A stretch of DNA of 64,000 nucleotides from Cyanobacteria bacterium FACHB-471 (lineage in GTDB: Bacteria; Cyanobacteriota; Cyanobacteriia; Elainellales; Elainellaceae): NCBI GenBank assembly GCA_014695345.1, contig JACJOC010000020.1, positions 62,001 to 126,000 of the forward strand. Direction: 5' to 3'. Position 1 is the stretch's first letter; every line of letters begins with the position of its first letter. Shown here piece by piece: positions 1-64,000 of the stretch. The notes under the pieces were generated by a model. That model searched no databases. It was not told where the DNA came from and saw only the letters and a list, made by a program, of their open reading frames with translations. A program made the translations under genes and the position numbers.

Positions 1-426
1 TGCCATATTGACGATCGCCCCACCCCCACTTTTGAGCATCGCCGGAATCTCATACTTCATCGATAGCCACACTGCTTTCAGGTTGACGTTTAATTCTAAG
101 TCCCACTCTGGCTCTGACAGTTCAACGAGTGGTGTAGCTTTGCCAAATCCAGCGTTGTTGAAAACACAGTCGAGACGACTGTAGGACTCTAAAGTTCGAT
201 TAATGAGTGCATCAATATCTGCTGCCTTTGTCACGTCAGTCTTGATAAAAAAACCATCACTGCCAGCCGCTTTGACCTGCTGAACTGTTTCTTCGCCTTC
301 TGACTCTCTACGAGCCGCAACAACGACCTTCGCCCCTTGTCTAGCCAACTCAATCGCAGTAGCTCGACCGATTCCAGAGCTTCCACCTGTGACGATCGCG
401 ACCTTCCCACTTAGCCCAAGACCCAT
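1..426 (-). CDS. SDR family oxidoreductase, C-terminus beyond the window
   Basis: NAD(P)-dependent short-chain dehydrogenase/reductase; the substrate cannot be told. The visible 142 residues begin MGLGLSGKVAIVTGG and show the Rossmann cofactor motif TGGSSGIG near residues 14-21, an RR pair after beta-2 (AARRES) that favours NADP, the DVT motif, the NNAG motif near residue 93, and the start of the strand carrying the catalytic Ser (GGGAIVNMA). The catalytic Ser-Tyr-Lys part lies off the left edge, so activity cannot be judged. The start is the only in-frame ATG before the conserved N-terminus. It is the last gene seen in the minus-strand accessory cluster and is preceded by an inverted repeat 9 bases upstream of its start codon. 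Confidence 0.9.
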   Translation of the reverse strand, partial: MGLGLSGKVAIVTGGSSGIGRATAIELARQGAKVVVAARRESEGEETVQQVKAAGSDGFFIKTDVTKAADIDALINRTLESYSRLDCVFNNAGFGKATPLVELSEPEWDLELNVNLKAVWLSMKYEIPAMLKSGGGAIVNMA

Positions 427-434
427 GCTGCTCG

Positions 435-469
435 CTCCTAGTTACAACTGTTTGTGAGTAAGCTAGGAG
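435..469. promoter_or_regulatory. Inverted repeat just upstream of the SDR gene
   Basis: Arms CTCCTAGTTAC (435-445) and GTAAGCTAGGAG (458-469) are complementary apart from one extra base, with a 12-base loop. It sits 9 bases before the SDR start codon, where it could be a repressor operator or a 5'-leader hairpin covering the ribosome binding site (TAGGAG lies in the arm nearer the gene). Function is inferred from position only. Confidence 0.4.
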
Positions 470-523
470 AAATGTTCACGATTGTCTATCAACTTCTTGC
501 GATCGCATTCGATAAATACCCTC

Positions 524-1348
524 TTAAGCCCGACGTCTCGAACCCAATACCGAAACTATCAACATGATTGAAAAAACTATAGGAATAGCAACTTTGAAGC
601 CTTCTATTACTGATGTATAGAGACGAGGGGAAGGAAGACAAGAAATCACATCCAGATCCCCACAAACCAGAGATTTCAAAAGTCCCTTTCCTAGCAAAGG
701 GCAAAGCAATGAAAATAGAGCAACACTAATCCAGCCTAACTTTTCAGCTAATGAAATAGCGGCGAGATGCCGAGCTGGTTTATTCAAAGTGATAGTAATA
801 CGCGAAATTCGCCTAGCTAATTCTTGTGTATCTACTGCACTTTTCTGTTCATACCATTGAGCAATGTTTTGACCTGCTAATCCTCCTGCCCACCCAGCAA
901 CTATAGATGCAAGTACGGAGTTAAAACCAATGAAAACAGCTGAGCTAGGTGTCATCGGTGTGGAAGAAAAATACCAGGGTGCAAAAGCTGCTGCTCCTCC
1001 TGCAGCTATGGAAGCACTAATAAACTTGACCACCCCGTGATAGAGGCGAACATATTTTAATGGGTAAAAAAATAGACATGTTGTGACACTTAACAACAGC
1101 CCATTAACTAGCCCTAATCCTAAGCCCAATCCAGCACCAATAGCTCCTGTCCAGATAAAAGCAAGAAGAGTAAGACCAAAAAGCCCACCCAGTACACTTC
1201 CCGATATCAATCCTATCGTCCCACTTCGCAAAACAATGTACCCTGCTAGCTTTAGTCTTGAGAGCGATGTTCGGCTCTTCAAGCTAGGTTCATTATTGAT
1301 AGCCATTGCTTTTTTCTTAACAGGTACGCTTGCACTTGATTGTTGCAT
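524..1348 (-). CDS. Multi-pass membrane protein related to a kinase-attached membrane domain
   Basis: 274-residue integral membrane protein of unknown function. After a polar N-terminus of about 30 residues there are two Gly-rich hydrophobic stretches (about 35-60 and 68-92), two more around 105-125 and 140-165, a polar loop with the signature AGQNIAQWYEQKS, then two further hydrophobic segments near the end. The segment from FYPLKYVRLYHGVVKFISA to the AQWYE signature matches the membrane C-terminus of the Ser/Thr kinase at 55321-56778 (YYPLHHPRKYKQTIKAVST, then IGQSVAQWYERRS), so it appears to be a free-standing version of that module. It is preceded by an attC-like site 13 bases before its start, with AAGGAT as a plausible ribosome site. 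No enzymatic motif is seen. Confidence 0.8.
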   Translation of the reverse strand: MQQSSASVPVKKKAMAINNEPSLKSRTSLSRLKLAGYIVLRSGTIGLISGSVLGGLFGLTLLAFIWTGAIGAGLGLGLGLVNGLLLSVTTCLFFYPLKYVRLYHGVVKFISASIAAGGAAAFAPWYFSSTPMTPSSAVFIGFNSVLASIVAGWAGGLAGQNIAQWYEQKSAVDTQELARRISRITITLNKPARHLAAISLAEKLGWISVALFSLLCPLLGKGLLKSLVCGDLDVISCLPSPRLYTSVIEGFKVAIPIVFSIMLIVSVLGSRRRA

Positions 1349-1361
1349 CTTAAAATCCTTC

Positions 1362-1444
1362 TAACGATGCGCATCACCCGCCGCCAATGAATTCTCAATC
1401 CCAACAGACAACCTGAATACGGTTGGGTGCATGGGCATTTATGG
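1362..1444 (-). repeat. attC-like inverted repeat between arr and the membrane protein gene
   Basis: On the minus strand the right-hand end reads GGGTGATGCGCATCGTTAG and the left-hand end folds onto it as the complement of GGGTGCATGGGCATTTATGG, pairing about 16 of 19 positions with an extrahelical base. The 3' end is CGTTAG, the shape of an integron R' core (GTTRRRY), and the central spacer is about 45 bases. It lies 10 bases after the arr stop and 13 bases before the next start, where a cassette recombination site would be. The R'' core (CCATAAAT) deviates from consensus. Confidence 0.5.
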
Positions 1445-1454
1445 AAAGCCGGAC

Positions 1455-1871
1455 TCAGTCCTCGATAGCCTCAACACCCAGTTGCCTAAGTCGCTCAAGG
1501 TTGTCCTTCATGGCTTTGAGATCTTGGGGCGAGTGCCCCTTCCAATCCATAACCTCACCCGTGACCCGAAGCGGAGCCTGAGAGCGGTATGACTTCGTTG
1601 GATTGCCCGGATACTTCTTGTCCGTCAGATTTGGGTCATCTGCAATCGAACCGGTCGGCTCCACAATGTAGATTCTGCCAGGTCCTTCGCCAAGGGCCAG
1701 CTCGGCTCCCCAGATGGCCGCATCTAAGGTGGCGGTCAGATAGACGTAGGCCGCCTTTTTCCTCTTGCCGTAGTTAGAGTTATAGCCTGGCACGATCAGG
1801 TCCCCTGGTTTCAAGTCGGCTTTCGTACCATGATAGAACTGCTGCGAAATCAGGTCGTCGATCGCTTCCAT
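1455..1871 (-). CDS. arr: NAD(+)-rifampin ADP-ribosyltransferase (Arr)
   Basis: Arr transfers ADP-ribose from NAD to the ansa-chain hydroxyl of rifamycins and inactivates them; it acts alone in the cytoplasm. The 138-residue product has the whole compact fold: FYHGTKADLKPGDLI, YVYLTATLDAAIWGAELA, GRIYIVEPTGSIADDPN and NPTKSYRSQAPLRVTGEV. With this start, His14, Tyr44 and Asp79 have the same spacing (30 and 35 residues) as the functional His19, Tyr49 and Asp84 of mycobacterial Arr. This start has AGGA eight bases upstream; another ATG at 1886 is possible, and the longer open frame to 1991 runs into the attC-like site and is rejected. Arr genes are common integron cargo and this one is bracketed by two attC-like hairpins. 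Resistance is inferred, not shown. Confidence 0.9.
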   Translation of the reverse strand: MEAIDDLISQQFYHGTKADLKPGDLIVPGYNSNYGKRKKAAYVYLTATLDAAIWGAELALGEGPGRIYIVEPTGSIADDPNLTDKKYPGNPTKSYRSQAPLRVTGEVMDWKGHSPQDLKAMKDNLERLRQLGVEAIED

Positions 1872-1964
1872 TGGTTTGTTCCTCATACTCTTCGGATGCA
1901 CTACTATCCGTTTGCAAGTCTCGGGACAATCTCGACTGAAGGTAGGTTGCCCCGAGACCGACTT

Positions 1965-2051
1965 CCATCCAACGTCAAAGGTGAGCGGCAACAGACATGC
2001 TCAGTTTTCACACAAGTTTTCGACTGTCCGCTCCACCACTGTATTGGACTG
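1965..2051 (-). repeat. attC-like inverted repeat between the NmrA-like gene and arr
   Basis: The arm GGTGAGCGGCAACAG (plus strand 1980-1994) is the near-perfect complement of CTGTCCGCTCCACC (2024-2037), with one extrahelical base. Outside these lie the outer cores: ATCCAACG on one side (R' GTTGGAT on the minus strand) and GTATTGGACT on the other (R'' AGTCCAATAC). Nested arms, an unpaired spacer and GTTRRRY at the 3' end are the defining attC architecture. It starts about 8 bases after the NmrA-like stop codon. Confidence 0.6.
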
Positions 2052-2058
2052 CTTACAA

Positions 2059-2928
2059 CTACTCTTGTGCAAATATTGTTTTATAGTCCCAAGCAAATTC
2101 ATCAAAAGTAATCGGCTGCTTTCCTCCAATTTGAGTAACTACGTCAGTAAGAGTTGGTTTTCCTTTGCTAGCGATTTGCCAAGACGTAGTCACCGCTTCA
2201 GCAAACCACTCTGGAACATTAGATTGAATTAGAGTCTGCTTAAAATCTAACGAAGAGGCATCAATGTAAGTAATCTTTTGATTGGCAACTATGGAAAGCT
2301 TTTCAGCAATCTCTGCTAGTGAGAGTAGCTCTGAACCCGTTAAGTTATACGTTTTCCCCTCATGTTCTTCTTCTGTCAAAATTGCAGATCCAACACGCAC
2401 AACATCACGAATATCTATGGGTGCGGTTTTTGCATCTCTCATGGGCAAAGACAATGTACCTTTTGTCCTCATCTCATGAGAAAACCATAGAAAGTTTTGC
2501 ATAAACGAGTTTGTCTGCAAGATTGTAAATTTGATACCGGATTGTTTTAGGTGCTGCTCTGCGGTGGCATGGTGCTTGAAAAACTGGCAGGGTGATTCAG
2601 GGTCGGATTTAACAGTAGATAATTTGACAATGTGCTGTATTCCAGTGCGTTTAGCTGCTTGGTAAAGTTGAATCTCTTGCTCCGCTTGATTAATCGTATT
2701 GGGGGGAATTGAAAAAAGGCGATCGCACCCCTGCAAGGCCACATCTAAATGATCGAGTCGGTTGAGATCTCCTAAGCAAACAGATGCTCCCAGGGCTTGA
2801 AGGTTAGCTGCTTTTTGCGAATTTCTGACCAGCACCCTTACTGGTTTGCCTGATTGCAAGAGCGATTCAACCAGCTTACTACCGATTCTTCCTGTTGCAC
2901 CTGTTATGAGAATCATGGAAATTGCCAT
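2059..2928 (-). CDS. NmrA/atypical SDR family NAD(P)-binding protein
   Basis: Predicted NAD(P)-binding oxidoreductase or redox sensor of the NmrA/quinone-oxidoreductase-2-like type; no substrate can be assigned. The 289 residues begin with MILITGATGRIGSKLVE, the atypical-SDR motif GATGxxG, then RVLVRN after beta-2 and the acidic GDL motif. The central region (SPCQFFKHHATAEQHLKQSG) matches the family helix in which a classical Tyr-Lys pair is replaced. The first ATG overlaps the stop of the upstream GNAT gene (TAATG), so the two are probably translationally coupled; an ATG five codons in is an alternative. An attC-like site follows the stop, as if GNAT and this gene form one two-gene cassette. 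Confidence 0.88.
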   Translation of the reverse strand: MAISMILITGATGRIGSKLVESLLQSGKPVRVLVRNSQKAANLQALGASVCLGDLNRLDHLDVALQGCDRLFSIPPNTINQAEQEIQLYQAAKRTGIQHIVKLSTVKSDPESPCQFFKHHATAEQHLKQSGIKFTILQTNSFMQNFLWFSHEMRTKGTLSLPMRDAKTAPIDIRDVVRVGSAILTEEEHEGKTYNLTGSELLSLAEIAEKLSIVANQKITYIDASSLDFKQTLIQSNVPEWFAEAVTTSWQIASKGKPTLTDVVTQIGGKQPITFDEFAWDYKTIFAQE

Positions 2929-3425
2929 TAAACCTTGTACTCATACCTTGCTATAAAATAGGGCCCAACTTGGCGATCGCTATGATGCCGGAACCCAAAG
3001 TTTTCATAAACCCTTCTCAAACGCAGACGATCTGCGGCACAGTCTAGACGTAGGAAGCGTTTGCCTAAATCTCGGCTCTGTTTGACAGCCCACTTCATTA
3101 GCCCCGTTGAAACATTGCCACCCGCAAAGCACCGTCGCACTGCCAACCGATGAATGAATGCTGAATCTTCTTGAGAAATGTCTGACCAAAACATTAAGTC
3201 TTCAAGCTGAAACTTAACAACTCCAACAGGGTCGTCCTCAACAAAAGCTATGTAGAATAAGCCCGCTTCAACATCTGGACGAATTGCCTCTGGGGAAACT
3301 TCTTCCTTCTCCCATAGCGCCATATTCTGCTGTTTAAGCCATGAAGCAGCTTCGTCCAAAATACCCGAAACCGTTGACAAGTCATTTGGAGTCGCTTGAC
3401 GTACTGAAATAGATAGCATCTGCAT
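2928..3425 (-). CDS. GNAT family N-acetyltransferase
   Basis: Acetyl-CoA-dependent N-acetyltransferase of unknown acceptor. The 165 residues follow the GNAT plan: beta-1 (SISVRQATPNDLSTVSGIL), beta-strands 2-4 around GLFYIAFVEDDPVGVVKFQ, the acetyl-CoA strand and loop at AFIHRLAVRRCFAGGNVSTGLMKWA, and the C-terminal RLDCAADRLRLRRVYENFGF. The pyrophosphate loop reads RRCFAGGNVS, less canonical than R/QxxGxG/A but in the right place. Two ATG codons lie close together (MQML); the second is an equally good start. It overlaps the NmrA-like gene by one base. GNAT genes are common integron cargo. Confidence 0.87.
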   Translation of the reverse strand: MQMLSISVRQATPNDLSTVSGILDEAASWLKQQNMALWEKEEVSPEAIRPDVEAGLFYIAFVEDDPVGVVKFQLEDLMFWSDISQEDSAFIHRLAVRRCFAGGNVSTGLMKWAVKQSRDLGKRFLRLDCAADRLRLRRVYENFGFRHHSDRQVGPYFIARYEYKV

Positions 3426-3484
3426 GAGATCAACTTAAAACACCAACAAACAACTTCTCAACAGCATCTCACTGATAACTTAAA

Positions 3485-3553
3485 GCAGTCCAACGCCCCC
3501 GTTTACCCGACGCAATAACCTCTCGAACTCTATAGCTACGGCATGGTTGGCAC
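3485..3553 (-). repeat. Weak attC-like inverted repeat
   Basis: AGTCCAACGCC (plus strand, from 3487) faces GGCATGGTTGGCAC (to 3553), whose complement GTGCCAACCATGCC shares the CCAAC core. It lies immediately after the secreted-protein stop codon. The minus strand carries GCGTTGGAC, a consensus-like R' core, but the inner arms pair poorly. Confidence 0.25.
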
Positions 3554-3555
3554 CA

Positions 3556-4473
3556 TCACGGAGGTGGCATCCACTGACCCTGGCTAACCAGACGAATATC
3601 AGTGCCTGTAATATTGGTGTGGTAGACCCGCAGGGGTTGCTGTATCGGCGTGCCGGAGGTTACCTGATCAACCAGGATTTGCACCGCCCACCCTGGACGA
3701 ATATCCATGCCACAACTGGGGGCACCTTCACGGGTATTCAAACAGCAATCAAAGAAGCGCGCCTCTGCCCAGAACAGGTGCAAACTGGAGGTGGGAAGTC
3801 CAGCATCCTCTGCGACTTGGGTCAGAATTCTCCGTTGTACGGCTTCTGATAGACTTTGCAACCCGTCAGGTTGGGGTACCCAGGAACCGACTTCAGCTCC
3901 CTGCGGGATATAGTAAACCAGGCGGAGCAGCTCGGAACGCCCCCCTCCTGCAACAACCATTCGCCACCCAGATACATCAATGTCAGGGCAGATACCACGC
4001 ATCGGGCGGGAGGGTCCAGAACCACCGCTACATTCGTTCCAGGTGACAGGTTCAATTGATTCAACCTGGACACTGATATCGGCTGGTGCATCTGAAGCCA
4101 CTTCAAGCATTAGGTCAGGGGTGTTGAACCGTTCCTGGGCATCCTGCATAACCGCATCAGTAAGCGTATGAGAGAGGCTACCCATGTCAATGTGCGATCG
4201 CATCTCTCCCGACACATCTTGAATGGGAGATGCAACAGTGCGAATGTGATTGATGCGGTTTTGATAGTCTCGTTGAAAGGTGCGTCTCCCGGTATTTGCA
4301 ACGGAACGAGGTAATTCCATGCGCTCAAACACAACGGTTGGCTGGGAGGACGCGATCGCTGGGCGTCCGGTCACGGAGAATGAGGACAAGGGCGGGAAAT
4401 GGGCAAGGCTACTGCTGGCGATCGCAACCGATAACCCAATTGCCCTATATATGAATCCTTGAACCTGCATCAC
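3556..4473 (-). CDS. Secreted protein of unknown function
   Basis: 305-residue exported protein that I do not recognise. The N-terminus (MMQVQGFIYRAIGLSVAIASSSLAHF) is a signal peptide-like segment, with possible cleavage around the Ala-rich stretch before residue 40. The mature part has no membrane segment, several cysteines (WNECSGGSG, GICPDID, FFDCCLNTREGAPSCGM) that could form disulfides, and repeated beta-like hydrophobic strands. A segment SLSEAVQRRILTQVAEDAGLPTSSLHLFWAEARFFDCCLN looks conserved-domain-like; such extracytoplasmic proteins are frequent in cyanobacteria. A possible ribosome site is unclear. Neighbours do not indicate a job. Confidence 0.75.
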   Translation of the reverse strand: MMQVQGFIYRAIGLSVAIASSSLAHFPPLSSFSVTGRPAIASSQPTVVFERMELPRSVANTGRRTFQRDYQNRINHIRTVASPIQDVSGEMRSHIDMGSLSHTLTDAVMQDAQERFNTPDLMLEVASDAPADISVQVESIEPVTWNECSGGSGPSRPMRGICPDIDVSGWRMVVAGGGRSELLRLVYYIPQGAEVGSWVPQPDGLQSLSEAVQRRILTQVAEDAGLPTSSLHLFWAEARFFDCCLNTREGAPSCGMDIRPGWAVQILVDQVTSGTPIQQPLRVYHTNITGTDIRLVSQGQWMPPP

Positions 4474-4632
4474 CAGACATCCTTCGATAACCGATTTGCC
4501 AGAGAATACGATTTGAACCTATTGCTACCGTAAATAGAAACGGTTGCTAAATGGTTATGGTTGCTAAAACTGCAACCACACAGTACCCCAAACCACAAAA
4601 ATTGCATTTTCAGAGCAAATTCGGTTAAAGAG

Positions 4633-4667
4633 CCCAAATAAAACGCCGTATCCCCGCTTTATTTGGG
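4633..4667. terminator. Perfect 10-bp AT-rich hairpin, possible terminator
   Basis: CCCAAATAAA (4633-4642) and TTTATTTGGG (4658-4667) are exact complements with a 15-base loop; GTTTTAC follows on the plus strand. It lies in the 320-base gap downstream of the hydrolase gene and upstream of the secreted-protein gene. Read on the minus strand the downstream T-run is weak, so a role as terminator or as a cassette-borne element is uncertain. The rest of the gap holds the attC-like site. Confidence 0.4.
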
Positions 4668-4712
4668 GTTTTACGGTTATTCAAACGGGTTTGATATTAA
4701 ATATGAAGCCAG

Positions 4713-4798
4713 ACAACGTTCCGCCTCACCCACCGCTAGTAATCTTTTGGACATAACCAGTAATCCCTAAACGGTCGGTGTGCAGGCGAATTGTTATG
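4713..4798 (-). repeat. attC-like inverted repeat at the end of the hydrolase gene
   Basis: The plus-strand arm ACAACGTTCCGCCTCACCCACCG (23 bases, 4713-4735) is matched at 4772-4794 by an arm whose complement is nearly the same: about 17 of 23 positions pair, with bulges. On the minus strand it starts GCATAACAATTCGCCTGC and ends GGCGGAACGTTGTC. The hydrolase stop codon TAA lies inside the first core, a hallmark of integron cassettes. This is the most attC-like site in the window, although the R' core GTTGTCT departs from GTTRRRY. Confidence 0.6.
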
Positions 4799-5666
4799 CG
4801 GCGGTTTCATCTACTAAGAACTCGCGCATATACTGATTTACCAACTGCGGTTTTTCCTCATGTGCCCAATGACCACAGTTAGGTAAGTAGCGAATGGTTA
4901 AGTTTTCCACGTAAAATTCTGTGCCTTCGGCTAACTCTTTTCCCATTGCTGCATCTCCTTCTCCCCAAATCATCAGAGTTGGCACTTTAAGAACTCCCCA
5001 ACGTCGATCAACGAGCCAAGATTGGAAAAAGTTGCGGTACCAATTCACCATTGCGGTCAATGCGCCCGGTCTAGCTGCTGCCTCTTTATAAACTTCAAGA
5101 TCCGAAGCAGTAAATGCATCTTTTTCAATGGCATAGTTGAGGAAGCCACCTTTCAGCAACTGATAATCTGATTTGCGGAATAAAGCTTCTGGCAACCAAG
5201 GAAGCTGAAAGACAAAAAAGTACCAACTTCGGAGTAGCTGTTGCGGAGTTCGTAATGCCGCAATGATTTTTGCTAGGTGCGCCTGATTAATAACAATCAA
5301 TCGATTTACCATTTCAGGATGGGCGTAGGCAAACTCCCACGCAACGGCTCCGCCTCGATTGTGTCCAACCAAAATGCAATCTTTGTAGCCCAACCCTTCA
5401 ATTACTGCTTTGACATCAGCGATCGCATCTTCTACTCGATAAGCATTCTTATTGCTGGGTTTATCACTCTCATTATGTCCACGCAAATCAACGGCTACAA
5501 CCTTGTAGTTGCCGGAGAATTCAGGAATTTGATGTCGCCACGAGTACCAAAACGCTGGAAAGCCATGCAACATCAACATTAGTTGACCTTCCCCTTGAGT
5601 CACGTAATGCAGTTTGACTCCATTGTTATCAATGAAGCCATGTTGCCACTTTCCCTGATTCTCCAT
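4794..5666 (-). CDS. Alpha/beta hydrolase, epoxide-hydrolase-like, with Asn at the nucleophile position
   Basis: 290-residue alpha/beta-hydrolase fold protein closest in layout to epoxide hydrolases and haloacetate dehalogenases. Visible: the oxyanion loop HGFPAFWYSWRHQ near residues 35-47, VDLRGHNESDKP, the nucleophile elbow VGHNRGG near residue 100, a lid region with paired Trp/Tyr-rich helices, the acid region MIWGEGDAAMG and the catalytic His in NCGHWAHEEKP. In this family the elbow normally reads GHDxGG with Asp as nucleophile; here the codon is AAT (Asn). The protein may therefore be inactive, or be activated by deamidation. The start is the first ATG, with a conserved N-terminus. It is followed directly by an attC-like site holding its stop codon. 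Confidence 0.88.
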   Translation of the reverse strand: MENQGKWQHGFIDNNGVKLHYVTQGEGQLMLMLHGFPAFWYSWRHQIPEFSGNYKVVAVDLRGHNESDKPSNKNAYRVEDAIADVKAVIEGLGYKDCILVGHNRGGAVAWEFAYAHPEMVNRLIVINQAHLAKIIAALRTPQQLLRSWYFFVFQLPWLPEALFRKSDYQLLKGGFLNYAIEKDAFTASDLEVYKEAAARPGALTAMVNWYRNFFQSWLVDRRWGVLKVPTLMIWGEGDAAMGKELAEGTEFYVENLTIRYLPNCGHWAHEEKPQLVNQYMREFLVDETAA

Positions 5667-5747
5667 ACGAAAAACCTCAATTTAGTGACTGAACAATAGA
5701 TTCGAATCCTACCAGCAAAACCAAACCAATGCTAACTAACCCACAGG

Positions 5748-5794
5748 CAGCTTCAACGTACCATCACAACCGATAACTCGCGTTGTTAGGCTGC
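5748..5794 (-). repeat. Short attC-like inverted repeat upstream of the hydrolase gene
   Basis: GCAGCTTCAACG (from 5748) faces CGTTGTTAGGCTGC (5781-5794), whose complement is GCAGCCTAACAACG. The GTTAGGC and GCCTAAC cores are consensus integron cores. The inner arms are poor and the site is short (47 bases). It abuts the interspersed repeat that follows. Confidence 0.35.
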
Positions 5795-5994
5795 GATCGC
5801 TTGCTCAAGTCCATAAACTTGGTGCGTTTCCAGAAATTTATCGGCGGAGTAATTAATGGTTGTAATGGGGGATGTACCCTACAAGATTGGCGATCGCTTG
5901 CTTCAAGCATGAGCATGGTGCGTTCCAGAAATCTATCGGTGGAGTCGCGAGAGTTGTAATTAAGGAACGCACCCTACAAGATCGGCGATCGCAC
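5792..5994. repeat. Two tandem copies of a roughly 105-bp interspersed repeat
   Basis: Copy A (5792-5896) and copy B (5891-5994) each run from GCGATCGCTTGC through TGGTGCGTTYCCAGAAATYT and a central GTTGTAAT to a terminal CCCTACAAGATYGGCGATCGC. Copy B has perfect 10-bp arms, GGTGCGTTCC and GGAACGCACC, about 45 bases apart, and copy A a decayed version. A third copy is at 8322-8424 in the same orientation. Form and size suggest a non-autonomous palindromic element of the kind dispersed in cyanobacterial genomes. Copy B overlaps the last codons of the sensor kinase. Together with the attC-like site it fills the 307-base gap before the hydrolase gene. Confidence 0.7.
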
Positions 5995-7848
5995 TTCACG
6001 AATCTTCTGCCGAACAGGAATTTGAATGATAAACTCCGTTCTCTTGCCAGGAATTGAGAAACAGTTCAACTTACCACTATGTTTTTCAGTGATAATCTGA
6101 TAGGTAATTGACATCCCCATGCCTGTTCCTTTGCCAACAGATTTTGTTGTAAAGAATGGATCAAAGATGCGGTTGCGAACAGACTTATGAAGCCCAATTC
6201 CATTGTCTGAGATTAAGATTTTTATCCATTCGGAATCAATTGTGGAAGTTTGAATGTTGATCTGGTTGGGATTTTCCTTGATTTCTTCAAAGGTTCGTTT
6301 GACATTAACTTCCTCCAATGCATCAATAGCATTTGCCAGAATGTTCATCAACGCCTGATTGAGTTGCCCTGGATAGCATTCTACAAGAGGCAAACTGCCA
6401 TAGTCACGAATAACTTGAATCGCTGGGCGATTTGGTCTCTCTTTCAAGCGATGTTGCATGATTAATAACGTACTGTCGATACCTTCATGGATATCAACAG
6501 CTTTGAAATCAGACTCATCCATGCGTGAGAAATTGCGAAGTGATAAAACAATCTGGCAAATCCGATCAGTTCCCATCTTCATGGAGTCCAAAATTTTAGG
6601 AAGGTCGGTTTGGATAAATTCCACATCGAGTGCTTCTTCCTCAGCTTGAATTTCGGGTACTGGGTCGGGATAGTGCTTTTGGTAGAGATGCACAAAGGCG
6701 AGTAAATTGTGAGCGTATTCTTGCACATGGGTCAGGTTGCCGTGAATGAAGTTAACGGGATTATTAATTTCATGGGCGACCCCTGCTACCATTTGCCCCA
6801 AGGCGGACATCTTTTCACTTTGCACCATCTGCACCTGAGTGCGCTGTAGTTCTTCTAGGAGCTGTTGTAATTGCGTGTTTTTGTTGTTGAGTTCTTGAGT
6901 TCTTTGCTCAACCTTAGATTCAAGGGTTTGGCTGTAGGTTTCTAGCTGTTCGTTTGCTATTTTCTGTTGCTCTAGGAGTTGCTTAACTGAGTGAATCAGT
7001 TGGTTAAACGTCTTGGCAAGCGTTCCAATCTCGTCAGTTTGCACAACTGTTGCTTGTAAGTCAAAATTAGACTCCTCAGTAGATCGGCGGGCAACCTGCG
7101 TTAGAGCTTGAATCGGTTGGGCGATCGCTCGACTGGTCAAAATTGCTAACAGAACTGCGATCGCGACAGATAATACGATGCTCGCAGCCACAATTTTCTC
7201 AGCGAATTCATTTGCTTGGCGTTGTGAATTCTCCGCCTCCTCAAGTTCTCGGTAACCTTGGTCAATCAAACTCACCAGATCATCTGAGATGCCATCGAAT
7301 TCAAGTGCTAAATCGCTATTGGTAAATTCCAACATCAGCGCTTGAGCTTTCTTAACATCGCTAGGTGAAGCAAGATCCAGTTGACGAATTTGTTCGACTC
7401 GGCGTTCTACTTCCTGGGAGTAGCCTTGTGACACAAAGTCATAGGTTTGCAAGAAGTTTGGAATCGCTGCTTGATGTACACGGTCATGGAGGGCTGGAGA
7501 CTTTGCTGCAAACGCCCTGAGTTCAGCCCAAATTGTTTGGACTTCAACTCCATGCTCCAATAGGTGATCATATTCGTCCTGAAATTTGTCTGGATATTGC
7601 GCTAGAGGAATTAATTGCTGCTGGTGAGTCCGGGTTTGGAGAACACGAGATTGCAGACGTTGCAAAAGTTCTACTTCGTTGCGTACATACTCTTCTTGCT
7701 CTTCAGCCTGTTGTCGATAGTGATTTCCAAGGCCAAAACCAGCAATAGTGCCAGATACAGCAACGCTTAAAGCAAGGGCATATCCTAAGCCAATTTTTTG
7801 CCCAACTTTAAGGCTAGATAACTTTTGTCCTAAACTCTGCTTCGTCAT
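5974..7848 (-). CDS. Membrane sensor histidine kinase with HAMP domain
   Basis: Two-component sensor that autophosphorylates on His and passes phosphate to an unknown response regulator (none adjacent). With the chosen start (MTKQSLGQKLSSLKVG) it has 624 residues: TM1 about 17-40, a roughly 190-residue extracytoplasmic helical sensor region, TM2 about 225-250, HAMP (SRAIAQPIQALTQVARR and EIGTLAKTFNQL), a coiled coil rich in Glu/Gln, HisKA with phospho-acceptor in VAGVAHEINNPVNF, and HATPase_c with N box NQALMNILANAIDALEE, G1 DNGIGL and G2 GKGTGMGMS. The open frame extends 50 codons upstream, but that part lacks family character and lies in duplicated DNA. The 3' end runs into an interspersed repeat, which supplies the stop. 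Its size is unlike a normal integron cassette. Confidence 0.92.
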   Translation of the reverse strand: MTKQSLGQKLSSLKVGQKIGLGYALALSVAVSGTIAGFGLGNHYRQQAEEQEEYVRNEVELLQRLQSRVLQTRTHQQQLIPLAQYPDKFQDEYDHLLEHGVEVQTIWAELRAFAAKSPALHDRVHQAAIPNFLQTYDFVSQGYSQEVERRVEQIRQLDLASPSDVKKAQALMLEFTNSDLALEFDGISDDLVSLIDQGYRELEEAENSQRQANEFAEKIVAASIVLSVAIAVLLAILTSRAIAQPIQALTQVARRSTEESNFDLQATVVQTDEIGTLAKTFNQLIHSVKQLLEQQKIANEQLETYSQTLESKVEQRTQELNNKNTQLQQLLEELQRTQVQMVQSEKMSALGQMVAGVAHEINNPVNFIHGNLTHVQEYAHNLLAFVHLYQKHYPDPVPEIQAEEEALDVEFIQTDLPKILDSMKMGTDRICQIVLSLRNFSRMDESDFKAVDIHEGIDSTLLIMQHRLKERPNRPAIQVIRDYGSLPLVECYPGQLNQALMNILANAIDALEEVNVKRTFEEIKENPNQINIQTSTIDSEWIKILISDNGIGLHKSVRNRIFDPFFTTKSVGKGTGMGMSITYQIITEKHSGKLNCFSIPGKRTEFIIQIPVRQKIREVRSPIL

Positions 7849-7973
7849 ACAGCCTTTGCTAGTGATGCAGAAGTATGCATAATCTAGAGTTCCCAGCTCT
7901 TTCAGCGGTTCAACTATTATTAAGCTGAAGGCTTCCGCTTGAGATTCCTCATAGAGACCGGTAGGCACAATTG

Positions 7974-8072
7974 CAGCATAACACCTCAAACTCAGCAATT
8001 AGCCCGAATCTTTCTGCATAAGTCGCTGACTAGGCTGACTAGCCTGCATCTTGCTACATATTCTTAGATGCG
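7974..8072. repeat. Copy 1 of a duplicated segment upstream of the sensor kinase
   Basis: CAGCATAACACCTCAAA, then TTAGCC-GAATC-TTCT-CATAAG and AGGCTGA, recur with about 75 percent identity at 9252-9342. Downstream, weaker similarity continues (GATGCGATTTACGCC against GATGCAATTTGCGCT). The 625-base gap between the sensor kinase and the zinc-ribbon protein gene holds this copy, a palindrome, an attC-like site and an interspersed repeat, and no gene that I can support. Confidence 0.5.
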
Positions 8073-8112
8073 ATTTACGCCGAAAAGCCTCAGTGCGATC
8101 GCTATCTTGTAG

Positions 8113-8130
8113 GGTGCGTCATGACGCACC
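8113..8130. repeat. Perfect 18-bp palindrome of a cyanobacterial repeat type
   Basis: GGTGCGTCATGACGCACC is its own complement and is preceded by TTGTAG. The same GTAGGGTGCGT head occurs in the interspersed repeats at 5792-5994 and 8322-8424, so this is probably a minimal relative of the same family. Confidence 0.6.
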
Positions 8131-8230
8131 TTAAAATGTATATCCCTATAATCAAAACGGTTGCTCAACATACAAACGCCATAAGGTGGTGCGTTTGCTT
8201 AACAGCAACACAATCTAGCGCTCCGAATTT

Positions 8231-8323
8231 GCCTTCAACGTTGCCGAAGCCCCTAGCAGATAACCTTTGAATTTCAACAGATAACTTCTCGACTGTCGGC
8301 GTACATGGGCGTTGTTAGGCTGC
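8231..8323 (-). repeat. attC-like inverted repeat upstream of the sensor kinase
   Basis: The outer cores GCCTTCAACG and CGTTGTTAGGC pair with two bulged bases, and the inner arms GCCGA and TCGGC pair at the expected distance, leaving a roughly 45-base spacer. The minus strand begins GCAGCCTAACAACGCCC, a consensus R'' core, and ends with CGTTGAAGGC. As at 5748-5794, it directly abuts a copy of the interspersed repeat. Confidence 0.4.
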
Positions 8324-8424
8324 GATTGCTTGCTGCAAGTATGAGCATGGTGTGTTCCCAGAAATCTATCAGTGGAGTTGCAAGAGTTGTATCAGGGAAC
8401 GCACCTTACAAGATCGGCGATCGC
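8322..8424. repeat. Third copy of the roughly 105-bp interspersed repeat
   Basis: Same order of blocks and same orientation as the pair at 5792-5994: TGCGATTGCTTGC, GAGCATGGTGTGTTCCC, AGAAATCTATCAGTGGAGT, AGAGTTGTA and GGGAACGCACCTTACAAG, ending in ATCGGCGATCGC. Together the copies bracket the sensor kinase gene as direct repeats. Confidence 0.7.
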
Positions 8425-8473
8425 ACTGACAATGAAGCTAAAAGCATTGAGTCTGTCCGCCGCATTTGATTTA

Positions 8474-9106
8474 TTATGTCGCGTCGTTTTCTAGAAGTTG
8501 AGCATTAGAGAGCAAAGTTTTTAGCTGTGCTGCCGTATAAGAATTTACAAGCAATGGAATGATACCATCTACCTCTATAGCTAACTGATGAGCTTTGCAA
8601 ATCCCAATGAGCCGTTCTATCAATAAGGCATCAACCTTTTTTGACAGAACTCTTTCAGAAGCAGGAATATCCGTGGTAAGGAGTATTTCTGTTTTCTTCT
8701 TCACGGTACCGCTTCGATACAAAATGTAAATTGCTGCTCTCAAATGTGAGCGGCTATAGTGCCGCTTAAAACGCTCAACTAAATACTCAAATTCCTCAGC
8801 TCTTGTAAAACCATTCGGAAAATGTCGTTGTAGCTCAACAAGAATGTCCCATAAAAAAGAAGACTCACAAAATCGCCACCCACTTTTTCGCAAGTAGCGT
8901 TGGTAAATCTCTGTTTTTATTTCGGTAGTACTTTTCTTGAGAACTTTTTGTACGATAGCTTCACCTGAACGGGCTTTTGCATTTGTCCCGCTGTATTGAG
9001 ACATCATGCTTGCCAAACAGCTACCACAGACAAAATCTCCATCGTCATAGATTCCATTGCCGAGACTAAACGCTCCTCCGCAATAACTACAACTCATATA
9101 GCTCAA
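8474..9106 (-). CDS. Zinc-ribbon protein of unknown function
   Basis: 210-residue cytoplasmic protein that I do not recognise. The N-terminus has two Cys pairs, CSYCGGAF and CGSC, spaced about 22 residues apart, a likely zinc ribbon. The rest is predicted helical and charged: IKTEIYQRYLRKSGWRF, LWDILVELQRHFPNG, and two later amphipathic helices. The middle part (GFTRAEEFEYLVERFKRHYSRSHLRAAIYILYRSGTV) resembles a small winged-helix-like segment, which would fit nucleic-acid binding, but this is only a guess. It lies alone in repeat-rich DNA and its codon use looks more AT-rich than that of the core genes, consistent with acquisition. Confidence 0.7.
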   Translation of the reverse strand: MSYMSCSYCGGAFSLGNGIYDDGDFVCGSCLASMMSQYSGTNAKARSGEAIVQKVLKKSTTEIKTEIYQRYLRKSGWRFCESSFLWDILVELQRHFPNGFTRAEEFEYLVERFKRHYSRSHLRAAIYILYRSGTVKKKTEILLTTDIPASERVLSKKVDALLIERLIGICKAHQLAIEVDGIIPLLVNSYTAAQLKTLLSNAQLLENDAT

Positions 9107-9251
9107 CCATTTTTAAGACTAAGTTCGATACCTTAATCAAGATTTCCCAAATTCTTGAATTTGCTAGTAGGATAAGCAACATAACTATTACTATTATTAG
9201 ACAGAAAGTTTCTGCCTAAGCCCCCTCAAAGGGGTGGATAGATAGAATGTT

Positions 9252-9342
9252 CAGCATAACACCTCAAATTAGACGTTTAGCCGAATCCTTCTACATAAGA
9301 CGTTGCTTAAGCTGAATATCTTGAATTGTTCCATATATCCTC
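9252..9342. repeat. Copy 2 of the duplicated segment
   Basis: Partner of 7974-8072, in direct orientation, starting CAGCATAACACCTCAAAT. It lies in the 456-base gap between the zinc-ribbon gene and the small protein gene downstream. That gap also holds CCCCTCAAAGGGGTGG near 9221 and two HIP1 palindromes. I see no gene in it. Confidence 0.5.
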
Positions 9343-9562
9343 ATACCGTTTAAACAGACTTTACGACATATCAACTTTCTGTAAGGGCGCGCTGCAATGC
9401 ACCCCTACCCACATCTGCAATATCTTCAAATTAGATTGGGTCAGATGCAATTTGCGCTAAACAATCTCAGTACTTACCAACCTTGTTGACCAATAGAGGC
9501 GATCGCACTCATCTATCAACACAACGGTTTTATCAACTCTGTGCGATCGCCCCTCTCTTCTC

Positions 9563-9811
9563 CTACTCTCCCCTTCTCCGATCGCGAGTTAGAATACTCA
9601 TCACCTCACCAGAATTGGGTGCAGGTAAAAGCGGACTCCAGGCACTCACTTCAGCAAAGCCGCGATGATACAGGTCGTGAATCGTTTCAATGACACCATC
9701 ACGAGAGCTAATGATAAGAACTCGGATGCGATCGCGCTCAAAATTTTGAAGTGCAGAGACTTCTCTCCCAACGGTGGGTACGTTGGGAGATTCCAAAAAA
9801 CATTGAGACAT
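9563..9811 (-). CDS. Small cytoplasmic protein of unknown function
   Basis: 82-residue soluble protein that I do not recognise. It begins MSQCFLESPNVPTVG and contains a strand-helix unit, IRVLIISSRDGVIETIHDLYHRGFAEVSAWSPL, like half of a small alpha/beta domain, and ends with basic residues. The start is fixed by AAGGAG nine bases upstream of this ATG, one of the best ribosome binding sites in the accessory region; the longer open frame (22 more codons) reads through a hairpin and is rejected. Confidence 0.65.
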   Translation of the reverse strand: MSQCFLESPNVPTVGREVSALQNFERDRIRVLIISSRDGVIETIHDLYHRGFAEVSAWSPLLPAPNSGEVMSILTRDRRRGE

Positions 9812-9853
9812 GAGTTGTAACTCCTTATGGTTTTTGAGGAAACCCCAAAAACC

Positions 9854-9895
9854 TAGCCACCCCGCTTTTTTTGACACGACAAGTCGGGGTGGCTA
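9854..9895 (-). terminator. 11-bp GC-rich hairpin upstream of the small protein gene
   Basis: TAGCCACCCCG (9854-9864) and CGGGGTGGCTA (9885-9895) are perfect complements with a 20-base loop. On the minus strand the stem is followed by GGTTTTTGGGGTTTTCC, a broken T-run. It lies in the leader of the gene starting at 9811, so it could be a terminator of upstream transcription or an attenuator. Confidence 0.5.
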
Positions 9896-9948
9896 AGGGA
9901 GTGTTAAAATTCACCATTAGCCGCCAGACTGGTACCTCAGTTTGGGGG

Positions 9949-10155
9949 TTAGTCGCTCACTGCTGCGGGAACAGCTTTGAGCGGCGCTAGATTTTTGGGT
10001 GTAGTCGGGTTGCCGTGAATAAAAAAGACAACCTTAACGTGAGAGCATATCTGAGCGAACGGTATTTCGTCAAGGTGATAAGCTACAGAGTTTTTGAGGA
10101 AACACAGTGGGCGATCGCCCCTCACGCCAGTATTTTTTCTGGAAATTGTAAACAA
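9949..10155 (-). CDS. Doubtful small ORF
   Basis: Open frame of 68 codons starting MFTISRKNTGVRGDRP. I see no domain, no clear ribosome site, and part of it is translated HIP1 sequence (GVRGDRP). It is listed because it is the only reading frame of size between the tandem repeats and the hairpin before the next gene. It may equally be non-coding. Confidence 0.25.
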   Translation of the reverse strand: MFTISRKNTGVRGDRPLCFLKNSVAYHLDEIPFAQICSHVKVVFFIHGNPTTPKNLAPLKAVPAAVSD

Positions 10156-10159
10156 AAAC

Positions 10160-10341
10160 AGGTTTTCAAGTTTAAAACCTGATCTTTAAAGTTCAAAACA
10201 AGGTTTTCAAGTTTGAAATTAGGTTTTTAAAGTTCAGAACAAGGTTTACGAGTTTGAAATTAGGTTTTCAAGTTTGAAATCAGGTTTACGAGTTTAAAAC
10301 CTGTTTTTGAGTCCGGAAGCCTGATTTACAAATTCAAAGCC
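10160..10341. repeat. 20-bp tandem repeat array downstream of ruvA
   Basis: Nine degenerate units of 20 (twice 21) bases with consensus AGGTTTTCAAGTTTGAAATY, the last two decaying to TGTTTTTGAGTCCGGAAGCC and TGATTTACAAATTCAAAGCC. Individual units are imperfect palindromes; the first is AGGTTTT, seven bases, AAAACCT. There are no unique spacers, so it is not a CRISPR. It ends about 43 bases beyond the ruvA stop codon and marks the boundary between accessory and core DNA. Confidence 0.85.
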
Positions 10342-10384
10342 TGCGTCGAGTCGGGCTTCTCTGCAAGCCTATTTGAAAAGATAA

Positions 10385-11008
10385 CTAACGACTTAACCAG
10401 GCGATCGTTTCTCGAATCCAATCTTCTGCATCGGCATTCTTAGATAATGCGGTCTTTTGTCCAACTGCCCGCAATGCCTGCGTGATTTCGCTGGTGGTGT
10501 AGCCCAGGGCTAGCAGTGTCATTTCCACATCTTCTTGAATGGTGGTTGCGGGAGTGGCATCGGGCAGAGTGGTTAAGCCCGACTGAAGCCGCCAGTCTGA
10601 CAGCTTTGCTTTAAGTTCCAGGGCAATTCGCTCAGCGGTTTTCGTGCCGACTCCGGGAGTGCGAGACAGCAGGCGAGTATTGCTGCTGACAATTGCCTGC
10701 ACCAGATCTTGCAGTCCCAGAGTATCTAACAGGGCAACTGCCAGTTGAGGGCCTACGCCGCTGACGCTAACCAATTGACGAAACAGGTCGCGTTCTGCCA
10801 TTGACGCAAAGCCAAACAGCACCATCTGGTCTTCTCGCACCTGTAAGTGAGTGAAAACCTGCACCACTTCGCCAGCCGGAAGTTCCTGGGTCATGCGCGG
10901 GAGCACCTGTAGCTCGTAGCCAATCTGGTTGACTTCGAGCGTGAGGATAACCCGATTGTTGCCAATTTTCTGAATTGCGGCGAGGGTGCCTTTAAGGTAA
11001 CTGATCAT
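10385..11008 (-). CDS. ruvA: Holliday junction branch migration protein RuvA
   Basis: RuvA binds four-way junctions as a tetramer and loads the RuvB motor. The 207 residues are full length: N-terminal OB fold ([33 protein letters not shown]), the two helix-hairpin-helix motifs ([19 protein letters not shown] and [20 protein letters not shown]) and the C-terminal RuvB-binding domain ([22 protein letters not shown]). No ruvB or ruvC is adjacent, which is usual in cyanobacteria. It is 39 bases downstream of the sucrose-phosphate phosphatase gene in the same direction, so the two may be cotranscribed. Confidence 0.97.
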
Positions 11009-11047
11009 TCAAGGAGCAGAAGACGGGGCGGGTTTTAGCCAAAACAT

Positions 11048-11797
11048 TTAGCTAATGAAACCAAAATGCTTCAAGCCCTCTAGAATACCACCTGCACAGT
11101 GAGACTGTGCCAGATAGCGATCGCCGGATGGGTTTTCGTGATGCCAGTTGAGCAATTCTGGCTGAGCGTTGCCAACAATGATGCCGCGTGAGTGATTTGC
11201 CTGAAACATCGACAAATCATTGCCCGAATCGCCGCAAACAACAGTTCTTTCCTTCGGGATCTGCAAGCTTTGCTGAAGGAAGGCAACGGCTGCACCTTTG
11301 TTTGCCCGTTTTGGCAGAATGTCCAGGTCATGCCCGCTGCTGTAGACTAGCTGAGCGTCTAATCCCTGATCTTTGAGTTCGGCTTCCAGGCAGGCTAATA
11401 CCTCCTTGGACGCAGCTTCTTCCAGGAAATAGCTTGCCTTAAATGGGCCTTGTTCGCTTTGCGGCTGGGGGGTCAGGTCGTTAAATTGAGCGGCGATCGC
11501 CCTGACTTTTTCTCGATCCCAGCGGTGATTAAGCTGGCTCGCCCAGGTGGGATCGGGAGTATCACCATCCTGACGATAAATTTCAGTCCCCACTGCTAGC
11601 ACTCGCAGATCGGGTTTAATTAATGGCTTTTCAGAACGCAGTTCCTCAAATAAAGGGAGCGATCGCCCCGTTGCGTAGACAATCACCGTGCCGTGTTCCT
11701 CACGATGCTGAAGAAGCTGCTGATTGAGTTGCTCTAGAGCGTCATCATCGCCGACCAAAGTGTTGTCTAAATCCGTCACAAACAAAAATTTTGCCAC
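11048..11797 (-). CDS. spp: Sucrose-6-phosphate phosphatase
   Basis: Hydrolyses sucrose-6-phosphate to sucrose, the last step of sucrose synthesis, used by cyanobacteria as an osmoprotectant and carbon export form. The 249-residue HAD-superfamily protein has the nucleophile motif DLDNTL at residues 9-14, motif II in YATGRS, a lysine in RANKGAAV (motif III) and the Mg-binding GDSGND (motif IV), plus a C2 cap between them. The length matches the stand-alone cyanobacterial Spp. No sucrose-phosphate synthase lies in the window. It is divergent from the MFS gene, with 103 bases between the two starts. Confidence 0.93.
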   Translation of the reverse strand: MAKFLFVTDLDNTLVGDDDALEQLNQQLLQHREEHGTVIVYATGRSLPLFEELRSEKPLIKPDLRVLAVGTEIYRQDGDTPDPTWASQLNHRWDREKVRAIAAQFNDLTPQPQSEQGPFKASYFLEEAASKEVLACLEAELKDQGLDAQLVYSSGHDLDILPKRANKGAAVAFLQQSLQIPKERTVVCGDSGNDLSMFQANHSRGIIVGNAQPELLNWHHENPSGDRYLAQSHCAGGILEGLKHFGFIS

Positions 11798-11900
11798 AGT
11801 AACCCCCTACTGTTCACGTTGCCTCAAAAATCTGCCCAGGCTGACGAGATCACAATACACTGCAAGGGTGCTTCTTTGCTGTTTTCTAGATCGCCTGCCC

Positions 11901-13160
11901 ATGAACTCCTTTCGCCAAAAGCTGCTTGCCTGGCTGCCTCAACTCGATCATCGCGTTTGGATTTTGATTGCAGGTCGTCTCCTCTCTCAGATTGGAAATG
12001 GTTTCACTTTATTCTATGCGCCGATTTTCTTTGTTAACCAGGTTGGGCTATCAGCAACCATTGTAGGCATCGGCATTGGCAGCGGCTCGATTTCAGGCGT
12101 GTTAGGGCGAATTTTGGGTGGCTCCTTTGCCGACTCACCTAGCTGGGGACGCAGAAAAACCCTGTTATTATCGGCAGCGGTTTCAGCTTTGGCAGATATA
12201 TTTCTGACACTCACCTACGACTTTCCAACATTTCTCATCGGCAACTTACTGATGGGGTTAGGCATCGGGTTATATTGGCCCGCAACAGAAGCCGTTGTTG
12301 CAGATTTAACGAGTGTTGATCAACGGAATGAAGCCTTTGCCCTAACGCGGTTAGGGGATACAGTAGGGCTGGGTTTGGGCGTTGTATTAGGTGGCGCGTT
12401 GATTGCACTCACGGGAGCCTATCGCTCCCTCTTTGTAATTGATGGCATCTCATTTTTAGTGTTTTTTGGTGTTGTTTATTGGGCGATCGCTGAAACTGTC
12501 GATACTGAACAAGTCAATCGCTCCTTATTTAAAGGTTGGGCAGTAGCATTGCGCGATCGCACCTTACTCATCTTTGCTCTGGTGAATATCCTATTCACTA
12601 CTTATTTGGCTCAGATCAACAGTGCCATGCCGCTCTATTTCACTAACTTTGTACCCGTGAGAAGTGATGCATCCGGCTTTTCCACGTCCACCATTAGCAC
12701 CTTATTTTCCTGGCATATCATCTTAGCGGCACTGACTCAACTTCCGATTGCCCGTTACCTCAATCGGTTTAGTCGTGTGCAAGCGTTAACCTGTTCTGCA
12801 TTGCTTTGGGGGATTGGCTTCCTACTCATTGGGATAACCGGAACTGCCTCAACCGCTCACTTAATCTGGGCAATTTTGGGCTTGAGTGTAATGGCGATCG
12901 CCACCGCTGCTTACAATCCATCTGCCTCCGCCCTTGTCGTCGATCTCGCGCCAGAATCTTTGCGTGGCGTTTACCTCTCAATCAATTCATTGTGTTGGGC
13001 CGTTGGATACTTTATTGGACCAACAGTAGGCGGCTGGGCAATGGATCAAACTCGCCCGATTGCCCAAGCCTTCTGGATGGTCTCCGCTTTGAGTGTCCTA
13101 CTGGGAATTGCAATTTTGCTTTACTTAGGTAAAGTCATTCGTCATCTGGATGATGGATAA
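11901..13160 (+). CDS. MFS transporter
   Basis: Twelve-segment major facilitator; substrate unknown, drug or metabolite efflux is the usual annotation. Starting at MNSFRQKLLAWLPQ the product has 419 residues. The loop 2-3 signature is present in GGSFADSPSWGRRKTLLL (GxxaDrxGRR-like) near residues 70-88, and the second half has a related but weaker loop. TM segments alternate regularly through the protein, for example AGRLLSQIGNGFTLFYAPIFF, LIGNLLMGLGIGLYWPA and LLWGIGFLLIGITG. The open frame extends 59 codons upstream, antisense to the spp gene; this part is cysteine- and basic-rich and is rejected. The downstream gap contains a palindrome that could end the transcript. Confidence 0.88.
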   Translation: MNSFRQKLLAWLPQLDHRVWILIAGRLLSQIGNGFTLFYAPIFFVNQVGLSATIVGIGIGSGSISGVLGRILGGSFADSPSWGRRKTLLLSAAVSALADIFLTLTYDFPTFLIGNLLMGLGIGLYWPATEAVVADLTSVDQRNEAFALTRLGDTVGLGLGVVLGGALIALTGAYRSLFVIDGISFLVFFGVVYWAIAETVDTEQVNRSLFKGWAVALRDRTLLIFALVNILFTTYLAQINSAMPLYFTNFVPVRSDASGFSTSTISTLFSWHIILAALTQLPIARYLNRFSRVQALTCSALLWGIGFLLIGITGTASTAHLIWAILGLSVMAIATAAYNPSASALVVDLAPESLRGVYLSINSLCWAVGYFIGPTVGGWAMDQTRPIAQAFWMVSALSVLLGIAILLYLGKVIRHLDDG

Positions 13161-13210
13161 CTTTCCAGTCGCCTCCCGAATCCTTTCCTAGAGACATCGT
13201 CCTTGTGTAC

Positions 13211-13271
13211 GGGCGAAGCATTCGGCAGGGAGATTGGGATTAACCAGAGCTTGTGCCCGAATGCTTCGCCC
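13211..13271. repeat. 15-bp palindromic repeat, GGGCGAAGCATTCGG type
   Basis: GGGCGAAGCATTCGG (13211-13225) and CCGAATGCTTCGCCC (13257-13271) are exact complements around a 31-base loop, with GTAC before and CTAC after. This is a known kind of dispersed palindrome in filamentous cyanobacteria. It lies in the 336-base gap after the MFS gene and may act as a transcription end. The remainder, up to the aminotransferase, is AT-rich leader with no gene. Confidence 0.7.
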
Positions 13272-13496
13272 CTACTGATGCCGCTATTCGCACTCTTTGC
13301 CCATCCTACGCTGGTTAAATCTCACATTTATTGATGGAGTTGATTGAGAAAATACTTTTTGATAATCCGTTATTTTCAAATTGGGATAAGATAGCTTGGA
13401 ACTAAGCCAAAATCTATTCACAAAGCTGATTTTCCGCGTGAAAAGCCCAACCTTGTGAATGATCAGGGCATCTCATCCACACGGGTTAAAACTGCC

Positions 13497-14660
13497 ATGA
13501 AACTAGCCGCACGTGTAAGTCAGGTCACTCCTTCTTTGACATTGGCAATTTCTGCTAAAGCAAAGGCAATGAAAGCGGATGGCATTGATGTGTGCAGTTT
13601 TAGTGCTGGCGAACCCGACTTTGATACCCCAGACCATATTAAGGCAGCAGCAAAGGCAGCCCTGGATGCAGGCAAGACGCGCTACGGTCCGGCAGCAGGG
13701 GAGCCAAGGCTGCGAGAGGCGATCGCCCAAAAGCTACAAAATGACAATAGCCTCTGCTACGGAGCAGAAAACATCATTGTCACCAATGGCGGCAAACAGT
13801 CTTTGTTTAACCTGATGCTGGCGCTGATCGACCCTGGTGATGAGGTGTTGATCCCGGCTCCCTACTGGCTCAGCTATCCCGAAATGGTGAAGCTAGCAGA
13901 AGGAACTCCGGTGATTTTGCCGACTACCGCCGAAACAGGCTTGAGGGTAACGGCTGACCAAATTCGGCAAGCCGTTACGCCAAAAACCAAACTGCTGATT
14001 TTAAACTCACCATCCAACCCCACCGGAATGGTGTACACACCTGACGAAATTCAGGCGATCGCCGATGTCGTGGTTGAAAAAAATCTCTGGGTCGTCGCCG
14101 ATGAGATTTACGAAAAAATCCTCTACGACGGAGCCACACATCTCAGCATCGGTGCGGCTGGACCCGAAATCTACGAGCGCACCATTACCAGCAGCGGCTT
14201 TGCCAAAACCTACGCGATGACGGGCTGGCGAATTGGCTATCTGGCTGGACCACCGCCAATCATTCAGGCAGTCACTACAATTCAAGGACACAGCACCTCA
14301 AATGTGTGTACCTTCGCTCAGTATGGGGCGATCGCTGCCTACGAAGGTTCCCAGGATTGCGTTCAGCAAATGGTGTCCGCCTTTGCCCAGCGGCGACAGT
14401 TTATCCTGAATGCAGTCAACAAGATTCCTGGCTTAAGCTGTCCAAAACCAGACGGAGCCTTTTACGTCTTTATCAATATCAGCAAAACGGGAATGAAATC
14501 CCTTGACTTTTGCAGTAGCCTGCTAGAGTCTCACCAGGTTGCCGCCATTCCCGGCGTTGCCTTTGGCGCAGATGATCATATTCGCCTCTCCTACGCTACC
14601 GACATGGACAGCATCAAAAAAGGTATGGAACGGTTAGCGACCTTTGTGCAGTCACTATGA
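13497..14660 (+). CDS. aspC: Aspartate aminotransferase (class I/II PLP enzyme)
   Basis: Transfers the amino group between aspartate and 2-oxoglutarate using pyridoxal phosphate; cytoplasmic. With the start [19 protein letters not shown] the protein has 387 residues, the usual cyanobacterial length. Seen: the substrate arginine loop [27 protein letters not shown], the PLP-ring stacking segment, [24 protein letters not shown], the Schiff-base lysine in [18 protein letters not shown], and the C-terminal Arg in DHIRLSYA. An ATG 14 codons upstream is rejected because the conserved N-terminus starts here. Its last four bases overlap the rhomboid-like gene (ATGA), suggesting coupling. Confidence 0.94.
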
Positions 14661-15379
14661 TTCCGATTGCAGACAACCTGCCCAACCGCAAAACTCCGGT
14701 AGTTACCTATCTGCTGGTTGCGGTGAATGTGGCGTTGTTTGCGATCGAGCTAAATCTAGCAAGTACGGGTGAACTGGCAGATTTCCTCAATACCTGGGCG
14801 GTTGTCCCAACGCGGATTGTCAAAATGGCGACCGATATGCTGGACGGAAGCTGGATTGCCGCCATTCTCATTTGCATCTCCGTTGTGCTGGGGCTATTTC
14901 TGCACAGCGGTTTTGCTCACCTGATCGGAAATCTGCTGTTTTTGTTTGTTTTTGGTCGCCGCATAGAGGAGCGTCTGGGGCACGGGCAATTCCTCTTGTT
15001 TTACTTTGTCTGCGGCATGATAACGAGTGCGATTCAGGTGTGGAGTGAGCCAACGCTGAATGCACCACTGGTCGGGGCAAATGGGGCGATCGCAGGCATT
15101 CTGGGTGCCTATCTTTTGAGCTATCCCAAAGCAAAAATCGAGACCATTGTGCCACTGATCATTCTCTTCATCCCCATTGAATTACCTGCTCTGTTTTACC
15201 TGTTCTGGTGGTTTGTGCAACAAATCTTTTATGGCGTTAGCACCTTCAACATTGAGACAGGCATCAACTCAGGCAGCTTTGCTTACTGGATGCACGCAGT
15301 CGGACTGGCGATCGGCGCAGTTTTAATTTTTCTACTCATGCCCCGTCGAGTTTCAGCAAAAGAAATAGAGAACAGTTGA
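14657..15379 (+). CDS. Rhomboid-like membrane protein with Asn at the catalytic Ser position
   Basis: 240-residue six-segment membrane protein of the rhomboid fold. Rhomboid landmarks are present: the TM2 HxxxN oxyanion motif ([18 protein letters not shown], His and Asn both there), the TM4 GxSG site that here reads [14 protein letters not shown], and the TM6 His in [14 protein letters not shown]. The nucleophilic serine of active rhomboids is replaced by Asn (codon AAT), so this is expected to be a pseudoprotease, perhaps binding or chaperoning membrane proteins as iRhoms and derlins do. I recall similar Asn-bearing cyanobacterial homologues but cannot verify that. It overlaps aspC by four bases. 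Confidence 0.85.
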
Positions 15380-15584
15380 ATTCCCTGGGACTGCTCTAAA
15401 GCTGGGGCTTTTCTATGCGCCATGGGTGCAAAAAGCCTCATCTTTCGATCAGTTTTAAGGCACGCTCTAACCCGTAAGCTAGGCAAAACCGTACAACCTA
15501 ACCTATCCTTTATGCCAGTGGAATTAGTCGCAAATTCTGCTTAAACCCATATCAACAACCTTCTCTCCTCATCCTGTAAAAATA

Positions 15585-16220
15585 ATGGGCAATCCTAACC
15601 AGATTTTGATTTTGTTTGCTCACCCAGCCTTAGAGAAGTCACGAATAAATCGGCGTTTGATTCAAGCGGTTCAAGAATTAGATGCCGTCACTGTTCATGA
15701 TCTTTACGAGCAATATCCTGACTTTCACATCAACGTAAAAGCTGAGCAAGACTTGCTTCTAGCCCACGACATCATCGTTTTTCACCACCCCTTCTACTGG
15801 TACAGCAGTCCAGCCATCTTAAAAGAATGGCAAGATTTGGTGCTGGAGCATGGTTTTGCTTACGGCAAAGGCGGAACGGCACTACGCGGTAAAAAGTTTC
15901 TCTCGGCGATTACAACCGGGGGTGGAGAGCAGGCTTATTGCCGTCAGGGATACAATCGCTTTTCGGTACGAGAATTGCTGGTGCCATTTGAGCAAACGGC
16001 TCACCTGTGTGGCATGGAATATCTGCCGCCCTTTGTGGTGCAAGGAACTCACCAGTTACAGGAGCAGGGTGAACTGGGCAAATATACCAAAGACTATCAC
16101 CAAGTAATTACAGCGTTTCGGGATGGCTTGGTGGACTGGGAAAAGCTGTATCAGTTTAAGCACATCAATCACGGACTCGATCAAATTCTCAAGTCCCAGG
16201 AGGTGTCTCACCATGTCTAA
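15585..16220 (+). CDS. KefF/KefG-type NAD(P)H oxidoreductase, antiporter ancillary protein
   Basis: Flavodoxin-fold quinone oxidoreductase that in enterobacteria binds KefC/KefB and is needed for full potassium efflux. The 211 residues start MGNPNQILILFAHPALEKSR and contain HPFYWYSSPAILKEWQDLVL, GFAYGKGGTALRGKKFL and the loop AITTGGGEQAY, all typical of KefF/KefG and NQO1-like proteins. The C-terminus is about 20 residues longer than KefF and overlaps the start of the antiporter gene by 8 bases, so the pair is a translationally coupled KefFC-type unit. Confidence 0.9.
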   Translation: MGNPNQILILFAHPALEKSRINRRLIQAVQELDAVTVHDLYEQYPDFHINVKAEQDLLLAHDIIVFHHPFYWYSSPAILKEWQDLVLEHGFAYGKGGTALRGKKFLSAITTGGGEQAYCRQGYNRFSVRELLVPFEQTAHLCGMEYLPPFVVQGTHQLQEQGELGKYTKDYHQVITAFRDGLVDWEKLYQFKHINHGLDQILKSQEVSHHV

Positions 16221-18090
16221 TGAAAGTCTCTTTTATCAGGCATTTATTTATCTGGTGGCAGCAGTGCTGTCGGTGCCGATTGCCAAACGCTTGGGACTAG
16301 GTTCTGTACTAGGCTACTTACTGGCAGGAGTGATCATCGGCCCATTTGTGCTGGGCTTTGTCGGCAATGAAGGCGAAGATGTGATGCACTTCGCCGAATT
16401 TGGCGTGGTGATGATGCTGTTTCTAATCGGACTGGAGCTACAGCCTGAGCTGCTGTGGCGTTTGCGAGTGCCGATTGTGGGATTGGGCGGACTGCAGGTG
16501 TTGGTAACAACGATAGTGTTTGCAGGCATTAGCCTACTTTTTGGACTTCCCTGGCAGATAGCGCTGGCGATCGGCATGACTCTTGCGCTTTCATCAACGG
16601 CGATCGTGTTGCAAACCCTGAACGAAAAAGGGTTAGCCAAGACGGATGGGGGGCAGTCCTCCTTCTCGGTGCTGCTATTTCAAGACATTGCCGTGATTCC
16701 CATGCTGGCTTTGATGCCGCTGCTAGCTTTGGAAGGTGCTGCGACCGCGCAAAATCAAGTCATTTTTGTGGCAGAAGCAGCAGAGGGAACGGGTTTACCT
16801 GCTTGGCAGCAAGCGCTACTAGTCATTGGCACAGTAGTTGGAATTATTCTCGGCGGGCGATTTCTGATGCGTCCAATCTTTCGCTTTATTGCTGATACAC
16901 GGCTGCGAGAGATGTTTACCGCAATGGCTCTATTGCTGGTGATTGGAATTGCCCTAGCAATGCAGCAGGTCGGGCTTTCTCCAGCGTTGGGCACGTTCGT
17001 GGCGGGTGTGGTGCTGGCAGATAATGAGTACCGTCATGAACTGGAGTCCGACATTGAGCCGTTTAAGGGCTTACTGTTAGGGCTATTTTTTATCTCGGTC
17101 GGAGCCAGCATCGATTTTAATCTGCTCCTTCGGCAGCCGCTATTGATTCTGGGAATGGTGCTGGGGTTGGCGATCGCCAAGTTCGCCGTTCTCTTTGCGC
17201 TGGGTCGTATCTTTCGCCTTGAAATCAGCCAAAATTTGCTGTTTGCCTTTGCTCTGGCACAGGGTGGTGAGTTTGCCTTTGTCCTATTCTCATTTGCGAC
17301 ACAAAACCGAGTTCTGCCTCCAGACGTTTCAGAACCGCTGGTTGCAGTTGTGGCGCTATCAATGGTGATCACTCCACTACTCATGATCATCAATGAGAAA
17401 CTGGTGCAGCCCAGGTTTGTTACGGAGGAAGTGGAACGGGAAGCTGACGAAATTGACGACAACGAAAATCCAGTGATCATTCTTGGATTTGGTCGTTTTG
17501 GGCAGATTATCGGACGGTTGCTGATTGCCAATGGCTGCCGTCCAACGTTACTCGAACATGACCCTAGCCAAATCGATTTGCTGCGGCGGTTTGGCTGGAA
17601 GGTGTTTTATGGAGATGCCTCTCGGATTGATCTGCTCCATGCAGCAGGGGCGGAGCAGGCTCAGCTGCTGGTGGTGGCGATCGATGATCCTGAGAAAGCC
17701 TTGGAGATTGTTGATCTGACGCACAAGCATTTTCCCCATCTAAAAATTCTGGCACGGGCGATCGACCGTCGCCATGCCTATGAGCTAATTCGTCGGGGTG
17801 TGGAGGTGGTTGAGCGAGAAACCTTTAGTTCAGCACTGGATATGGGTGTGGAGGCGTTAAAGCTGCTGGGGGTTCGGTCGTATAAGGCGCATCGAGCGGC
17901 CCGCACGTTTAAGTTTCACGATGTTGAGGCGTTGCGCGACATGGCAGCGGCTGAGGGAGATGAGACGATGGTGTTGGCGCGATCGCGTCAGCTTGCCAAG
18001 GATTTGGGGCAATTGTTGCAGTCCGACGATCGCGAGTTGACTCAGGAGGTCGATCGCGCCTGGGATATTTCAGCCTTGCGTAAAGATTAA
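16213..18090 (+). CDS. KefC-type monovalent cation:proton antiporter
   Basis: CPA2-family potassium/proton antiporter of the inner membrane, with a cytoplasmic ligand-binding domain. From this ATG, with AGGAGG eight bases upstream, it has 625 residues, close to KefC. Residues 1-390 are about 12 membrane segments, starting [19 protein letters not shown] and with [15 protein letters not shown] and [11 protein letters not shown] linker rich in Glu follows, then a TrkA-N/RCK domain ([46 protein letters not shown]) and a short tail ending ISALRKD. The open frame begins 30 codons earlier in the upstream gene, which is rejected. It overlaps the convergent map gene by 4 bases. Confidence 0.93.
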
Positions 18091-18914
18091 AGTTGGCTGC
18101 GATCGGTCAAAATCTCATATCCATCCGCAGTAACCAGGACAGTATGTTCAAACTGGGCTGAGAGGGAGCGATCGACGGTGACGACTGTCCAGCGATCGCT
18201 CAATGTCCGAGTATGCTTCGAGCCAGCATTGAGAATCGGTTCGATCGCCAGGGTCATGCCTGCTTTAAGCTTGACGTTGGGCATTTCGTGAGTCCGGAAG
18301 TTAAACACGGATGGTTCTTCGTGCAGGTTGCGCCCAACTCCATGTCCGGTGAAGTCTTCAACAACTTTGAAGCCATTTGCCTCGACGTGATCTTGAATCG
18401 CTCCAGCAACGTCCAGTAAATAACTTCCGGCTTTGACTTGCTCGATGCCTTTGTAGAGAGCTTCTTCGGCAACTTGGATAAGTTTTGCGGCGGCTGGGGT
18501 AACCTCTCCAACGGCGATCGTGATGCAGGAATCACCGTGAAAGCCCTCGTAGTAGGCACCTGTATCTACTTTTAGTACGTCGCCTCGGCGAATTACTTTT
18601 TTGCGGCTGGGAATGCCGTGAACGACTTCGTTGTTGATGCTGGAGCAAATGGAGCCAGGAAACCCGTGATAGCCTTTGAAGCTAGGTGTTGCGCCCATTT
18701 CCCGGATGCGTTTTTCGGCATGGGCATCCAGGTCGGCGGTGGTCATGCCGGGTTCGACGAGTTCTGAGATTTCTTTGAGAACGGTGGCGACGATTTTGGC
18801 TGCCTGACGCATGGTTTCAATTTCGGCTGCCGATTTGGTTTCTACGCCGCGACGCTGTTTTTTGATGCGAGGTCCAGGCGCAGGTTGAGGCAAAAGGTTG
18901 GTGAGGAAATTCAT
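18087..18914 (-). CDS. map: Type I methionine aminopeptidase
   Basis: Removes the initiator methionine from nascent proteins; two-metal enzyme. The 275 residues comprise a 25-residue extension ([18 protein letters not shown]) and the pita-bread fold. Metal ligands are seen: the two Asp in [17 protein letters not shown], His in [14 protein letters not shown], Glu in LAIEPIL and Glu in AQFEHTVLV. His in [10 protein letters not shown] is the S1 histidine. Its 3' end overlaps the kefC 3' end by 4 bases. A palindrome-rich spacer lies upstream. Confidence 0.96.
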
Positions 18915-19020
18915 GGAAGACTCAGTAAGGTGGGAGCGGGGAAGTTAGAAGAATTTGCGGGAAGTGGTACAAGCAAAGTCTTAATTTTATCAATTGTCTC
19001 TCGATTTCAGACTTTTTTGA

Positions 19021-19065
19021 GGGCTTTGCCCCCAAACCCCCACTGGGGGACGAAGCGCGTCCCCC
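19021..19065. repeat. Nested short palindromes, GC-rich
   Basis: GGGCTTTGCCC (19021-19031), CCCCCACTGGGGG (19037-19049) and GGGGGACG-AAGCG-CGTCCCCC (19045-19065) overlap one another, so alternative hairpins compete. The type is common in cyanobacterial spacers. It lies in the 239-base spacer between the cupredoxin and map genes, both on the minus strand, and may separate their transcripts. Confidence 0.6.
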
Positions 19066-19153
19066 AAACCCCCTCCGCAAGGATCTAGGATAAGCAGCAT
19101 GACGCGCTTCGCATCGGTGGGATGCACGGTTGGCTGCTCTTTGCGAATTTTAA

Positions 19154-19666
19154 TCAGACGGGTTGCTGTTCTGCCACGGTCAGTACACCCCCCATTCCGG
19201 CTTCACTGTGTCCGGCAATGGAGCAGTGCAGTTCGTAGGTGCCTGATTTGAGTGGTACGAAGACCCATTCGGCGATCGCCCCCGGCTTAAGTTCGAGTTC
19301 GTGAATCGCGCCTTTGACTTCAACGTTGCCTGCTTCTACTTTTTGCGTCCAGATGGCATCGGCAAAATCTTTAGCGGTGAAGTAATGTTTTTGAGAACTG
19401 GGGTTATCTAGTACTAGCTTGTAGCGTCTGCCTGCAATGAACTCTAGATGGTCGGGGACGAATTTTAGTTCTTCGGTGGAGTTGCCCAGGTGAACGCTGA
19501 TCTCTATTAGCGGTTCTGAATGGGAGAGGACAGCGGCGATCGCCCTTCCACTAAACTGCGGTAGTGCTCCCACGCCAATCACAATGCTCAAGCTAATTGC
19601 CAGCCCTAAAACCCAATAGAAAAACCAATAGAAACTAAACCGTAATTCTAGCCACAAAGTAAACAC
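19154..19666 (-). CDS. Membrane-anchored cupredoxin
   Basis: Predicted extracytoplasmic blue-copper protein, held by an uncleaved N-terminal helix. Residues 12-35 are hydrophobic (FYWFFYWVLGLAISLSIVIGVG), followed by a 125-residue cupredoxin domain. Copper ligands can be placed: His in SQKHYFTAKDF, and Cys, His and Met in ELHCSIAGHSEAGM, with C-x4-H-x4-M spacing near azurin/CoxII-like proteins. It follows the nickel/cobalt ECF transporter with an 80-base gap and may be cotranscribed. The partner, electron carrier or metal trafficking, cannot be decided. Confidence 0.85.
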   Translation of the reverse strand: MFTLWLELRFSFYWFFYWVLGLAISLSIVIGVGALPQFSGRAIAAVLSHSEPLIEISVHLGNSTEELKFVPDHLEFIAGRRYKLVLDNPSSQKHYFTAKDFADAIWTQKVEAGNVEVKGAIHELELKPGAIAEWVFVPLKSGTYELHCSIAGHSEAGMGGVLTVAEQQPV

Positions 19667-19745
19667 TGACCAACCCTCCGTCCATATGACGTTGCTTGCC
19701 CTAATTATCTAGTGAAGAATTTCTGGTTACAAGACAGAATCCTCT

Positions 19746-20540
19746 TCACCCATGATGGGAATCAACGTGAGGCATCAGGGAATGCGGTTTTTCTAATCCA
19801 TGTCGCTCCATCAGTTCCTGGTTGCCCATGACTTGATGGGGATTACCATCTGCGACGATGCGTCCTTCGTCCATCAAAATAACGCGATCGCACACTTCTA
19901 GAATTAGCTCCAAATCATGGGCAGAGATCAGCAGGGTTTCTTGCGATCGCTGCAAAAATTGAATCAGCCGACGACGGGCGCGTAAATCCAAGTTGGCGGA
20001 AGGCTCGTCATAGAGCATAACTCGGGGACGCATAGCGAGGACTCCAGCGATCGCCACCATCTGTTTTTCACCACCAGATAAGTGATGGGGCGGACGGTGA
20101 GACAGAGTTTGTAAGCCGGTGAGGGCGATTGCCTCTTGGACGCGCAGGTCAACTTCTTCCGGCGGCAACCCCATGTTTTGCGGACCAAACGCGACATCTT
20201 CTCGCACCGAGGCTGAAAAAAGCTGGTCGTCTGGGTTTTGGAACAGTAAACCGATCTCAGGACGAAAATCTCCCGGCAAAATTGGTTCGCCAAAGACAAC
20301 AATTTCTCCATCGTTTGGTTTGAGAACGCCGCAGATTAATCGAAAAAAAGTAGTTTTACCGCAGCCATTGTGACCAATTACGCCAATCCTTTCTCCAGCT
20401 TTAACAAGCAAACTAATTTCATGCAAAACATTGGGCTCATCGGGGTAGCAAAAACACAGTTTTTTGATCTCCAGTGCCAATTGGATTTGCTGAAGTGTGT
20501 TACTGGTTTGGGACAGCCGCTCGGTGGAACTCATAGACAA
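19746..20540 (-). CDS. cbiO: ECF transporter ATPase CbiO, nickel/cobalt type
   Basis: ATP-binding subunit energising nickel or cobalt uptake with CbiQ and CbiM. 264 residues with Walker A GHNGCGKTTF, Q-loop LLFQNPDDQLF, signature LSGGEKQMVAIAG, Walker B VMLYDEPSANLD and H-loop LISAHDLE. The double NPD-Q after the Q-loop is characteristic of ECF ATPases. The start MSMSSTERLSQT is the first of two Met. It lies 7 bases downstream of cbiQ in the same operon. Confidence 0.95.
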   Translation of the reverse strand: MSMSSTERLSQTSNTLQQIQLALEIKKLCFCYPDEPNVLHEISLLVKAGERIGVIGHNGCGKTTFFRLICGVLKPNDGEIVVFGEPILPGDFRPEIGLLFQNPDDQLFSASVREDVAFGPQNMGLPPEEVDLRVQEAIALTGLQTLSHRPPHHLSGGEKQMVAIAGVLAMRPRVMLYDEPSANLDLRARRRLIQFLQRSQETLLISAHDLELILEVCDRVILMDEGRIVADGNPHQVMGNQELMERHGLEKPHSLMPHVDSHHG

Positions 20541-20547
20541 ACTAAAC

Positions 20548-21357
20548 CTAAAGAATCTCTGCCACGACTAAACCTGTCGCAATCAGGAGTGTACAGACCA
20601 AACCAAAGCCGCTCCAGGTTCTTAATGTCGCGGGTGATGAGGTCGGCCCAGCATAAACTGGGTGAACTTTAAATTTTTCGCTACCATAGCCCCTTAGCCG
20701 CATTGCTTTGTAAATTCTTTCGGATTGCTCGTAGCTACGGACTAACAGCGTCCCAGCGAGAGAAGCCAAAAGTTTTAATTCCCGCAGGTCAGGCATGAAG
20801 GGCAGGTACTTTTTTTGCGGGGATCTGCCAAATCCTCTCAGCCGCATGGCTTGCTGCATGGTGCTTAAATTTGCCGCAATATCGTACAGGTAGCGATAGG
20901 TAAGCAGCGTCATGTCAGCAATCAGACTCGGCAACCCTAGCGATCGCATCGTCTTCACAGTCGTCAAAAAGGGAGTCGTACCCATCAAAATGAGTGCTGT
21001 TGTGATGATGGCCAGAAACCGACCGACAACCAGCAGCATGGCCAGAACGCCCTCTTGCCGTAGGGTCAACACTCCCCACTGCCAGATCACCGTTTCGCCA
21101 GAGAAAAACGGCAGCAGCAAAATTACGCCCAGCAAAAAGAAACCCGGATAGCGTAACCGACTGATCAGAAAGGAGAGCGGCATCCGGGAGAGGAAATAGA
21201 GTGTGGCAGCGATCGCCAACACCACAGGCACCAGCCGCAGATCTTTAATAAAGGCAAAAGCAAAAATCAAGACCAGCAAGCCAATTAACTTAAACCGAGG
21301 CTCCCAACGGTGCAGCGGCGAATCGAGATAGGCATATTCATCCAACTCAAACCTCAT
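20548..21357 (-). CDS. cbiQ: ECF transporter T component CbiQ, nickel/cobalt type
   Basis: Transmembrane coupling subunit connecting CbiM and CbiO. The 269 residues have about six hydrophobic segments (LIGLLVLIFAFAFIK, FFLLGVILLLPFFSG and others) and the two T-component coupling motifs with Ala-Arg-Gly, seen as MRLRGFGRS and MRLRGYGSEK. Overlaps nothing; three bases separate it from cbiM and seven from cbiO. Confidence 0.94.
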   Translation of the reverse strand: MRFELDEYAYLDSPLHRWEPRFKLIGLLVLIFAFAFIKDLRLVPVVLAIAATLYFLSRMPLSFLISRLRYPGFFLLGVILLLPFFSGETVIWQWGVLTLRQEGVLAMLLVVGRFLAIITTALILMGTTPFLTTVKTMRSLGLPSLIADMTLLTYRYLYDIAANLSTMQQAMRLRGFGRSPQKKYLPFMPDLRELKLLASLAGTLLVRSYEQSERIYKAMRLRGYGSEKFKVHPVYAGPTSSPATLRTWSGFGLVCTLLIATGLVVAEIL

Positions 21358-21360
21358 GCA

Positions 21361-22011
21361 CTACCCTCGCCGCTCAATGAGTTCTGGCTTCACCCGCTGC
21401 AAAAACATGACCAACAACAGCGTAAAAGTACCCTCAATTAGCATCAGCGGCAGGTGAGCCAGCGACAGCCCATAAACGGCCGCTCGTTCCGTCTGCGCAT
21501 CAAACCCAGACGGAATGTTGGTAATCACCAGAAAGAAGAAGATCACGGCTGCAAGTCCCAAACCCAAAGCTCCAGCAAGAAATGCAAATACATTAGTCGC
21601 TAGCTTCTCGCCTAGCTTCTGTCTGAAGACATGACGAAACTGAAAAATGTGAGACGCTACCAGTGCTGGAATGCCCATCATCACTGCATCTACGCCCAAT
21701 GTTGTTAGCCCTCCATGCCCAAACATAATGGCTTGAAAAAACAGACCCACCAAAATGGCAGGAAAGGCAAAGTAGCCCAAAACACATCCCAACAGTCCGT
21801 TTAGCACCAGGTGAACGCTGGAGGGCGGCACGGGAATGTTGATCGAGGAGGCAATGAAAAAAGCTGCTGTTAGCAACGAGGCTTTGGGTAACTCCTCAGT
21901 CGGATCTTTGAGCCGATTGATTTGGCGCAGGGAATACCAGGTTACAGGAACGGCGATCGCATAGCCCGCAATGCACACTGAAGCCGGAAGAATGCCATCA
22001 GGAATGTGCAT
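21361..22011 (-). CDS. cbiM: ECF transporter substrate-binding CbiM/NikM
   Basis: Metal-selective S component. The protein begins MHIPDGILP, where the N-terminal amine, His2 and a nearby backbone form the nickel or cobalt site; this start is therefore certain. 216 residues, six to seven membrane segments, and the conserved HLVLNGLLGCVLGYFAFP and MFGHGGLTTLGVD, which contains the further His residue of the metal site. Whether nickel or cobalt is carried cannot be read from the sequence, but the adjacent NikL-like gene instead of cbiN favours nickel. Confidence 0.95.
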   Translation of the reverse strand: MHIPDGILPASVCIAGYAIAVPVTWYSLRQINRLKDPTEELPKASLLTAAFFIASSINIPVPPSSVHLVLNGLLGCVLGYFAFPAILVGLFFQAIMFGHGGLTTLGVDAVMMGIPALVASHIFQFRHVFRQKLGEKLATNVFAFLAGALGLGLAAVIFFFLVITNIPSGFDAQTERAAVYGLSLAHLPLMLIEGTFTLLLVMFLQRVKPELIERRG

Positions 22012-22013
22012 CG

Positions 22014-22511
22014 CTATTTCTTCCTAGCGAGAAAGAACAAAGCAGTACCCACAAATCCCCAAATCACTGAAACAGCCATCAGCCCTTTCTGAGGAATCGA
22101 AAGGTTGTCACCAATGCCAGAAGCAATCTGGCTATTTGACTCACCGTCTGCCTCAGATGCTCCTGCATTTGCCCCTAACACGCCTGCTTCTCCACCTACA
22201 GGAATGTTGAGAATTTCGCCATGTCCAGCCTGTCTTACCTGCACCTCCCACGTACCAGGAATGGAGGGGTCTGGGGCAAACACAAAGCGCCCAGTTTCAT
22301 CCGCAGTGCCGGTTAGCCAGGGCGTAGATGGATCTTCAGGCGAATAGACCGACACCTGAGCCTCTGCCATCGGCTCACCGCTGTCATAGTTAGCTTGAAG
22401 CTCTATTGCTTCGGTTGCCTGGTAGGTGATCCCCACTCCGTGGGCGATCGCCCTCACCTGCCAACTCACAACTGAGATCAGCGCTAGAGGAATAGCAAAC
22501 GTTCGTCTCAT
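22014..22511 (-). CDS. NikL-like accessory component of the nickel ECF transporter
   Basis: 165 residues: signal peptide-like N-terminus (IPLALISVVSWQVRAIAHG), an extracytoplasmic beta-sandwich of carboxypeptidase-regulatory type (ELQANYDSGEPMAEAQVSVYSPEDPSTP, GRFVFAPDPSIPGTWEVQVRQAGHGE), a linker and a C-terminal membrane helix (GLMAVSVIWGFVGTALFFLARKK). This plan matches NikL proteins that accompany NikM in place of CbiN/NikN. A His after the signal could become the metal-facing N-terminus after cleavage. It overlaps the upstream lipoprotein gene by 4 bases and is 2 bases before cbiM. Confidence 0.8.
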   Translation of the reverse strand: MRRTFAIPLALISVVSWQVRAIAHGVGITYQATEAIELQANYDSGEPMAEAQVSVYSPEDPSTPWLTGTADETGRFVFAPDPSIPGTWEVQVRQAGHGEILNIPVGGEAGVLGANAGASEADGESNSQIASGIGDNLSIPQKGLMAVSVIWGFVGTALFFLARKK

Positions 22512-23380
22512 GTCGTTAACTGTGTCTCCTCACAATGACCTTCCCCAACATGACCCAGGCTCGGCAAAATCTCAAGCAGCTTGTTGTAATCTTCCTCAGA
22601 AAGATTTTGCCCCAGGTCAGTCGTATCAACCGTTAGTTCCCCACCCTCAGCCAAATCAGCAAGAGGTTGAAAACCCAAAGCACCCACATTCAGTTCATCA
22701 TCAGGCGCAGCTTCCCCATCCCCAAAAAGGTGGTCAAAGTGGAAAGTTGCTTCTACGTCAGCCGTACCGCCCGGTTCTAAAATGCCTTTGCGCTCATCAC
22801 CAACAAAATCTCCGCAGCTAAACGCCAACTCCTCATCTATGTTCAGCGTAAAGTTAACAGTTTCGCCATCCTTTGTGGCAACACCTTGAATTACCATTGC
22901 ATAGCCACTAGCTGGGCCTTCATCCGCATTCACCATTTGCCAAGAGAGAGCATTGTAGCGACCAGGGGGGGCTTCTACCTCTTCCACCAAAACTGGCTCT
23001 GCATTTTCGTCTCCCTCTGCCAGGTCAATCGTCTTCACCTCTTCAACCTTGACTTCCTGACTAGCTTGCAATTCGTCGCCTGCTTCTGGCTCGTAAGGCG
23101 GCTCAGTTTGGTATGCTGTCAAGTCAGCTAGATTTACATAAAGATGATCAAAGCTAATTTCCCATCCGTCTTTAGACACAAATCCCTGACGAACAAAATC
23201 TTCTCCATTAGCTCGAATTTGCAGTGTACCTGTTTCTCCTGAGGCTTGAGTCTCTGGAGTTTCAGCGGTTGATTCAGTTTCGGGAGCTTCAGCTTCAGGG
23301 GTTTCACCACCAGCGCAAGCCTGGAGTAAACCTGGCAGGATGAGGGCTAAACCTACCAGTGTTAGAAGTTGCTTTTTCAT
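22508..23380 (-). CDS. Lipoprotein of unknown function heading the nickel/cobalt operon
   Basis: 290-residue exported lipoprotein. Signal peptide MKKQLLTLVGLALILPGLLQAC with the Cys at 22 as lipid anchor, then an acidic Thr/Glu/Ala-rich linker (to about 45), then a beta-rich domain with strands GTLQIRANGEDFVRQGFVSK, GWEISFDHLYVNLADLTAY and FTLNIDEELAFSCGDFVG, and His-containing ends (ATFHFDHLFGD, LGHVGEGHCEE). It is the promoter-proximal gene of lipoprotein-nikL-cbiM-cbiQ-cbiO and overlaps nikL by 4 bases, which suggests delivery or capture of the transported metal on the outer side. I do not recognise the family, and it does not look like NikK. Confidence 0.8.
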   Translation of the reverse strand: MKKQLLTLVGLALILPGLLQACAGGETPEAEAPETESTAETPETQASGETGTLQIRANGEDFVRQGFVSKDGWEISFDHLYVNLADLTAYQTEPPYEPEAGDELQASQEVKVEEVKTIDLAEGDENAEPVLVEEVEAPPGRYNALSWQMVNADEGPASGYAMVIQGVATKDGETVNFTLNIDEELAFSCGDFVGDERKGILEPGGTADVEATFHFDHLFGDGEAAPDDELNVGALGFQPLADLAEGGELTVDTTDLGQNLSEEDYNKLLEILPSLGHVGEGHCEETQLTT

Positions 23381-23694
23381 GCAGAAGGTCGTCCTGATTA
23401 TCTAATCAACAGAAGTTTTGGTGCTAAATTCCGTTGTTCTCATGCTCTGAGTCGTAGAAATGCTCAGGCATTGGGGAATACAACAGTTCAGTGAACCTCG
23501 TTCTTCTAAGAAATTCAATCCGCCAAGGGGGGATAAAATAAACCGAATTCTACCCGAATTTGCTCAAAATCCTGATCCTGGGGAAAAAGGACAGGACTGA
23601 AAACAGTAGATTTTCTGGAAAAATCAAAATACTGCTAATAGACTTTCTTCCCAAGCTAGGACTATACTGAGAAATTGTGAGTATTGAAAAAGCT
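23381..23694. other. Divergent promoter region between the nickel operon and rplS
   Basis: 314 bases between two divergent transcripts. No gene, and no recognisable cobalamin or NiCo riboswitch core. TATACT at 23662-23667 could be the -10 element for rplS, but a -35 is not clear. On the minus strand CTGAG-N11-CTCAG could be a small leader hairpin. Confidence 0.35.
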
Positions 23695-24057
23695 ATGAAA
23701 GCGCAGGAAATCATCCGCTCGATTGAGGCGGAGCAGTTAAAGAGTGACTTGCCTATCATCCACGTTGGCGACACGATTCGTGTGGGTGTACGGATTCAAG
23801 AAGGCGGCAAGGAGCGGGTACAGCCCTATGAAGGCACCGTTATTGCCATGCGAAATGGTGGCATCAATGAAACCATCACCGTTCGCCGCATCTTCCAAGG
23901 CGTTGGCGTAGAGCGAGTATTTTTACTTCATTCTCCTCGCGTTGCCAACATCAAGATTATTCGTCGAGGCAAGGCGCGTCGCGCTAAGCTTTACTATCTA
24001 CGCGATCGCGTTGGTAAGGCAACTCGCCTCAAGCAGCGGTTTGACCGGGCACTTTAA
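23695..24057 (+). CDS. rplS: 50S ribosomal protein L19
   Basis: Component of the large subunit at the 30S interface. The 120 residues from [20 protein letters not shown] contain the L19 core [19 protein letters not shown] and [33 protein letters not shown] six codons upstream in frame gives a longer form; the ATG is chosen because other cyanobacterial L19 proteins begin at M(N/K)AQEI. It is followed by tRNA-Trp 64 bases downstream, an arrangement shared among cyanobacteria. Confidence 0.96.
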
Positions 24058-24121
24058 ACTGCTAGGTACTATACAGCGACACAAGCTGTTAAACTGGGGT
24101 ATGCTCCGGTAAACCCCAAAT

Positions 24122-24194
24122 GCGCTCTTAGTTCAGTTGGTAGAACGCAGGTCTCCAAAACCTGATGTCGGGGGTTCGAGTCCTCCAGGGCGCG
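24122..24194 (+). tRNA. trnW: tRNA-Trp (CCA)
   Basis: Complete cloverleaf of 73 bases: acceptor GCGCTCT/AGGGCGC with discriminator G, D-loop AGTTCAGTTGGTAGA, anticodon stem CAGGT/ACCTG with loop CTCCAAA and anticodon CCA at 24155-24157, T-arm GGGGGTTCGAGTCCTCC. The 3' CCA is not encoded. It follows rplS on the same strand. Confidence 0.98.
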
Positions 24195-24201
24195 CTTTAA
24201 T

Positions 24202-24888
24202 TCAACGGATTGTATTCCGCGTCAGTCGTCCATCTTCCATGTGAATGGTTCGATCAGCTACGTCCAGAATGCGATTGTCGTGAGTCACTAGTAAGACGGT
24301 GCAGCCTTCTTCTTTAGCAAGTCGCTGCATAATTTCCACGACATCTCGTCCCGATTTGCTGTCGAGTGCCGAAGTGGGTTCGTCCGCCAGCAGCAGTTTA
24401 GGATAGCTAACTAAGGCACGGGCGATCGCCACTCGCTGCTTTTGCCCACCCGACAGCTTTTCGGGATAGTAATCGACGCGATCGCCCAGCCCTACAGCAG
24501 TGAGAATTTCTAGCGATCGCTTGCGGTATTCACGCGGTGGAATATGTTTGTGCAACCTCAAAGATGTACTCACGTTCTCCCAAGCAGTCAAGCACTCCAG
24601 TAAATTGTGAGACTGAAAGATAAAGCCGATCTGGTTACGCGTTTGAATCAGTTGCCTTTTTTTTGCGCCCTGCAACTCCTGCCCCAAAATTTTTAGGCTA
24701 CCTTCCTGCACCGCTCGCAATGCGCCAATTAAGGTCAGCAAAGTGGTTTTGCCACCACCCGATGGCCCCTCTAAAATCACCACTTCGCCCGGATATAAAT
24801 CCAGGTCAACCTCCATCAGCACTGGTTTCCGCAGTGCCCCCTGCCCAAACGCATGGTTCAAATTACGAACCGCTACAACAGGTTCCAT
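24202..24888 (-). CDS. devA: DevA-type ABC exporter ATP-binding protein
   Basis: ATPase of a DevBCA exporter, which with a TolC-like outer membrane protein moves glycolipids or other amphiphiles across the cell envelope. 228 residues with Walker A GPSGGGKTTL, Q-loop GFIFQSHNLLECLTA, signature LSGGQKQRVAIARAL, Walker B LLLADEPTSALD and H-loop LLVTHDNR. It begins MEPVVAVRNLNHAFG and is 2 bases after devC. It ends 8 bases short of the tRNA-Trp gene on the other strand, so the two transcripts converge. Confidence 0.93.
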   Translation of the reverse strand: MEPVVAVRNLNHAFGQGALRKPVLMEVDLDLYPGEVVILEGPSGGGKTTLLTLIGALRAVQEGSLKILGQELQGAKKRQLIQTRNQIGFIFQSHNLLECLTAWENVSTSLRLHKHIPPREYRKRSLEILTAVGLGDRVDYYPEKLSGGQKQRVAIARALVSYPKLLLADEPTSALDSKSGRDVVEIMQRLAKEEGCTVLLVTHDNRILDVADRTIHMEDGRLTRNTIR

Positions 24889-24890
24889 GA

Positions 24891-26123
24891 CTAAAATACG
24901 TCCGCAGGGTCAGCAGAACGGAGCTTGTTCATGGCGATCGCCCCTGAAATCACACACATCACCAGCGTCAGGATAAATACTTGCAATGCAATACCCGCCC
25001 GCATCGTTAGCGGAATCTTAGTCAAATAAGTGAGCAACCCATACATCCAGTAAGAGGTGATGTAACCCGGAACAAACCCCAAAACTGCTAGAATCACTGC
25101 TTCCTGAAGCACTACAGCCAGCAGCGAAACATCTGAGTAGCCCATCGCTTTGAGCGTTGCATACTCAGGCAAATGATCACTCACATCGGTGTAGAGTACC
25201 TGATATACAATCACCACACCCACTACAAACCCGATCGCCGCTCCAAAGTTAAGAATCTTCCCCTCCGGGAAAGAAGCCCGGAATGCCTGCTCTGACTGCA
25301 TCAACTCCTCACGAGTCATCACCTTCACTGCTGGCGGCAATGTACTCTGCAAGCGAGTTCGCACCGTCTCCAGATCGGCTCCCGCCTCCAAAAACAAACT
25401 GCCTACATTCACCTGCTGGAGACTATCCTGACCATTGCGCTGAGCAAGATTCCAGTCACTCATGATCACATGCCCCTTATCAAACATGGTGCTACCCAGG
25501 CTAAATAGCCCCACCACATGAGTTCGGCGTTTGCTCATCACCGTACTCACTACACCTTGCTGGCTCAATAGGTCTGGTACGGGGCCAAGCTGGTCCTGTG
25601 AAAGGCGGTCAAACAAAACACTACCGGGCGCATTCAGCAAATCAAGCTGCTGGTTTACCTCAGGCATATCAAATACCGGACGAGCCGGATTAAACGCCAG
25701 AATTCTAACGGTACTGGGGAAGAAGTCGATCTCTGAACTCGCCTCTTCCGTTCTGTCCGCTGAAGGATTCTGTAGATCTTCGGGATTTACCCATTCTGCA
25801 GAACTGATATAAAGCGGATTGGCAGCCGCAACGCCAGTCACTGCATCTGCTTGATAGAGATAAACGCGCGAAAAGCTACCAAAGCTAATAGTTGGCGTAT
25901 AAGCAGACACCAAAAACAAATCACCTGCTAGATTCTCTGGTACCAGCGTGACTCCATCAAACAACAGTGCCCGCAATCCCAACTGGGTAAAGATGAGAAT
26001 GTTAGAGAACGCCACTCCTGTCATCGCAACGAGCAATCGCGCCTTTTGATGAGATAACTGTGCCCACCCTAAGGGTTTGTTGACCTGAAGCCATTCAAGA
26101 GAAGATTTAAGAAAACGTTTCAT
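24891..26123 (-). CDS. devC: DevC-type ABC exporter permease (FtsX-like)
   Basis: Membrane subunit of the exporter. 410 residues: N-terminal PLGWAQLSHQKARLLVAMTGVAFSNILIF with TM1, a roughly 200-residue extracytoplasmic domain (ENLAGDLFLVSAYTPTISFGSFSRVYLY), and three further TM segments of the FtsX type (GAAIGFVVGVVIVYQVLY, VLQEAVILAVLGFVPGYITSYWMYG, IALQVFILTLVMCVISGAI). The extracytoplasmic region is the DevC version of the MacB-like domain. It lies between the inserted GNAT gene and devA. Confidence 0.94.
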   Translation of the reverse strand: MKRFLKSSLEWLQVNKPLGWAQLSHQKARLLVAMTGVAFSNILIFTQLGLRALLFDGVTLVPENLAGDLFLVSAYTPTISFGSFSRVYLYQADAVTGVAAANPLYISSAEWVNPEDLQNPSADRTEEASSEIDFFPSTVRILAFNPARPVFDMPEVNQQLDLLNAPGSVLFDRLSQDQLGPVPDLLSQQGVVSTVMSKRRTHVVGLFSLGSTMFDKGHVIMSDWNLAQRNGQDSLQQVNVGSLFLEAGADLETVRTRLQSTLPPAVKVMTREELMQSEQAFRASFPEGKILNFGAAIGFVVGVVIVYQVLYTDVSDHLPEYATLKAMGYSDVSLLAVVLQEAVILAVLGFVPGYITSYWMYGLLTYLTKIPLTMRAGIALQVFILTLVMCVISGAIAMNKLRSADPADVF

Positions 26124-26148
26124 AGAACAATCACTTATGACTCATTGA

Positions 26149-26649
26149 CTAGAGCAGCTTCTCTAAAAAAACTGTGCAAGCACTATCGTTGTATCGCTCG
26201 ATTGGATAAAAGCCGAGACGCTGATAAAGCTTGATGGCTGGGGCTTGTTTGTACTCATCAACAGTATCTAACCTAACTTTTGTGTAATCATTCCGTTTAG
26301 CAAAATCCAGCAGCATGTAACTCATCTTGGTTCCCCATCCTTGTCCTCGGTAGGGTTTAAGGAACCACATACGTTTGAGTTCGCAAATATCGCCACTGGT
26401 GTCGCTACTTAAATAACGAATCGCTCCGCAGCCAACAACCGTTTCACCATCAAGTAGAACCAGGAAAGTGCCTCGATTGTTGAAGTAGTGCGATCGCACC
26501 TGATCAATATCCGAGAGATTGTCATGCCGCCGAATCACTTCCTCAGGGACCTGAAAAATCTCCTGACATACCGCCAAAATGACTTGCTTAACATCCTCAA
26601 TTTGAGGCGGTTGAATCGGTTTAATTTCAATCATTTCTGTTTGCGTCAA
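26149..26649 (-). CDS. GNAT acetyltransferase inside the devBCA operon
   Basis: 166-residue GNAT-family acetyltransferase of unknown acceptor. The acetyl-CoA loop RGQGWG lies in LKRMWFLKPYRGQGWGTKM, followed by the family helix MLLDFAKRNDYTKVRLDT and the C-terminal AIKLYQRLGFYPIERY. The gap to devB (22 bases) and to devC (25 bases) makes cotranscription very likely. It may modify the exported compound or detoxify the same substrate class, but that is inferred from position. Confidence 0.85.
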   Translation of the reverse strand: MTQTEMIEIKPIQPPQIEDVKQVILAVCQEIFQVPEEVIRRHDNLSDIDQVRSHYFNNRGTFLVLLDGETVVGCGAIRYLSSDTSGDICELKRMWFLKPYRGQGWGTKMSYMLLDFAKRNDYTKVRLDTVDEYKQAPAIKLYQRLGFYPIERYNDSACTVFLEKLL

Positions 26650-26671
26650 GCCTCAATATCAACTCTTAACA

Positions 26672-27859
26672 TCAGCTTTCAACATCGATCTCAACCCGAA
26701 CCTGCATATTCGTTAAGTCAGCAACCCTGACGCTATCCTCTGGACTGATCCGAATTTTCACTTCCACAACGCGAGTTGTCTCATCCGTCGTGGGGTCAGA
26801 GGAATTGCTCGAAAGAGTACGCGCCCCAATTTGTAAACCAATGTGATCAACAGTGCCCTGAATCCCTCCCTCAAAGCCGCCATATTCACTTGTGATAGTG
26901 GCACTTTGCCCGAGTTGGACTTTAGTAATCTCAGTTTCGTAAACTTCGGCGATCGCATACATCTCACCCGTTTGCCCCAATTCCACGATGCCCTGCTCTG
27001 TGTTGACCTGTTCCCCTACGCGTGTGTTAATTCGCAAAATCTGACCCGCTACTGGCACTCTGACCTGCGTATCTTCCAGGTCAGCCTGCCTTTGCTCGAC
27101 TGCAATTAAAGCCTTATCCAGTTCAGCTTGAGCCACCTGCACATCCACCGGGCGAACCTCTTGCAGCATCGCCAGATTTTCCTGCTCCTGCCGAATCTGT
27201 TCCCGCAGGGTCGCCAAGGTGGTGTCTAGTTCAGCCCGTCTTTGAGACAGTGCCGCTTGCCTCGTTTCAAATTCCTCACGCGCCAGTTCCAATTCCTCAA
27301 TGCTAGCCGCCCCTTCCTGCTGAAGCGATTGGTTGCGCCGATAGTTCAATTCTGCCCGCCGCAGTTCGGCTTCGGCACTGGCGATCGCCGCCCGCCGCTC
27401 ATCTACCTCGGTACGAAGCTGCGCCTCCAGTCGCGCAATGTTTGCTCGCTGCGCCGCAATTTCTGCATTTTTGGCATCTCCAGACTGCGTTTGAGCTAGC
27501 AATGCCTGGTAATATTCGACGTTTTTCTGGGCTTCCTCTAAGTCCCGCTGCCGTCGCTCCTGCCCTTGCAAAATGGCGATTACCTGATTTGCTTCAACGC
27601 GATCGCCCTCTTCCACCAGGATTTGATTCACCCGGCTATCTTGAGCATTAGGCACAGAGAGTTTGATCACTTCCCCTTTGGGAGTCAACCGACCTAACGC
27701 GACAACGGTGGCGATCGGTGCAACCTCAGCTGTAGTATCAGCGGGAGGCTGTTCTGCCTGCGAAAAACCACAAGCCGTACAAGCTGAAACCATACCAAAA
27801 ACGACCGCATGAGCAGCGTAGCGACCCAATGCTGGAAGCAGGGAAGGAAAATGAACCAT
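26672..27859 (-). CDS. devB: DevB-type periplasmic adaptor (HlyD family)
   Basis: Membrane fusion protein linking the DevCA pump to the outer membrane channel. The 395 residues have an N-terminal hydrophobic segment with a possible lipid anchor (FGMVSACTACGF), the first biotinyl-lipoyl half (VNQILVEEGDRVEANQVIAILQG), a long coiled-coil hairpin (about 95-250, heptads rich in Ala, Glu, Gln), and the second half (VRVPVAGQILRINTRVGEQV) followed by beta-barrel strands. It is the first gene of devB-GNAT-devC-devA. Confidence 0.93.
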   Translation of the reverse strand: MVHFPSLLPALGRYAAHAVVFGMVSACTACGFSQAEQPPADTTAEVAPIATVVALGRLTPKGEVIKLSVPNAQDSRVNQILVEEGDRVEANQVIAILQGQERRQRDLEEAQKNVEYYQALLAQTQSGDAKNAEIAAQRANIARLEAQLRTEVDERRAAIASAEAELRRAELNYRRNQSLQQEGAASIEELELAREEFETRQAALSQRRAELDTTLATLREQIRQEQENLAMLQEVRPVDVQVAQAELDKALIAVEQRQADLEDTQVRVPVAGQILRINTRVGEQVNTEQGIVELGQTGEMYAIAEVYETEITKVQLGQSATITSEYGGFEGGIQGTVDHIGLQIGARTLSSNSSDPTTDETTRVVEVKIRISPEDSVRVADLTNMQVRVEIDVES

Positions 27860-27976
27860 AGCCCGACAGCAGTTTCAGCAAAACTTTCTTAAACCAGTTG
27901 ACTTGATCTCAGGGAAATTTGACCTCCCCCGCCCGGTCATTTCACTGGTGGATTGAATTTGACCCGAAGAGCAATT

Positions 27977-29080
27977 TCAGTCTTCTTCAGACTCAGCGTC
28001 CCATATCATTGCATCCAAAGTTTGATGCTGGGTACGCCGTGACTGGCGACGATATTTTTTGCTTTCCAGGCGAGGTTCGTAATAGCTCTCGCCTTTCTGG
28101 TTGATTTTCAGCTTCATGCTAGAGTCCTGATCAGTTTTTTGCTGAAGCTGAGTTTGACGGGCGATTGCCTCTTCCAAAAACACCAAATAATGCTCGTAGC
28201 GTTCCCAGTCGCCCCGCACAGCGCAGTTTGGCTCATCTCGGTGCAGACAGTTACTAAATTGGCAAGTCGCTTCTGCTAACCGCTGTCGCGCTTCTGGGAA
28301 AAAGTCTGCCAATTCCACAGGCGCACAGTCCAAATCTGGCTGGTTGAAACCGGGCGTATCAGCTAACAGACCGCCACCCGGCAATTCAAATAGCTCGACG
28401 TGCCGCGTTGTATGACGACCACGTCCCAACTTCCCGGAAACTGAACCCACCCGCAAATCTACGTCTGGAATTAGCTGGTTGATTAAACTCGATTTACCTA
28501 CTCCTGAGGGACCGGAGATGACCGTAATTTTTTGTTTAAGCTGAGTTTGCAGGTTGTCCAACCCCATTTGATGCTGGGTACTGAGCATCTGAGGCTGATA
28601 GCCCCATTGCTGAAGGCGATCGCGCCACTCTGCTTGCATTTCAGCACTCACCAAGTCACTCTTATTCAAACCCAGACAAACTTCTAGCCCAGTTGACTCA
28701 GCTTTAATCAAGAAGCGACTAAGCTGAAGCGGCTCTGGGTTAGGGTCTGCCAGGGCAAATACCAGCAGAATTTGATCTGCATTGGCGATCGGTGGACGAT
28801 CGAGTTCACTGTCGCGGGGAAATACCTGGGCGATCGCCCCTCTTCCCCCAGCCCAATCAGGTTCCTCGACCTGGACGCGATCGCCCACCCAAACCTGCTG
28901 TCCAATTTTTTTTAAGCGCGATCGCCGCGTACAAAGCAGCGATTTGTCGCCCAACTGCACCCAATAGTAATTGGCCTGAACTGCCAGGACCGTGCCTACC
29001 AGATCTTCAGAACTTGCAATCACCGAGTCGTTCTCGGATTTCTGAGCATTAGGCTGCCGGTCTAACTCAGCACTCATCAC
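27977..29080 (-). CDS. rsgA: Ribosome biogenesis GTPase RsgA (YjeQ)
   Basis: Circularly permuted GTPase that checks late 30S assembly near the decoding site. 367 residues: OB-fold N-terminus (VLAVQANYYWVQLGDKSLLC), then the permuted G motifs in the order G4 (LNKSDL), G1 (GPSGVGKSSLINQL), G3 (DTPGF), and a zinc knuckle (CQFSNCLHRDEPNC) near residue 280. The C-terminal extension is basic (KKYRRQSRRTQHQ) and longer than in E. coli. Its start overlaps the tusA-like stop by four bases. Confidence 0.95.
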   Translation of the reverse strand: MMSAELDRQPNAQKSENDSVIASSEDLVGTVLAVQANYYWVQLGDKSLLCTRRSRLKKIGQQVWVGDRVQVEEPDWAGGRGAIAQVFPRDSELDRPPIANADQILLVFALADPNPEPLQLSRFLIKAESTGLEVCLGLNKSDLVSAEMQAEWRDRLQQWGYQPQMLSTQHQMGLDNLQTQLKQKITVISGPSGVGKSSLINQLIPDVDLRVGSVSGKLGRGRHTTRHVELFELPGGGLLADTPGFNQPDLDCAPVELADFFPEARQRLAEATCQFSNCLHRDEPNCAVRGDWERYEHYLVFLEEAIARQTQLQQKTDQDSSMKLKINQKGESYYEPRLESKKYRRQSRRTQHQTLDAMIWDAESEED

Positions 29081-29349
29081 TCAGAACTCTTCTCGCTGGG
29101 TCGTCGCACTCGAATTGCGAAAAAACCTGTCCGTTCTTCGACTTGTTCAATTCCATAGCCCTCCATCGTCAGGCTATCAGGAACCTGCTCCATCGGCTCT
29201 CCTGGGTCTAGCCAAACCTCCAGCAAAGCGCCTGGAGCCATCTTTTCCAGCCGAAGTTTTGTCTTGACAAAGTTAATCGGACAGGGAGTTCCCCTCAAAT
29301 CCAGTTGGGCATCGGGCAGATGCTCAGCAGTAGATGCTGCACTACTCAT
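29077..29349 (-). CDS. TusA/SirA-like sulfurtransferase
   Basis: 90-residue protein of the TusA family, which carries persulfide sulfur on a conserved Cys. The signature [21 protein letters not shown] holds the Cys-Pro. The strand pattern [12 protein letters not shown] and IRVRRP completes the two-layer fold. It overlaps dnaJ and rsgA by four bases on either side, so all three are translationally coupled. The receiving partner (for example tRNA thiolation or molybdenum cofactor) is unknown. Confidence 0.9.
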
Positions 29350-30491
29350 CCTCGAAACAGCCCCCCTAGAAAGCCTTCAATGCCGCCTCCTTTGCCCAGG
29401 CGATCGCCCCGAATCTTAGCTAGCTTCTCTAATAGCTCACGCTCTTCAGTAGTCAACCGCGTTGGGATATCAATCTGGATAGTGATTAGATGATCCCCAC
29501 GGCTAACCGGATTGCCTAAGCGGGGTACACCTTGATTTTCCTGGGTGAGCACTGTTCCAGGTTGGGTGCCAGGGGCAATGGTCAGCTCAGTAGGTCCATC
29601 TACCGTATTCACCTCTATCTGACAGCCTAGAATTGCCTGTAAATAGCTAATCTTGATCTCCGAGAGAATGTTAATGCCATCGCGCTGAAACTCGGCATCT
29701 TCATTCACGAACAGGTAAACATACAGATCGCCCGGTGGTCCACCTCGCTGCCCCGCATCCCCTTCCGAAGAAACGCGCAGCCGCGTGCCATTATCAACCC
29801 CAGCCGGAATCGTAATTTTTAGCTTTTTGGCTTCCTGCTTTTGCCCACTGCCGCCGCAAATCTCGCACTTCTCCTCAATCACCTGCCCCGCACCATTGCA
29901 GGTCGGGCAAACTGAGACTTGAGTAAAGCTGCCAAAGGGCGTTCTGGTGGCACGACGCACTTGTCCTGAGCCGGTGCAGGTCGGACAAGCTCTAGGACGA
30001 GTACCTGGCTTTGCCCCTGAGCCGCTACAGTTCGTGCAGGTTTCTAGATGACTAATGCGAATTTCTTTTTCGCCGCCAAAAACAGCTTCACGAAAATCAA
30101 GCTTTAGGTCGAGCCGCAAATCATCCCCTCTGACCGGTCCGCCGCGACGACGACCGCCACCGCCGCCTGGTTGCCCGCCCATGCCGCCAGAGAAGCCACT
30201 GAAGAAGCTTTCAAAAATGTCGGCAAAACCGCCCAAATCGCCGAAGTCCTGAAAGCCGGCTCCCGCTGCAGAGCCAACTCCTGCTTCACCGAAGCGATCG
30301 TAACGGGCACGAGTTTCAGGTTCAGAAAGCACTTCATAGGCTCGGTTGATTTCCTTGAAGCGCTCCTCGGCACCATCTTCCTTGTTGACATCAGGGTGAT
30401 ACTTGCGCGCTAAACGTCGGTAAGCACGCTTGATCTCCTCTTTGTCTGAATCACGGGAGACACCGAGCATTTCATAATAATCACGAGCCAT
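29346..30491 (-). CDS. dnaJ: Chaperone protein DnaJ
   Basis: Hsp40 co-chaperone that stimulates DnaK ATPase. 381 residues, type I: J domain with HPD in [11 protein letters not shown], a Gly/Phe region, a zinc domain of four CxxCxGxG motifs ([32 protein letters not shown]), and two beta-sandwich C-terminal domains ([17 protein letters not shown]). It is 111 bases downstream of dnaK, with a short palindrome CCTAG-CACT-CTAGG in between. Confidence 0.97.
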
Positions 30492-30602
30492 AGGAGACTG
30501 CTTGCTTAGATAGAAGGGCTTTAGGTTTGAAAATTAGGAAACTCACTAGGGCTAGGATAGCTTACACCCTACACCCCCTATTTAATACCCTAGCACTCTA
30601 GG

Positions 30603-32558
30603 CTAATCGACTGCCTCGTAATCAGCAGTTACCGTGTCATCGTTTTCAAAACCGTATCCAAACTCTTCCTCTAGCGTTGAGCTAACGTTGCCGTTATCTT
30701 CTGCAATGGAAGTCTCGTCTGAATAGTCATAATCTGGATCATCCTGGTTGATCTGCTGATACACTGACGCGCCAATTGCAAACAGGGCTTGCTGGAGAGC
30801 ATCTAGCCGTTGCTTCATCGCTTCAACGGAAATGGAGCGGTCAGCGATCGCCGCCCGCAGTTCAGCCACTCGCTCATTTGCCTCTGCTTTAAGACCATCA
30901 GTAATAAACTGAGCATTATCCCTGAGCGTTGTCTCCCAGCTATAGAACAGCCCATCTGCCTGATTCCGCAATTCCACCAGTTGCTTGCGGCGCAGATCAT
31001 CCTCTGCGTTAATCTCCGCATCTAGCTTCATTTGCTCGATCTCAGATGGGGTTAGTCCACCTGTGTTGGTAATTCGCACGCTTTGCTCTCGCCCGGTGCC
31101 CTTATCTCTAGCTGCCACCTGAAGAATGCCATTTGCGTCAATTTCAAACGACACCTCAATCTGAGGCACTCCTCTAGGTGCAGGCGGAATGCCCGCTAGC
31201 TGAAATTTACCCAGACTTTTGTTGTCTTTTGCTAAAGCTCGTTCTCCTTGCAGAACATGGATTTCGACTGAAGTTTGACCATCGGTCGCGGTCGAGAATG
31301 TCTGCGTCTTGCTTGTAGGAATAGTCGTATTTCGTTCAATGATTCGGGTAAACACTTCACCTAGCGTTTCAATGCCTAGAGACAACGGTGTTACGTCAAG
31401 CAGAAGCAAATCCTTGACTTCGCCAGCCAAGACACCTGCTTGCACTGCTGCACCTAACGCCACAGCCTCATCGGGGTTAACTGAGCGATCAGGAGTTTTG
31501 CCATTAAAATACTGGCGAATCGCGTCCTGAACCGCCGGAATTCGGGTAGAACCTCCAACCAGAATAATCCGATCGATATCCTCACCGGTCAGGTCAGCAT
31601 CCTTGAGTGCTTGATTGACTGGCTCGATCGTGCTGAGTACCAGGTGATTGACTAATTCCTCAAACTTAGCGCGAGTTAGCTCCATTTCTAGATGCTTGGG
31701 ACCCGTTTCATCCGCTGTGATGAACGGCAAATTGATTGAGGTCGTCAGCATGTTAGAAAGCTCAATTTTGGCTTTCTCAGCCGCTTCTCTCAGACGCTGA
31801 AGCGCCATTTTATCAATCGACAGATCGATGCCTTCATTTTCTCTAAAGCTATCGATCATCCAGCGCACCAAGGCATTATCAAAATCATCACCGCCTAAGT
31901 GATTGTTGCCTGAAGTCGCCTTGACCTCAAACACACCATCCCCTAGCTGTAAGACTGAAACGTCAAAGGTGCCGCCTCCGAGGTCAAAAACCAGTACGGT
32001 TTGATCCTGGTCTTGCTTATCGAGACCGTAAGATAATGCAGCGGCCGTCGGCTCATTAATAATTCGTAATACTTCTAGCCCTGCGATCGTTCCAGCATCT
32101 TTAGTGGCTTGTCTCTGAGCGTCCGTAAAGTATGCAGGAACCGTAATCACAGCTTGAGTGGGAGGTTCACCCAGATAATTTTCAGCATCCTGCTTGAGCT
32201 TTTGCAGGATCATGGCTGAGATCTCTTGGGGAGTGTAGGTGCGACCCCGAATCTGCACGTCTACCGTGTCATCCTTACCCTTGATACAGGTGTAGGAAAC
32301 TCGAGTTCGCTCAGTTTCGGTATCATCCCAACGCCGACCAATAAATCGCTTGATACTGAAAACAGTATTTTCGGCATTCGTTACAGCTTGTCGCTTTGCT
32401 AGCTGCCCCACCAGCCGCTCACCCGTTTTGGCAAAGCCAACAATGCTGGGAGTTGTCCGCCCTCCTTCGGAGTTGGAGATGACGATCGGTTGACCGCCCT
32501 CCAAGACAGCAACACAGCTATTTGTCGTGCCCAGGTCAATACCAATGACTTTTCCCAT
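30603..32558 (-). CDS. dnaK: Chaperone protein DnaK
   Basis: Hsp70 chaperone. 651 residues: nucleotide-binding domain with [17 protein letters not shown], phosphate loops [14 protein letters not shown] and [13 protein letters not shown]; linker region [19 protein letters not shown]; substrate-binding beta domain; helical lid; and an acidic tail ending YEAVD in place of the usual EEVD. Between grpE and dnaJ it forms the housekeeping Hsp70 machine (dnaK2-type location). No CIRCE element is seen upstream of the cluster. Confidence 0.98.
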
Positions 32559-32772
32559 AATTAGCGGCTGTGAACGTGTTCAAGTGAATGAGTACAAAAT
32601 GTAGATGAATTGAACTCATTTCTAACAGAGTATTCCGCAATTTTTCGGGAATCTGATCAGCTTAGCCTAAATTTTATGGGCAACCCCTTAGCAAAGCGAC
32701 AGCTATAACCGTAGAAACAACACGCACCTTATCAAGAACTTGTAAATAAAGTACGCGTCTACTGAGATTCCC

Positions 32773-33537
32773 TTAACCGTCAGTCTCGCCCTGATATGCT
32801 TCATCCGAAGTTATCACGGGTTCTGGGGCGGTAGCAACTTTAACCATCGCATGGCGTAAAACTCGCTCACCCAGGAGGTAGCCTCGTACTAACTCCTCGA
32901 TCACAGTGCCCTCAGCATGTTCGTCTGTTGCTTCTCGCATGACAGCTTCATGCAGATTGGGGTCAAATTCTTTGCCTTCAGAACGCATAGGCGCTACGCC
33001 AACCCGCTTGAGACAATCAACCAGCTGCTTGTAAACGCTCTGGTAGCTCTTGTGAATATTCATCTCCTGATCAGTTTGCGGCTTGATCTGCGATCGCGCC
33101 CGCTCAAAGTTATCGACCACTGGCAGCAACTCGACGATCGTGGAGCATTTGACCTGCTGCTCCAAGTCTTCCTTCTCTTTTTGAGTCCGCTTGCGGAAGT
33201 TGTCAAAATCAGCGGCAATCCGCATGTACTGCCCCGTGCGTTCTTCAACCTGAGCCTTTAAAGACTCGACTTGTTGAGTTAGCTCGGCGATCGCTCGACT
33301 GTCTACCTCAGCTTCTACAGGTTGAACCTCTGGCTCAGCTTCTACAGGTTCAGCTTCAGCTTCGATCACTTGCCCCACAGACTCCGGGTCCGCAGTTGAA
33401 TACTCTGAAGCGACCTCTTGACTATTTTGTACCGTTGCCTCATCGGGCATTGTTTCACTCTCCACTTGCTGTACATCCTCTGAGGTATCAGCCTCTGACC
33501 CTTGAACGTTCTCTAGCTGCTTTTCTTCCTCAATCAT
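32773..33537 (-). CDS. grpE: Nucleotide exchange factor GrpE
   Basis: Releases ADP from DnaK. 254 residues: a long acidic N-terminal extension to about residue 85 with repeats of [18 protein letters not shown], the coiled coil ([41 protein letters not shown]) and the C-terminal beta domain ([23 protein letters not shown] and [23 protein letters not shown]). It is the first gene of the cluster; a 214-base spacer separates it from dnaK. Confidence 0.96.
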
Positions 33538-34034
33538 TGTCTACTATATCCAGAACCTAGAACTGAATTTCTCGTGGGCTATTTCCAATTAAACCGAATC
33601 CGTTGTCAAAACTTTGCTAATTTGTTGTCTTGATTTGGAAAAGGTCTTCAATGGATACGAGTTCATCTATGGATGATTCTAACGATTAAGCGAATTGGAC
33701 AATGCTTTTTAACCCAGAGCGTTTGGGTAGAGAGCTAAATTTGGTCGTACAGGCTATTATCGTGAACACAAAGTTTAGCTATTTAACCCCATCCAACCGA
33801 GTACTACTCTATCGCAACCCGATACGGACAAATCTCTGGTAGTTTCCGACTAGCCTCTTCAGGTTTCATCGCACTATGATTCTTTCATGGAGTTCTTTGA
33901 AAAGTGCGACGCTTCCAAGGCCTAGCAAATTTCTCACGCAGCCTTAATTAACTTTAGCTGCGAGTCGATTATCCTCATAAACGCTCTGGTAACAATCCTG
34001 AGACCCTCTTGTAAGGAGACTTTCTGCATCAGCT
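33538..34034. other. Divergent intergenic region between grpE and pilB
   Basis: 497 bases, AT-rich, carrying the promoters of the chaperone and the pilus operons. No RNA gene, clear promoter or repeat could be recognised. AAGGAG occurs about 16 bases before the pilB ATG, farther than usual. Confidence 0.5.
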
Positions 34035-36038
34035 ATGGCTAATTCCCCGTCACAGCGCCGTGCCCTAATCGTCCAGCATAATTTTTCGCCCTTTAGTAAC
34101 AAACTGATTCAGTCGGGCTACATCAACAACGAGCAGATGCAGCAAGCTCTAGTTGAAAGCCGTAAGTCAGGCAGACCCCTGACCGAAGTGCTGGAGATGA
34201 TTACAGGGCAGCAGCTTCCGCCGGACTTGTTACGCCAATACAAGAAGCAGCAGCTATTTGAACTTAAAATTCTCTACGGCGTTGAGTCTCTCGACCCGGA
34301 AATCAACCAGATTTCCTCAAATCAAGTAAGCCTGCTGATTGACACGCTGATTCCAGTTGATTTTTGCCGTCGCCATCGGTTGGTGCCTGTGTCTAAGCAG
34401 GAGGGAGACTTGCCCTATGTTCTTGTGGCAATGGTTGATCCAGACAATCTAGATGCACAGGACGACTTGAATCGACTGTTGAGACCCAAAGGGTTGGGGC
34501 TTCGGCGGATGGTGATTACCGCAGAAGATTATCAGCGCATCATCAATCATTATCTTGATGAGCAACAAGAGCGGGAAAAGCAGCGTGAACAGGAATCGAA
34601 GGTAGATGTTAAAGCAGACCTGGAGGTTCTAGACTACTTAGACCTACAAGAAGCACCAGGCGATCTAGATGCAAACCTAGATGAGGCTCTGCAAGATGCA
34701 GAGGCGGCTCCAGTCATTGCTCTGGTCAACAAAATCATGGTCAAAGCTCTGCAGGAGGGGGTTTCTGATATTCATATCGAGCCTCAGGAAGAGTCTTTGC
34801 GGGTACGCTTTCGTAAGGATGGTGTACTGCGGCAAGCGTTTGATCCCCTACCCAAAAAAATTGTGGCTGCGGTGACAGCCCGTTTCAAAGTCATCGCTGA
34901 GCTAGATATCGCTGAGCGCCGCTTGCCCCAAGATGGTCGAATTCGGCGAATTTTTGATAATCGCAAAATTGATTTTCGGGTTAGCACACTGCCTAGCCGC
35001 TACGGAGAGAAAGTCGTTCTGCGGATTCTAGACAACTCTGCGACTCAGCTTGGTCTAGACAAACTGATTACTGACCCAGATACCTTGCAGATTATGCAGG
35101 AGATGGTTGCTCGTCCATTTGGGTTGATTCTGGTCACTGGCCCAACCGGATCAGGTAAAACCACGACGCTATATTCAGCGCTGGCAGAGCGAAATGACCC
35201 CGGCGTCAATATCAGTACAGTTGAAGACCCAATTGAATATACACTGCCAGGACTGACTCAGGTTCAGGTCTTGCGGGAGAAGGGCGTAGATTTTGCTTCA
35301 GTGCTGCGGGCATTTTTGCGACAAGACCCAGATGTGATTCTGGTAGGTGAGACGCGAGACAAGGAGACGGCGAAGACGGCGATCGAAGCTGCTTTAACGG
35401 GACACCTTGTCTTAACAACGCTACATACGAACGATGCAGCCAGTGCGATCGCCCGTCTAGACGAGATGGGTATTGAACCCTTCATGGTCTCCAGTTCTCT
35501 GATTGGGGTACTGGCCCAGCGTCTAGTTCGTCGAGTATGTAGCGAATGCCGCATTCCATACAACCCATCCCACGAAGAACTGGCTCGGTTTGGACTTTCT
35601 GTCAGCCACGACGCTGAAATTACGTTTTATAAAGCCAACTTTTTGCAAGCAGAAGAAATTCTGCTTGCAAGAGAAGCAGGAGAACTTTGCTCAGCCTGCG
35701 GCGGCATTGGCTACAAAGGTCGCTGTGGGGTTTATGAGGTGATGCGCGTTACCGAGCGACTACAAACCATGATTACCGAGGGTGCGCCCACCGAACGCAT
35801 CAAGGAAGTAGCGGTCGAAGAAGGCATGAAAACGCTGCTGTCCTACAGTTTGAACCTGGTACGTCAAGGGTCTACGACGCTGGATGAGGTTGAGCGGGTT
35901 ACATTCACCGATACAGGCTTAGAAGCAGAGCTAAAAGCTAAGCGTAAGAGTTCATTGACCTGTCGAGTCTGCGGTGCTGAGCATCGTCCAGAATGGTTAG
36001 ACTGTCCCTACTGTACGACTCCCCGTTTCCAGGATTAG
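34035..36038 (+). CDS. pilB: Type IV pilus extension ATPase PilB
   Basis: Hexameric ATPase that drives pilus assembly at the inner membrane. The 667 residues show the N-terminal MshEN-type domain, the N2 domain ending before GPTGSGKTTTLYSAL (Walker A), Asp box EDPIEYTLPG, Walker B region ILVGETRDKETA, His box TTLHTNDAASA, and the zinc-binding CSECRIPYN ... CSACGGIGYKGRCGVYEV. A further Cys pair module at the C-terminus (CRVCGAEHRPEWLDCPYC) looks like a second zinc ribbon. It heads pilB-pilT-pilC, and this motor also serves natural transformation in cyanobacteria. Confidence 0.97.
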   Translation: MANSPSQRRALIVQHNFSPFSNKLIQSGYINNEQMQQALVESRKSGRPLTEVLEMITGQQLPPDLLRQYKKQQLFELKILYGVESLDPEINQISSNQVSLLIDTLIPVDFCRRHRLVPVSKQEGDLPYVLVAMVDPDNLDAQDDLNRLLRPKGLGLRRMVITAEDYQRIINHYLDEQQEREKQREQESKVDVKADLEVLDYLDLQEAPGDLDANLDEALQDAEAAPVIALVNKIMVKALQEGVSDIHIEPQEESLRVRFRKDGVLRQAFDPLPKKIVAAVTARFKVIAELDIAERRLPQDGRIRRIFDNRKIDFRVSTLPSRYGEKVVLRILDNSATQLGLDKLITDPDTLQIMQEMVARPFGLILVTGPTGSGKTTTLYSALAERNDPGVNISTVEDPIEYTLPGLTQVQVLREKGVDFASVLRAFLRQDPDVILVGETRDKETAKTAIEAALTGHLVLTTLHTNDAASAIARLDEMGIEPFMVSSSLIGVLAQRLVRRVCSECRIPYNPSHEELARFGLSVSHDAEITFYKANFLQAEEILLAREAGELCSACGGIGYKGRCGVYEVMRVTERLQTMITEGAPTERIKEVAVEEGMKTLLSYSLNLVRQGSTTLDEVERVTFTDTGLEAELKAKRKSSLTCRVCGAEHRPEWLDCPYCTTPRFQD

Positions 36039-36144
36039 AAGTTTTTCCTGGAGTATGTATCATCCAAATCATTGTTCAGCTTGAAGCATCGTCAGCGATG
36101 AAAGCCGCTAACCCTGCATCACCAAATTTAAAGGAGAAAAACAA

Positions 36145-37272
36145 ATGGAGTTAATGATCGAAGATTTGATGGAGCAGTTGATTGAGATGGGTGGATCGGA
36201 CCTTCACCTCTCTGCTGGGTTGCCGCCATACTTCCGCATCAGTGGTCATCTAACTCCGATTGGAGATGAACCACTGACCTCTGAACAGTGCCAGCGACTG
36301 ATCTTCAGTATGCTCAACAATACTCAGCGGAAAAATTTAGAGCAAAACTGGGAACTCGACTGTTCCTACGGGGTAAAGGGATTGGCTCGTTTTCGCGTAA
36401 ACGTTTACAAAGATCGAGGAACCTACGCCGCCTGTTTGCGGGCGCTCAGCTCCAAAATTCCTAGCTTTGAGAAGCTTGGGTTGCCAGATGTAGTGCGTGA
36501 AATGGCAGAAAAGCCAAGAGGCTTGATTCTGGTGACTGGTCCTACTGGCTCTGGTAAGACAACAACGCTGGCAGCGATGATCGACCTGATCAATCGGACT
36601 CGCGCAGAACACATTCTAACGATTGAAGACCCCATTGAATTTGTCTACGAACCGATCAAGAGTCTGATCCACCAGCGGCAGTTGGGCGAAGACACCAAGA
36701 GTTTTTCTAACGCGCTAAGAGCTGCTTTGCGGGAAGACCCGGACATCGTCTTGGTTGGAGAGATGCGTGACCTGGAAACCATTTCTCTGGCTATCTCCGC
36801 TGCTGAAACTGGACACCTCGTCTTTGCGACTCTGCACACCAGTTCGGCGTCCCAAACCGTTGACCGCATGGTCGACGTGTTTCCTTCGGAGCGACAGCAG
36901 CAGGTCAGGGTTCAGCTTTCTAACTCCTTGGTAGCGGTGTTTAGCCAGACTTTGGTGTCGAGAAAAAATCCCAAGCCAAACGAGTTTGGGCGGGTCATGG
37001 CCCAGGAAATCATGATTGTGACTCCGGCGATCGCCAACTTGATTCGAGAGGGCAAAACCGCTCAAATCTACTCAGCAATTCAAACGGGCGGTAAGTTGGG
37101 AATGCAAACGCTTGAAAGAGTTTTGGCAGATCAATATAAAGCGGGGCTGATTTCCTTTGAATCCGCTATGTCTAGAACCTCTCGACCAGACGAGTTGCAA
37201 CGCTTGATTGGCGGTACTGGTGCGCCAATCCCAACTAAGCCAAATAACTATGCGGGCGCTAACCCCAGATAA
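36145..37272 (+). CDS. pilT: Type IV pilus retraction ATPase PilT
   Basis: Antagonist of PilB that depolymerises the pilus, giving twitching and DNA uptake. 375 residues with GGSDLHLSAGLPP, Walker A GPTGSGKTTTLAAM, Asp box EDPIEFVY, Walker B DIVLVGEMRD, His box TLHTSSASQT and the conserved C-terminal AIRE-like region (ANLIREGKTAQI). GGAGAA lies just upstream of the start. 106 bases separate it from pilB and about 184 from pilC. Confidence 0.97.
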   Translation: MELMIEDLMEQLIEMGGSDLHLSAGLPPYFRISGHLTPIGDEPLTSEQCQRLIFSMLNNTQRKNLEQNWELDCSYGVKGLARFRVNVYKDRGTYAACLRALSSKIPSFEKLGLPDVVREMAEKPRGLILVTGPTGSGKTTTLAAMIDLINRTRAEHILTIEDPIEFVYEPIKSLIHQRQLGEDTKSFSNALRAALREDPDIVLVGEMRDLETISLAISAAETGHLVFATLHTSSASQTVDRMVDVFPSERQQQVRVQLSNSLVAVFSQTLVSRKNPKPNEFGRVMAQEIMIVTPAIANLIREGKTAQIYSAIQTGGKLGMQTLERVLADQYKAGLISFESAMSRTSRPDELQRLIGGTGAPIPTKPNNYAGANPR

Positions 37273-37281
37273 CCTGGCAAC

Positions 37282-37342
37282 GTGCCAGGATTGTTAAACC
37301 TCTCCAGGGATTGAGCCTGCACCTCAGAGACAATCCTGGCAC
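37282..37342. repeat. 13-bp inverted repeat between pilT and pilC
   Basis: GTGCCAGGATTGT (37282-37294) and ACAATCCTGGCAC (37330-37342) are exact complements with a 35-base loop. It starts 10 bases after the pilT stop. No T-run follows, so a classical terminator is unlikely; RNA processing or a dispersed palindrome fits better. Further on, TTGACT at about 37377 followed 17 bases later by TATTCC could be a weak promoter for pilC. Confidence 0.6.
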
Positions 37343-37456
37343 CTGAAATCAATCTTTACTAGGGTGACAAAATTGGCTTGACTCCGGGTAAACTCCCCAT
37401 TATTCCCTTTTTGTCCTCTTCTCTTCACACCCCCTTACTTACTCAGACGGTGAGAC

Positions 37457-38683
37457 ATGCCTACCTACGTTGTTCGCGCACGAGACGCTAAAGGAAACCC
37501 AAGACGGCAAAAAATTATGGCAGACACTCCCGCTGAAGCGCGTTCTACGCTGCGGGAGCAGGGATTGTTTGTTCAAGAACTGACTGAAGATCAGGGCTTG
37601 AACATGAACGTTGATCTGAGCCAGCTTCAAACTGCCTTAACCAACGTTTCAATCAAGGACAAAGCAATTTTTTCTCGTCAGTTTGCAGTGTTGATTAATG
37701 CTGGCGTGGCAATGGTGAGAGGGCTAGGCGTGTTGTCTGATCAGTGCCCTAATCCAAAACTTAAGAAAGCGTTGCAAGAGATTAGCTCAGATGTGCAGCA
37801 GGGTACTAACCTTTCAGACTCGATGCGAAAGCACCCTAAATGTTTTGACAATCTCTATGTCAGCATGGTGCAGGCTGGAGAAGTGGGGGGGGTGTTGGAT
37901 GAAGTCATGAATCGTCTGGCAAAGTTGCTAGAGGACGTTTCTCGGCTGCAAAACCAGATTAAGTCTGCACTAACTTATCCAATCGCAGTAGGAGTTATTG
38001 CGATCTCCGTCTTTATTGGGATGACTGTCTTCCTGCTACCTATTTTTGCGGGCATCTTCGATGAGCTAGACGCAGAGCTGCCTATATTTACTCAGGTGAT
38101 GCTTCAGATCAGCGCCTTTTTAAGAACGCCCACCTACGTGATTGGTCTAATCATTATTCTGGTCGTGTTAGCGTTTGCCTATCGGCAGTACTATAGTACT
38201 CGGGTTGGACGGGAAACGATGGATCGGTTTTTCTTAAAGATGCCTCTGTTTGGTGATTTGATCCAGAAAACTGCCACTGCTCGTTTCTGCCGTACCTTTG
38301 GTGCTTTATCTCGATCTGGAGTTCCCATTCTTACGGCTCTGGAAATTGTGCGAGATACCGCAGGAAACCAGGTGATTGCGAACGCAGTTGATGAAGCAAA
38401 ACGGGAGGTACAGTCTGGTGGCATGATCAGTCTGGCCCTGCAGAAAGAGCAGGTCTTTCCAGTCATGGCAATTCAGATGATCAGTATCGGTGAAGAAACT
38501 GGAGAAATCGATACGATGCTGATGAAGGTGGCAGACTTCTACGAGGATGAAGTAGAGCAAGCCGTCAAAGCGTTGACCAGCATTATGGAGCCGATCATGA
38601 TTGTCATTTTGGGTGGCATGGTGGGCTCGATTCTGGTTGCCATGTACCTACCGATGTTTAAGGTCATGGACGCAATCGGTTAA
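37457..38683 (+). CDS. pilC: Type IV pilus inner membrane platform PilC
   Basis: Polytopic platform that couples PilB and PilT to pilin movement. 408 residues with two GspF domains: the first around FSRQFAVLINAGVAMVRGLGVL, the second around TARFCRTFGALSRSGVPILTAL, each followed by membrane helices (GVIAISVFIGMTVFLLPIFAGIF, VIGLIIILVVLAF, IMIVILGGMVGSILVAMYLP). N-terminal cytoplasmic domain PTYVVRARDAKGNPRRQKI. Followed by the unknown gene 9 bases further on. Confidence 0.96.
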   Translation: MPTYVVRARDAKGNPRRQKIMADTPAEARSTLREQGLFVQELTEDQGLNMNVDLSQLQTALTNVSIKDKAIFSRQFAVLINAGVAMVRGLGVLSDQCPNPKLKKALQEISSDVQQGTNLSDSMRKHPKCFDNLYVSMVQAGEVGGVLDEVMNRLAKLLEDVSRLQNQIKSALTYPIAVGVIAISVFIGMTVFLLPIFAGIFDELDAELPIFTQVMLQISAFLRTPTYVIGLIIILVVLAFAYRQYYSTRVGRETMDRFFLKMPLFGDLIQKTATARFCRTFGALSRSGVPILTALEIVRDTAGNQVIANAVDEAKREVQSGGMISLALQKEQVFPVMAIQMISIGEETGEIDTMLMKVADFYEDEVEQAVKALTSIMEPIMIVILGGMVGSILVAMYLPMFKVMDAIG

Positions 38684-38692
38684 TCCAGCACT

Positions 38693-39277
38693 ATGACTCG
38701 ACAATCTCACTACGAAGAGTCTTTGGCGGACTACAGTGACCACTTGGGGGCGATCGCCCTACTCAAGCGATTTCGCCCCTATCTGGAAATGATCCCCAGT
38801 ATGCGCCGCCCCAGCGAGAGCGTGATTACGATTCCGCTCCCAGTCGTTCGGATTCGGGATGCAGCACCTGCAATCAGTGCAACAGAAGTCAGCATTGCAG
38901 CCGGACAAATAGTTCGGCTGCCCTGTGACGTTGGTATTTTGATGTGCGATCCAGAGTGGAAAATCAAGACGGGCGTAGAAATTTTTGTTTTTATCCATCG
39001 ACCTCAAGAAGATTTTTCAGAACTACTGGGTCGTTGGAGACAAACTCAAATTTGGCTCGACAAAGGGTATGAGTGGATGATGCCCCCTCGCCATCGACAC
39101 ATTCTGAGCGAGGGAGCTGATGAGACGCATCCGCTGTTTGTCACGTTCCCAGAAACCCCAGACCGCATCAGACGAGGTTTGCGAGGCGCTAGTCTACCCT
39201 ATGTGACAGAAAGCATTTATTCCGTTGAGGAAGAACAGCAAGAGTCGTTAGAGACATTGGCGAATGATGAGGGATGA
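38693..39277 (+). CDS. Conserved-looking protein of unknown function after pilC
   Basis: 194-residue soluble protein that I do not recognise, with no signal or membrane segment. It contains a proline-rich strand pair (ITIPLPVVRIRDAAPAISATEV), an aromatic strand region (EIFVFIHRPQEDFSELLGRWRQTQIWLDKGYEWMMPPRHRH) and an acidic tail. Its 9-base distance from pilC makes it part of the pilus operon, and it may be a cyanobacterium-specific pilus or competence accessory factor; that is inferred from position only. It converges with the antiporter gene on the other strand. Confidence 0.8.
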   Translation: MTRQSHYEESLADYSDHLGAIALLKRFRPYLEMIPSMRRPSESVITIPLPVVRIRDAAPAISATEVSIAAGQIVRLPCDVGILMCDPEWKIKTGVEIFVFIHRPQEDFSELLGRWRQTQIWLDKGYEWMMPPRHRHILSEGADETHPLFVTFPETPDRIRRGLRGASLPYVTESIYSVEEEQQESLETLANDEG

Positions 39278-39278
39278 G

Positions 39279-41276
39279 TTAACCTTTGCCGCTGATTAGT
39301 GCTTTAAAAGCGGTTCGTTCTTCTATGCTGCCGACTCCAAGCAGGCGATCGCCCTCCAACAGCAGCGTGTCTGCACCAGGATAACGGTTTACCTCCCTGC
39401 CACGCCGAATTGCCATGATCGTCACACCAGTCTTGTGCCGAATGTCAGCTTCTGCTAGCGTTAACCCATTCAAGGGAGAACTTGGCATTAATGTATGCCA
39501 TTCCCCTTGAAGCCCTTCCATTGCAGTTTCTAAGTCAGTTACGACCAGTTCCGTTCGTTCGGGCACAATGTCGCGATAGCGCCTAGAGCGATAGGTATTA
39601 ATTACTTTTAGAACCTGGTTAGGCTGACTGCCTAAATTAAGCAACAGATGCGCTCCCATTTCTAAAGCCGCCTCGAACTCAGGCTGAACGACCTCTTGCG
39701 CTCCGAGTTGGTAGAGTACGTCAATCTCTTGGTTAACGTGCGCTCTCACAATCGTGTCCAGATCGGGAGCCAAGCTTAGCACCCGCTTAAGTGTCAGCCG
39801 AGTAGCTAGGGGATCGGGTAGGGCGATCGCTAATGCCTTTGCCTTAGGTAGATACGCCTTTTGCAACACCAGCTCACTGGATGCATCTCCGTAAAGGTAA
39901 GGAATATCCTGATCTCGCAAAGCTTGAGCAGTCGCCTCATTGTTGTCAATCACCAAAACATGATGCCCTTGAGAATGCAGGAGCCGCACGAGTGTTTGCC
40001 CAACCCTGCCATAACCTGCCACCACGATGTGGTTAGAGATGCCTGCGTCAACCGCAATGGCACGAGGAGCCTGACTGTCGCGCAGCATTGAGCCAACCAG
40101 CGGCAATCTTTCTAGAGTGCTGAAAAGATAAGGAGATGCTTTGAGAAAAAATGGCGTAACTAGGAGCGTTACAGCGGTTGTGCCAACAGTCAGTCCATAG
40201 AGTCGGGGCGAAAACAAATCTAGACTTTGGGCAACTCCTGCCAGAACAAAGGAAAATTCTCCAATTTGGTTAATCCCTAGTCCTACCGTGAGTGATGTTT
40301 TAAGAGAATAGCCGAACAGCCGGACAACACCAGTCACAATCAAGGCTTTGCCAATCATGGCGATCGCCACCAACCCCAGCAACACCCAAATATTTTCCAA
40401 CAAAAACAGGGGATCAATCAGCAAGCCGATCGAGGCAAAAAACAGCGTCGAAAACACATCACGCATCGGCAAAACTTTATCTAGTGCCTGGTCTGCGGAG
40501 TCAACAGCTGAAATCATCAGCCCTGCTACGAAAGCGCCCATTGCGATCCCCAAACCCAACACTGAAGTTAGCAGCGCTACGCCCAGACAAAGGGTAAAAA
40601 TCGTCAGAATGAACACTTCCTGGGAGCCCGTTCTGACCACCCGCCGCATAATCAGCGGAATCAGCCATATTCCCACAACTAGTGCTATGGCTATAAAAAA
40701 TAAAGATTTCACCAAGGCGCTGATCAGTGCACCGCCGATCGCCTCTGGCGGTTGAGTTAAAGCAGGCAAAACGGCCAGCATAAGCCCTAAACCTAAATCC
40801 TGGGCAATCAGCATTGCCAGCATGACCTGCCCGTAGGCTGTCTGCACCTCGTTTCGCTCAATCAAGCTTTTTAGCACGACTGCCGTTGAGGAGAGAGAAA
40901 GCACGGCTCCCAGAAAAATGGCAGTCGGAACGGTATCTACCCAACCTGTCGCATAGGCTAATCCACCTCCCAACAACGTGGTCAGTAAAATTTGAATTGA
41001 GCCGCCCCCCAAGGCAATGCGTCGAAACTGCAGCAAGTCTGCCAGAGAAAATTCTACTCCCAGAGTAAAAAGCAGCAGTGCGACTCCGACCTCAGATAAA
41101 ACTGCGATGTCGCCTTCTAACCTGACCAGCCCAAAACCTGCTGGTCCAACGACAATTCCACTCAGCAGATAGCCCAACAGTACAGGCTGATGAAGTCGGT
41201 TGGCTAAGTATCCTCCCAGCGTTGCAGTTCCAAGAACCGTAACCATCTCAACAATCAGCGTCAGTTCTTGAGCCAT
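39279..41276 (-). CDS. CPA2 cation:proton antiporter with RCK domains
   Basis: KefB/KefC-like antiporter exchanging a monovalent cation for protons. 665 residues: about 12 hydrophobic segments (GYLLSGIVVGPAGFGLV, LLLFTLGVEFSLADLL, LTVGLGINQIGEFSFVLAG) to residue 385; TrkA-N domain (HIVVAGYGRVGQTLVRLL, VLVIDNNEATAQALR, YLYGDASSELVL); and a TrkA-C domain (PSSPLNGLTLAEADIRHKTGVTIMAIRRG). Distinct from the kefC-type gene at 16213: it has no oxidoreductase partner but carries the TrkA-C ligand domain. 15 bases after the aldehyde dehydrogenase gene in the same direction. Confidence 0.93.
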   Translation of the reverse strand: MAQELTLIVEMVTVLGTATLGGYLANRLHQPVLLGYLLSGIVVGPAGFGLVRLEGDIAVLSEVGVALLLFTLGVEFSLADLLQFRRIALGGGSIQILLTTLLGGGLAYATGWVDTVPTAIFLGAVLSLSSTAVVLKSLIERNEVQTAYGQVMLAMLIAQDLGLGLMLAVLPALTQPPEAIGGALISALVKSLFFIAIALVVGIWLIPLIMRRVVRTGSQEVFILTIFTLCLGVALLTSVLGLGIAMGAFVAGLMISAVDSADQALDKVLPMRDVFSTLFFASIGLLIDPLFLLENIWVLLGLVAIAMIGKALIVTGVVRLFGYSLKTSLTVGLGINQIGEFSFVLAGVAQSLDLFSPRLYGLTVGTTAVTLLVTPFFLKASPYLFSTLERLPLVGSMLRDSQAPRAIAVDAGISNHIVVAGYGRVGQTLVRLLHSQGHHVLVIDNNEATAQALRDQDIPYLYGDASSELVLQKAYLPKAKALAIALPDPLATRLTLKRVLSLAPDLDTIVRAHVNQEIDVLYQLGAQEVVQPEFEAALEMGAHLLLNLGSQPNQVLKVINTYRSRRYRDIVPERTELVVTDLETAMEGLQGEWHTLMPSSPLNGLTLAEADIRHKTGVTIMAIRRGREVNRYPGADTLLLEGDRLLGVGSIEERTAFKALISGKG

Positions 41277-41291
41277 ATTAGTTTTTCTCGA

Positions 41292-42674
41292 TTAACTGAA
41301 GACTTTTTTCAGCAGGTCGAGTTTGCCTGCATAGGGTGGATATAAAATTTTGAGCCCAAACCAAAAGGATTTTTGCAGAATGCTTTTGTGATGGGAAAAG
41401 GTATTGAAACTGGACTTGCCATGATAGCTGCCAATTCCGCTATCGCCAACGCCGCCAAAGGGAAGTTCTGGAACGCCAATATGCATGATCGTGTCATTGA
41501 TGCAAACACCACCAGAGGAGGTTTCTTGAAGCACTCGCTGCTGTAGCTGTTTGTCACGCGAAAAGAGATAGAGCGCCAGAGGTTTGGATTTGCTGTTGAT
41601 CAGGGCGATCGCCTCGCCGATATCCTCATACTCAATCACTGGCAGAATTGGCCCAAAAATTTCCTCTTGCATCACCGGATCATCGGGTGAGATCTGATCT
41701 ATCAAAGTTGGCGCAATGTAACGCTCCTGCTCATTTGTTTTACCCCCTATCAGAATCTTGCCACTCTGCAGAAGGTTTGCTAATCGCGAAAACTGCTTGG
41801 GGCTTACAATTCTGGCATAGTCTGGACTTGTAGCCGGATCTTCTCCATAAAATTCTTGAATGCAAGTTTGAATCGCGGTCAGCAGGGCAGGTTTAACCTG
41901 GCGATCAACCAGCAGATAATCGGGTGCAACGCAGGTTTGACCCGCATTGATAAACTTGCCCCAAGCAATTCGTCTGGCAGCATCCTCTAGGGAAATGTTG
42001 CGATCGACAATACAAGGACTTTTGCCGCCTAGCTCTAGTGTTACAGGAGTCAGATGTTGAGCCGCCGCAGCCATGACAATTTTGCCGATCGCCGTACCGC
42101 CTGTGAAGAAGATGTGGTCAAACTTTTCTGCTAAAACAGCTTTGCTGACCTCTACACCGCCTTCTACAACGCTGACATAGGCAGGGTCAAAGGTTTTTTG
42201 GATGATTTCTGCGACTAGCCGAGAGGTGCTTGGGGCAATTTCAGATGGCTTTAGCAGGGCACAGTTGCCAGCGGCGATCGCACCCACCAGCGGCGAAATC
42301 ATCAGTTGAAACGGATAGTTCCAGGGTCCGAGAATCAGTACAACCCCCAAAGGTTCTGGCAAAATCTTTGCCACCCCAGGAAACTGCGTAAACGGTGCGG
42401 CTACTCTCTTGGGCTTAACCCAAGTGCGAATATGCTTTAAGGCATAATCAATTTCTTGCGTTACGCCAATTTCAGTGGCAAACGTTTCAAACTCCGGTTT
42501 TCCCAGATCTTCTGCAAGGGCGCTCAAAATGGCAGCCTGGTGATCGATGACTGCCTGCTTCAAGGCTTGAAGTTGAGCAATGCGAAAGTCAACGGATTTT
42601 GTCTTGCCGCTGTTAAAAAACTGTCGCTGCTGCTGCACAAGTTCGTGAACCTGACTGGTCGCTAACTGCACCAT
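41292..42674 (-). CDS. Aldehyde dehydrogenase, class 3 / fatty aldehyde type
   Basis: Oxidises aldehydes to acids with NAD(P). 460 residues: cofactor-binding ILGPWNYPFQLMISPL and FTGGTAIGKIVMAAAAQ, general base Glu in TLELGGKSPC, catalytic Cys in GKFINAGQTCVAPDY, and the C-terminal FGGVGDSGIGSYHGKSSFNTFSH shared with membrane-associated fatty aldehyde dehydrogenases and cyanobacterial AldE-like enzymes. A hydrophobic patch near the C-terminus (FWFGLKILYPPYAGKLDLL) fits membrane contact. Probably cotranscribed with the antiporter. Confidence 0.93.
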   Translation of the reverse strand: MVQLATSQVHELVQQQRQFFNSGKTKSVDFRIAQLQALKQAVIDHQAAILSALAEDLGKPEFETFATEIGVTQEIDYALKHIRTWVKPKRVAAPFTQFPGVAKILPEPLGVVLILGPWNYPFQLMISPLVGAIAAGNCALLKPSEIAPSTSRLVAEIIQKTFDPAYVSVVEGGVEVSKAVLAEKFDHIFFTGGTAIGKIVMAAAAQHLTPVTLELGGKSPCIVDRNISLEDAARRIAWGKFINAGQTCVAPDYLLVDRQVKPALLTAIQTCIQEFYGEDPATSPDYARIVSPKQFSRLANLLQSGKILIGGKTNEQERYIAPTLIDQISPDDPVMQEEIFGPILPVIEYEDIGEAIALINSKSKPLALYLFSRDKQLQQRVLQETSSGGVCINDTIMHIGVPELPFGGVGDSGIGSYHGKSSFNTFSHHKSILQKSFWFGLKILYPPYAGKLDLLKKVFS

Positions 42675-42762
42675 GCTGCCTCAACCTACTTCAAAAAGGG
42701 GAATCGCCTTAATTGTGACAGGTTCCACCAAAATTTTGGTAGGTAGACAGAGCGGATCTGTT

Positions 42763-43896
42763 CTAGAGATGAGTCGGCAATTCCACCGTAAACAGACTAC
42801 CCTTGCCCAACTGAGATTCAACCTCAATGGTGCCCCGGTGCGCTTTGATAATTTGGCAGGAAAGATGTAGCCCCAGTCCACTACCCGATCGCTTGTGGTT
42901 GCCGTGGCGGAACGGCTCAAACAAAGAGCTGTGATACTCTGGCGAAATTCCTGGGCCAGTATCTTCGACTTCTACCTTGACCCAAGATTCAGCAGATTGG
43001 TCTGCCTTTACGTGAACGGTGGTGCTGAGTCGAACGGTGACTGAGCCAGTGTCCGTAAACTTGACCGCGTTGCCGACTAAATTGGTAAAAACACGGTGTA
43101 GTTCCAGGCGATCGCCCCGCAGCTCAATCAGCTTATCATCGTTGGCAAGATTCGTTTGCAGAGCCAGTCCCTTATCGAGGGCAATCGGCATCAGCCCTTG
43201 CACAACTTCCTTAAGCAGTTGGCGCACATCGATTGGGGTCAGGCTAAGCGTCTTCCGTCCTGCCTCATAGCAATAAACCTGAAGCAAGGTATTGACCATA
43301 TCGAGCAGATTTTGATTGCTGCGCTCCATGGTCGCCAGGGCCTCTATGACCTCAGGAGACAACTCGCCCAACGCCCCCTGCTGCAGCAACGACATCATCC
43401 GGTCTGCTGCTACAAGTGGAGTCCGCAGATCATGAGTAAGACGCGAGACAAAATCTTCACGCTGACGGGCAATTTGATCTCGCTCATCAACACTGTGCTT
43501 GAGTCGCAGCAGCGATCGTACCCGGGCTAACAGTTCATCAAACTCAACGGGTTTACGAATGAAATCATCTGCACCAATATCCAACCCTTGCGACACACGG
43601 GGTTGGTCGTGAGCCGTAATCAATAAAATTGGAATAAACGGCAGCTTAGCGTTTTTACGAATCCGCTGTGTTACCTCAAAGCCATCCATTCCTGGCATCA
43701 TCACGTCTAGCAGTAGCAGATCGGGTGGAGACGCATTAATGTAGGCGAGAGCATCGCTGCCATTGTTGAGAACGTCGATCTTATATCCCTCTTCCTCCAA
43801 AATTGCTTGAATTAAAAACGTGTTGTCGGGCGAATCGTCTACAACGAGAACGCGATCAACTTTGGAAGATCTACCAAATAGGGGCGAGTAGTCCAT
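42763..43896 (-). CDS. Response regulator/histidine kinase hybrid
   Basis: Cytoplasmic signalling protein with an N-terminal receiver rather than a sensor. 377 residues: REC domain with phospho-acceptor Asp in LLLLDVMMPGMDG and acid pair VVDDS; HisKA with His in RLTHDLRTPLVAADRM; HATPase_c with N box HRVFTNLVGNAVKF, G1 EDTGPGI and G2 GSGLGLHLS. Input therefore comes by phosphotransfer from another kinase; the ultimate partner is unknown. The 400-base region before it is non-coding apart from a hairpin. Confidence 0.94.
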   Translation of the reverse strand: MDYSPLFGRSSKVDRVLVVDDSPDNTFLIQAILEEEGYKIDVLNNGSDALAYINASPPDLLLLDVMMPGMDGFEVTQRIRKNAKLPFIPILLITAHDQPRVSQGLDIGADDFIRKPVEFDELLARVRSLLRLKHSVDERDQIARQREDFVSRLTHDLRTPLVAADRMMSLLQQGALGELSPEVIEALATMERSNQNLLDMVNTLLQVYCYEAGRKTLSLTPIDVRQLLKEVVQGLMPIALDKGLALQTNLANDDKLIELRGDRLELHRVFTNLVGNAVKFTDTGSVTVRLSTTVHVKADQSAESWVKVEVEDTGPGISPEYHSSLFEPFRHGNHKRSGSGLGLHLSCQIIKAHRGTIEVESQLGKGSLFTVELPTHL

Positions 43897-44312
43897 GAAA
43901 ATTATTACTTAGTCACGATATATAGAAAGAACGACTGTCAAGAGCTTTTTTGAAGATCTTCTCACCTCAACCCGCTTTTTGCCTCCTACCAACGAAGTAT
44001 TCTTCAGATTTTCTTTAGTATTTTTACTTAGCCTGCTTCCTCAGAACAGCCTCTTCATGTCAAGGACAATGAACCCTGCTCAGTGTTCTTATACCGTTTC
44101 TATAAAAACAAGCCACAGATGGAAGGGCACCTCGTCTCGCAGGATGTCCTTCCATCTGTGACGCTATTTCTGGTAGCTCTAATGTTTGGAAGTGGTATTA
44201 GAGAACCTGTTCAACACGGCTTAAGTGAAGATTTCTAGCAGAAACGCAATTGTAGGAACATTTTGTGTTTTGAAACAGGTCGCTATTCATAGCATTGGTT
44301 GCAAATCTTGAT
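43897..44312. other. Divergent intergenic region before the L,D-transpeptidase gene
   Basis: 416 bases between divergent genes, with the hairpin described at 44114-44160 as its main structure. The 60-codon open frame from 43979 ends inside that hairpin, has no family features and is not counted as a gene. No RNA gene is recognisable. Confidence 0.5.
44114..44160. repeat. Perfect 13-bp inverted repeat
   Basis: CACAGATGGAAGG (44114-44126) and CCTTCCATCTGTG (44148-44160) are exact complements with a 21-base loop. No T-run follows on either strand within a few bases. It may be a dispersed palindrome or an mRNA leader structure of the transpeptidase gene 150 bases downstream. Confidence 0.6.
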
Positions 44313-44852
44313 ATGAAACGCTTCACCTGTCCTGGCTTACTCTTATCTTTGAGAAAATTTGGGGTTCAGGTTTCCCTAACTACGGCATTGGCGCTAGCAC
44401 TCTCCATTGCTGGAGCAAAATCTGGGTCAGTATTGGCGGTCGAGCCATCTGACAATGCAGAGGCGATCGCTACTCGCATGTACGACTTACAGCAGTCGAG
44501 CCAACGTTGGATTCAGGTTGACCTGTCTACACAGCGCTTGATTGCTTGGGAAGGCGGCAATCCGGTGCGGGCAGTGATTGTCTCAACTGGCAGAGACGCA
44601 ACTCCTACCCTGACTGGCACATTTGAAGTTCAATCTATGCATCGCGTCGCGCGAATGCAGGGAGATGACTACGACATTCCCGATGTGCCGTTTGTGATGT
44701 ACTACTCCGGTAACTATGGAATTCACGGTGCCTACTGGCACAATCAGTTTGGCGTGCCGATGAGCCACGGTTGTGTCAATGTTGCTGTCGATCACGCGGA
44801 GTGGTTGTTTAGTTGGGCAGAGATGGGCACCCCAGTTGTAGTGCATGAGTGA
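44313..44852 (+). CDS. L,D-transpeptidase (YkuD family), exported
   Basis: Cross-links peptidoglycan stems or anchors lipoproteins outside the cytoplasm. From MKRFTCPGLLLSLRKF there are 179 residues: a signal peptide with core VSLTTALALALSIAGAKSGSVLA, then the YkuD domain (WIQVDLSTQRLIAWEGG to the end) with catalytic motif HGAYWHNQFGVPMSHGCVNV, giving His, Ser-His-Gly-Cys. A TTG six codons upstream also opens the frame; the ATG is preferred. No LysM or peptidoglycan-binding domain, so it is a minimal enzyme. Confidence 0.92.
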   Translation: MKRFTCPGLLLSLRKFGVQVSLTTALALALSIAGAKSGSVLAVEPSDNAEAIATRMYDLQQSSQRWIQVDLSTQRLIAWEGGNPVRAVIVSTGRDATPTLTGTFEVQSMHRVARMQGDDYDIPDVPFVMYYSGNYGIHGAYWHNQFGVPMSHGCVNVAVDHAEWLFSWAEMGTPVVVHE

Positions 44853-44870
44853 TTGAGGGTTGAGAGTAAC

Positions 44871-45575
44871 TCAGGGCGATCGCACCTCTCCTCTGACCAC
44901 AGCGCTATCGCCCTCAAACTCAACTGTGCTTAAATCCAGTCCTTCTTGCTGAAGCTTCTGGTTAATTTGCTGCTCGATCTGTTCTCTTGAAACTCCAAAC
45001 AGGCTTTGGAGTTGGTCGAGCGTTAGCCTCAGATCGCCCACGCGAACAACTGTATCCTCACTTAACAACAAGCGCCCCTGCTCAAAGCTGGGTTGTCCTT
45101 CTATGCCAAGGTAAATCTCTCGGTCTGCTAAAGCCGGAAAGGTTTGGGAAAGCCGCTCCAATAAAGCTCGTTCTGTTGGGTTGAGTTGCTCCGTTGGAAT
45201 TTCAGACAGATTGACCACAGCTCCACTTTGCACCTGACCGTTTTGAATGGTCGTATTAATGTCTCTAGTGCCCTCTAACACAGGACGGTAGTTAGGATTA
45301 GTGGCGATCGCTCCCACAACTAACTGATTAATATCTGTTGCATTGAGTTCACCATCAATGCGGGTGATTCCACTGCTACTAGTTGTGGTTATTCCTCGAA
45401 TGATTCTATCTCTGGCGATCGCGCTTTCCGTTGCGTCTAGATTGGTTGCTTGTTTTTGACTGTCATACCACTCCGGTAGCTGTGTTGCTTGCTGCCAAGA
45501 GAGGGAAATTGCCGCAAGCGTACCCAAGCTGATTCCCAAGAGAATTGCAAAAACAATAAATCCAACTTTTTTCAC
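44871..45575 (-). CDS. Membrane-anchored protein of unknown function
   Basis: 234 residues with one N-terminal helix (VGFIVFAILLGISLGTLAAISL) and an exported, soluble remainder that I do not recognise. The mature part contains GELNATDINQLVVGAIATNP, a stretch with a strand pair NTTIQNGQVQSGAVVNLS, and a C-terminal helix-turn region (LRLTLDQLQSLFGVSREQIEQQINQKLQQEG). No enzymatic motif. Similar architecture is common in cyanobacterial envelope proteins. Converges with the transpeptidase gene; the two stops are 18 bases apart. Confidence 0.75.
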   Translation of the reverse strand: MKKVGFIVFAILLGISLGTLAAISLSWQQATQLPEWYDSQKQATNLDATESAIARDRIIRGITTTSSSGITRIDGELNATDINQLVVGAIATNPNYRPVLEGTRDINTTIQNGQVQSGAVVNLSEIPTEQLNPTERALLERLSQTFPALADREIYLGIEGQPSFEQGRLLLSEDTVVRVGDLRLTLDQLQSLFGVSREQIEQQINQKLQQEGLDLSTVEFEGDSAVVRGEVRSP

Positions 45576-45816
45576 GACTGCCCCAACATTTGCCCACTCA
45601 AACCGTTTGCAGCACTATAGCGAATTCATTTAAAGCATGGAGCGAATAGAGCGATCGCAAAGCAAAGTTTTGGCTTGAGAATTGTGAGTTGGAGCGATCG
45701 GAAATTCTAAGAAAGATTAAGTTGATTTAAGTTTCTACCTGTTTCATTTCGTCCCAAGAAGTTCTTTGGTATTCTGAGGAACATTCTTAAAAAATTAAGG
45801 AAGAGGTAAGAAACTT

Positions 45817-45927
45817 ATGAAAACTTCAAAACATCTGGGACAATCTATCTCCATGGTTCTTCTATTCGCTCTAGCCAGCGTAGGAGTAATCGGCATTATC
45901 ACTATGCAGAGTGGCGCTTTACCCTAG
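45817..45927 (+). CDS. Small single-pass membrane peptide, 36 residues
   Basis: Short open frame too small for usual gene finding: begins MKTSKHLGQSI, continues with one hydrophobic helix (SMVLLFALASVGVIGIITM, about residues 12-30) and ends QSGALP. A purine-rich stretch AAGGAAGAGG lies about 10-20 bases before the ATG. The basic N-terminus and single helix suggest a type II or tail-less membrane peptide, like small subunits of photosynthetic or respiratory complexes. I do not recognise it. It is isolated in a 737-base gap and followed by a strong terminator at 46000, supporting a short independent transcript. Confidence 0.6.
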   Translation: MKTSKHLGQSISMVLLFALASVGVIGIITMQSGALP

Positions 45928-45999
45928 AAAAGCGCTGTTCTAAAGAAGCTGTGTGTTTGTCATTAGATTTATTAAATCAGCTTTACTCAATCCAATTTG

Positions 46000-46026
46000 A
46001 AGGCACTTCTCAGGAAGTGCCTTTTT
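46000..46026 (+). terminator. Rho-independent terminator
   Basis: AAGGCACTTC (46000-46009), loop TCAG and GAAGTGCCTT (46014-46023) form a perfect 10-bp stem running into a T-run, TTTTT ending at 46026. It is the best intrinsic terminator in the window and ends the transcript of the small peptide gene. The rest of the gap to 46312 shows no gene. Confidence 0.9.
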
Positions 46027-46312
46027 GCTGACGCTAGTTTCGCCAAGGTTTTGCAGTAGATGCCTTTTATCTAGCACGACTGCAATCGTCTGATAACACA
46101 AGGAAATAAGAATTACTTAAAATTACTTAACAGAAAAGAGGATTCAAGCAATTTCTCGCTAATAAACTCCTGGCACGTTCAGCCTGTGCCACAAACAAAA
46201 ATCAAATTGACACGACTTTCTAGGCTTACTTTCAATACTTAAAAACCTCTAGCAGCCTTGGGTTACACTTTGCCAACCATGTTACGAAAACGGCTGAAAG
46301 TTTAACCTGATC

Positions 46313-47017
46313 TTAAAGCCGTTGTAATAAGCTCAGACCGTGGGTATCTGTGCCACAAGTGCTGAATAGACTGTGGGTCTTGCTTAATAGCTCTATTTCT
46401 TGCGTTTGCTTTGGACTAGGTTTCCAGGGTTGAGGGTTGTTGTAAGCGTAGTATGTCTCCACCCCATCAATCCCCAGTCGGGCTGCTTCAGGTATCAGTT
46501 GGTGGTGCGATCGCCGATAGCGAGCCGGATGTGCCAACACTGCCAGACCACCTGCCGCTTGAATGGCGTGGATGACTTGCTCCGCCTGGTAGTGATCTCC
46601 GGTGCTAGACTCTCGTTTTAGATAAGGCTGAAGTGCTGAGTGAGTTGGATCAAACGCATAACCAAGGATGTGTACCTCGGTTTCTAATAGTCCAGCGTTA
46701 ATTTCTACGCCCGTCCAGAGGCGAGGCACAGTACCGACCTGAGCTAATTCGGGCGTGTACCACTGTAGCCACTCTTGCGCAGCATAGTAGCCCTTGACCG
46801 TGTGGTGATCGGTGATTGCTAGTCCTTTTAGACCGAGAGCGATCGCCTGTTCCATCAACCGCTCAGGCTGCAACCTGCCATCTGAGCAGACAGTGTGCAT
46901 GTGGAAGTTGTATAAACGTGGGCAGCTCTCTAGGGTGATCGTGTCAAAGACGCGCTTTAGTGCTGGTGCATCCTGCGCTGCTATCTGAGCGGAAGCCTGA
47001 GCAAGATTGGCAGCCAT
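46313..47017 (-). CDS. PHP-domain phosphoesterase
   Basis: 234-residue metal-dependent phosphoesterase; substrates of relatives include 3',5'-nucleotide bisphosphates and RNA 5' ends (RnaAM/YciV-like). PHP motifs: NFHMHTVCSDGRLQP (HxH), LAITDHHTVKGY, HPARYRRSHH and CGTDTHGLS at the C-terminus. The N-terminal 30 residues are an extension. Near the ispF gene on the same strand (50 bases) but with no functional link that I can see. Confidence 0.85.
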   Translation of the reverse strand: MAANLAQASAQIAAQDAPALKRVFDTITLESCPRLYNFHMHTVCSDGRLQPERLMEQAIALGLKGLAITDHHTVKGYYAAQEWLQWYTPELAQVGTVPRLWTGVEINAGLLETEVHILGYAFDPTHSALQPYLKRESSTGDHYQAEQVIHAIQAAGGLAVLAHPARYRRSHHQLIPEAARLGIDGVETYYAYNNPQPWKPSPKQTQEIELLSKTHSLFSTCGTDTHGLSLLQRL

Positions 47018-47067
47018 ATAGGTCTTAAAAATTTACACTCGTCTTCTACTATACCCAAACAGACTCT

Positions 47068-47559
47068 TTAACTGCCCTGCCTCTCTAGCAGGGCAACCGT
47101 GTAAGCAGCAATTCCTTCCTCTCGCCCAACGGGTCCTAACTTTTCATTGGTAGTAGCCTTAATCCCAATCTGGTCGGGGGCAAGTTTTAGAACTTCGGCA
47201 AGGCGATCGCGCATTGCCTGAATGTGCGGCTTGAGTTTTGGGCGCTCTGCCACAATCACCGAATCTAGATTGCTCACCTGCCACCCCCGCTCCTGGATCA
47301 ACTGGTTGACCTGCGCCAGTAGCAATAAGCTATCGGCACCCGCCCATTGAGGATCAGTTGGGGGAAAATAATGCCCAATATCACCCAGGCTTAGTGCTCC
47401 CAGCATCGCATCCATGATCGCGTGAGTCAGCACATCTGCGTCGCTGTGACCTAGCAGTCCTAATTCATGAGAAATTTTGATGCCACCTAAGATCAGGGGG
47501 CGATCGCGAACCAACTGATGAATGTCGTAACCATTTCCAATCCGAAGATTAACTGACAC
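47068..47559 (-). CDS. ispF: 2-C-methyl-D-erythritol 2,4-cyclodiphosphate synthase
   Basis: Fifth step of the MEP isoprenoid pathway. 163 residues, full length, with GNGYDIHQL (metal site Asp and His), [33 protein letters not shown] (the second metal His), [12 protein letters not shown] and the C-terminal [28 protein letters not shown]. It lies 16 bases after the esterase gene in the same direction, probably one operon with trmD. Confidence 0.96.
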
Positions 47560-47575
47560 TGAAACACTCCTAAAA

Positions 47576-48415
47576 TCAAGCCTTAGCTTTTCGAGCAGAC
47601 CAGGAGAAGACAGCTGCCCCTATAAGCAAAAGAACAAACGCAGCTAAGCCCATTACAAACTGGGGTTGAGGGGTGAAGGGCAAAGGCGTTTGAGGTTCGC
47701 CCAATGTCAACCAGGCAGAGGCAAATTCTTCTCCAGCTTTGAGTGTACTGGCTGTGTTCCAGTGAATTGTATCGGACTTGGTGTAGCTTTCAGTCTCAAC
47801 GGCGATCGCCTGATGGTCGCGCTGGTCAAGCTGCTGTTGGGCTGTTCTAATAGTTTGCAGATACGGCAGTCGCTCGGGATCACCTGACACCATGCCATAA
47901 ACAATCGGCAGATCAGCTCCAAAGTCGCGCCGAGTTTGGGCAAATAGCCGAGCCAAATTTCTGTCGTAGCGAACTGCCCAGGGACGATAAAGGGCATCGC
48001 TCTCCCCTTGCATCCAGAAAAAACCTGCGACCTCTACCTCATAGCCCTGGTCTTTCAGGTCAGCGATTGCCATATTCGCCCGGTCGCGCATGGCGCAGTA
48101 GAGCGTACAGTTTTGAGGCTGCCACTGTTCCCCTAGATCAGTACCATCAACCGCATATTTGACAATGGCGACGGATTGATAGAGCGACTCGGAGAGCGAT
48201 CGCCCCAGCGAAACCTCCATGCCAAATCGAAGCTCCAGATATTTGCTGCTCCAGGGCAGTGGCTCGGTAGGCGGGCTGAGCGGTCGCCATCCATCAGAGC
48301 CGTACCACAATACCTGAAAGTTTGGCTGTTTTAGCTCTTGGGGCAGTTCCGTAAGTTCTCCCCGCCCCACCATATTGCTTTGCCCAGCCAGAATAAAAAG
48401 CTTGATTGCTGCCAT
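47576..48415 (-). CDS. SASA-domain (sialate O-acetylesterase-like) hydrolase with a C-terminal helix
   Basis: 279-residue member of the carbohydrate esterase 6/SASA family. The nucleophile is the Ser in [14 protein letters not shown]; the family block WMQGESD (position about 142) and the C-terminal D-x-x-H (DTIHWNT) complete the triad. The C-terminus is one hydrophobic helix ([20 protein letters not shown]) followed by basic residues, so it is likely membrane-anchored with an unclear side. It has no signal peptide. Set between trmD and ispF with gaps of 4 and 16 bases, so it is cotranscribed with unrelated housekeeping genes. Substrate unknown. Confidence 0.82.
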
Positions 48416-48419
48416 GGAG

Positions 48420-49133
48420 TCACTCTAGCCCACGCGGATCAGGGGAGGATTGGTTAAGCCAGGTTTCGTAGAGGTCAGGGCGACGATCGCGGGTACGTTG
48501 AATTTGCTGCTCTTTTCGCCAGCGATCGATCCCCGCATGATTGCCAGATAGTAGCACTTCTGGCACCTGCCAACCCCGAAACTCAGGCGGGCGAGTATAT
48601 TGCGGATAATCTAACAGTCCAGCTTCAAAGCTTTCTGCCTTGAGCGATTCTACCTTGCCAACCGTGCCAGGTAGGAGTCGAATTACGCCATTCAGCAATG
48701 CCAAAGCGGGAATTTCACCGCAGGTGAGGACAAAATCTCCCAGCGAAACCTCACGCGTAACCAGGTGCAAAACGCGCTCATCTACGCCCTCATAGTGGCC
48801 GCAAATAATCACTAACTGGTCGTAGCCTGCCGCCAACTCCTGAAACATCGGCTGGTTCATCGTCTTGCCTTGAGGAGTCATCAAAATCACTTCTCGTTGA
48901 GGCAAAACCGGAAGCGACTCAGCCGCCGCAAAAATTGGTTCTGGTTTCATCAACATTCCTACGCCGCCACCATAGGGTTCGTCATCGACTCGTCGATGCT
49001 TGTCAGTGGTGAAGTCGCGAGGGTTCGTCAAATGTACTTCTGCAATCTGTTTTGCTAAAGCTTTGCCCAATAAGCCAGATTGCAAAGGGGAGGCAAAAAA
49101 GTCTGGGAATAGGGTAATGATGTCAAAGCGCAC
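48420..49133 (-). CDS. trmD: tRNA (guanine37-N1)-methyltransferase
   Basis: Makes m1G37 in tRNAs for proline, leucine and arginine, preventing frameshifts. 237 residues with the trefoil-knot SAM site: MRFDIITLFPDFF, GYDQLVIICGHYEGVDERV, GDFVLTCGEIPALALLNGVIRLLPG, and the conserved GLLDYPQYTRPPEFRGW. It is the first gene of trmD-esterase-ispF. Confidence 0.96.
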   Translation of the reverse strand: MRFDIITLFPDFFASPLQSGLLGKALAKQIAEVHLTNPRDFTTDKHRRVDDEPYGGGVGMLMKPEPIFAAAESLPVLPQREVILMTPQGKTMNQPMFQELAAGYDQLVIICGHYEGVDERVLHLVTREVSLGDFVLTCGEIPALALLNGVIRLLPGTVGKVESLKAESFEAGLLDYPQYTRPPEFRGWQVPEVLLSGNHAGIDRWRKEQQIQRTRDRRPDLYETWLNQSSPDPRGLE

Positions 49134-49687
49134 GGGTGTTGGGGATTAGGTTTGTGAGCGATCGCATCCATAAGGCGATCGCATTTGAACGCCACTAAGC
49201 AAACCAGAAGCGGTTTGGGGAAATGCCTGTCAAGTAACAAGGTTCTCCAATTCAATCCGCCTCAGCAGTCTATATCTAAATATCATCATGTCTGAACATC
49301 CCATTACCTCTAAGCATATCGAGGAGGCTGACCTAGGTTCATTAAGTTGAAGCAGTGTTGAGCGGGGATTAGGGTTGGGAACGAGGTTGATCCCCCATCC
49401 CCAACCCTTAATTTCCAATTCCTCACCTTCCATAAGAAAAAATCAAGAAACTCTTAAGTTATGCTTAAATATTTGTCATAGTGTGTATTGGTAACGCTCC
49501 AGAAACAGAAGCGGCTTGAGTCGGTCTAGTTCTAGTTCAGGCTAAGACAACCAGGTGAAAACCTGTTCCCTTAGTATTCTGCTTAAATTCAGATAGCGGA
49601 GGCAGTGGGTAGAATGATCAACGGTTCTGTGTTTCTCAGCTTAAAAGCATCCTGAATTGTGCAAAACCTCAAGGGTGGAGCAAGAGG
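49134..49687. other. Intergenic region between trmD and cphB
   Basis: 554 bases between divergent genes. An imperfect inverted repeat, ATTAGGGTTGGG (49368-49379) and CCCAACCCTTAAT (49400-49412), may form a hairpin in the cphB leader. Two HIP1 sites lie near 49160-49185. No gene or RNA is recognisable; the cphB promoter should lie after 49430. Confidence 0.5.
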
Positions 49688-50611
49688 ATGAATAGAGGTA
49701 ATATCTCAATTAGTAAGCTGCTGGAGCGATTGATGAACTTCATGCCCAGGAGCGATCTCATGCTGCAATTAGAACCCCAATTCCATGAGCAGAGGATGCC
49801 TTATTTGACAAAAGCTGCCGTGTTGGTGATTGGCGGTGCTGAAGACAAAGTTCACGGACGGCAAATTCTCAATGTTTTTTTTAATCGAGCGGGGGCAACT
49901 GACGCTCGAATTGCTATTATTCCCTGTGCCTCGCGTGAACCTAGCGTGATTGGCAATCGCTATCGCACCATTTTTGAGGAAATGGGGGCAAAAGCGATCG
50001 AAATTTTAGATATTCGCGATCGCGAACAAAGCGAAAATCCTGACTGGAAAGATTACCTAGAGCAGTGCACGGGCGTTTTCATGACAGGTGGCGACCAGCT
50101 TCGGCTCTGCGGGTTGCTGGCAGATACCCCTATTATGGAAAGAGTCCGCGTTCGGGCACAGTTAGGTGAAATTACTCTGGCTGGTACGAGTGCAGGGGCT
50201 GCCGTCATGGGAGAACACATGATTGCTGGCGGCGGCAGCGGCGAATCACCAAATCGATCTTTAGTAGATTTAGCAACTGGGCTAAACATCATTCCTGATG
50301 TGATTGTGGATCAGCACTTTCACAACAGAAATCGTATGGCGCGCCTCATGAGCGCGATCTCTATCTACCCCGACAAACTGGGGATCGGCATCGATGAGGA
50401 TACCTGCGCGCTATTTGAAGACAGTGGCATCTTTCAGGTGATCGGCAAAGGTACGGTTACGGTGATTGATCCCAGCAGCGTTTCTCACACCAATCAATCT
50501 GACGTGGGCACTACCGATCCGCTCAGCATCCACAATTTGAGAGTTCACATTCTCAGTCCTGGCGATCGCTACGACATGAACAAACGGCTAGCTCTTGCGA
50601 CCAGGGCTTAA
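49688..50611 (+). CDS. cphB: Cyanophycinase
   Basis: Serine exopeptidase that degrades the nitrogen store cyanophycin to beta-Asp-Arg dipeptides. 307 residues from this ATG. The fold motifs are VLVIGGAEDKVHGR, IIPCASREPSVIGNRY, MTGGDQLRLCG, the nucleophile elbow GTSAGAAVMG and DQHFHNRNRMARL. If the start were the ATG at 49796 (MPYLTKAAV), the catalytic serine would be residue 132 as in the Synechocystis enzyme; both starts have purine-rich leaders (GAGCAAGAGG and GAGCAGAGG), so the N-terminal 36 residues are uncertain. It lies 142 bases before cphA. Confidence 0.96.
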   Translation: MNRGNISISKLLERLMNFMPRSDLMLQLEPQFHEQRMPYLTKAAVLVIGGAEDKVHGRQILNVFFNRAGATDARIAIIPCASREPSVIGNRYRTIFEEMGAKAIEILDIRDREQSENPDWKDYLEQCTGVFMTGGDQLRLCGLLADTPIMERVRVRAQLGEITLAGTSAGAAVMGEHMIAGGGSGESPNRSLVDLATGLNIIPDVIVDQHFHNRNRMARLMSAISIYPDKLGIGIDEDTCALFEDSGIFQVIGKGTVTVIDPSSVSHTNQSDVGTTDPLSIHNLRVHILSPGDRYDMNKRLALATRA

Positions 50612-50753
50612 GGAGTGAGCCAAATTTTAGTCTAATTCAACTCACCTGAGCTCAAAACTGTTCACCGTGAACGGTCTAACAGTTTTCCCAAGCTTGAGAC
50701 TAGACAGTATTGAATAGCGTCCTTTTCGCCCCAAGCGAGCCGCCAACATTGTT

Positions 50754-53519
50754 ATGAGAATTCTAAAAACCCAAACCTTACGTGGTCCAAATTACTGGAG
50801 CATTCGACACCAAAAGCTGGTGATAGTGCGCCTGGACTTAGAAGACCTGGCAGAACGTCCCTCCAATGAAATTCCCGGCTTCTACGAAGGACTAACCGAA
50901 GCGCTTCCCAGCTTAATTGAACATTTCTGCTCTCCAGGCTGCCGAGGGGGATTCCTCAGTCGGGTACGAGAAGGCACCATGATGGGACATATCATGGAGC
51001 ATGTTGCCTTGGAGCTGCAAACTCTAGCAGGAATGCCCGTTGGGTTTGGTCGCACCCGCGAAACCGCAACCCCCGGAGTGTATCAGGTGGTGGTGGAATA
51101 CATAGACGAGCAAGCCGGACGCTATGCCACTAGAGCTGCATTCCGCCTTTGCCAGAGCATTGTTGAAACCGGACACTACCCGCTTGAAGAGCTGGAGCAA
51201 GACCTGCGCGATTTGCAGGATCTCGGTGCCCAGGCAGCTCTGGGACCAAGTACTGAAAGCATTGTTAAAGAAGCCGAAGCCCGTGATATTCCCTGGATGC
51301 AGCTAGGCTCTCGTGCCATGCTCCAGTTAGGGCATGGAGCTTACCAAAAACGAGTGCAGGCAACGCTGAGCAATTTCACTAGCATTTTAGGCGTTGAACT
51401 GGCTTCTGACAAAGAAGGCACTAAGAAGATTCTGCAAGACGCAGGCGTCCCTGTACCGCGTGGAGCAGTGATTTATTACCTGGACGAACTGGAACAAGCG
51501 ATCGCCGACGTAGGTGGCTACCCCATCGTGATCAAGCCGCTAGACGGCAACCACGGACGCGGGATCACGATCAATATTGACTCCTGGGAACTGGCAGAAG
51601 AAGCCTATGATGCAGCCAAAGAAGTCTCCAAAGCGGTCATCGTTGAACGTTACTACACCGGACGGGATCATCGCGTATTGGTGGTTAACCACAAGGTTGT
51701 TGCGGTTGCAGAACGAGTGCCTGCTCATGTCATCGGAGATGGCAAATCGACGATCTCAGAACTCGTAGACGAGACAAACCGCGATCCAAGGCGGGGCGAA
51801 GGACATGACAACATTCTCACCCGGATTGAAATCGATCGCACCACGTGGCAACTGCTCGATCGCCAGGGCTATGATCTCGACACCGTCTTGCCTGCCGGAG
51901 AAATCTGCTATCTCAGAGCTACCGCAAACCTGAGCACAGGTGGGATTGCAGTCGATCGCACGGACGACATTCATCCCGAAAACATTTGGCTGGCGCAGCG
52001 AGTTTCTAGAATCATTGGGCTAGACATTGCTGGGATCGACATCGTCACGGCAGATATTTCTCGTCCCTTGCGTGAAACCGATGGCGTAATTGTTGAAGTC
52101 AATGCGGCCCCCGGCTTCCGGATGCACGTCTGCCCCAGTGAGGGCATTCCTCGCAACGTGGCAGAACCTGTAATCAACATGCTGTTTCCGCCCGGAACCC
52201 CGACCCGCGTCCCCATCATTGCGATCACGGGTACCAACGGCAAAACCACCACTACACGGCTAATTGCCCACATCTTTAAGCAAACTCAACAGGTCGTGGG
52301 CTACACCACCACCGACGGCATTTACATTCAAGATTATTTAGTGGAAAAGGGCGATACGACTGGTCCGCAAAGCGCTCAGGTAATTTTGCAAGACCCAACC
52401 GTAGAAGTTGCCGTATTGGAGACAGCCCGAGGTGGAATTCTGCGCTCGGGTTTAGGCTTTAGCTATTGCGATGTAGGCGTTGTGTTGAACGTCGCGGCTG
52501 ACCACCTGGGAATTGGTGACATTGAAACGGTAGAAGACCTGGCACACCTCAAGAGCGTTGTTGTAGAAACAGCTCGACCCAATGGCTACGCTGTTCTGAG
52601 TGCTGATGATCCCCTCGTTGCAGCAATGGCACAACGGGTAAAAGCACAGATTGCCTACTTTTCGATGAATCCAGACAACGAATTGGTGCGATCGCACACC
52701 CAACGGGGCGGACTGGCAGCAGTCTACGAGAACGGCTACCTGTCCATTCTCAAAGGCGACTGGACCTTGCGAATCGAGCAAGCAGTGCATGTGCCGCTGA
52801 CGATGGGCGGCCGTGCCCCCTTCATGATTGCCAATGCCCTGGCAGCCAGCCTTACTGCCTTTGCTCAGGGTGTCAGCATCGAAAGTATTCGAGCAGCGCT
52901 AATGACCTTCCAGGCATCGGTGGACCAAACTCCCGGCAGAATGAACCTATTTGACCTGGGAGAATTCCATGCCTTGATTGACTATGCCCACAACCCCGCC
53001 AGCTATGAGGCGTTAGGCAGCTTTGTCAACAACTGGCCCGGGGAATGCATCGGCGTTGTGGGTGGGCCAGGCGATCGCCGCGACGAAGACTTTATCACGC
53101 TAGGCAAACTCGCTGCCGATATCTTTGACCGAATCATCGTTAAAGAAGACGACGACACGAGAGGTCGTCCACGGGGTGATGCAGCCGCCCTGATTGTTCA
53201 AGGCATTCAGGAAGGAGGAAGCGATCGCCCCTACGAAGTCATTCTAAATGAAACCGAAGCAGTGAATACCGCTCTAGATAGTGCGCCTTCAGGCGGTCTA
53301 GTTGTCATTTTGCCGGAAACTGTCAGTCGCGCCATTAGCCTGATTAAAGCTCGACATCCGTTACAACAGCCAACTCCCTACCAAACTGCCAGCATCAGTA
53401 ACTCCAACGGCGACTATACCGTGACAGTCGAAACTGCTGCCAACACTCAAAACGGCTTCCAAACTGTTGAAGTGCAGGCAGAGGAAGCGACACTGAACTT
53501 AGGCGTTAATCGAGGATAA
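50754..53519 (+). CDS. cphA: Cyanophycin synthetase
   Basis: Builds multi-L-arginyl-poly-L-aspartate from Asp and Arg with ATP. 921 residues: N-terminal primer-binding domain (PGCRGGFLSRVREGTMMGHIMEHVALELQTLAG), ATP-grasp domain (GYPIVIKPLDGNHGRGI, VIVEVNAAPGFRMHV) adding Asp, and Mur-ligase-like domain (ITGTNGKTTTTRLIAHIF, IDYAHNPASYEALGSF, DDDTRGRPRGDAA) adding Arg. The C-terminus after about residue 875 is a Thr/Asn/Gln-rich tail (NGDYTVTVETAANTQNGF) longer than in the classical enzyme. Operon cphB-cphA. Confidence 0.97.
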   Translation: MRILKTQTLRGPNYWSIRHQKLVIVRLDLEDLAERPSNEIPGFYEGLTEALPSLIEHFCSPGCRGGFLSRVREGTMMGHIMEHVALELQTLAGMPVGFGRTRETATPGVYQVVVEYIDEQAGRYATRAAFRLCQSIVETGHYPLEELEQDLRDLQDLGAQAALGPSTESIVKEAEARDIPWMQLGSRAMLQLGHGAYQKRVQATLSNFTSILGVELASDKEGTKKILQDAGVPVPRGAVIYYLDELEQAIADVGGYPIVIKPLDGNHGRGITINIDSWELAEEAYDAAKEVSKAVIVERYYTGRDHRVLVVNHKVVAVAERVPAHVIGDGKSTISELVDETNRDPRRGEGHDNILTRIEIDRTTWQLLDRQGYDLDTVLPAGEICYLRATANLSTGGIAVDRTDDIHPENIWLAQRVSRIIGLDIAGIDIVTADISRPLRETDGVIVEVNAAPGFRMHVCPSEGIPRNVAEPVINMLFPPGTPTRVPIIAITGTNGKTTTTRLIAHIFKQTQQVVGYTTTDGIYIQDYLVEKGDTTGPQSAQVILQDPTVEVAVLETARGGILRSGLGFSYCDVGVVLNVAADHLGIGDIETVEDLAHLKSVVVETARPNGYAVLSADDPLVAAMAQRVKAQIAYFSMNPDNELVRSHTQRGGLAAVYENGYLSILKGDWTLRIEQAVHVPLTMGGRAPFMIANALAASLTAFAQGVSIESIRAALMTFQASVDQTPGRMNLFDLGEFHALIDYAHNPASYEALGSFVNNWPGECIGVVGGPGDRRDEDFITLGKLAADIFDRIIVKEDDDTRGRPRGDAAALIVQGIQEGGSDRPYEVILNETEAVNTALDSAPSGGLVVILPETVSRAISLIKARHPLQQPTPYQTASISNSNGDYTVTVETAANTQNGFQTVEVQAEEATLNLGVNRG

Positions 53520-53569
53520 AAGGGTGAACGGTTAAAGGTAGCAAACGTTTACTACCTTTAATCATTCAT

Positions 53570-53752
53570 TTAGTATTTGTCCTCATCCAAATCCTGTTCC
53601 TCATCTTCTGAGGGCTGGTTCATTTCTTCCTTGAAGCCCTTCAAGGTTTTGCCCAAAGCGCTACCAAGCTCTGGAATCTTTTTGGGGCCAAAAATTAGCA
53701 GTGCGACGACTCCAATAACGCTCACTTCTGCCCAGCCTAAACCTAATGCCAT
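53570..53752 (-). CDS. tatA: Twin-arginine translocase subunit TatA
   Basis: Forms the Tat export pore for folded proteins in thylakoid or plasma membrane. 60 residues: membrane helix (GWAEVSVIGVVALLIFG), hinge FGPKKIPELGSALGKTLKGFKEE (the FGPxKLP motif, TatA/E type) and an acidic tail ending EEQDLDEDKY. Convergent with cphA; the stops are about 50 bases apart. No tatC is adjacent. Confidence 0.93.
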   Translation of the reverse strand: MALGLGWAEVSVIGVVALLIFGPKKIPELGSALGKTLKGFKEEMNQPSEDEEQDLDEDKY

Positions 53753-53834
53753 ACAGAACCTCCTATCGTTAAGCCCTTTATCCCATTTACTATAGGGCGA
53801 TTCGGAAAGGAAAGAGCAAGCCTTCCGGTTCTCC

Positions 53835-55244
53835 TTACTTTCGGGTCAGCGGCAAGCCTAGCCAGTCGCTTATCCCATGCGCTAACCATTTCAGTTCCCA
53901 CTGGTCTAGCAAATCACCTTTGCGAAGCTCGTATTTTTCAGGTTTTTGAGGCTTTGAATCTGCATTTTCAGTCCAGATGACTAACTTTGGTCTAGCTCCA
54001 AATCGCTTGGGTTGAATCAGGTGGACTGCCCGAATATTTTGTCTGGGACTAGATTTGCTCCTGAACTCAAAGCCAAATAGCTCGTGCATTGTGGAAATAT
54101 GCTGTTGATCAATCCGCAGCCGAATTCGCCCAAATACGGAGAACAAAACTTTGGGCAAAGGCAGTAGCAGTAAGAATCCAAGAGAAGCCAAAGCTGGCGT
54201 CATCAACGCAACTCGAGTAAGAATCTGAGCGGGAAGCAAGGTATATAGCGCAATCAGTGCAACTTGACTGAGGCTAAACTTTCCCGGAATCAGAACTTCT
54301 AGAAAGTCGGGTTGCTGGGTCAGCGAAATTTGGCTTCCAACAGGTTGAGCAAACCCTCCCAATCCCATTTGCTGAATGGAGCTAGGTTGCCCAAGCGCGT
54401 CTAGTGCTTTTTGGGCAGAGGCAAACCGCTTTTCTAAACTTGGCTCTGTCAAATGTCTGAGCAAGCTTGCGAAGTCTGGAGAAACATTGGTAGCAAATTC
54501 AAACCGAATCCGAAAATCTTGCTGAGGTAAATCTGAGGGATGCTTACCTGTCACCAGATAAATCAGGGTTGCCCCCAAGCCGTAGAGATCTGAGGCTGGC
54601 ACTGCCCGTCCGCCAAATTGTTCAGGCGGCATGTAGCCATAGGTGCCTACTACGGTGATGGTTCCTCCTTCTCTTGCTGCCAAATTTTGAACGGAGCCAA
54701 AGTCTACCAGGTAAACCTGACCGGGACTGTTGCCAGAGCGATCGCCTAGCAGCACATTACTCGGCTTAATATCTCGATGTACGACCGCAGGCTGCTGTCC
54801 GTGCAAATAAACCAGGATTTCCAGCAGATCTTTGGCGATTTGTTTGACTTCCGCTTCACTGAGCGATCGCCCCGCCTTCAGATGTTCCTCTAGCGTTTTG
54901 CCTGCTACATAGGTCTGCACCAGCACAAAACCTCTCAAGCCAGGCAAGTCTAGCTCAAAATAATCCAAATATTGGGGAATGGCTGGATGAGACAGTGCCT
55001 TAAGAACTTCGGCTTCTCGCTGAAATAGCTTCAGATCGTGCCATTCAAAGTCATTACCAAATGATAGTAACTTCAGTACAACCTGTGTTTGAGTGTTTAA
55101 ATCGAGGCCTAAAAAAGTGCGCCGTCCGGCTCGCCTGCCCAACTGCTGCTGGATCTGATAGCGTCCATGCAGTACCTGATTGAGAAGGTTAATGAAGGCT
55201 GCATGAGAAGAACTGGGTAAGGTTTCCCTGGCAAAATCTGTCAT
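53835..55244 (-). CDS. Membrane Ser/Thr protein kinase, PH-like C-terminus
   Basis: Hanks-type kinase of 469 residues. Kinase domain about 30-300: nucleotide loop LGRRAGRRTFLG (glycine loop degenerate), Lys in QVVLKLLSF, alpha-C Glu in FQREAEVLKAL, catalytic loop VVHRDIKPSNVLL, DFG in LVDFGSVQ, activation segment GTYGYMPPEQFGG. After a linker come two hydrophobic segments (VALIALYTLLPAQIL, LASLGFLLLLPLPKV) and a C-terminal beta domain (QHISTMHELFGFEFRSKSS, KPKLVIW-like strands). Likely senses membrane or envelope state; no partner is known. Adjacent paralogue upstream (76-base gap). Confidence 0.92.
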   Translation of the reverse strand: MTDFARETLPSSSHAAFINLLNQVLHGRYQIQQQLGRRAGRRTFLGLDLNTQTQVVLKLLSFGNDFEWHDLKLFQREAEVLKALSHPAIPQYLDYFELDLPGLRGFVLVQTYVAGKTLEEHLKAGRSLSEAEVKQIAKDLLEILVYLHGQQPAVVHRDIKPSNVLLGDRSGNSPGQVYLVDFGSVQNLAAREGGTITVVGTYGYMPPEQFGGRAVPASDLYGLGATLIYLVTGKHPSDLPQQDFRIRFEFATNVSPDFASLLRHLTEPSLEKRFASAQKALDALGQPSSIQQMGLGGFAQPVGSQISLTQQPDFLEVLIPGKFSLSQVALIALYTLLPAQILTRVALMTPALASLGFLLLLPLPKVLFSVFGRIRLRIDQQHISTMHELFGFEFRSKSSPRQNIRAVHLIQPKRFGARPKLVIWTENADSKPQKPEKYELRKGDLLDQWELKWLAHGISDWLGLPLTRK

Positions 55245-55320
55245 GTCGGTTAATGTCTGACAATTGGGACCGTAAACCCGTAGCGATCAGTCTTTGCCTG
55301 AATGAGAATGCAAAGCAGAA

Positions 55321-56778
55321 TTAGCTCCGATTGATGAAGAAAAGTTTGTAATTGGGTAAGGCTCGACGAGGCTTTTCTTCTTCGGGATCTCCAATGCGCG
55401 ATCGCCGCTCATACCACTGAGCAACACTTTGTCCAATCGCTCCTCCCACCAATCCCCACAAAACAACTGACGAAAAGGCTCTTACCGTAACCAAAACCAA
55501 GGTTATTACATTATAGGAAGCCATATCAGCATCAGAATTCGTAAGTCCTAGCCCTGCAATGAAACCACCAAAAATTATCAATGCCGCAGCGATGCCAGCA
55601 AGAGTACTAACTGCTTTGATCGTTTGTTTGTATTTGCGTGGGTGGTGAAGGGGATAGTATTGCCGACGCGTCCAGATGCCAATTACAAAACCAATCGGAA
55701 TTCCTGCAAGTAAGCCATATAACACTGCGCCTAATAAGCCTCCCGAAGCAGCGTAATAGAAAATATTGAGAATGTTGAAAATACTTGCGTCAGAAGTTAA
55801 CCCGATCAGACTTACTATGGACAGAATATCGATTACAGAAATCACTCCTCCAACCACAAATCCCACACTGCAACTGCGCCAAAGGCTGTTCCACAACAGT
55901 TCCCCCATCGGCACGACTTCTTTGGGGCGTACTGCATAGGGGCTAATTTGAGCAGGTTGCTGCAATGCTTCTAGGGCTTGCTCAGCAGAGGTGGGGCGGT
56001 CGCTCAAATTCGGTGCTGTGAGCCAACTGAGCCAACTGGTAAACGCGGAGCTAAGCTGAGCTTCTGACTCAAATTGAATACAGAGATCTTTTTGAGGTAA
56101 ATCGGCGGGATGTTTGCCTGTCGATACATAAATTAAAGTAGCCGCCAAACTGTACAAATCTGAAGCAGGCGCAGCGTATCCGCCAAACTGTTCAGGCGGC
56201 ATGTAACCATAGGTACCAACAACGGTGATGGTGCCTCCCTGACTTGCAGCTAGCGTTTGGACGGAGCCAAAATCTACGAGATAAACCTGTCCCGGACTGT
56301 TGCCCGATCGGTCAGTGAGCAAAATGTTGCTGGGTTTGATGTCGCGGTGAATGACGGGTGGCTGTCGCCTGTGCAGATAAATCAGAATTTCTAGGAGAGA
56401 TTGGGCTAACTGTCTTACTTCTGATTCGCTGAAGGTGCGTCCGAACTGAATGTGTTCTTCGAGCGATCGCCCCTCTACATAACTTTGAACAAAGGCAAAC
56501 CCCTTACCATAGGTCAGATCCAGTTCAAAATAGTCGAGATATTGAGGAATTGCCGGATGGGAAAGCGCTTTCAGCGTTTCGGCTTCCCGCTGAAATAGCT
56601 TCAGATCATCCCACTCAAAATCGTTGTCAAAGGACAAAAGTTTAACAACGACTAACTCTTGGGTTTGCAGGTCACGCGTTAGCAGCGTTCGCCGTCCAGC
56701 ATTCTTCCCAAGCTGCCGCTGAATTTCGTAGCGATCGTGTAATACTTCACCGGGAGCGTTTTGCTGGGATTGTGTCAT
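55321..56778 (-). CDS. Membrane Ser/Thr protein kinase, glycine-rich multi-pass C-terminus
   Basis: Paralogue of the downstream kinase: 485 residues, kinase core almost identical in order (HRDIKPSNILL, DFGSVQ, GTYGYMPPEQFGGY, FQREAETLKALSH). The C-terminal about 200 residues are a different, polytopic module: helices SCSVGFVVGGVISVIDILSIV, YAASGGLLGAVLYGLLAGIPIGFVIGI, then YYPLHHPRKYKQTIKAVSTLAG and GGAIGQSVAQWYERRS. That module is homologous to the lone membrane protein at 524-1348. The kinase domain lies in the cytoplasm. The pair probably arose by tandem duplication followed by exchange of the C-terminus. Confidence 0.92.
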   Translation of the reverse strand: MTQSQQNAPGEVLHDRYEIQRQLGKNAGRRTLLTRDLQTQELVVVKLLSFDNDFEWDDLKLFQREAETLKALSHPAIPQYLDYFELDLTYGKGFAFVQSYVEGRSLEEHIQFGRTFSESEVRQLAQSLLEILIYLHRRQPPVIHRDIKPSNILLTDRSGNSPGQVYLVDFGSVQTLAASQGGTITVVGTYGYMPPEQFGGYAAPASDLYSLAATLIYVSTGKHPADLPQKDLCIQFESEAQLSSAFTSWLSWLTAPNLSDRPTSAEQALEALQQPAQISPYAVRPKEVVPMGELLWNSLWRSCSVGFVVGGVISVIDILSIVSLIGLTSDASIFNILNIFYYAASGGLLGAVLYGLLAGIPIGFVIGIWTRRQYYPLHHPRKYKQTIKAVSTLAGIAAALIIFGGFIAGLGLTNSDADMASYNVITLVLVTVRAFSSVVLWGLVGGAIGQSVAQWYERRSRIGDPEEEKPRRALPNYKLFFINRS

Positions 56779-56927
56779 ACGTAGCTGCTCCCCTATTGTT
56801 GTGCGTCATTTATAGCTCATTTTTTTAGATGAGCAGAATCACCTGATAGGGTGACTCTGCTGCCCTTGATCCCAGATTCCTCTAAGCTGGATCAAGCACT
56901 TAATTTCTTATAAAACTCCTGTTTCAC

Positions 56928-57665
56928 ATGTCAGAAATTACTAAAACCTCTATTCGCGCCCAACAGCATCCTTTAATTCAGCGGCTTGCCGATCGCATTG
57001 AAGCAATCTGGCAAGAGCATCTGGATCTGTCTCCTTACCAACTTCCTGAAGATTTGGGCTACGTGGAAGGACGATTGGAAGGGGAAAGGCTGACGATTGA
57101 GAATCGCTGCTATCAGTCACCCCAGTTCCGCAAGATGCATTTGGAGCTGGCGCGAGTGGGGACAACGCTAGACATTCTGCATTGTGTAATGTTTCCGCAT
57201 CCTGACTACGCTCTGCCGATGTTTGGCACAGATTTGGTAGGTGGACGAGGACAAATTAGCGCGGCAATCGTTGACCTCTCTCCAACAAGTAGCGATCGCA
57301 CATTACCCGAAAGCTATCAGTCCAGATTACAAGCTTTACCCCACATCTTTTTTTCCCAACCGCGTGATTTGCCAGATTGGGGTGATATTTTTTCTGAATT
57401 TTGTCTATTTATTCGTCCAGGTAATCCTGAAGAAGAAACGCTGTTTTTGGAACGGGTAGCAGCATTTTTAGAAGTTCATTGTCAGGTGGCGATCGCTACT
57501 CCTTCTACGCCAGAGCAACGGTCTGAAATCTTTGCTGGACAGCACTATTACTGCACCAAACAGCAGAAAAATGATAAAACTCGCCGCGTTTTAGAGAAGG
57601 CTTTTGGTGATGAATGGGCTGAGCGCTATCTGACAACGGTACTGTTTGACCTTCCACCTGAATAA
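56928..57665 (+). CDS. pcyA: Phycocyanobilin:ferredoxin oxidoreductase
   Basis: Reduces biliverdin IXa to phycocyanobilin, the chromophore of phycobilisomes and phytochromes, in four electron steps from ferredoxin. 245 residues. Glu73 (HLELAR), His85 (ILHCVMFP) and Asp102 (GTDLVG) have the 12- and 17-residue spacing of the catalytic Glu76, His88 and Asp105 of the Synechocystis enzyme. This start puts them at the expected place. Divergent from the kinase gene. Its presence confirms a phycobilisome-bearing cyanobacterium. Confidence 0.97.
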
Positions 57666-57709
57666 CAACATTAGGCGATCGCCCTCAAACTAAAAGACAC
57701 GCGTTGCGT

Positions 57710-58504
57710 CTAGCGATCCTTGAGACGCTGAGCGGTGCGGAGAATTTGTCCGGCGAGAATGGCTGCGCCGAAGCCGTTGTCGATGTTGACGACTCCAATT
57801 CCAGCGGCGCAGGAGTTGAGCATGGTTAGGAGAGGGGCAAGCCCACCAAAGTTGGCTCCGTAGCCGATGCTGGTTGGTACGGCAATGACGGGACAATCTG
57901 CTAGCCCTGCCACGACGCTAGGAAGTGCGCCTTCCATACCTGCCACGACGATGAGAACATCGGCTTCCTGGATGACCTGGCGATTGCTCAGGAGACGATG
58001 AATTCCGGCAACGCCAACATCCCACAGTCGGTTTACCCGAAATCCAGATAGCTCAGCGGTGACGGCTGCTTCTTCGGCGACAGCAAGGTCGGCAGTTCCG
58101 GCAGAGAGAAGGCTGATCGCCCCCTCATGCTGAACTTCTGGCATTTCACCATCTGCCGCAGAAGACTGCACCAAAGCGCAAATTCTGGCGAGCTCAAAGT
58201 AACGTAGCCCAGGAACCTGTGGCTGAAGCTTTTCGTAAACTTCGGGCGTAATTCGAGTTGCCATCACGACGGGGTTGCGCTGCCGCATTGCGGTCATGAT
58301 GTGAGCAATCTGCTCCGGCGTTTTGCCTGGACCCCAAATTACTTCTGGAAAGCCAGTTCTGAGCGATCGATGGTGATCAATCTTGGCAAAGTCGGCAACC
58401 GGTTCAAAGTCGAAATGCTTGAGTTTGTCGAGCGCGTTTTCTGGGCTGATTTCACCCAGAGCGACGGCGTTGAGCAGATTTTGGAGAGCTTCGGGTTGAG
58501 ACAC
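57710..58504 (-). CDS. larB: LarB, nickel-pincer cofactor biosynthesis carboxylase/hydrolase
   Basis: Carboxylates and hydrolyses nicotinic acid adenine dinucleotide, the first step to the nickel-pincer nucleotide used by lactate racemase and relatives. 264 residues: N-terminal LLNAVALGEISPENALDKLK, and the PurE-like core (DVLIVVAGMEGALPSVVAGLADCPVIAVPTSIGYG, GGLAPLLTMLNSCAAGIGVVNIDNGFGAA), which is characteristic of LarB. No larC or larE is adjacent, as is common in cyanobacteria. It may draw on the nickel brought by the CbiMQO transporter at 19746-23380. Confidence 0.9.
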   Translation of the reverse strand: MSQPEALQNLLNAVALGEISPENALDKLKHFDFEPVADFAKIDHHRSLRTGFPEVIWGPGKTPEQIAHIMTAMRQRNPVVMATRITPEVYEKLQPQVPGLRYFELARICALVQSSAADGEMPEVQHEGAISLLSAGTADLAVAEEAAVTAELSGFRVNRLWDVGVAGIHRLLSNRQVIQEADVLIVVAGMEGALPSVVAGLADCPVIAVPTSIGYGANFGGLAPLLTMLNSCAAGIGVVNIDNGFGAAILAGQILRTAQRLKDR

Positions 58505-58570
58505 GGGGAGGGAGGGATGAGGGATGAAAGGAAATCTTCGTCTCCGGGTTCCACCTGGAGATGCCTACAG

Positions 58571-58667
58571 CGAGGCTCTGCCTCGTGAAGGAGGGGAGGC
58601 GGAGCCTCCAAATCTGCATTCCCAGGCAGAGCTTGGGAACGAGTTAAAAGGCGAACGGCCGTTCGCC
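58571..58667. repeat. Four consecutive palindromes in the larB/solute-binding spacer
   Basis: In order: CGAGGCTCTGCCTCG (58571-58585), GGAGGCGGAGCCTCC (58595-58609), TTCCCA/TGGGAA arms around nine bases (58619-58639), and an 18-bp perfect palindrome GGCGAACGGCCGTTCGCC (58650-58667) followed by CCTACGGG. Each is of a type spread through cyanobacterial genomes. They occupy the 201-base spacer after the solute-binding gene, both flanking genes being on the minus strand. Confidence 0.85.
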
Positions 58668-58705
58668 CCTACGGGATAGATTCTACCCTTTCATCCCTCA
58701 TTCCT

Positions 58706-60553
58706 TCATCTCTCATCCCTTTCATCTACTACTTTAAGCTCTTGGATATTCCACAGTCCCCAGCTCGGTAGACCTGTGTACTTTAGTCCCTGAATGCGAT
58801 CGCGCACTGCCACGAGCGCAATTTCGTGTATCAGGTGAATTACGGGTAGCTGTTCTTGGACGATGCGCTGGAAGTTGCCGTAAATTTCCTGGCGCTTGGA
58901 TTCGTCTAGTTCTCGTGCTCCAGCAGTAAAGAGGCGATCGATTTCCAGTTCCCAGTCGTTGGGTTGCCAACCTGTAATTTGGGGTTCACCCGGCTGTGGC
59001 CCAAGATTAAACATGTGCGATCCCCCTTTGCTCGTCCACAGGTTTGCACCGCTGTGGGGGTCAATTCCGCCTGTAAAGCCAATCATGAAACATTCCCAAT
59101 CGCGGGTTGTAGTGACTCTGGTAATCAGCGTGTTGAAACTGATGGGGCGAAAATCAACCTGAATGCCGATCTGAGCCAAATCTGCACGGATTTGAGAACC
59201 GATCGCCTCTCGAATTTCGTTACCTGAATTGGTCAGAAATGAAAAGCGAACGCGATTGCCGTCTGCATCAAAGAGCTGTCCCTCAGCGTTAAAGCTGAAG
59301 CCAACGGATTGAAGCAGTTGTCTCGCTTTGTCCAGGTCATAGTCGTAAACTTTCAGCCCTTGCTCTGGCGACAGGTAATAGGGACTTTGGACGGAAATAG
59401 GCGAGTCTTGCGGTTTGCTGATGCCGCGAAAGATGTTGTTGATCATGCGCGGGCGATTGATGGCGTGGGCGATCGCCTGCCGAAACTCCAGCGTGTTAAA
59501 CCAGCGTGACTTAATCGGGTCAACCAAAGGCTGTCCCTGAGCATTCTTACCGCGATTCAGGTTGAAGGTGATGAACGTTGTGCCAGACCATTCGCCTCCC
59601 GAATAAACCGTGAACTTGCCTCGTTCTTCTTCTCGTTTGAGCAACTCAAAATACTCAGGTCGCAGCGGTCGCACATCCCCAATCGCATCTAAATCGCCAG
59701 AGCGAAAGCTAAGCAGTTGCGTATCGGTAGACTCCATAAACTGCCAGACAATTCGGTCGATGTAGGGCAACTGCTGCCCTGCTGCATCTTTTTCCCAGTA
59801 GTAGGGATTACGTTCAAAAGTCAGGCGTTCTCCAGGCGTGTAGCGCTCCATCTTGTAAGGTCCATTCACCACCACCTTAGTAGGGTCAGTATTAGTCGCC
59901 CAGGTTGAGGTAAACAAAGAATTGCCCTGCGAATCTAACGTTTCGACCGATTCTTGCAGGATGTGTTTTGGCAGAATTACAACCCCCGTTGGCGGTCCGT
60001 TCAATGCCCGCAGCAATGGTGCATACGGTTCTGGCAGCAAGAATTCAACCTGGCGATCGCTTAGCTTTTGCACCTGAGGAAATTCACCGTTTGCCCCAAT
60101 TCTCAGGTCGTCTTTGTTGTCAGTTGGAATTTTCTCATTCAAGATCACATCCTGAATGGTAAACACCACATCGTCTGCCGTGAGCGGTTCACCGTCTGAC
60201 CACCGCAGTCCTTCCCGCAATGTGAATACGACTCGTCGTCCGTCTTCAGAAATTTCCCAGGACTCTGCCAGATCTGGCTTTACTTCCCCTGTTTCTCCAT
60301 CTTCCGTAGTCAGTCCGCGAAAGCTAAACAGAAAAATACTGGGAAATTCCTGGTTTAGCATTGGGTTGAAGGTAGCTGGGTCTTGCAGCGAAGTCAGCAC
60401 AATCTGAGAAAGGTTGCTAGCTTTAGTTTCGGCAATCAGACTGCGGCAGCCACTCAGCAGCAGAGCGATGAGCAGGACGAGGGGAAGCGATCGCCCCAGC
60501 CAAGTCCGTACAGCGATCGTGAAGTGGGGAAGGAAAGAGTGGGGAAAACGCAT
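58706..60553 (-). CDS. ABC transporter substrate-binding lipoprotein, family 5 (peptide/nickel)
   Basis: 615 residues from MRFPHSFLPHFTIAVRTW: lipoprotein signal with lipobox LLLSGC (Cys near residue 36), then an OppA/NikA-type fold: PATFNPMLNQEFPSIFLFSFRGLTTED, LAESWEISEDGRRVVFTLREGLRWSDGEPLTADDV, EFRQAIAHAINRPRMI and INIQELKVVDER at the end. The SBP_bac_5 signature and length fit; the ligand (oligopeptide, nickel chelate or other) cannot be deduced. The open frame extends 33 codons upstream into a repeat array, which is rejected. No permease or ATPase genes are adjacent. Confidence 0.92.
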   Translation of the reverse strand: MRFPHSFLPHFTIAVRTWLGRSLPLVLLIALLLSGCRSLIAETKASNLSQIVLTSLQDPATFNPMLNQEFPSIFLFSFRGLTTEDGETGEVKPDLAESWEISEDGRRVVFTLREGLRWSDGEPLTADDVVFTIQDVILNEKIPTDNKDDLRIGANGEFPQVQKLSDRQVEFLLPEPYAPLLRALNGPPTGVVILPKHILQESVETLDSQGNSLFTSTWATNTDPTKVVVNGPYKMERYTPGERLTFERNPYYWEKDAAGQQLPYIDRIVWQFMESTDTQLLSFRSGDLDAIGDVRPLRPEYFELLKREEERGKFTVYSGGEWSGTTFITFNLNRGKNAQGQPLVDPIKSRWFNTLEFRQAIAHAINRPRMINNIFRGISKPQDSPISVQSPYYLSPEQGLKVYDYDLDKARQLLQSVGFSFNAEGQLFDADGNRVRFSFLTNSGNEIREAIGSQIRADLAQIGIQVDFRPISFNTLITRVTTTRDWECFMIGFTGGIDPHSGANLWTSKGGSHMFNLGPQPGEPQITGWQPNDWELEIDRLFTAGARELDESKRQEIYGNFQRIVQEQLPVIHLIHEIALVAVRDRIQGLKYTGLPSWGLWNIQELKVVDERDER

Positions 60554-60634
60554 ACAACCGAGTAAATGACACTTGAAGGTAAAGCAAATCGGCAAGTTGA
60601 AGCAATGTAAAAGGCTGCATTCCTTCTGCAAGCC

Positions 60635-60779
60635 ATCACATTGCTTTTGCACCTATTACACTACGTCTGTATGGCATCACACTGCTTCTGTGTAACATCG
60701 CCTTGCTTCTGTAAGTCATCACATTGCTTCTGCGAGCTTTACATTGCTTCTGTAAGTCATCACATTGCTTCTGTAGGCG
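60635..60779. repeat. 21-bp tandem repeat array in a divergent promoter region
   Basis: Seven units of 20-21 bases with consensus ATCACATTGCTTCTGTAAGTC, plus a degenerate one before 60635. Units 3 to 7 are most alike. The length equals two helical turns, so equivalent bases face one side of the DNA. It lies in the 381-base region between the divergent solute-binding gene and the gene at 60935; no CRISPR-type spacers. Nothing else is recognisable in this region. Confidence 0.85.
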
Positions 60780-60934
60780 ATCGCATTAGGATTGCAGCGG
60801 CGATCGCCGCTTCTTTTGTTAGCTGTTACCTGGGTATGGGCAGGTTGATGCTTTCGTTACCAAAAGTGCATCTTATGGTGTCGTCCGAGAATGTCCTGAG
60901 CTACCATCGGCATTAAGAGTACGTTGGATCGAAT

Positions 60935-61510
60935 ATGGCTGAACCTAATCTGACTCCAGAAGACGTGTCCACCGAAGAGTTAACCTTCGAGCAGGCGATC
61001 GCCCTTACTCAATCCCTTCTAACGCAAATGGAGCAGGGCAAACTGTCAGAGGCAGAAACTGGAGAGGCGATCGCCGCCCTAGTGGGCAGCATGAATGGGG
61101 CACGCGGATTCTTTGTCACCTATTTGTCAGATGAACGGGCGATCGCTGACCACCCTGCAGAAGCGGTGATGCAGGCATTGCAAACGTCGCCAGAGATCGT
61201 GGCAGACCTGCTGGTGAAAAATTTGGCAATGTCGTCCGCAATGGCGATTACTCATCGGCGTAACGGCAATGAGGAGATGGCGCAGGGGTCGGATCGGGTG
61301 CGATCGCGCACTGCTTACCTGATCGAGAAACTTCAGTTGGCAGCCATCATCGAGAAAGCGCAAAAGCTGCACGAAAGCGCCTCTACTGGGTTGGGCGAAT
61401 ACAAAGCCTTTTTGGATCGCTGGGGCTACGATGCTGAGCAGCGTCAGGTCATTCAGCAGAGCATGGAAGGGGCGATCGGCTTGGCGACGGATGATTCTGT
61501 TAGCGAGTAA
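60935..61510 (+). CDS. Helical protein of unknown function
   Basis: 191-residue soluble protein, mostly helical and acidic, no signal or membrane helix. Segments: LTFEQAIALTQSLLTQMEQGKLSEAETGEAIAALVGSMNGARGFFVTYL, RAIADHPAEAVMQALQT, SSAMAITHRRNGNEEMAQGSDRV, and KLHESASTGLGEYKAFLDRWGYD. I do not recognise it, but the pattern looks like a conserved cyanobacterial family. Its last 58 bases are antisense to the end of the O-antigen ligase gene. Confidence 0.78.
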   Translation: MAEPNLTPEDVSTEELTFEQAIALTQSLLTQMEQGKLSEAETGEAIAALVGSMNGARGFFVTYLSDERAIADHPAEAVMQALQTSPEIVADLLVKNLAMSSAMAITHRRNGNEEMAQGSDRVRSRTAYLIEKLQLAAIIEKAQKLHESASTGLGEYKAFLDRWGYDAEQRQVIQQSMEGAIGLATDDSVSE

Positions 61511-62757
61511 ATGCCCGCAAGAATAATCCAGTTCAGTACATTAATTCGGGCATCGTAAAACGTCACGTCAAACAGGGCAAAGGCAACGCAGCCCCAAAAG
61601 GCAAAGAGATAGCCGAGCATCAGGGGGCGATCGCTAGCCGCTAGTTGCTTTGTCACCAACAGGTGCACTGCCCGAAAACAAACGTAGCCAACTACAACCG
61701 TCAAACCAACCATCACCAACAATCCAGCTTCAGAAGCTAGCAATAACCAAAAGTTGTGTGGATGAAAGATTTTGTCAAAGACCGGATCAATAATGCGAGC
61801 GGGATAAAGGAATTTGTAATTTCCTAAGCCCCATCCCAACAGCGGACGTTCCCTAATCAATTCCAGCGCAATTTGCCAAACTCCGACTCTTGGATCATCC
61901 GTTAGCCCTTCCAGGGAAACAGCCCGACCGCCAATTCCCACAAGCGCAGCAGCAACCACCACTGCCAACAGGCTTAAAAGTCCGCTAATTAAAACCGTTC
62001 GATTCGTTTTGACAAAAAGGCTGAAGACCACAAGCTGAGAAATTGCAATCAGCATTCCGTTGCGTGAACCGGAACTAAAAATACCTAATAGATTCAGATA
62101 AACTGCCGCATAGACGAGCCAACCAGGTGGATAAAGCCGCTGCAATTTTCTGGAGCGATCGGCAACTCCTCTCTGTTGCACCGATTGCAGCAAAATCAAT
62201 CCTAAACCCAGCCCTAAAATTAAAACTAAGTAGCTCGCTAAAGCATTGGGATGTTCAAACATAACCATTGCTCTGCCTTTATGTGGTGCAGAACGAAGCC
62301 AATCAATAAATTGCCATCGCTGAATAGAACCTGGAATATAGGGCGATTTGATCAGATATTCAACAAAAGCAACAATATTAACTGGAATAGAAGTAATTAC
62401 TAAATCTATTGCAAGCTGCTCTAACTTTCCTGAACCCTTGAATAGAAAGGGAAGAAAAGCAAAAAAGACAAAAAAAGGCAAAAAGTTAGTCAGTTGTAGA
62501 AAAGCTTCCTCTCTACTAAAAGCAAATGCAGAACTTAAAATCATCAGTCCGCTAACAGCCAGCAAACTAATACAAATTGAGGATCTCAAAACGGTCTTGT
62601 AGAAATTTCTAATCAGAAAAACAAGAACGAAGAACAATCCCAAAAAACTCAGGTAACTGAGATAGGGCAAACCAATAAAACTGAATCGCGCAACTTTTTG
62701 ATAAAACCGAAAGGCTTGACTCTCGACCATTGACCCCTCAGTAGGCTCCTTCCCCAA
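61453..62757 (-). CDS. O-antigen ligase / polymerase-like membrane protein
   Basis: Polysaccharide polymerase or ligase of the WaaL/Wzy_C type. 434 residues with about 11 hydrophobic segments. The large periplasmic loop region reads SGSRNGMLIAISQLVVFSLF (the conserved SGSR motif) and RVGVWQIALELIRERPLLGWGLGNYKF with the HPHNFWLLLASEAGLL His. This order is that of Wzy_C proteins. Its start overlaps the sugar-transferase gene by 20 bases, indicating an exopolysaccharide operon; its end overlaps the 60935 gene by 58 bases. Confidence 0.88.
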   Translation of the reverse strand: MGKEPTEGSMVESQAFRFYQKVARFSFIGLPYLSYLSFLGLFFVLVFLIRNFYKTVLRSSICISLLAVSGLMILSSAFAFSREEAFLQLTNFLPFFVFFAFLPFLFKGSGKLEQLAIDLVITSIPVNIVAFVEYLIKSPYIPGSIQRWQFIDWLRSAPHKGRAMVMFEHPNALASYLVLILGLGLGLILLQSVQQRGVADRSRKLQRLYPPGWLVYAAVYLNLLGIFSSGSRNGMLIAISQLVVFSLFVKTNRTVLISGLLSLLAVVVAAALVGIGGRAVSLEGLTDDPRVGVWQIALELIRERPLLGWGLGNYKFLYPARIIDPVFDKIFHPHNFWLLLASEAGLLVMVGLTVVVGYVCFRAVHLLVTKQLAASDRPLMLGYLFAFWGCVAFALFDVTFYDARINVLNWIILAGIYSLTESSVAKPIAPSMLC

Positions 62758-64000
62758 ATGCGACGACCCAAATTGTGCGAACTAAAATATAAACGTCTAG
62801 CCAGACCGACCAGTTTCGCACGTAATAGGCATCTAGATTGACTCGTTCTTCATAGGTGATGTTGTTGCGCCCGGAGACTTGCCAGAGTCCAGTCAGCCCA
62901 GGCGAAACCTTGGTGTAAAGAGCAAACTTGTCTCCATACCGCCAGATCTCTTCATCTACAATGGGGCGTGGCCCGACCAGACTCATTTCACCGCGCAAGA
63001 TGTTCCAGAGTTGGGGCAGTTCATCCAGGCTAGTGCGCCGCAAAAAGCGACCGACTCGCGTAACTCTGGGATCATCCATCAGCTTGTGATTTTTTTCCCA
63101 CGATTCTTTTAGCTCAGGATGCTGTTCTAAATGCTCTTGCAGCACTTTGTCAGCATTTTGTACCATCGAGCGAAACTTCCAGGCTTTGAAATAACGCCCT
63201 CCTTGCCCAATGCGAACCTGCCCATAGAAGATCGGCCCAGGCGAATCAAGTCGAATCAGCAGAGCAATTAGACCAATGAACGGCAAAATTAACAATCCGC
63301 CAATCAGAGTAGAAATCAGGTCCATCAAAAACTTGGCAAAGCGAGGACCAGGCAAGAGCAATTGCTGACGGACCTCTAGCCCCAATACGCCGCCCAGATC
63401 TTTGGCGGCAACCCAGAGACTAGAAAAGCCAAACAGGTCGGGAATGATCAGCAGATGGGCGAAGGTATGTCCGTAGCGTTCTAGCAGGTTCAACAGCCTG
63501 CCGCGTGGAACTCCAGGCATGGCCACGATCGCATAGGGAATTTGACGCGACTTAGCCAAAATGGGGGCTAACTCCAAGCCACCTACAACAGGCACATCGT
63601 GCAGCGATCCTTGCTTGTTAGGGTCGTCGTCCAGTACCAAAACAGGCTTTAGCCCAATTCCAGGACGACGCTTAAGCGTACGAATGACCAGATCTCCGGT
63701 TTTACCTGCCCCCAACACGAGAACAGGATAGCCCCACCATTTTTTGCCTGCAAAACAGTGGCGGACGAGCGCGCGATTTAGCTGCACCAGCACCAGAGAA
63801 AGCGCCCAGGCCATCAGAAAAACGCCTCTAGAGTAAACTTCTCCTTCGCGAAACAGGAAGATAGCTGCCCCCAGAGCCAAATAGATTAGGGTAGTCGTCA
63901 TGCTGGTCCAGCGCAGTTCGTCTACTGGACTGATAGCAACGCCAGGATAAAGCCCAACGGTGGCGTAAGCAAAAATAAATAAACCCAGGACGGGGTAAAG
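62738..64000 (-). CDS. WbaP-type undecaprenyl-phosphate sugar transferase, N-terminus beyond the window
   Basis: Initiates a polysaccharide repeat by putting a sugar-1-phosphate on undecaprenyl phosphate. The frame continues without a stop to the right edge (codons reading [20 protein letters not shown]), so the N-terminus is cut off. Visible: the tail of the membrane helices, a Rossmann-like domain ([17 protein letters not shown]), TM helix ([33 protein letters not shown]) and the bacterial sugar-transferase domain ([60 protein letters not shown]). It is upstream of, and overlaps, the O-antigen ligase-like gene by 20 bases. Confidence 0.93.

Follow-up and report, generated by a model that had tools for sequence, protein, structure and literature searches.

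A gap of 737 bases in the window (the whole stretch of DNA analyzed, 64,000 nucleotides long) had been described in the first-pass annotation as holding a lone gene for a 36-residue membrane peptide. The gap indeed spans 45576-46312, and is bounded by a divergent upstream frame and by a PHP-domain gene. The following features, given in window coordinates, were identified in the gap and at its convergent border.

45707..45734, plus strand: triple direct-repeat box, in outline CTAAG-N5-TTAAG-N5-TTTAAGTTT, with a 10-bp period; putative OmpR-type activator site
45766..45775, plus strand: extended -10 element TTGGTATTCT, a conserved motif
45782..45816, plus strand: predicted 5' UTR, its start inferred from the -10 element and not measured
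45817..45927, plus strand: microprotein gene, 36 residues, stop included, supported by translation, homologue searches and codon-level selection
45835..45846, plus strand: codons of L7-G8-Q9-S10, the most strongly conserved motif of the family, lying on the side that carries positive charge
45847..45906, plus strand: codons of the predicted membrane-spanning part, roughly residues 11-30, from hydropathy and the AlphaFold2 helix 3-32
46000..46026, plus strand: intrinsic terminator with a perfect 10-bp stem, a TCAG loop and a T tail, from the sequence and a hairpin scan
46313..47017, minus strand: convergent neighbour encoding a PHP-domain protein of 234 aa (Pfam PHP, E 3.2e-8)

From the ATG at 45817 to the stop codon at 45927, the frame encodes MKTSKHLGQSISMVLLFALASVGVIGIITMQSGALP. 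It is closed in frame six codons upstream of this ATG, for a total open frame of 42 codons, and AAGGAAGAGG at 45797-45806 is the ribosome site of the 36-codon frame. The single hydrophobic helix that had been proposed for this short frame was borne out by hydropathy, with a maximum Kyte-Doolittle mean of 2.48 (19-residue window), and by AlphaFold2, which modeled one helix over residues 3-32 at a mean pLDDT of 82 from single-sequence input. Averaged over 41 loci, the net charge is +1.27 before the helix and +0.07 after it. Since charge precedes the helix and none follows it, the N-terminus is expected to be cytoplasmic, and our best reading is a monocistronic microprotein predicted to span the membrane once in an N-in orientation. 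The conservation moment along the helix was not significant (p 0.10), and no packing face was demonstrated. Together, the frame, its ribosome site and the downstream hairpin support the earlier proposal of a small membrane-peptide gene with its own terminator.

Comparison with two same-genus genomes gave identities at codon positions 1, 2 and 3 of 28, 34 and 18 of 35 for the first and 27, 34 and 15 of 35 for the second. Pooled over nine close pairs, in which two sequences were used twice, pS was 0.508 and pN 0.083, corresponding to a pN/pS of 0.163. Both the pN/pS ratio and the codon-position identities indicate purifying selection on the 36-codon frame. Identity in the 3' UTR is lower: 46/72 and 50/72 in the same two genomes, where the first two codon positions together reach 62/70 and 61/70. 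A terminator conserved beside an unconserved frame had been named in advance as the pattern that would speak against a gene; we found instead a frame under purifying selection and a less conserved 3' UTR. Based on these sequence comparisons, we are nearly certain that the 36-residue microprotein gene is real and coding.

A search of 60 related genomes, the own one among them, with the peptide itself gave matches in 24 at E<=1, two of them reaching E 0.4-0.5 only, and 50 of 388 class genomes, again with the own genome counted, matched at E<=0.01. A profile of 36 rows, A3, matched 81 of the 388 at E<=0.01 and 76 at E<=1e-4, the latter in one place per genome. The 24 of 60 related genomes and the 76 profile matches put conservation of the peptide in cyanobacteria beyond chance. 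The family is patchy, with 307 of 388 genomes lacking a profile match at E<=0.01 (a count in which short matches may have been missed), and for this reason the microprotein is not considered a core subunit.

The family was characterized in 41 regions, comprising the window and 40 loci, of which 33 non-redundant ones were used for motif, conservation and terminator counts; the eight left out are close relatives (L092, L055, L089, L086, L087, L091, L088 and L084). LG is invariant and S nearly so across the 36 aligned rows. With the non-redundant loci aligned at LG, Q or E comes next in 33/33 and then S in 32/33, while helix position +14 is S or C in 32/33 and position +16 is G in 27/33. Exceptions to the motif are rows with LGN and LGS, and VG in L234. 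Members consist of LG(Q/E)S followed by one hydrophobic helix, in about 31-41 residues, with uncertain starts. The QSGALP end, which had been suggested as a search target along with the helix, is present only in some nearer relatives of the window, and the family mark is LG(Q/E)S before the helix.

Searches of Pfam and NCBIfam returned no significant match to the peptide, Rfam had no match at gathering score, the plasmid and phage collections contained no family match, and no chain among the PDB sequences scored better than E 0.38. SecG chains in the PDB, at E 0.38 and 0.45, were dropped as relatives, the alignments covering the hydrophobic stretch only, and the single PHROGs match, obtained with one of the three queried members at E 0.014, was taken as chance. 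None of the titles listed from the open-access literature searched concerns the LGQS family, and the label "undescribed" holds within that scope. The LGQS family is a new family among cyanobacterial single-helix microproteins, and its distinctive point is a conserved, near gene-specific promoter.

The terminator, AAGGCACTTC-TCAG-GAAGTGCCTT-TTT at 46000-46026, has the perfect 10-bp stem reported for it, although the stem starts after 72 bases rather than the 73 previously given. It is identical at 25/27 and 21/27 positions in the two same-genus genomes. This hairpin is absent from the output of the consensus scan, probably since some of the T run belongs to the stem; our own scan gave it a score of 16. 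Taking a score of 14 or more in that scan as strong, we found strong terminators within 220 nt of the stop codon in 14/33 non-redundant loci versus 0/330 dinucleotide shuffles. The terminator scan gave no match at all in 17/33 loci, including the same-genus L053, which has a stem mismatch. The 3' part of the transcript region folds with a z of -1.78.

We searched 200 nt of upstream sequence from each of the 33 family members for motifs and recovered two elements, the 28-bp box and the extended -10. Their log-likelihoods were 231 versus 92-95 in three mononucleotide-shuffled sets and 89 versus 39-42 in shuffled sequence, respectively, with shuffles that kept single-base composition only and were run with fewer restarts than the real set. 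In the two same-genus genomes, identity is 25/28 and 26/28 for the box at 45707..45734, 10/10 in both for the -10 element at 45766..45775, and 37/41 and 39/41 for positions 45776-45816. The two elements are 33-36 bp apart in 23/33 loci; in the other 10, one or both are weak or misplaced. Relative to the predicted start, the box lies at about -75 to -48, in the region from which OmpR-type regulators activate; the two repeats closest to the start occupy about -65 to -48.

The promoter is closely tied to the family gene. Within 1.49 Mb of neighbourhood DNA, all 45 sites above 22 bits were upstream of a family gene, with none in the reversed control, as were 50 of 51 sites above 18 bits, with one in the reversed control. 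A site above 22 bits was also present in all 14 frame-bearing loci recovered around named PHP-domain genes, at least nine of which come from genomes that did not train the matrix. Across 388 genomes, a promoter profile fell upstream of the family gene in 42/42 matches at E<=1e-5, 45/46 at 1e-4 and 50/56 at 1e-3, a specificity that is in part built in, 30 such sites having gone into the profile; 19 of the 42 matches at E<=1e-5 are from genomes outside the profile, several of these being same-genus relatives of those used. Two of the matches lie 246 and 267 nt from the family gene and the rest 19-45 nt. Not every family gene has the promoter, as 26/76 have no promoter match among the matches listed. 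One diverged member, in G259, was hit weakly by both the protein and the promoter profile at the same place. The family locus is the sole 0-mismatch site in its own genome for a box pattern drawn from it, where 2 sites were found in total versus 4 in the reversed control; the second, with 2 mismatches and on the other strand about 920 nt before psbB, was taken as chance.

Six profile matches at E<=1e-3 lie elsewhere: one at psbB, three at the gene for a 106-aa protein, one at a frame that appears PurF-like by eye and one at a 460-aa frame. Among these, the psbB site and the 106-aa gene alone look repeated enough to be real. The 106-aa protein, which starts MRHFCDAWIEEWCEANGWTDLF or MKRFRDEWIDEWCQENGWTDLF and has no Pfam match, has the profile match upstream in L226, L227 and L230; these are three genomes from two different families, two of them belonging to one genus.

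Because of the promoter geometry and repeat period, the box would be read by an activator of the OmpR/PhoB family, and RpaB is the leading candidate. In the review PMC13421787, the RpaB site HLR1 is given as KTTACAWW-N2-KTTACAWW, with an activator position of -66 to -45. The box resembles HLR1 in its tandem repeats and 10-bp period, and would lie close to the HLR1 activator position if the predicted start (box at -75 to -48) is right, but has three repeats instead, with units of TTAAG/TTACG versus TTACA. The HLR1 consensus was found with two mismatches or fewer in 1/33 family upstream regions versus 16/660 shuffles, and with three or fewer in 14/33 versus 116/660, a count that speaks for RpaB. 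Judged by its sequence, the box is HLR1-like and not HLR1. The Pho boxes of SphR, as described in PMC1906773, also comprise three tandem CTTAA-like units, on the other strand, but these are 8 bp long with a 3-bp linker, an 11-bp period that the 10-bp period of the box does not fit.

In favor of RpaB, the sole profile match at E<=1e-4 off the family gene has its start 191 nt ahead of psbB (identified by Pfam PSII). A GTTACACTTCTTTATACA-like element was present 163-248 nt before psbB in all 30 relatives examined (L237-L266), with at most two mismatches in 25/30 and at most four in 30/30; the element of the own genome has two mismatches. The review PMC13421787 names psbB as an RpaB target, which likewise favors RpaB, but as one that is repressed rather than activated. 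We counted this repression against RpaB, along with further points: the profile finds almost no other gene and the RpaB regulon is large, and SliP4, the RpaB-controlled analogue, is reported to be up in high light, opposite to the prediction from the activator position. Also against RpaB, the exact box is nearly unique in the genome, and box scores are mostly low at psbB in the 30 relatives and at psaA in 12 loci, a psaA set drawn from 14 loci of which two have no readable start. TTAAG-like arrays before psaA in three loci of the window's genus scored 11.5, 10.9 and 9.3 bits, where 95% of shuffles scored below 9.4; two of the remaining loci reached 11.6 and 9.5 and the other 7/12 scored lower, making this signal weak. 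By eye, a TTTGAATTATTGTTAAC-like element was seen before psaA in 10/12 aligned upstream regions (L287, L288, L290-L294, L297, L298 and L301), at about 260-340 nt where the position is given. No clear box was visible by eye upstream of psaD, psaF or psaL in the own genome.

The small subunits of the photosystems, cytochrome b6f and NDH-1 are single helices. PsbX, PsaM, PetM, NdhP and similar thylakoid peptides share with the family a length of less than 50 residues (PMC5126843). They differ from it in that no PDB chain matched better than E 0.38, so that no solved small subunit of a photosystem, b6f or NDH complex was recovered, and in that the LGQS family is patchy. The own genome carries an additional psaB-like gene and a pair of psaL genes (C58:78388-80571, C72:11200-11622 and C73:343203-343634), and a second psbB, 73-77% identical, occurs in seven of 60 relatives. 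Such extra psaB-like, psaL and psbB copies may mark far-red photoacclimation clusters.

A described counterpart is SliP4/HliR1 of Synechocystis (37 aa), which is of similar size, likewise has one membrane helix and its own small gene, and for which RpaB control is reported in PMC12850537 and PMC5126843. SliP4/HliR1 starts MSNLIAVAF, as translated from the primers printed in PMC5126843, with no LGQS there; the comparison covered its end codons, which do not match those of the LGQS peptides. Its gene lies upstream of sodB, had no homologs reported beyond Synechocystis in 2016 and is induced by high light, whereas the activator position here predicts low light. Norf4 of Synechocystis (31 aa) is also a conserved cyanobacterial membrane microprotein found outside annotation, but it starts MTADQLL, without LGQS at the start, according to its printed primer, and its transcript overlaps gap1 (PMC5126843).

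We favor, tentatively and at slightly less than an even chance, a microprotein that is under an OmpR-type switch, with RpaB its likeliest regulator, and that serves as an accessory subunit of a probably photosynthetic membrane complex. An OmpR/PhoB-family response regulator, most likely RpaB, would bind the triple repeat, spaced at 10 bp, that immediately precedes the promoter and would recruit RNA polymerase there, so that the peptide would be produced under a particular light or redox state. Once inserted, the peptide would keep its charged N-terminus on the cytoplasmic side. Its helix would pack onto a bigger membrane protein, with the thylakoid as the likeliest site, and the peptide would serve a photosynthetic or NDH-type complex as a small accessory or assembly subunit. 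The build of the peptide and its genomic setting suggest such a subunit or an assembly factor, and a photosynthetic role is favored because the promoter is RpaB-like; we infer both the partner and the "regulatory or complex subunit" role that the first-pass annotation had suggested.

Small bacterial membrane peptides regulate targets such as membrane enzymes, sensor kinases and proteases. The main rival to the complex-subunit reading is that the microprotein regulates one such enzyme, kinase or protease, its box being read by an OmpR-family regulator other than RpaB, a scenario that we regard as plausible but doubtful. It fits a promoter profile that is nearly specific to one gene, as in a switch more than a large regulon, and a repeat unit that differs from HLR1. 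It is countered by the lack of a conserved neighbour that could be the target, as the upstream genes vary and the constant PHP-domain gene is convergent.

In 9/41 regions (7/33 non-redundant), a response regulator gene precedes the family gene by no more than 500 nt in the same orientation, and the one tested has receiver and GerE domains; we take this regulator to be Rre1/Ycf29-like. Upstream neighbours otherwise vary and, judged on their first 60 residues, are presumably uvrC-, queA-, pyrC- or prs-like or encode a NarL-type regulator. In the window itself, a YkuD L,D-transpeptidase (Pfam) is located just upstream at 44295-44849, and a frame at 42763-43896, also just upstream, resembles by eye a fused receiver and histidine kinase. 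The most constant neighbour is the adjacent, convergent PHP-domain gene, found in 25/41 regions and 21/33 non-redundant loci; the microprotein gene, which had been described as standing alone in its gap, has in this respect a constant neighbour. That it acts as the functional partner of this phosphoesterase is improbable. Adjacency in those 25 regions argues for a partnership, as do 14 of the 80 named PHP loci kept (the best 80 of 509) in which a family frame was found at E<0.01, including Oculatella, Laspinema, Gloeocapsopsis and Gloeocapsa records. However, 66 of the 80 have no family frame at E<=0.01 within the DNA examined (some of these loci being truncated), a PHP gene of this kind is missing beside 16/41 family members, and genes in convergent orientation do not share a transcript.

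A hydrophobic peptide of the type I toxin class would have this size and single helix, and its own terminator in 14/33 loci, but we consider this highly improbable given one place per genome at E<=1e-4, the PHP neighbour shared in 21/33 loci, purifying selection that is strong, a promoter of activator type that is kept from family to family, and plasmid and phage collections without a match; the search for an antisense RNA partner covered Rfam, where nothing reached the gathering score. A small or dual-function RNA with an incidental frame, suggested by the short predicted transcript, strong terminator and folding of the 3' part, is barely tenable beside the coding signature, a 3' UTR that is conserved less well than the first two codon positions, and no Rfam match at gathering score. 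Both readings are disfavoured by selection, the single place per genome, position and the absence of plasmid or phage relatives.

Small membrane proteins tune cyanobacterial photosynthesis, and to our knowledge few of them are known outside Synechocystis. If the favored reading of an accessory subunit under an OmpR-type switch were extended, the LGQS peptide could be a thylakoid microprotein controlled by a regulator of the RpaB class. In cyanobacteria other than Synechocystis it would remodel photosynthetic complexes, matching SliP4 but acting in the opposite light state, and its near gene-specific triple-repeat promoter would have kept its geometry across at least six families; we put this forward as a speculative, rather unlikely possibility. 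A compact, deeply conserved activator-type promoter could identify its regulator, and two separate conserved marks, the peptide and the promoter, make the gene findable in new genomes and directly testable.
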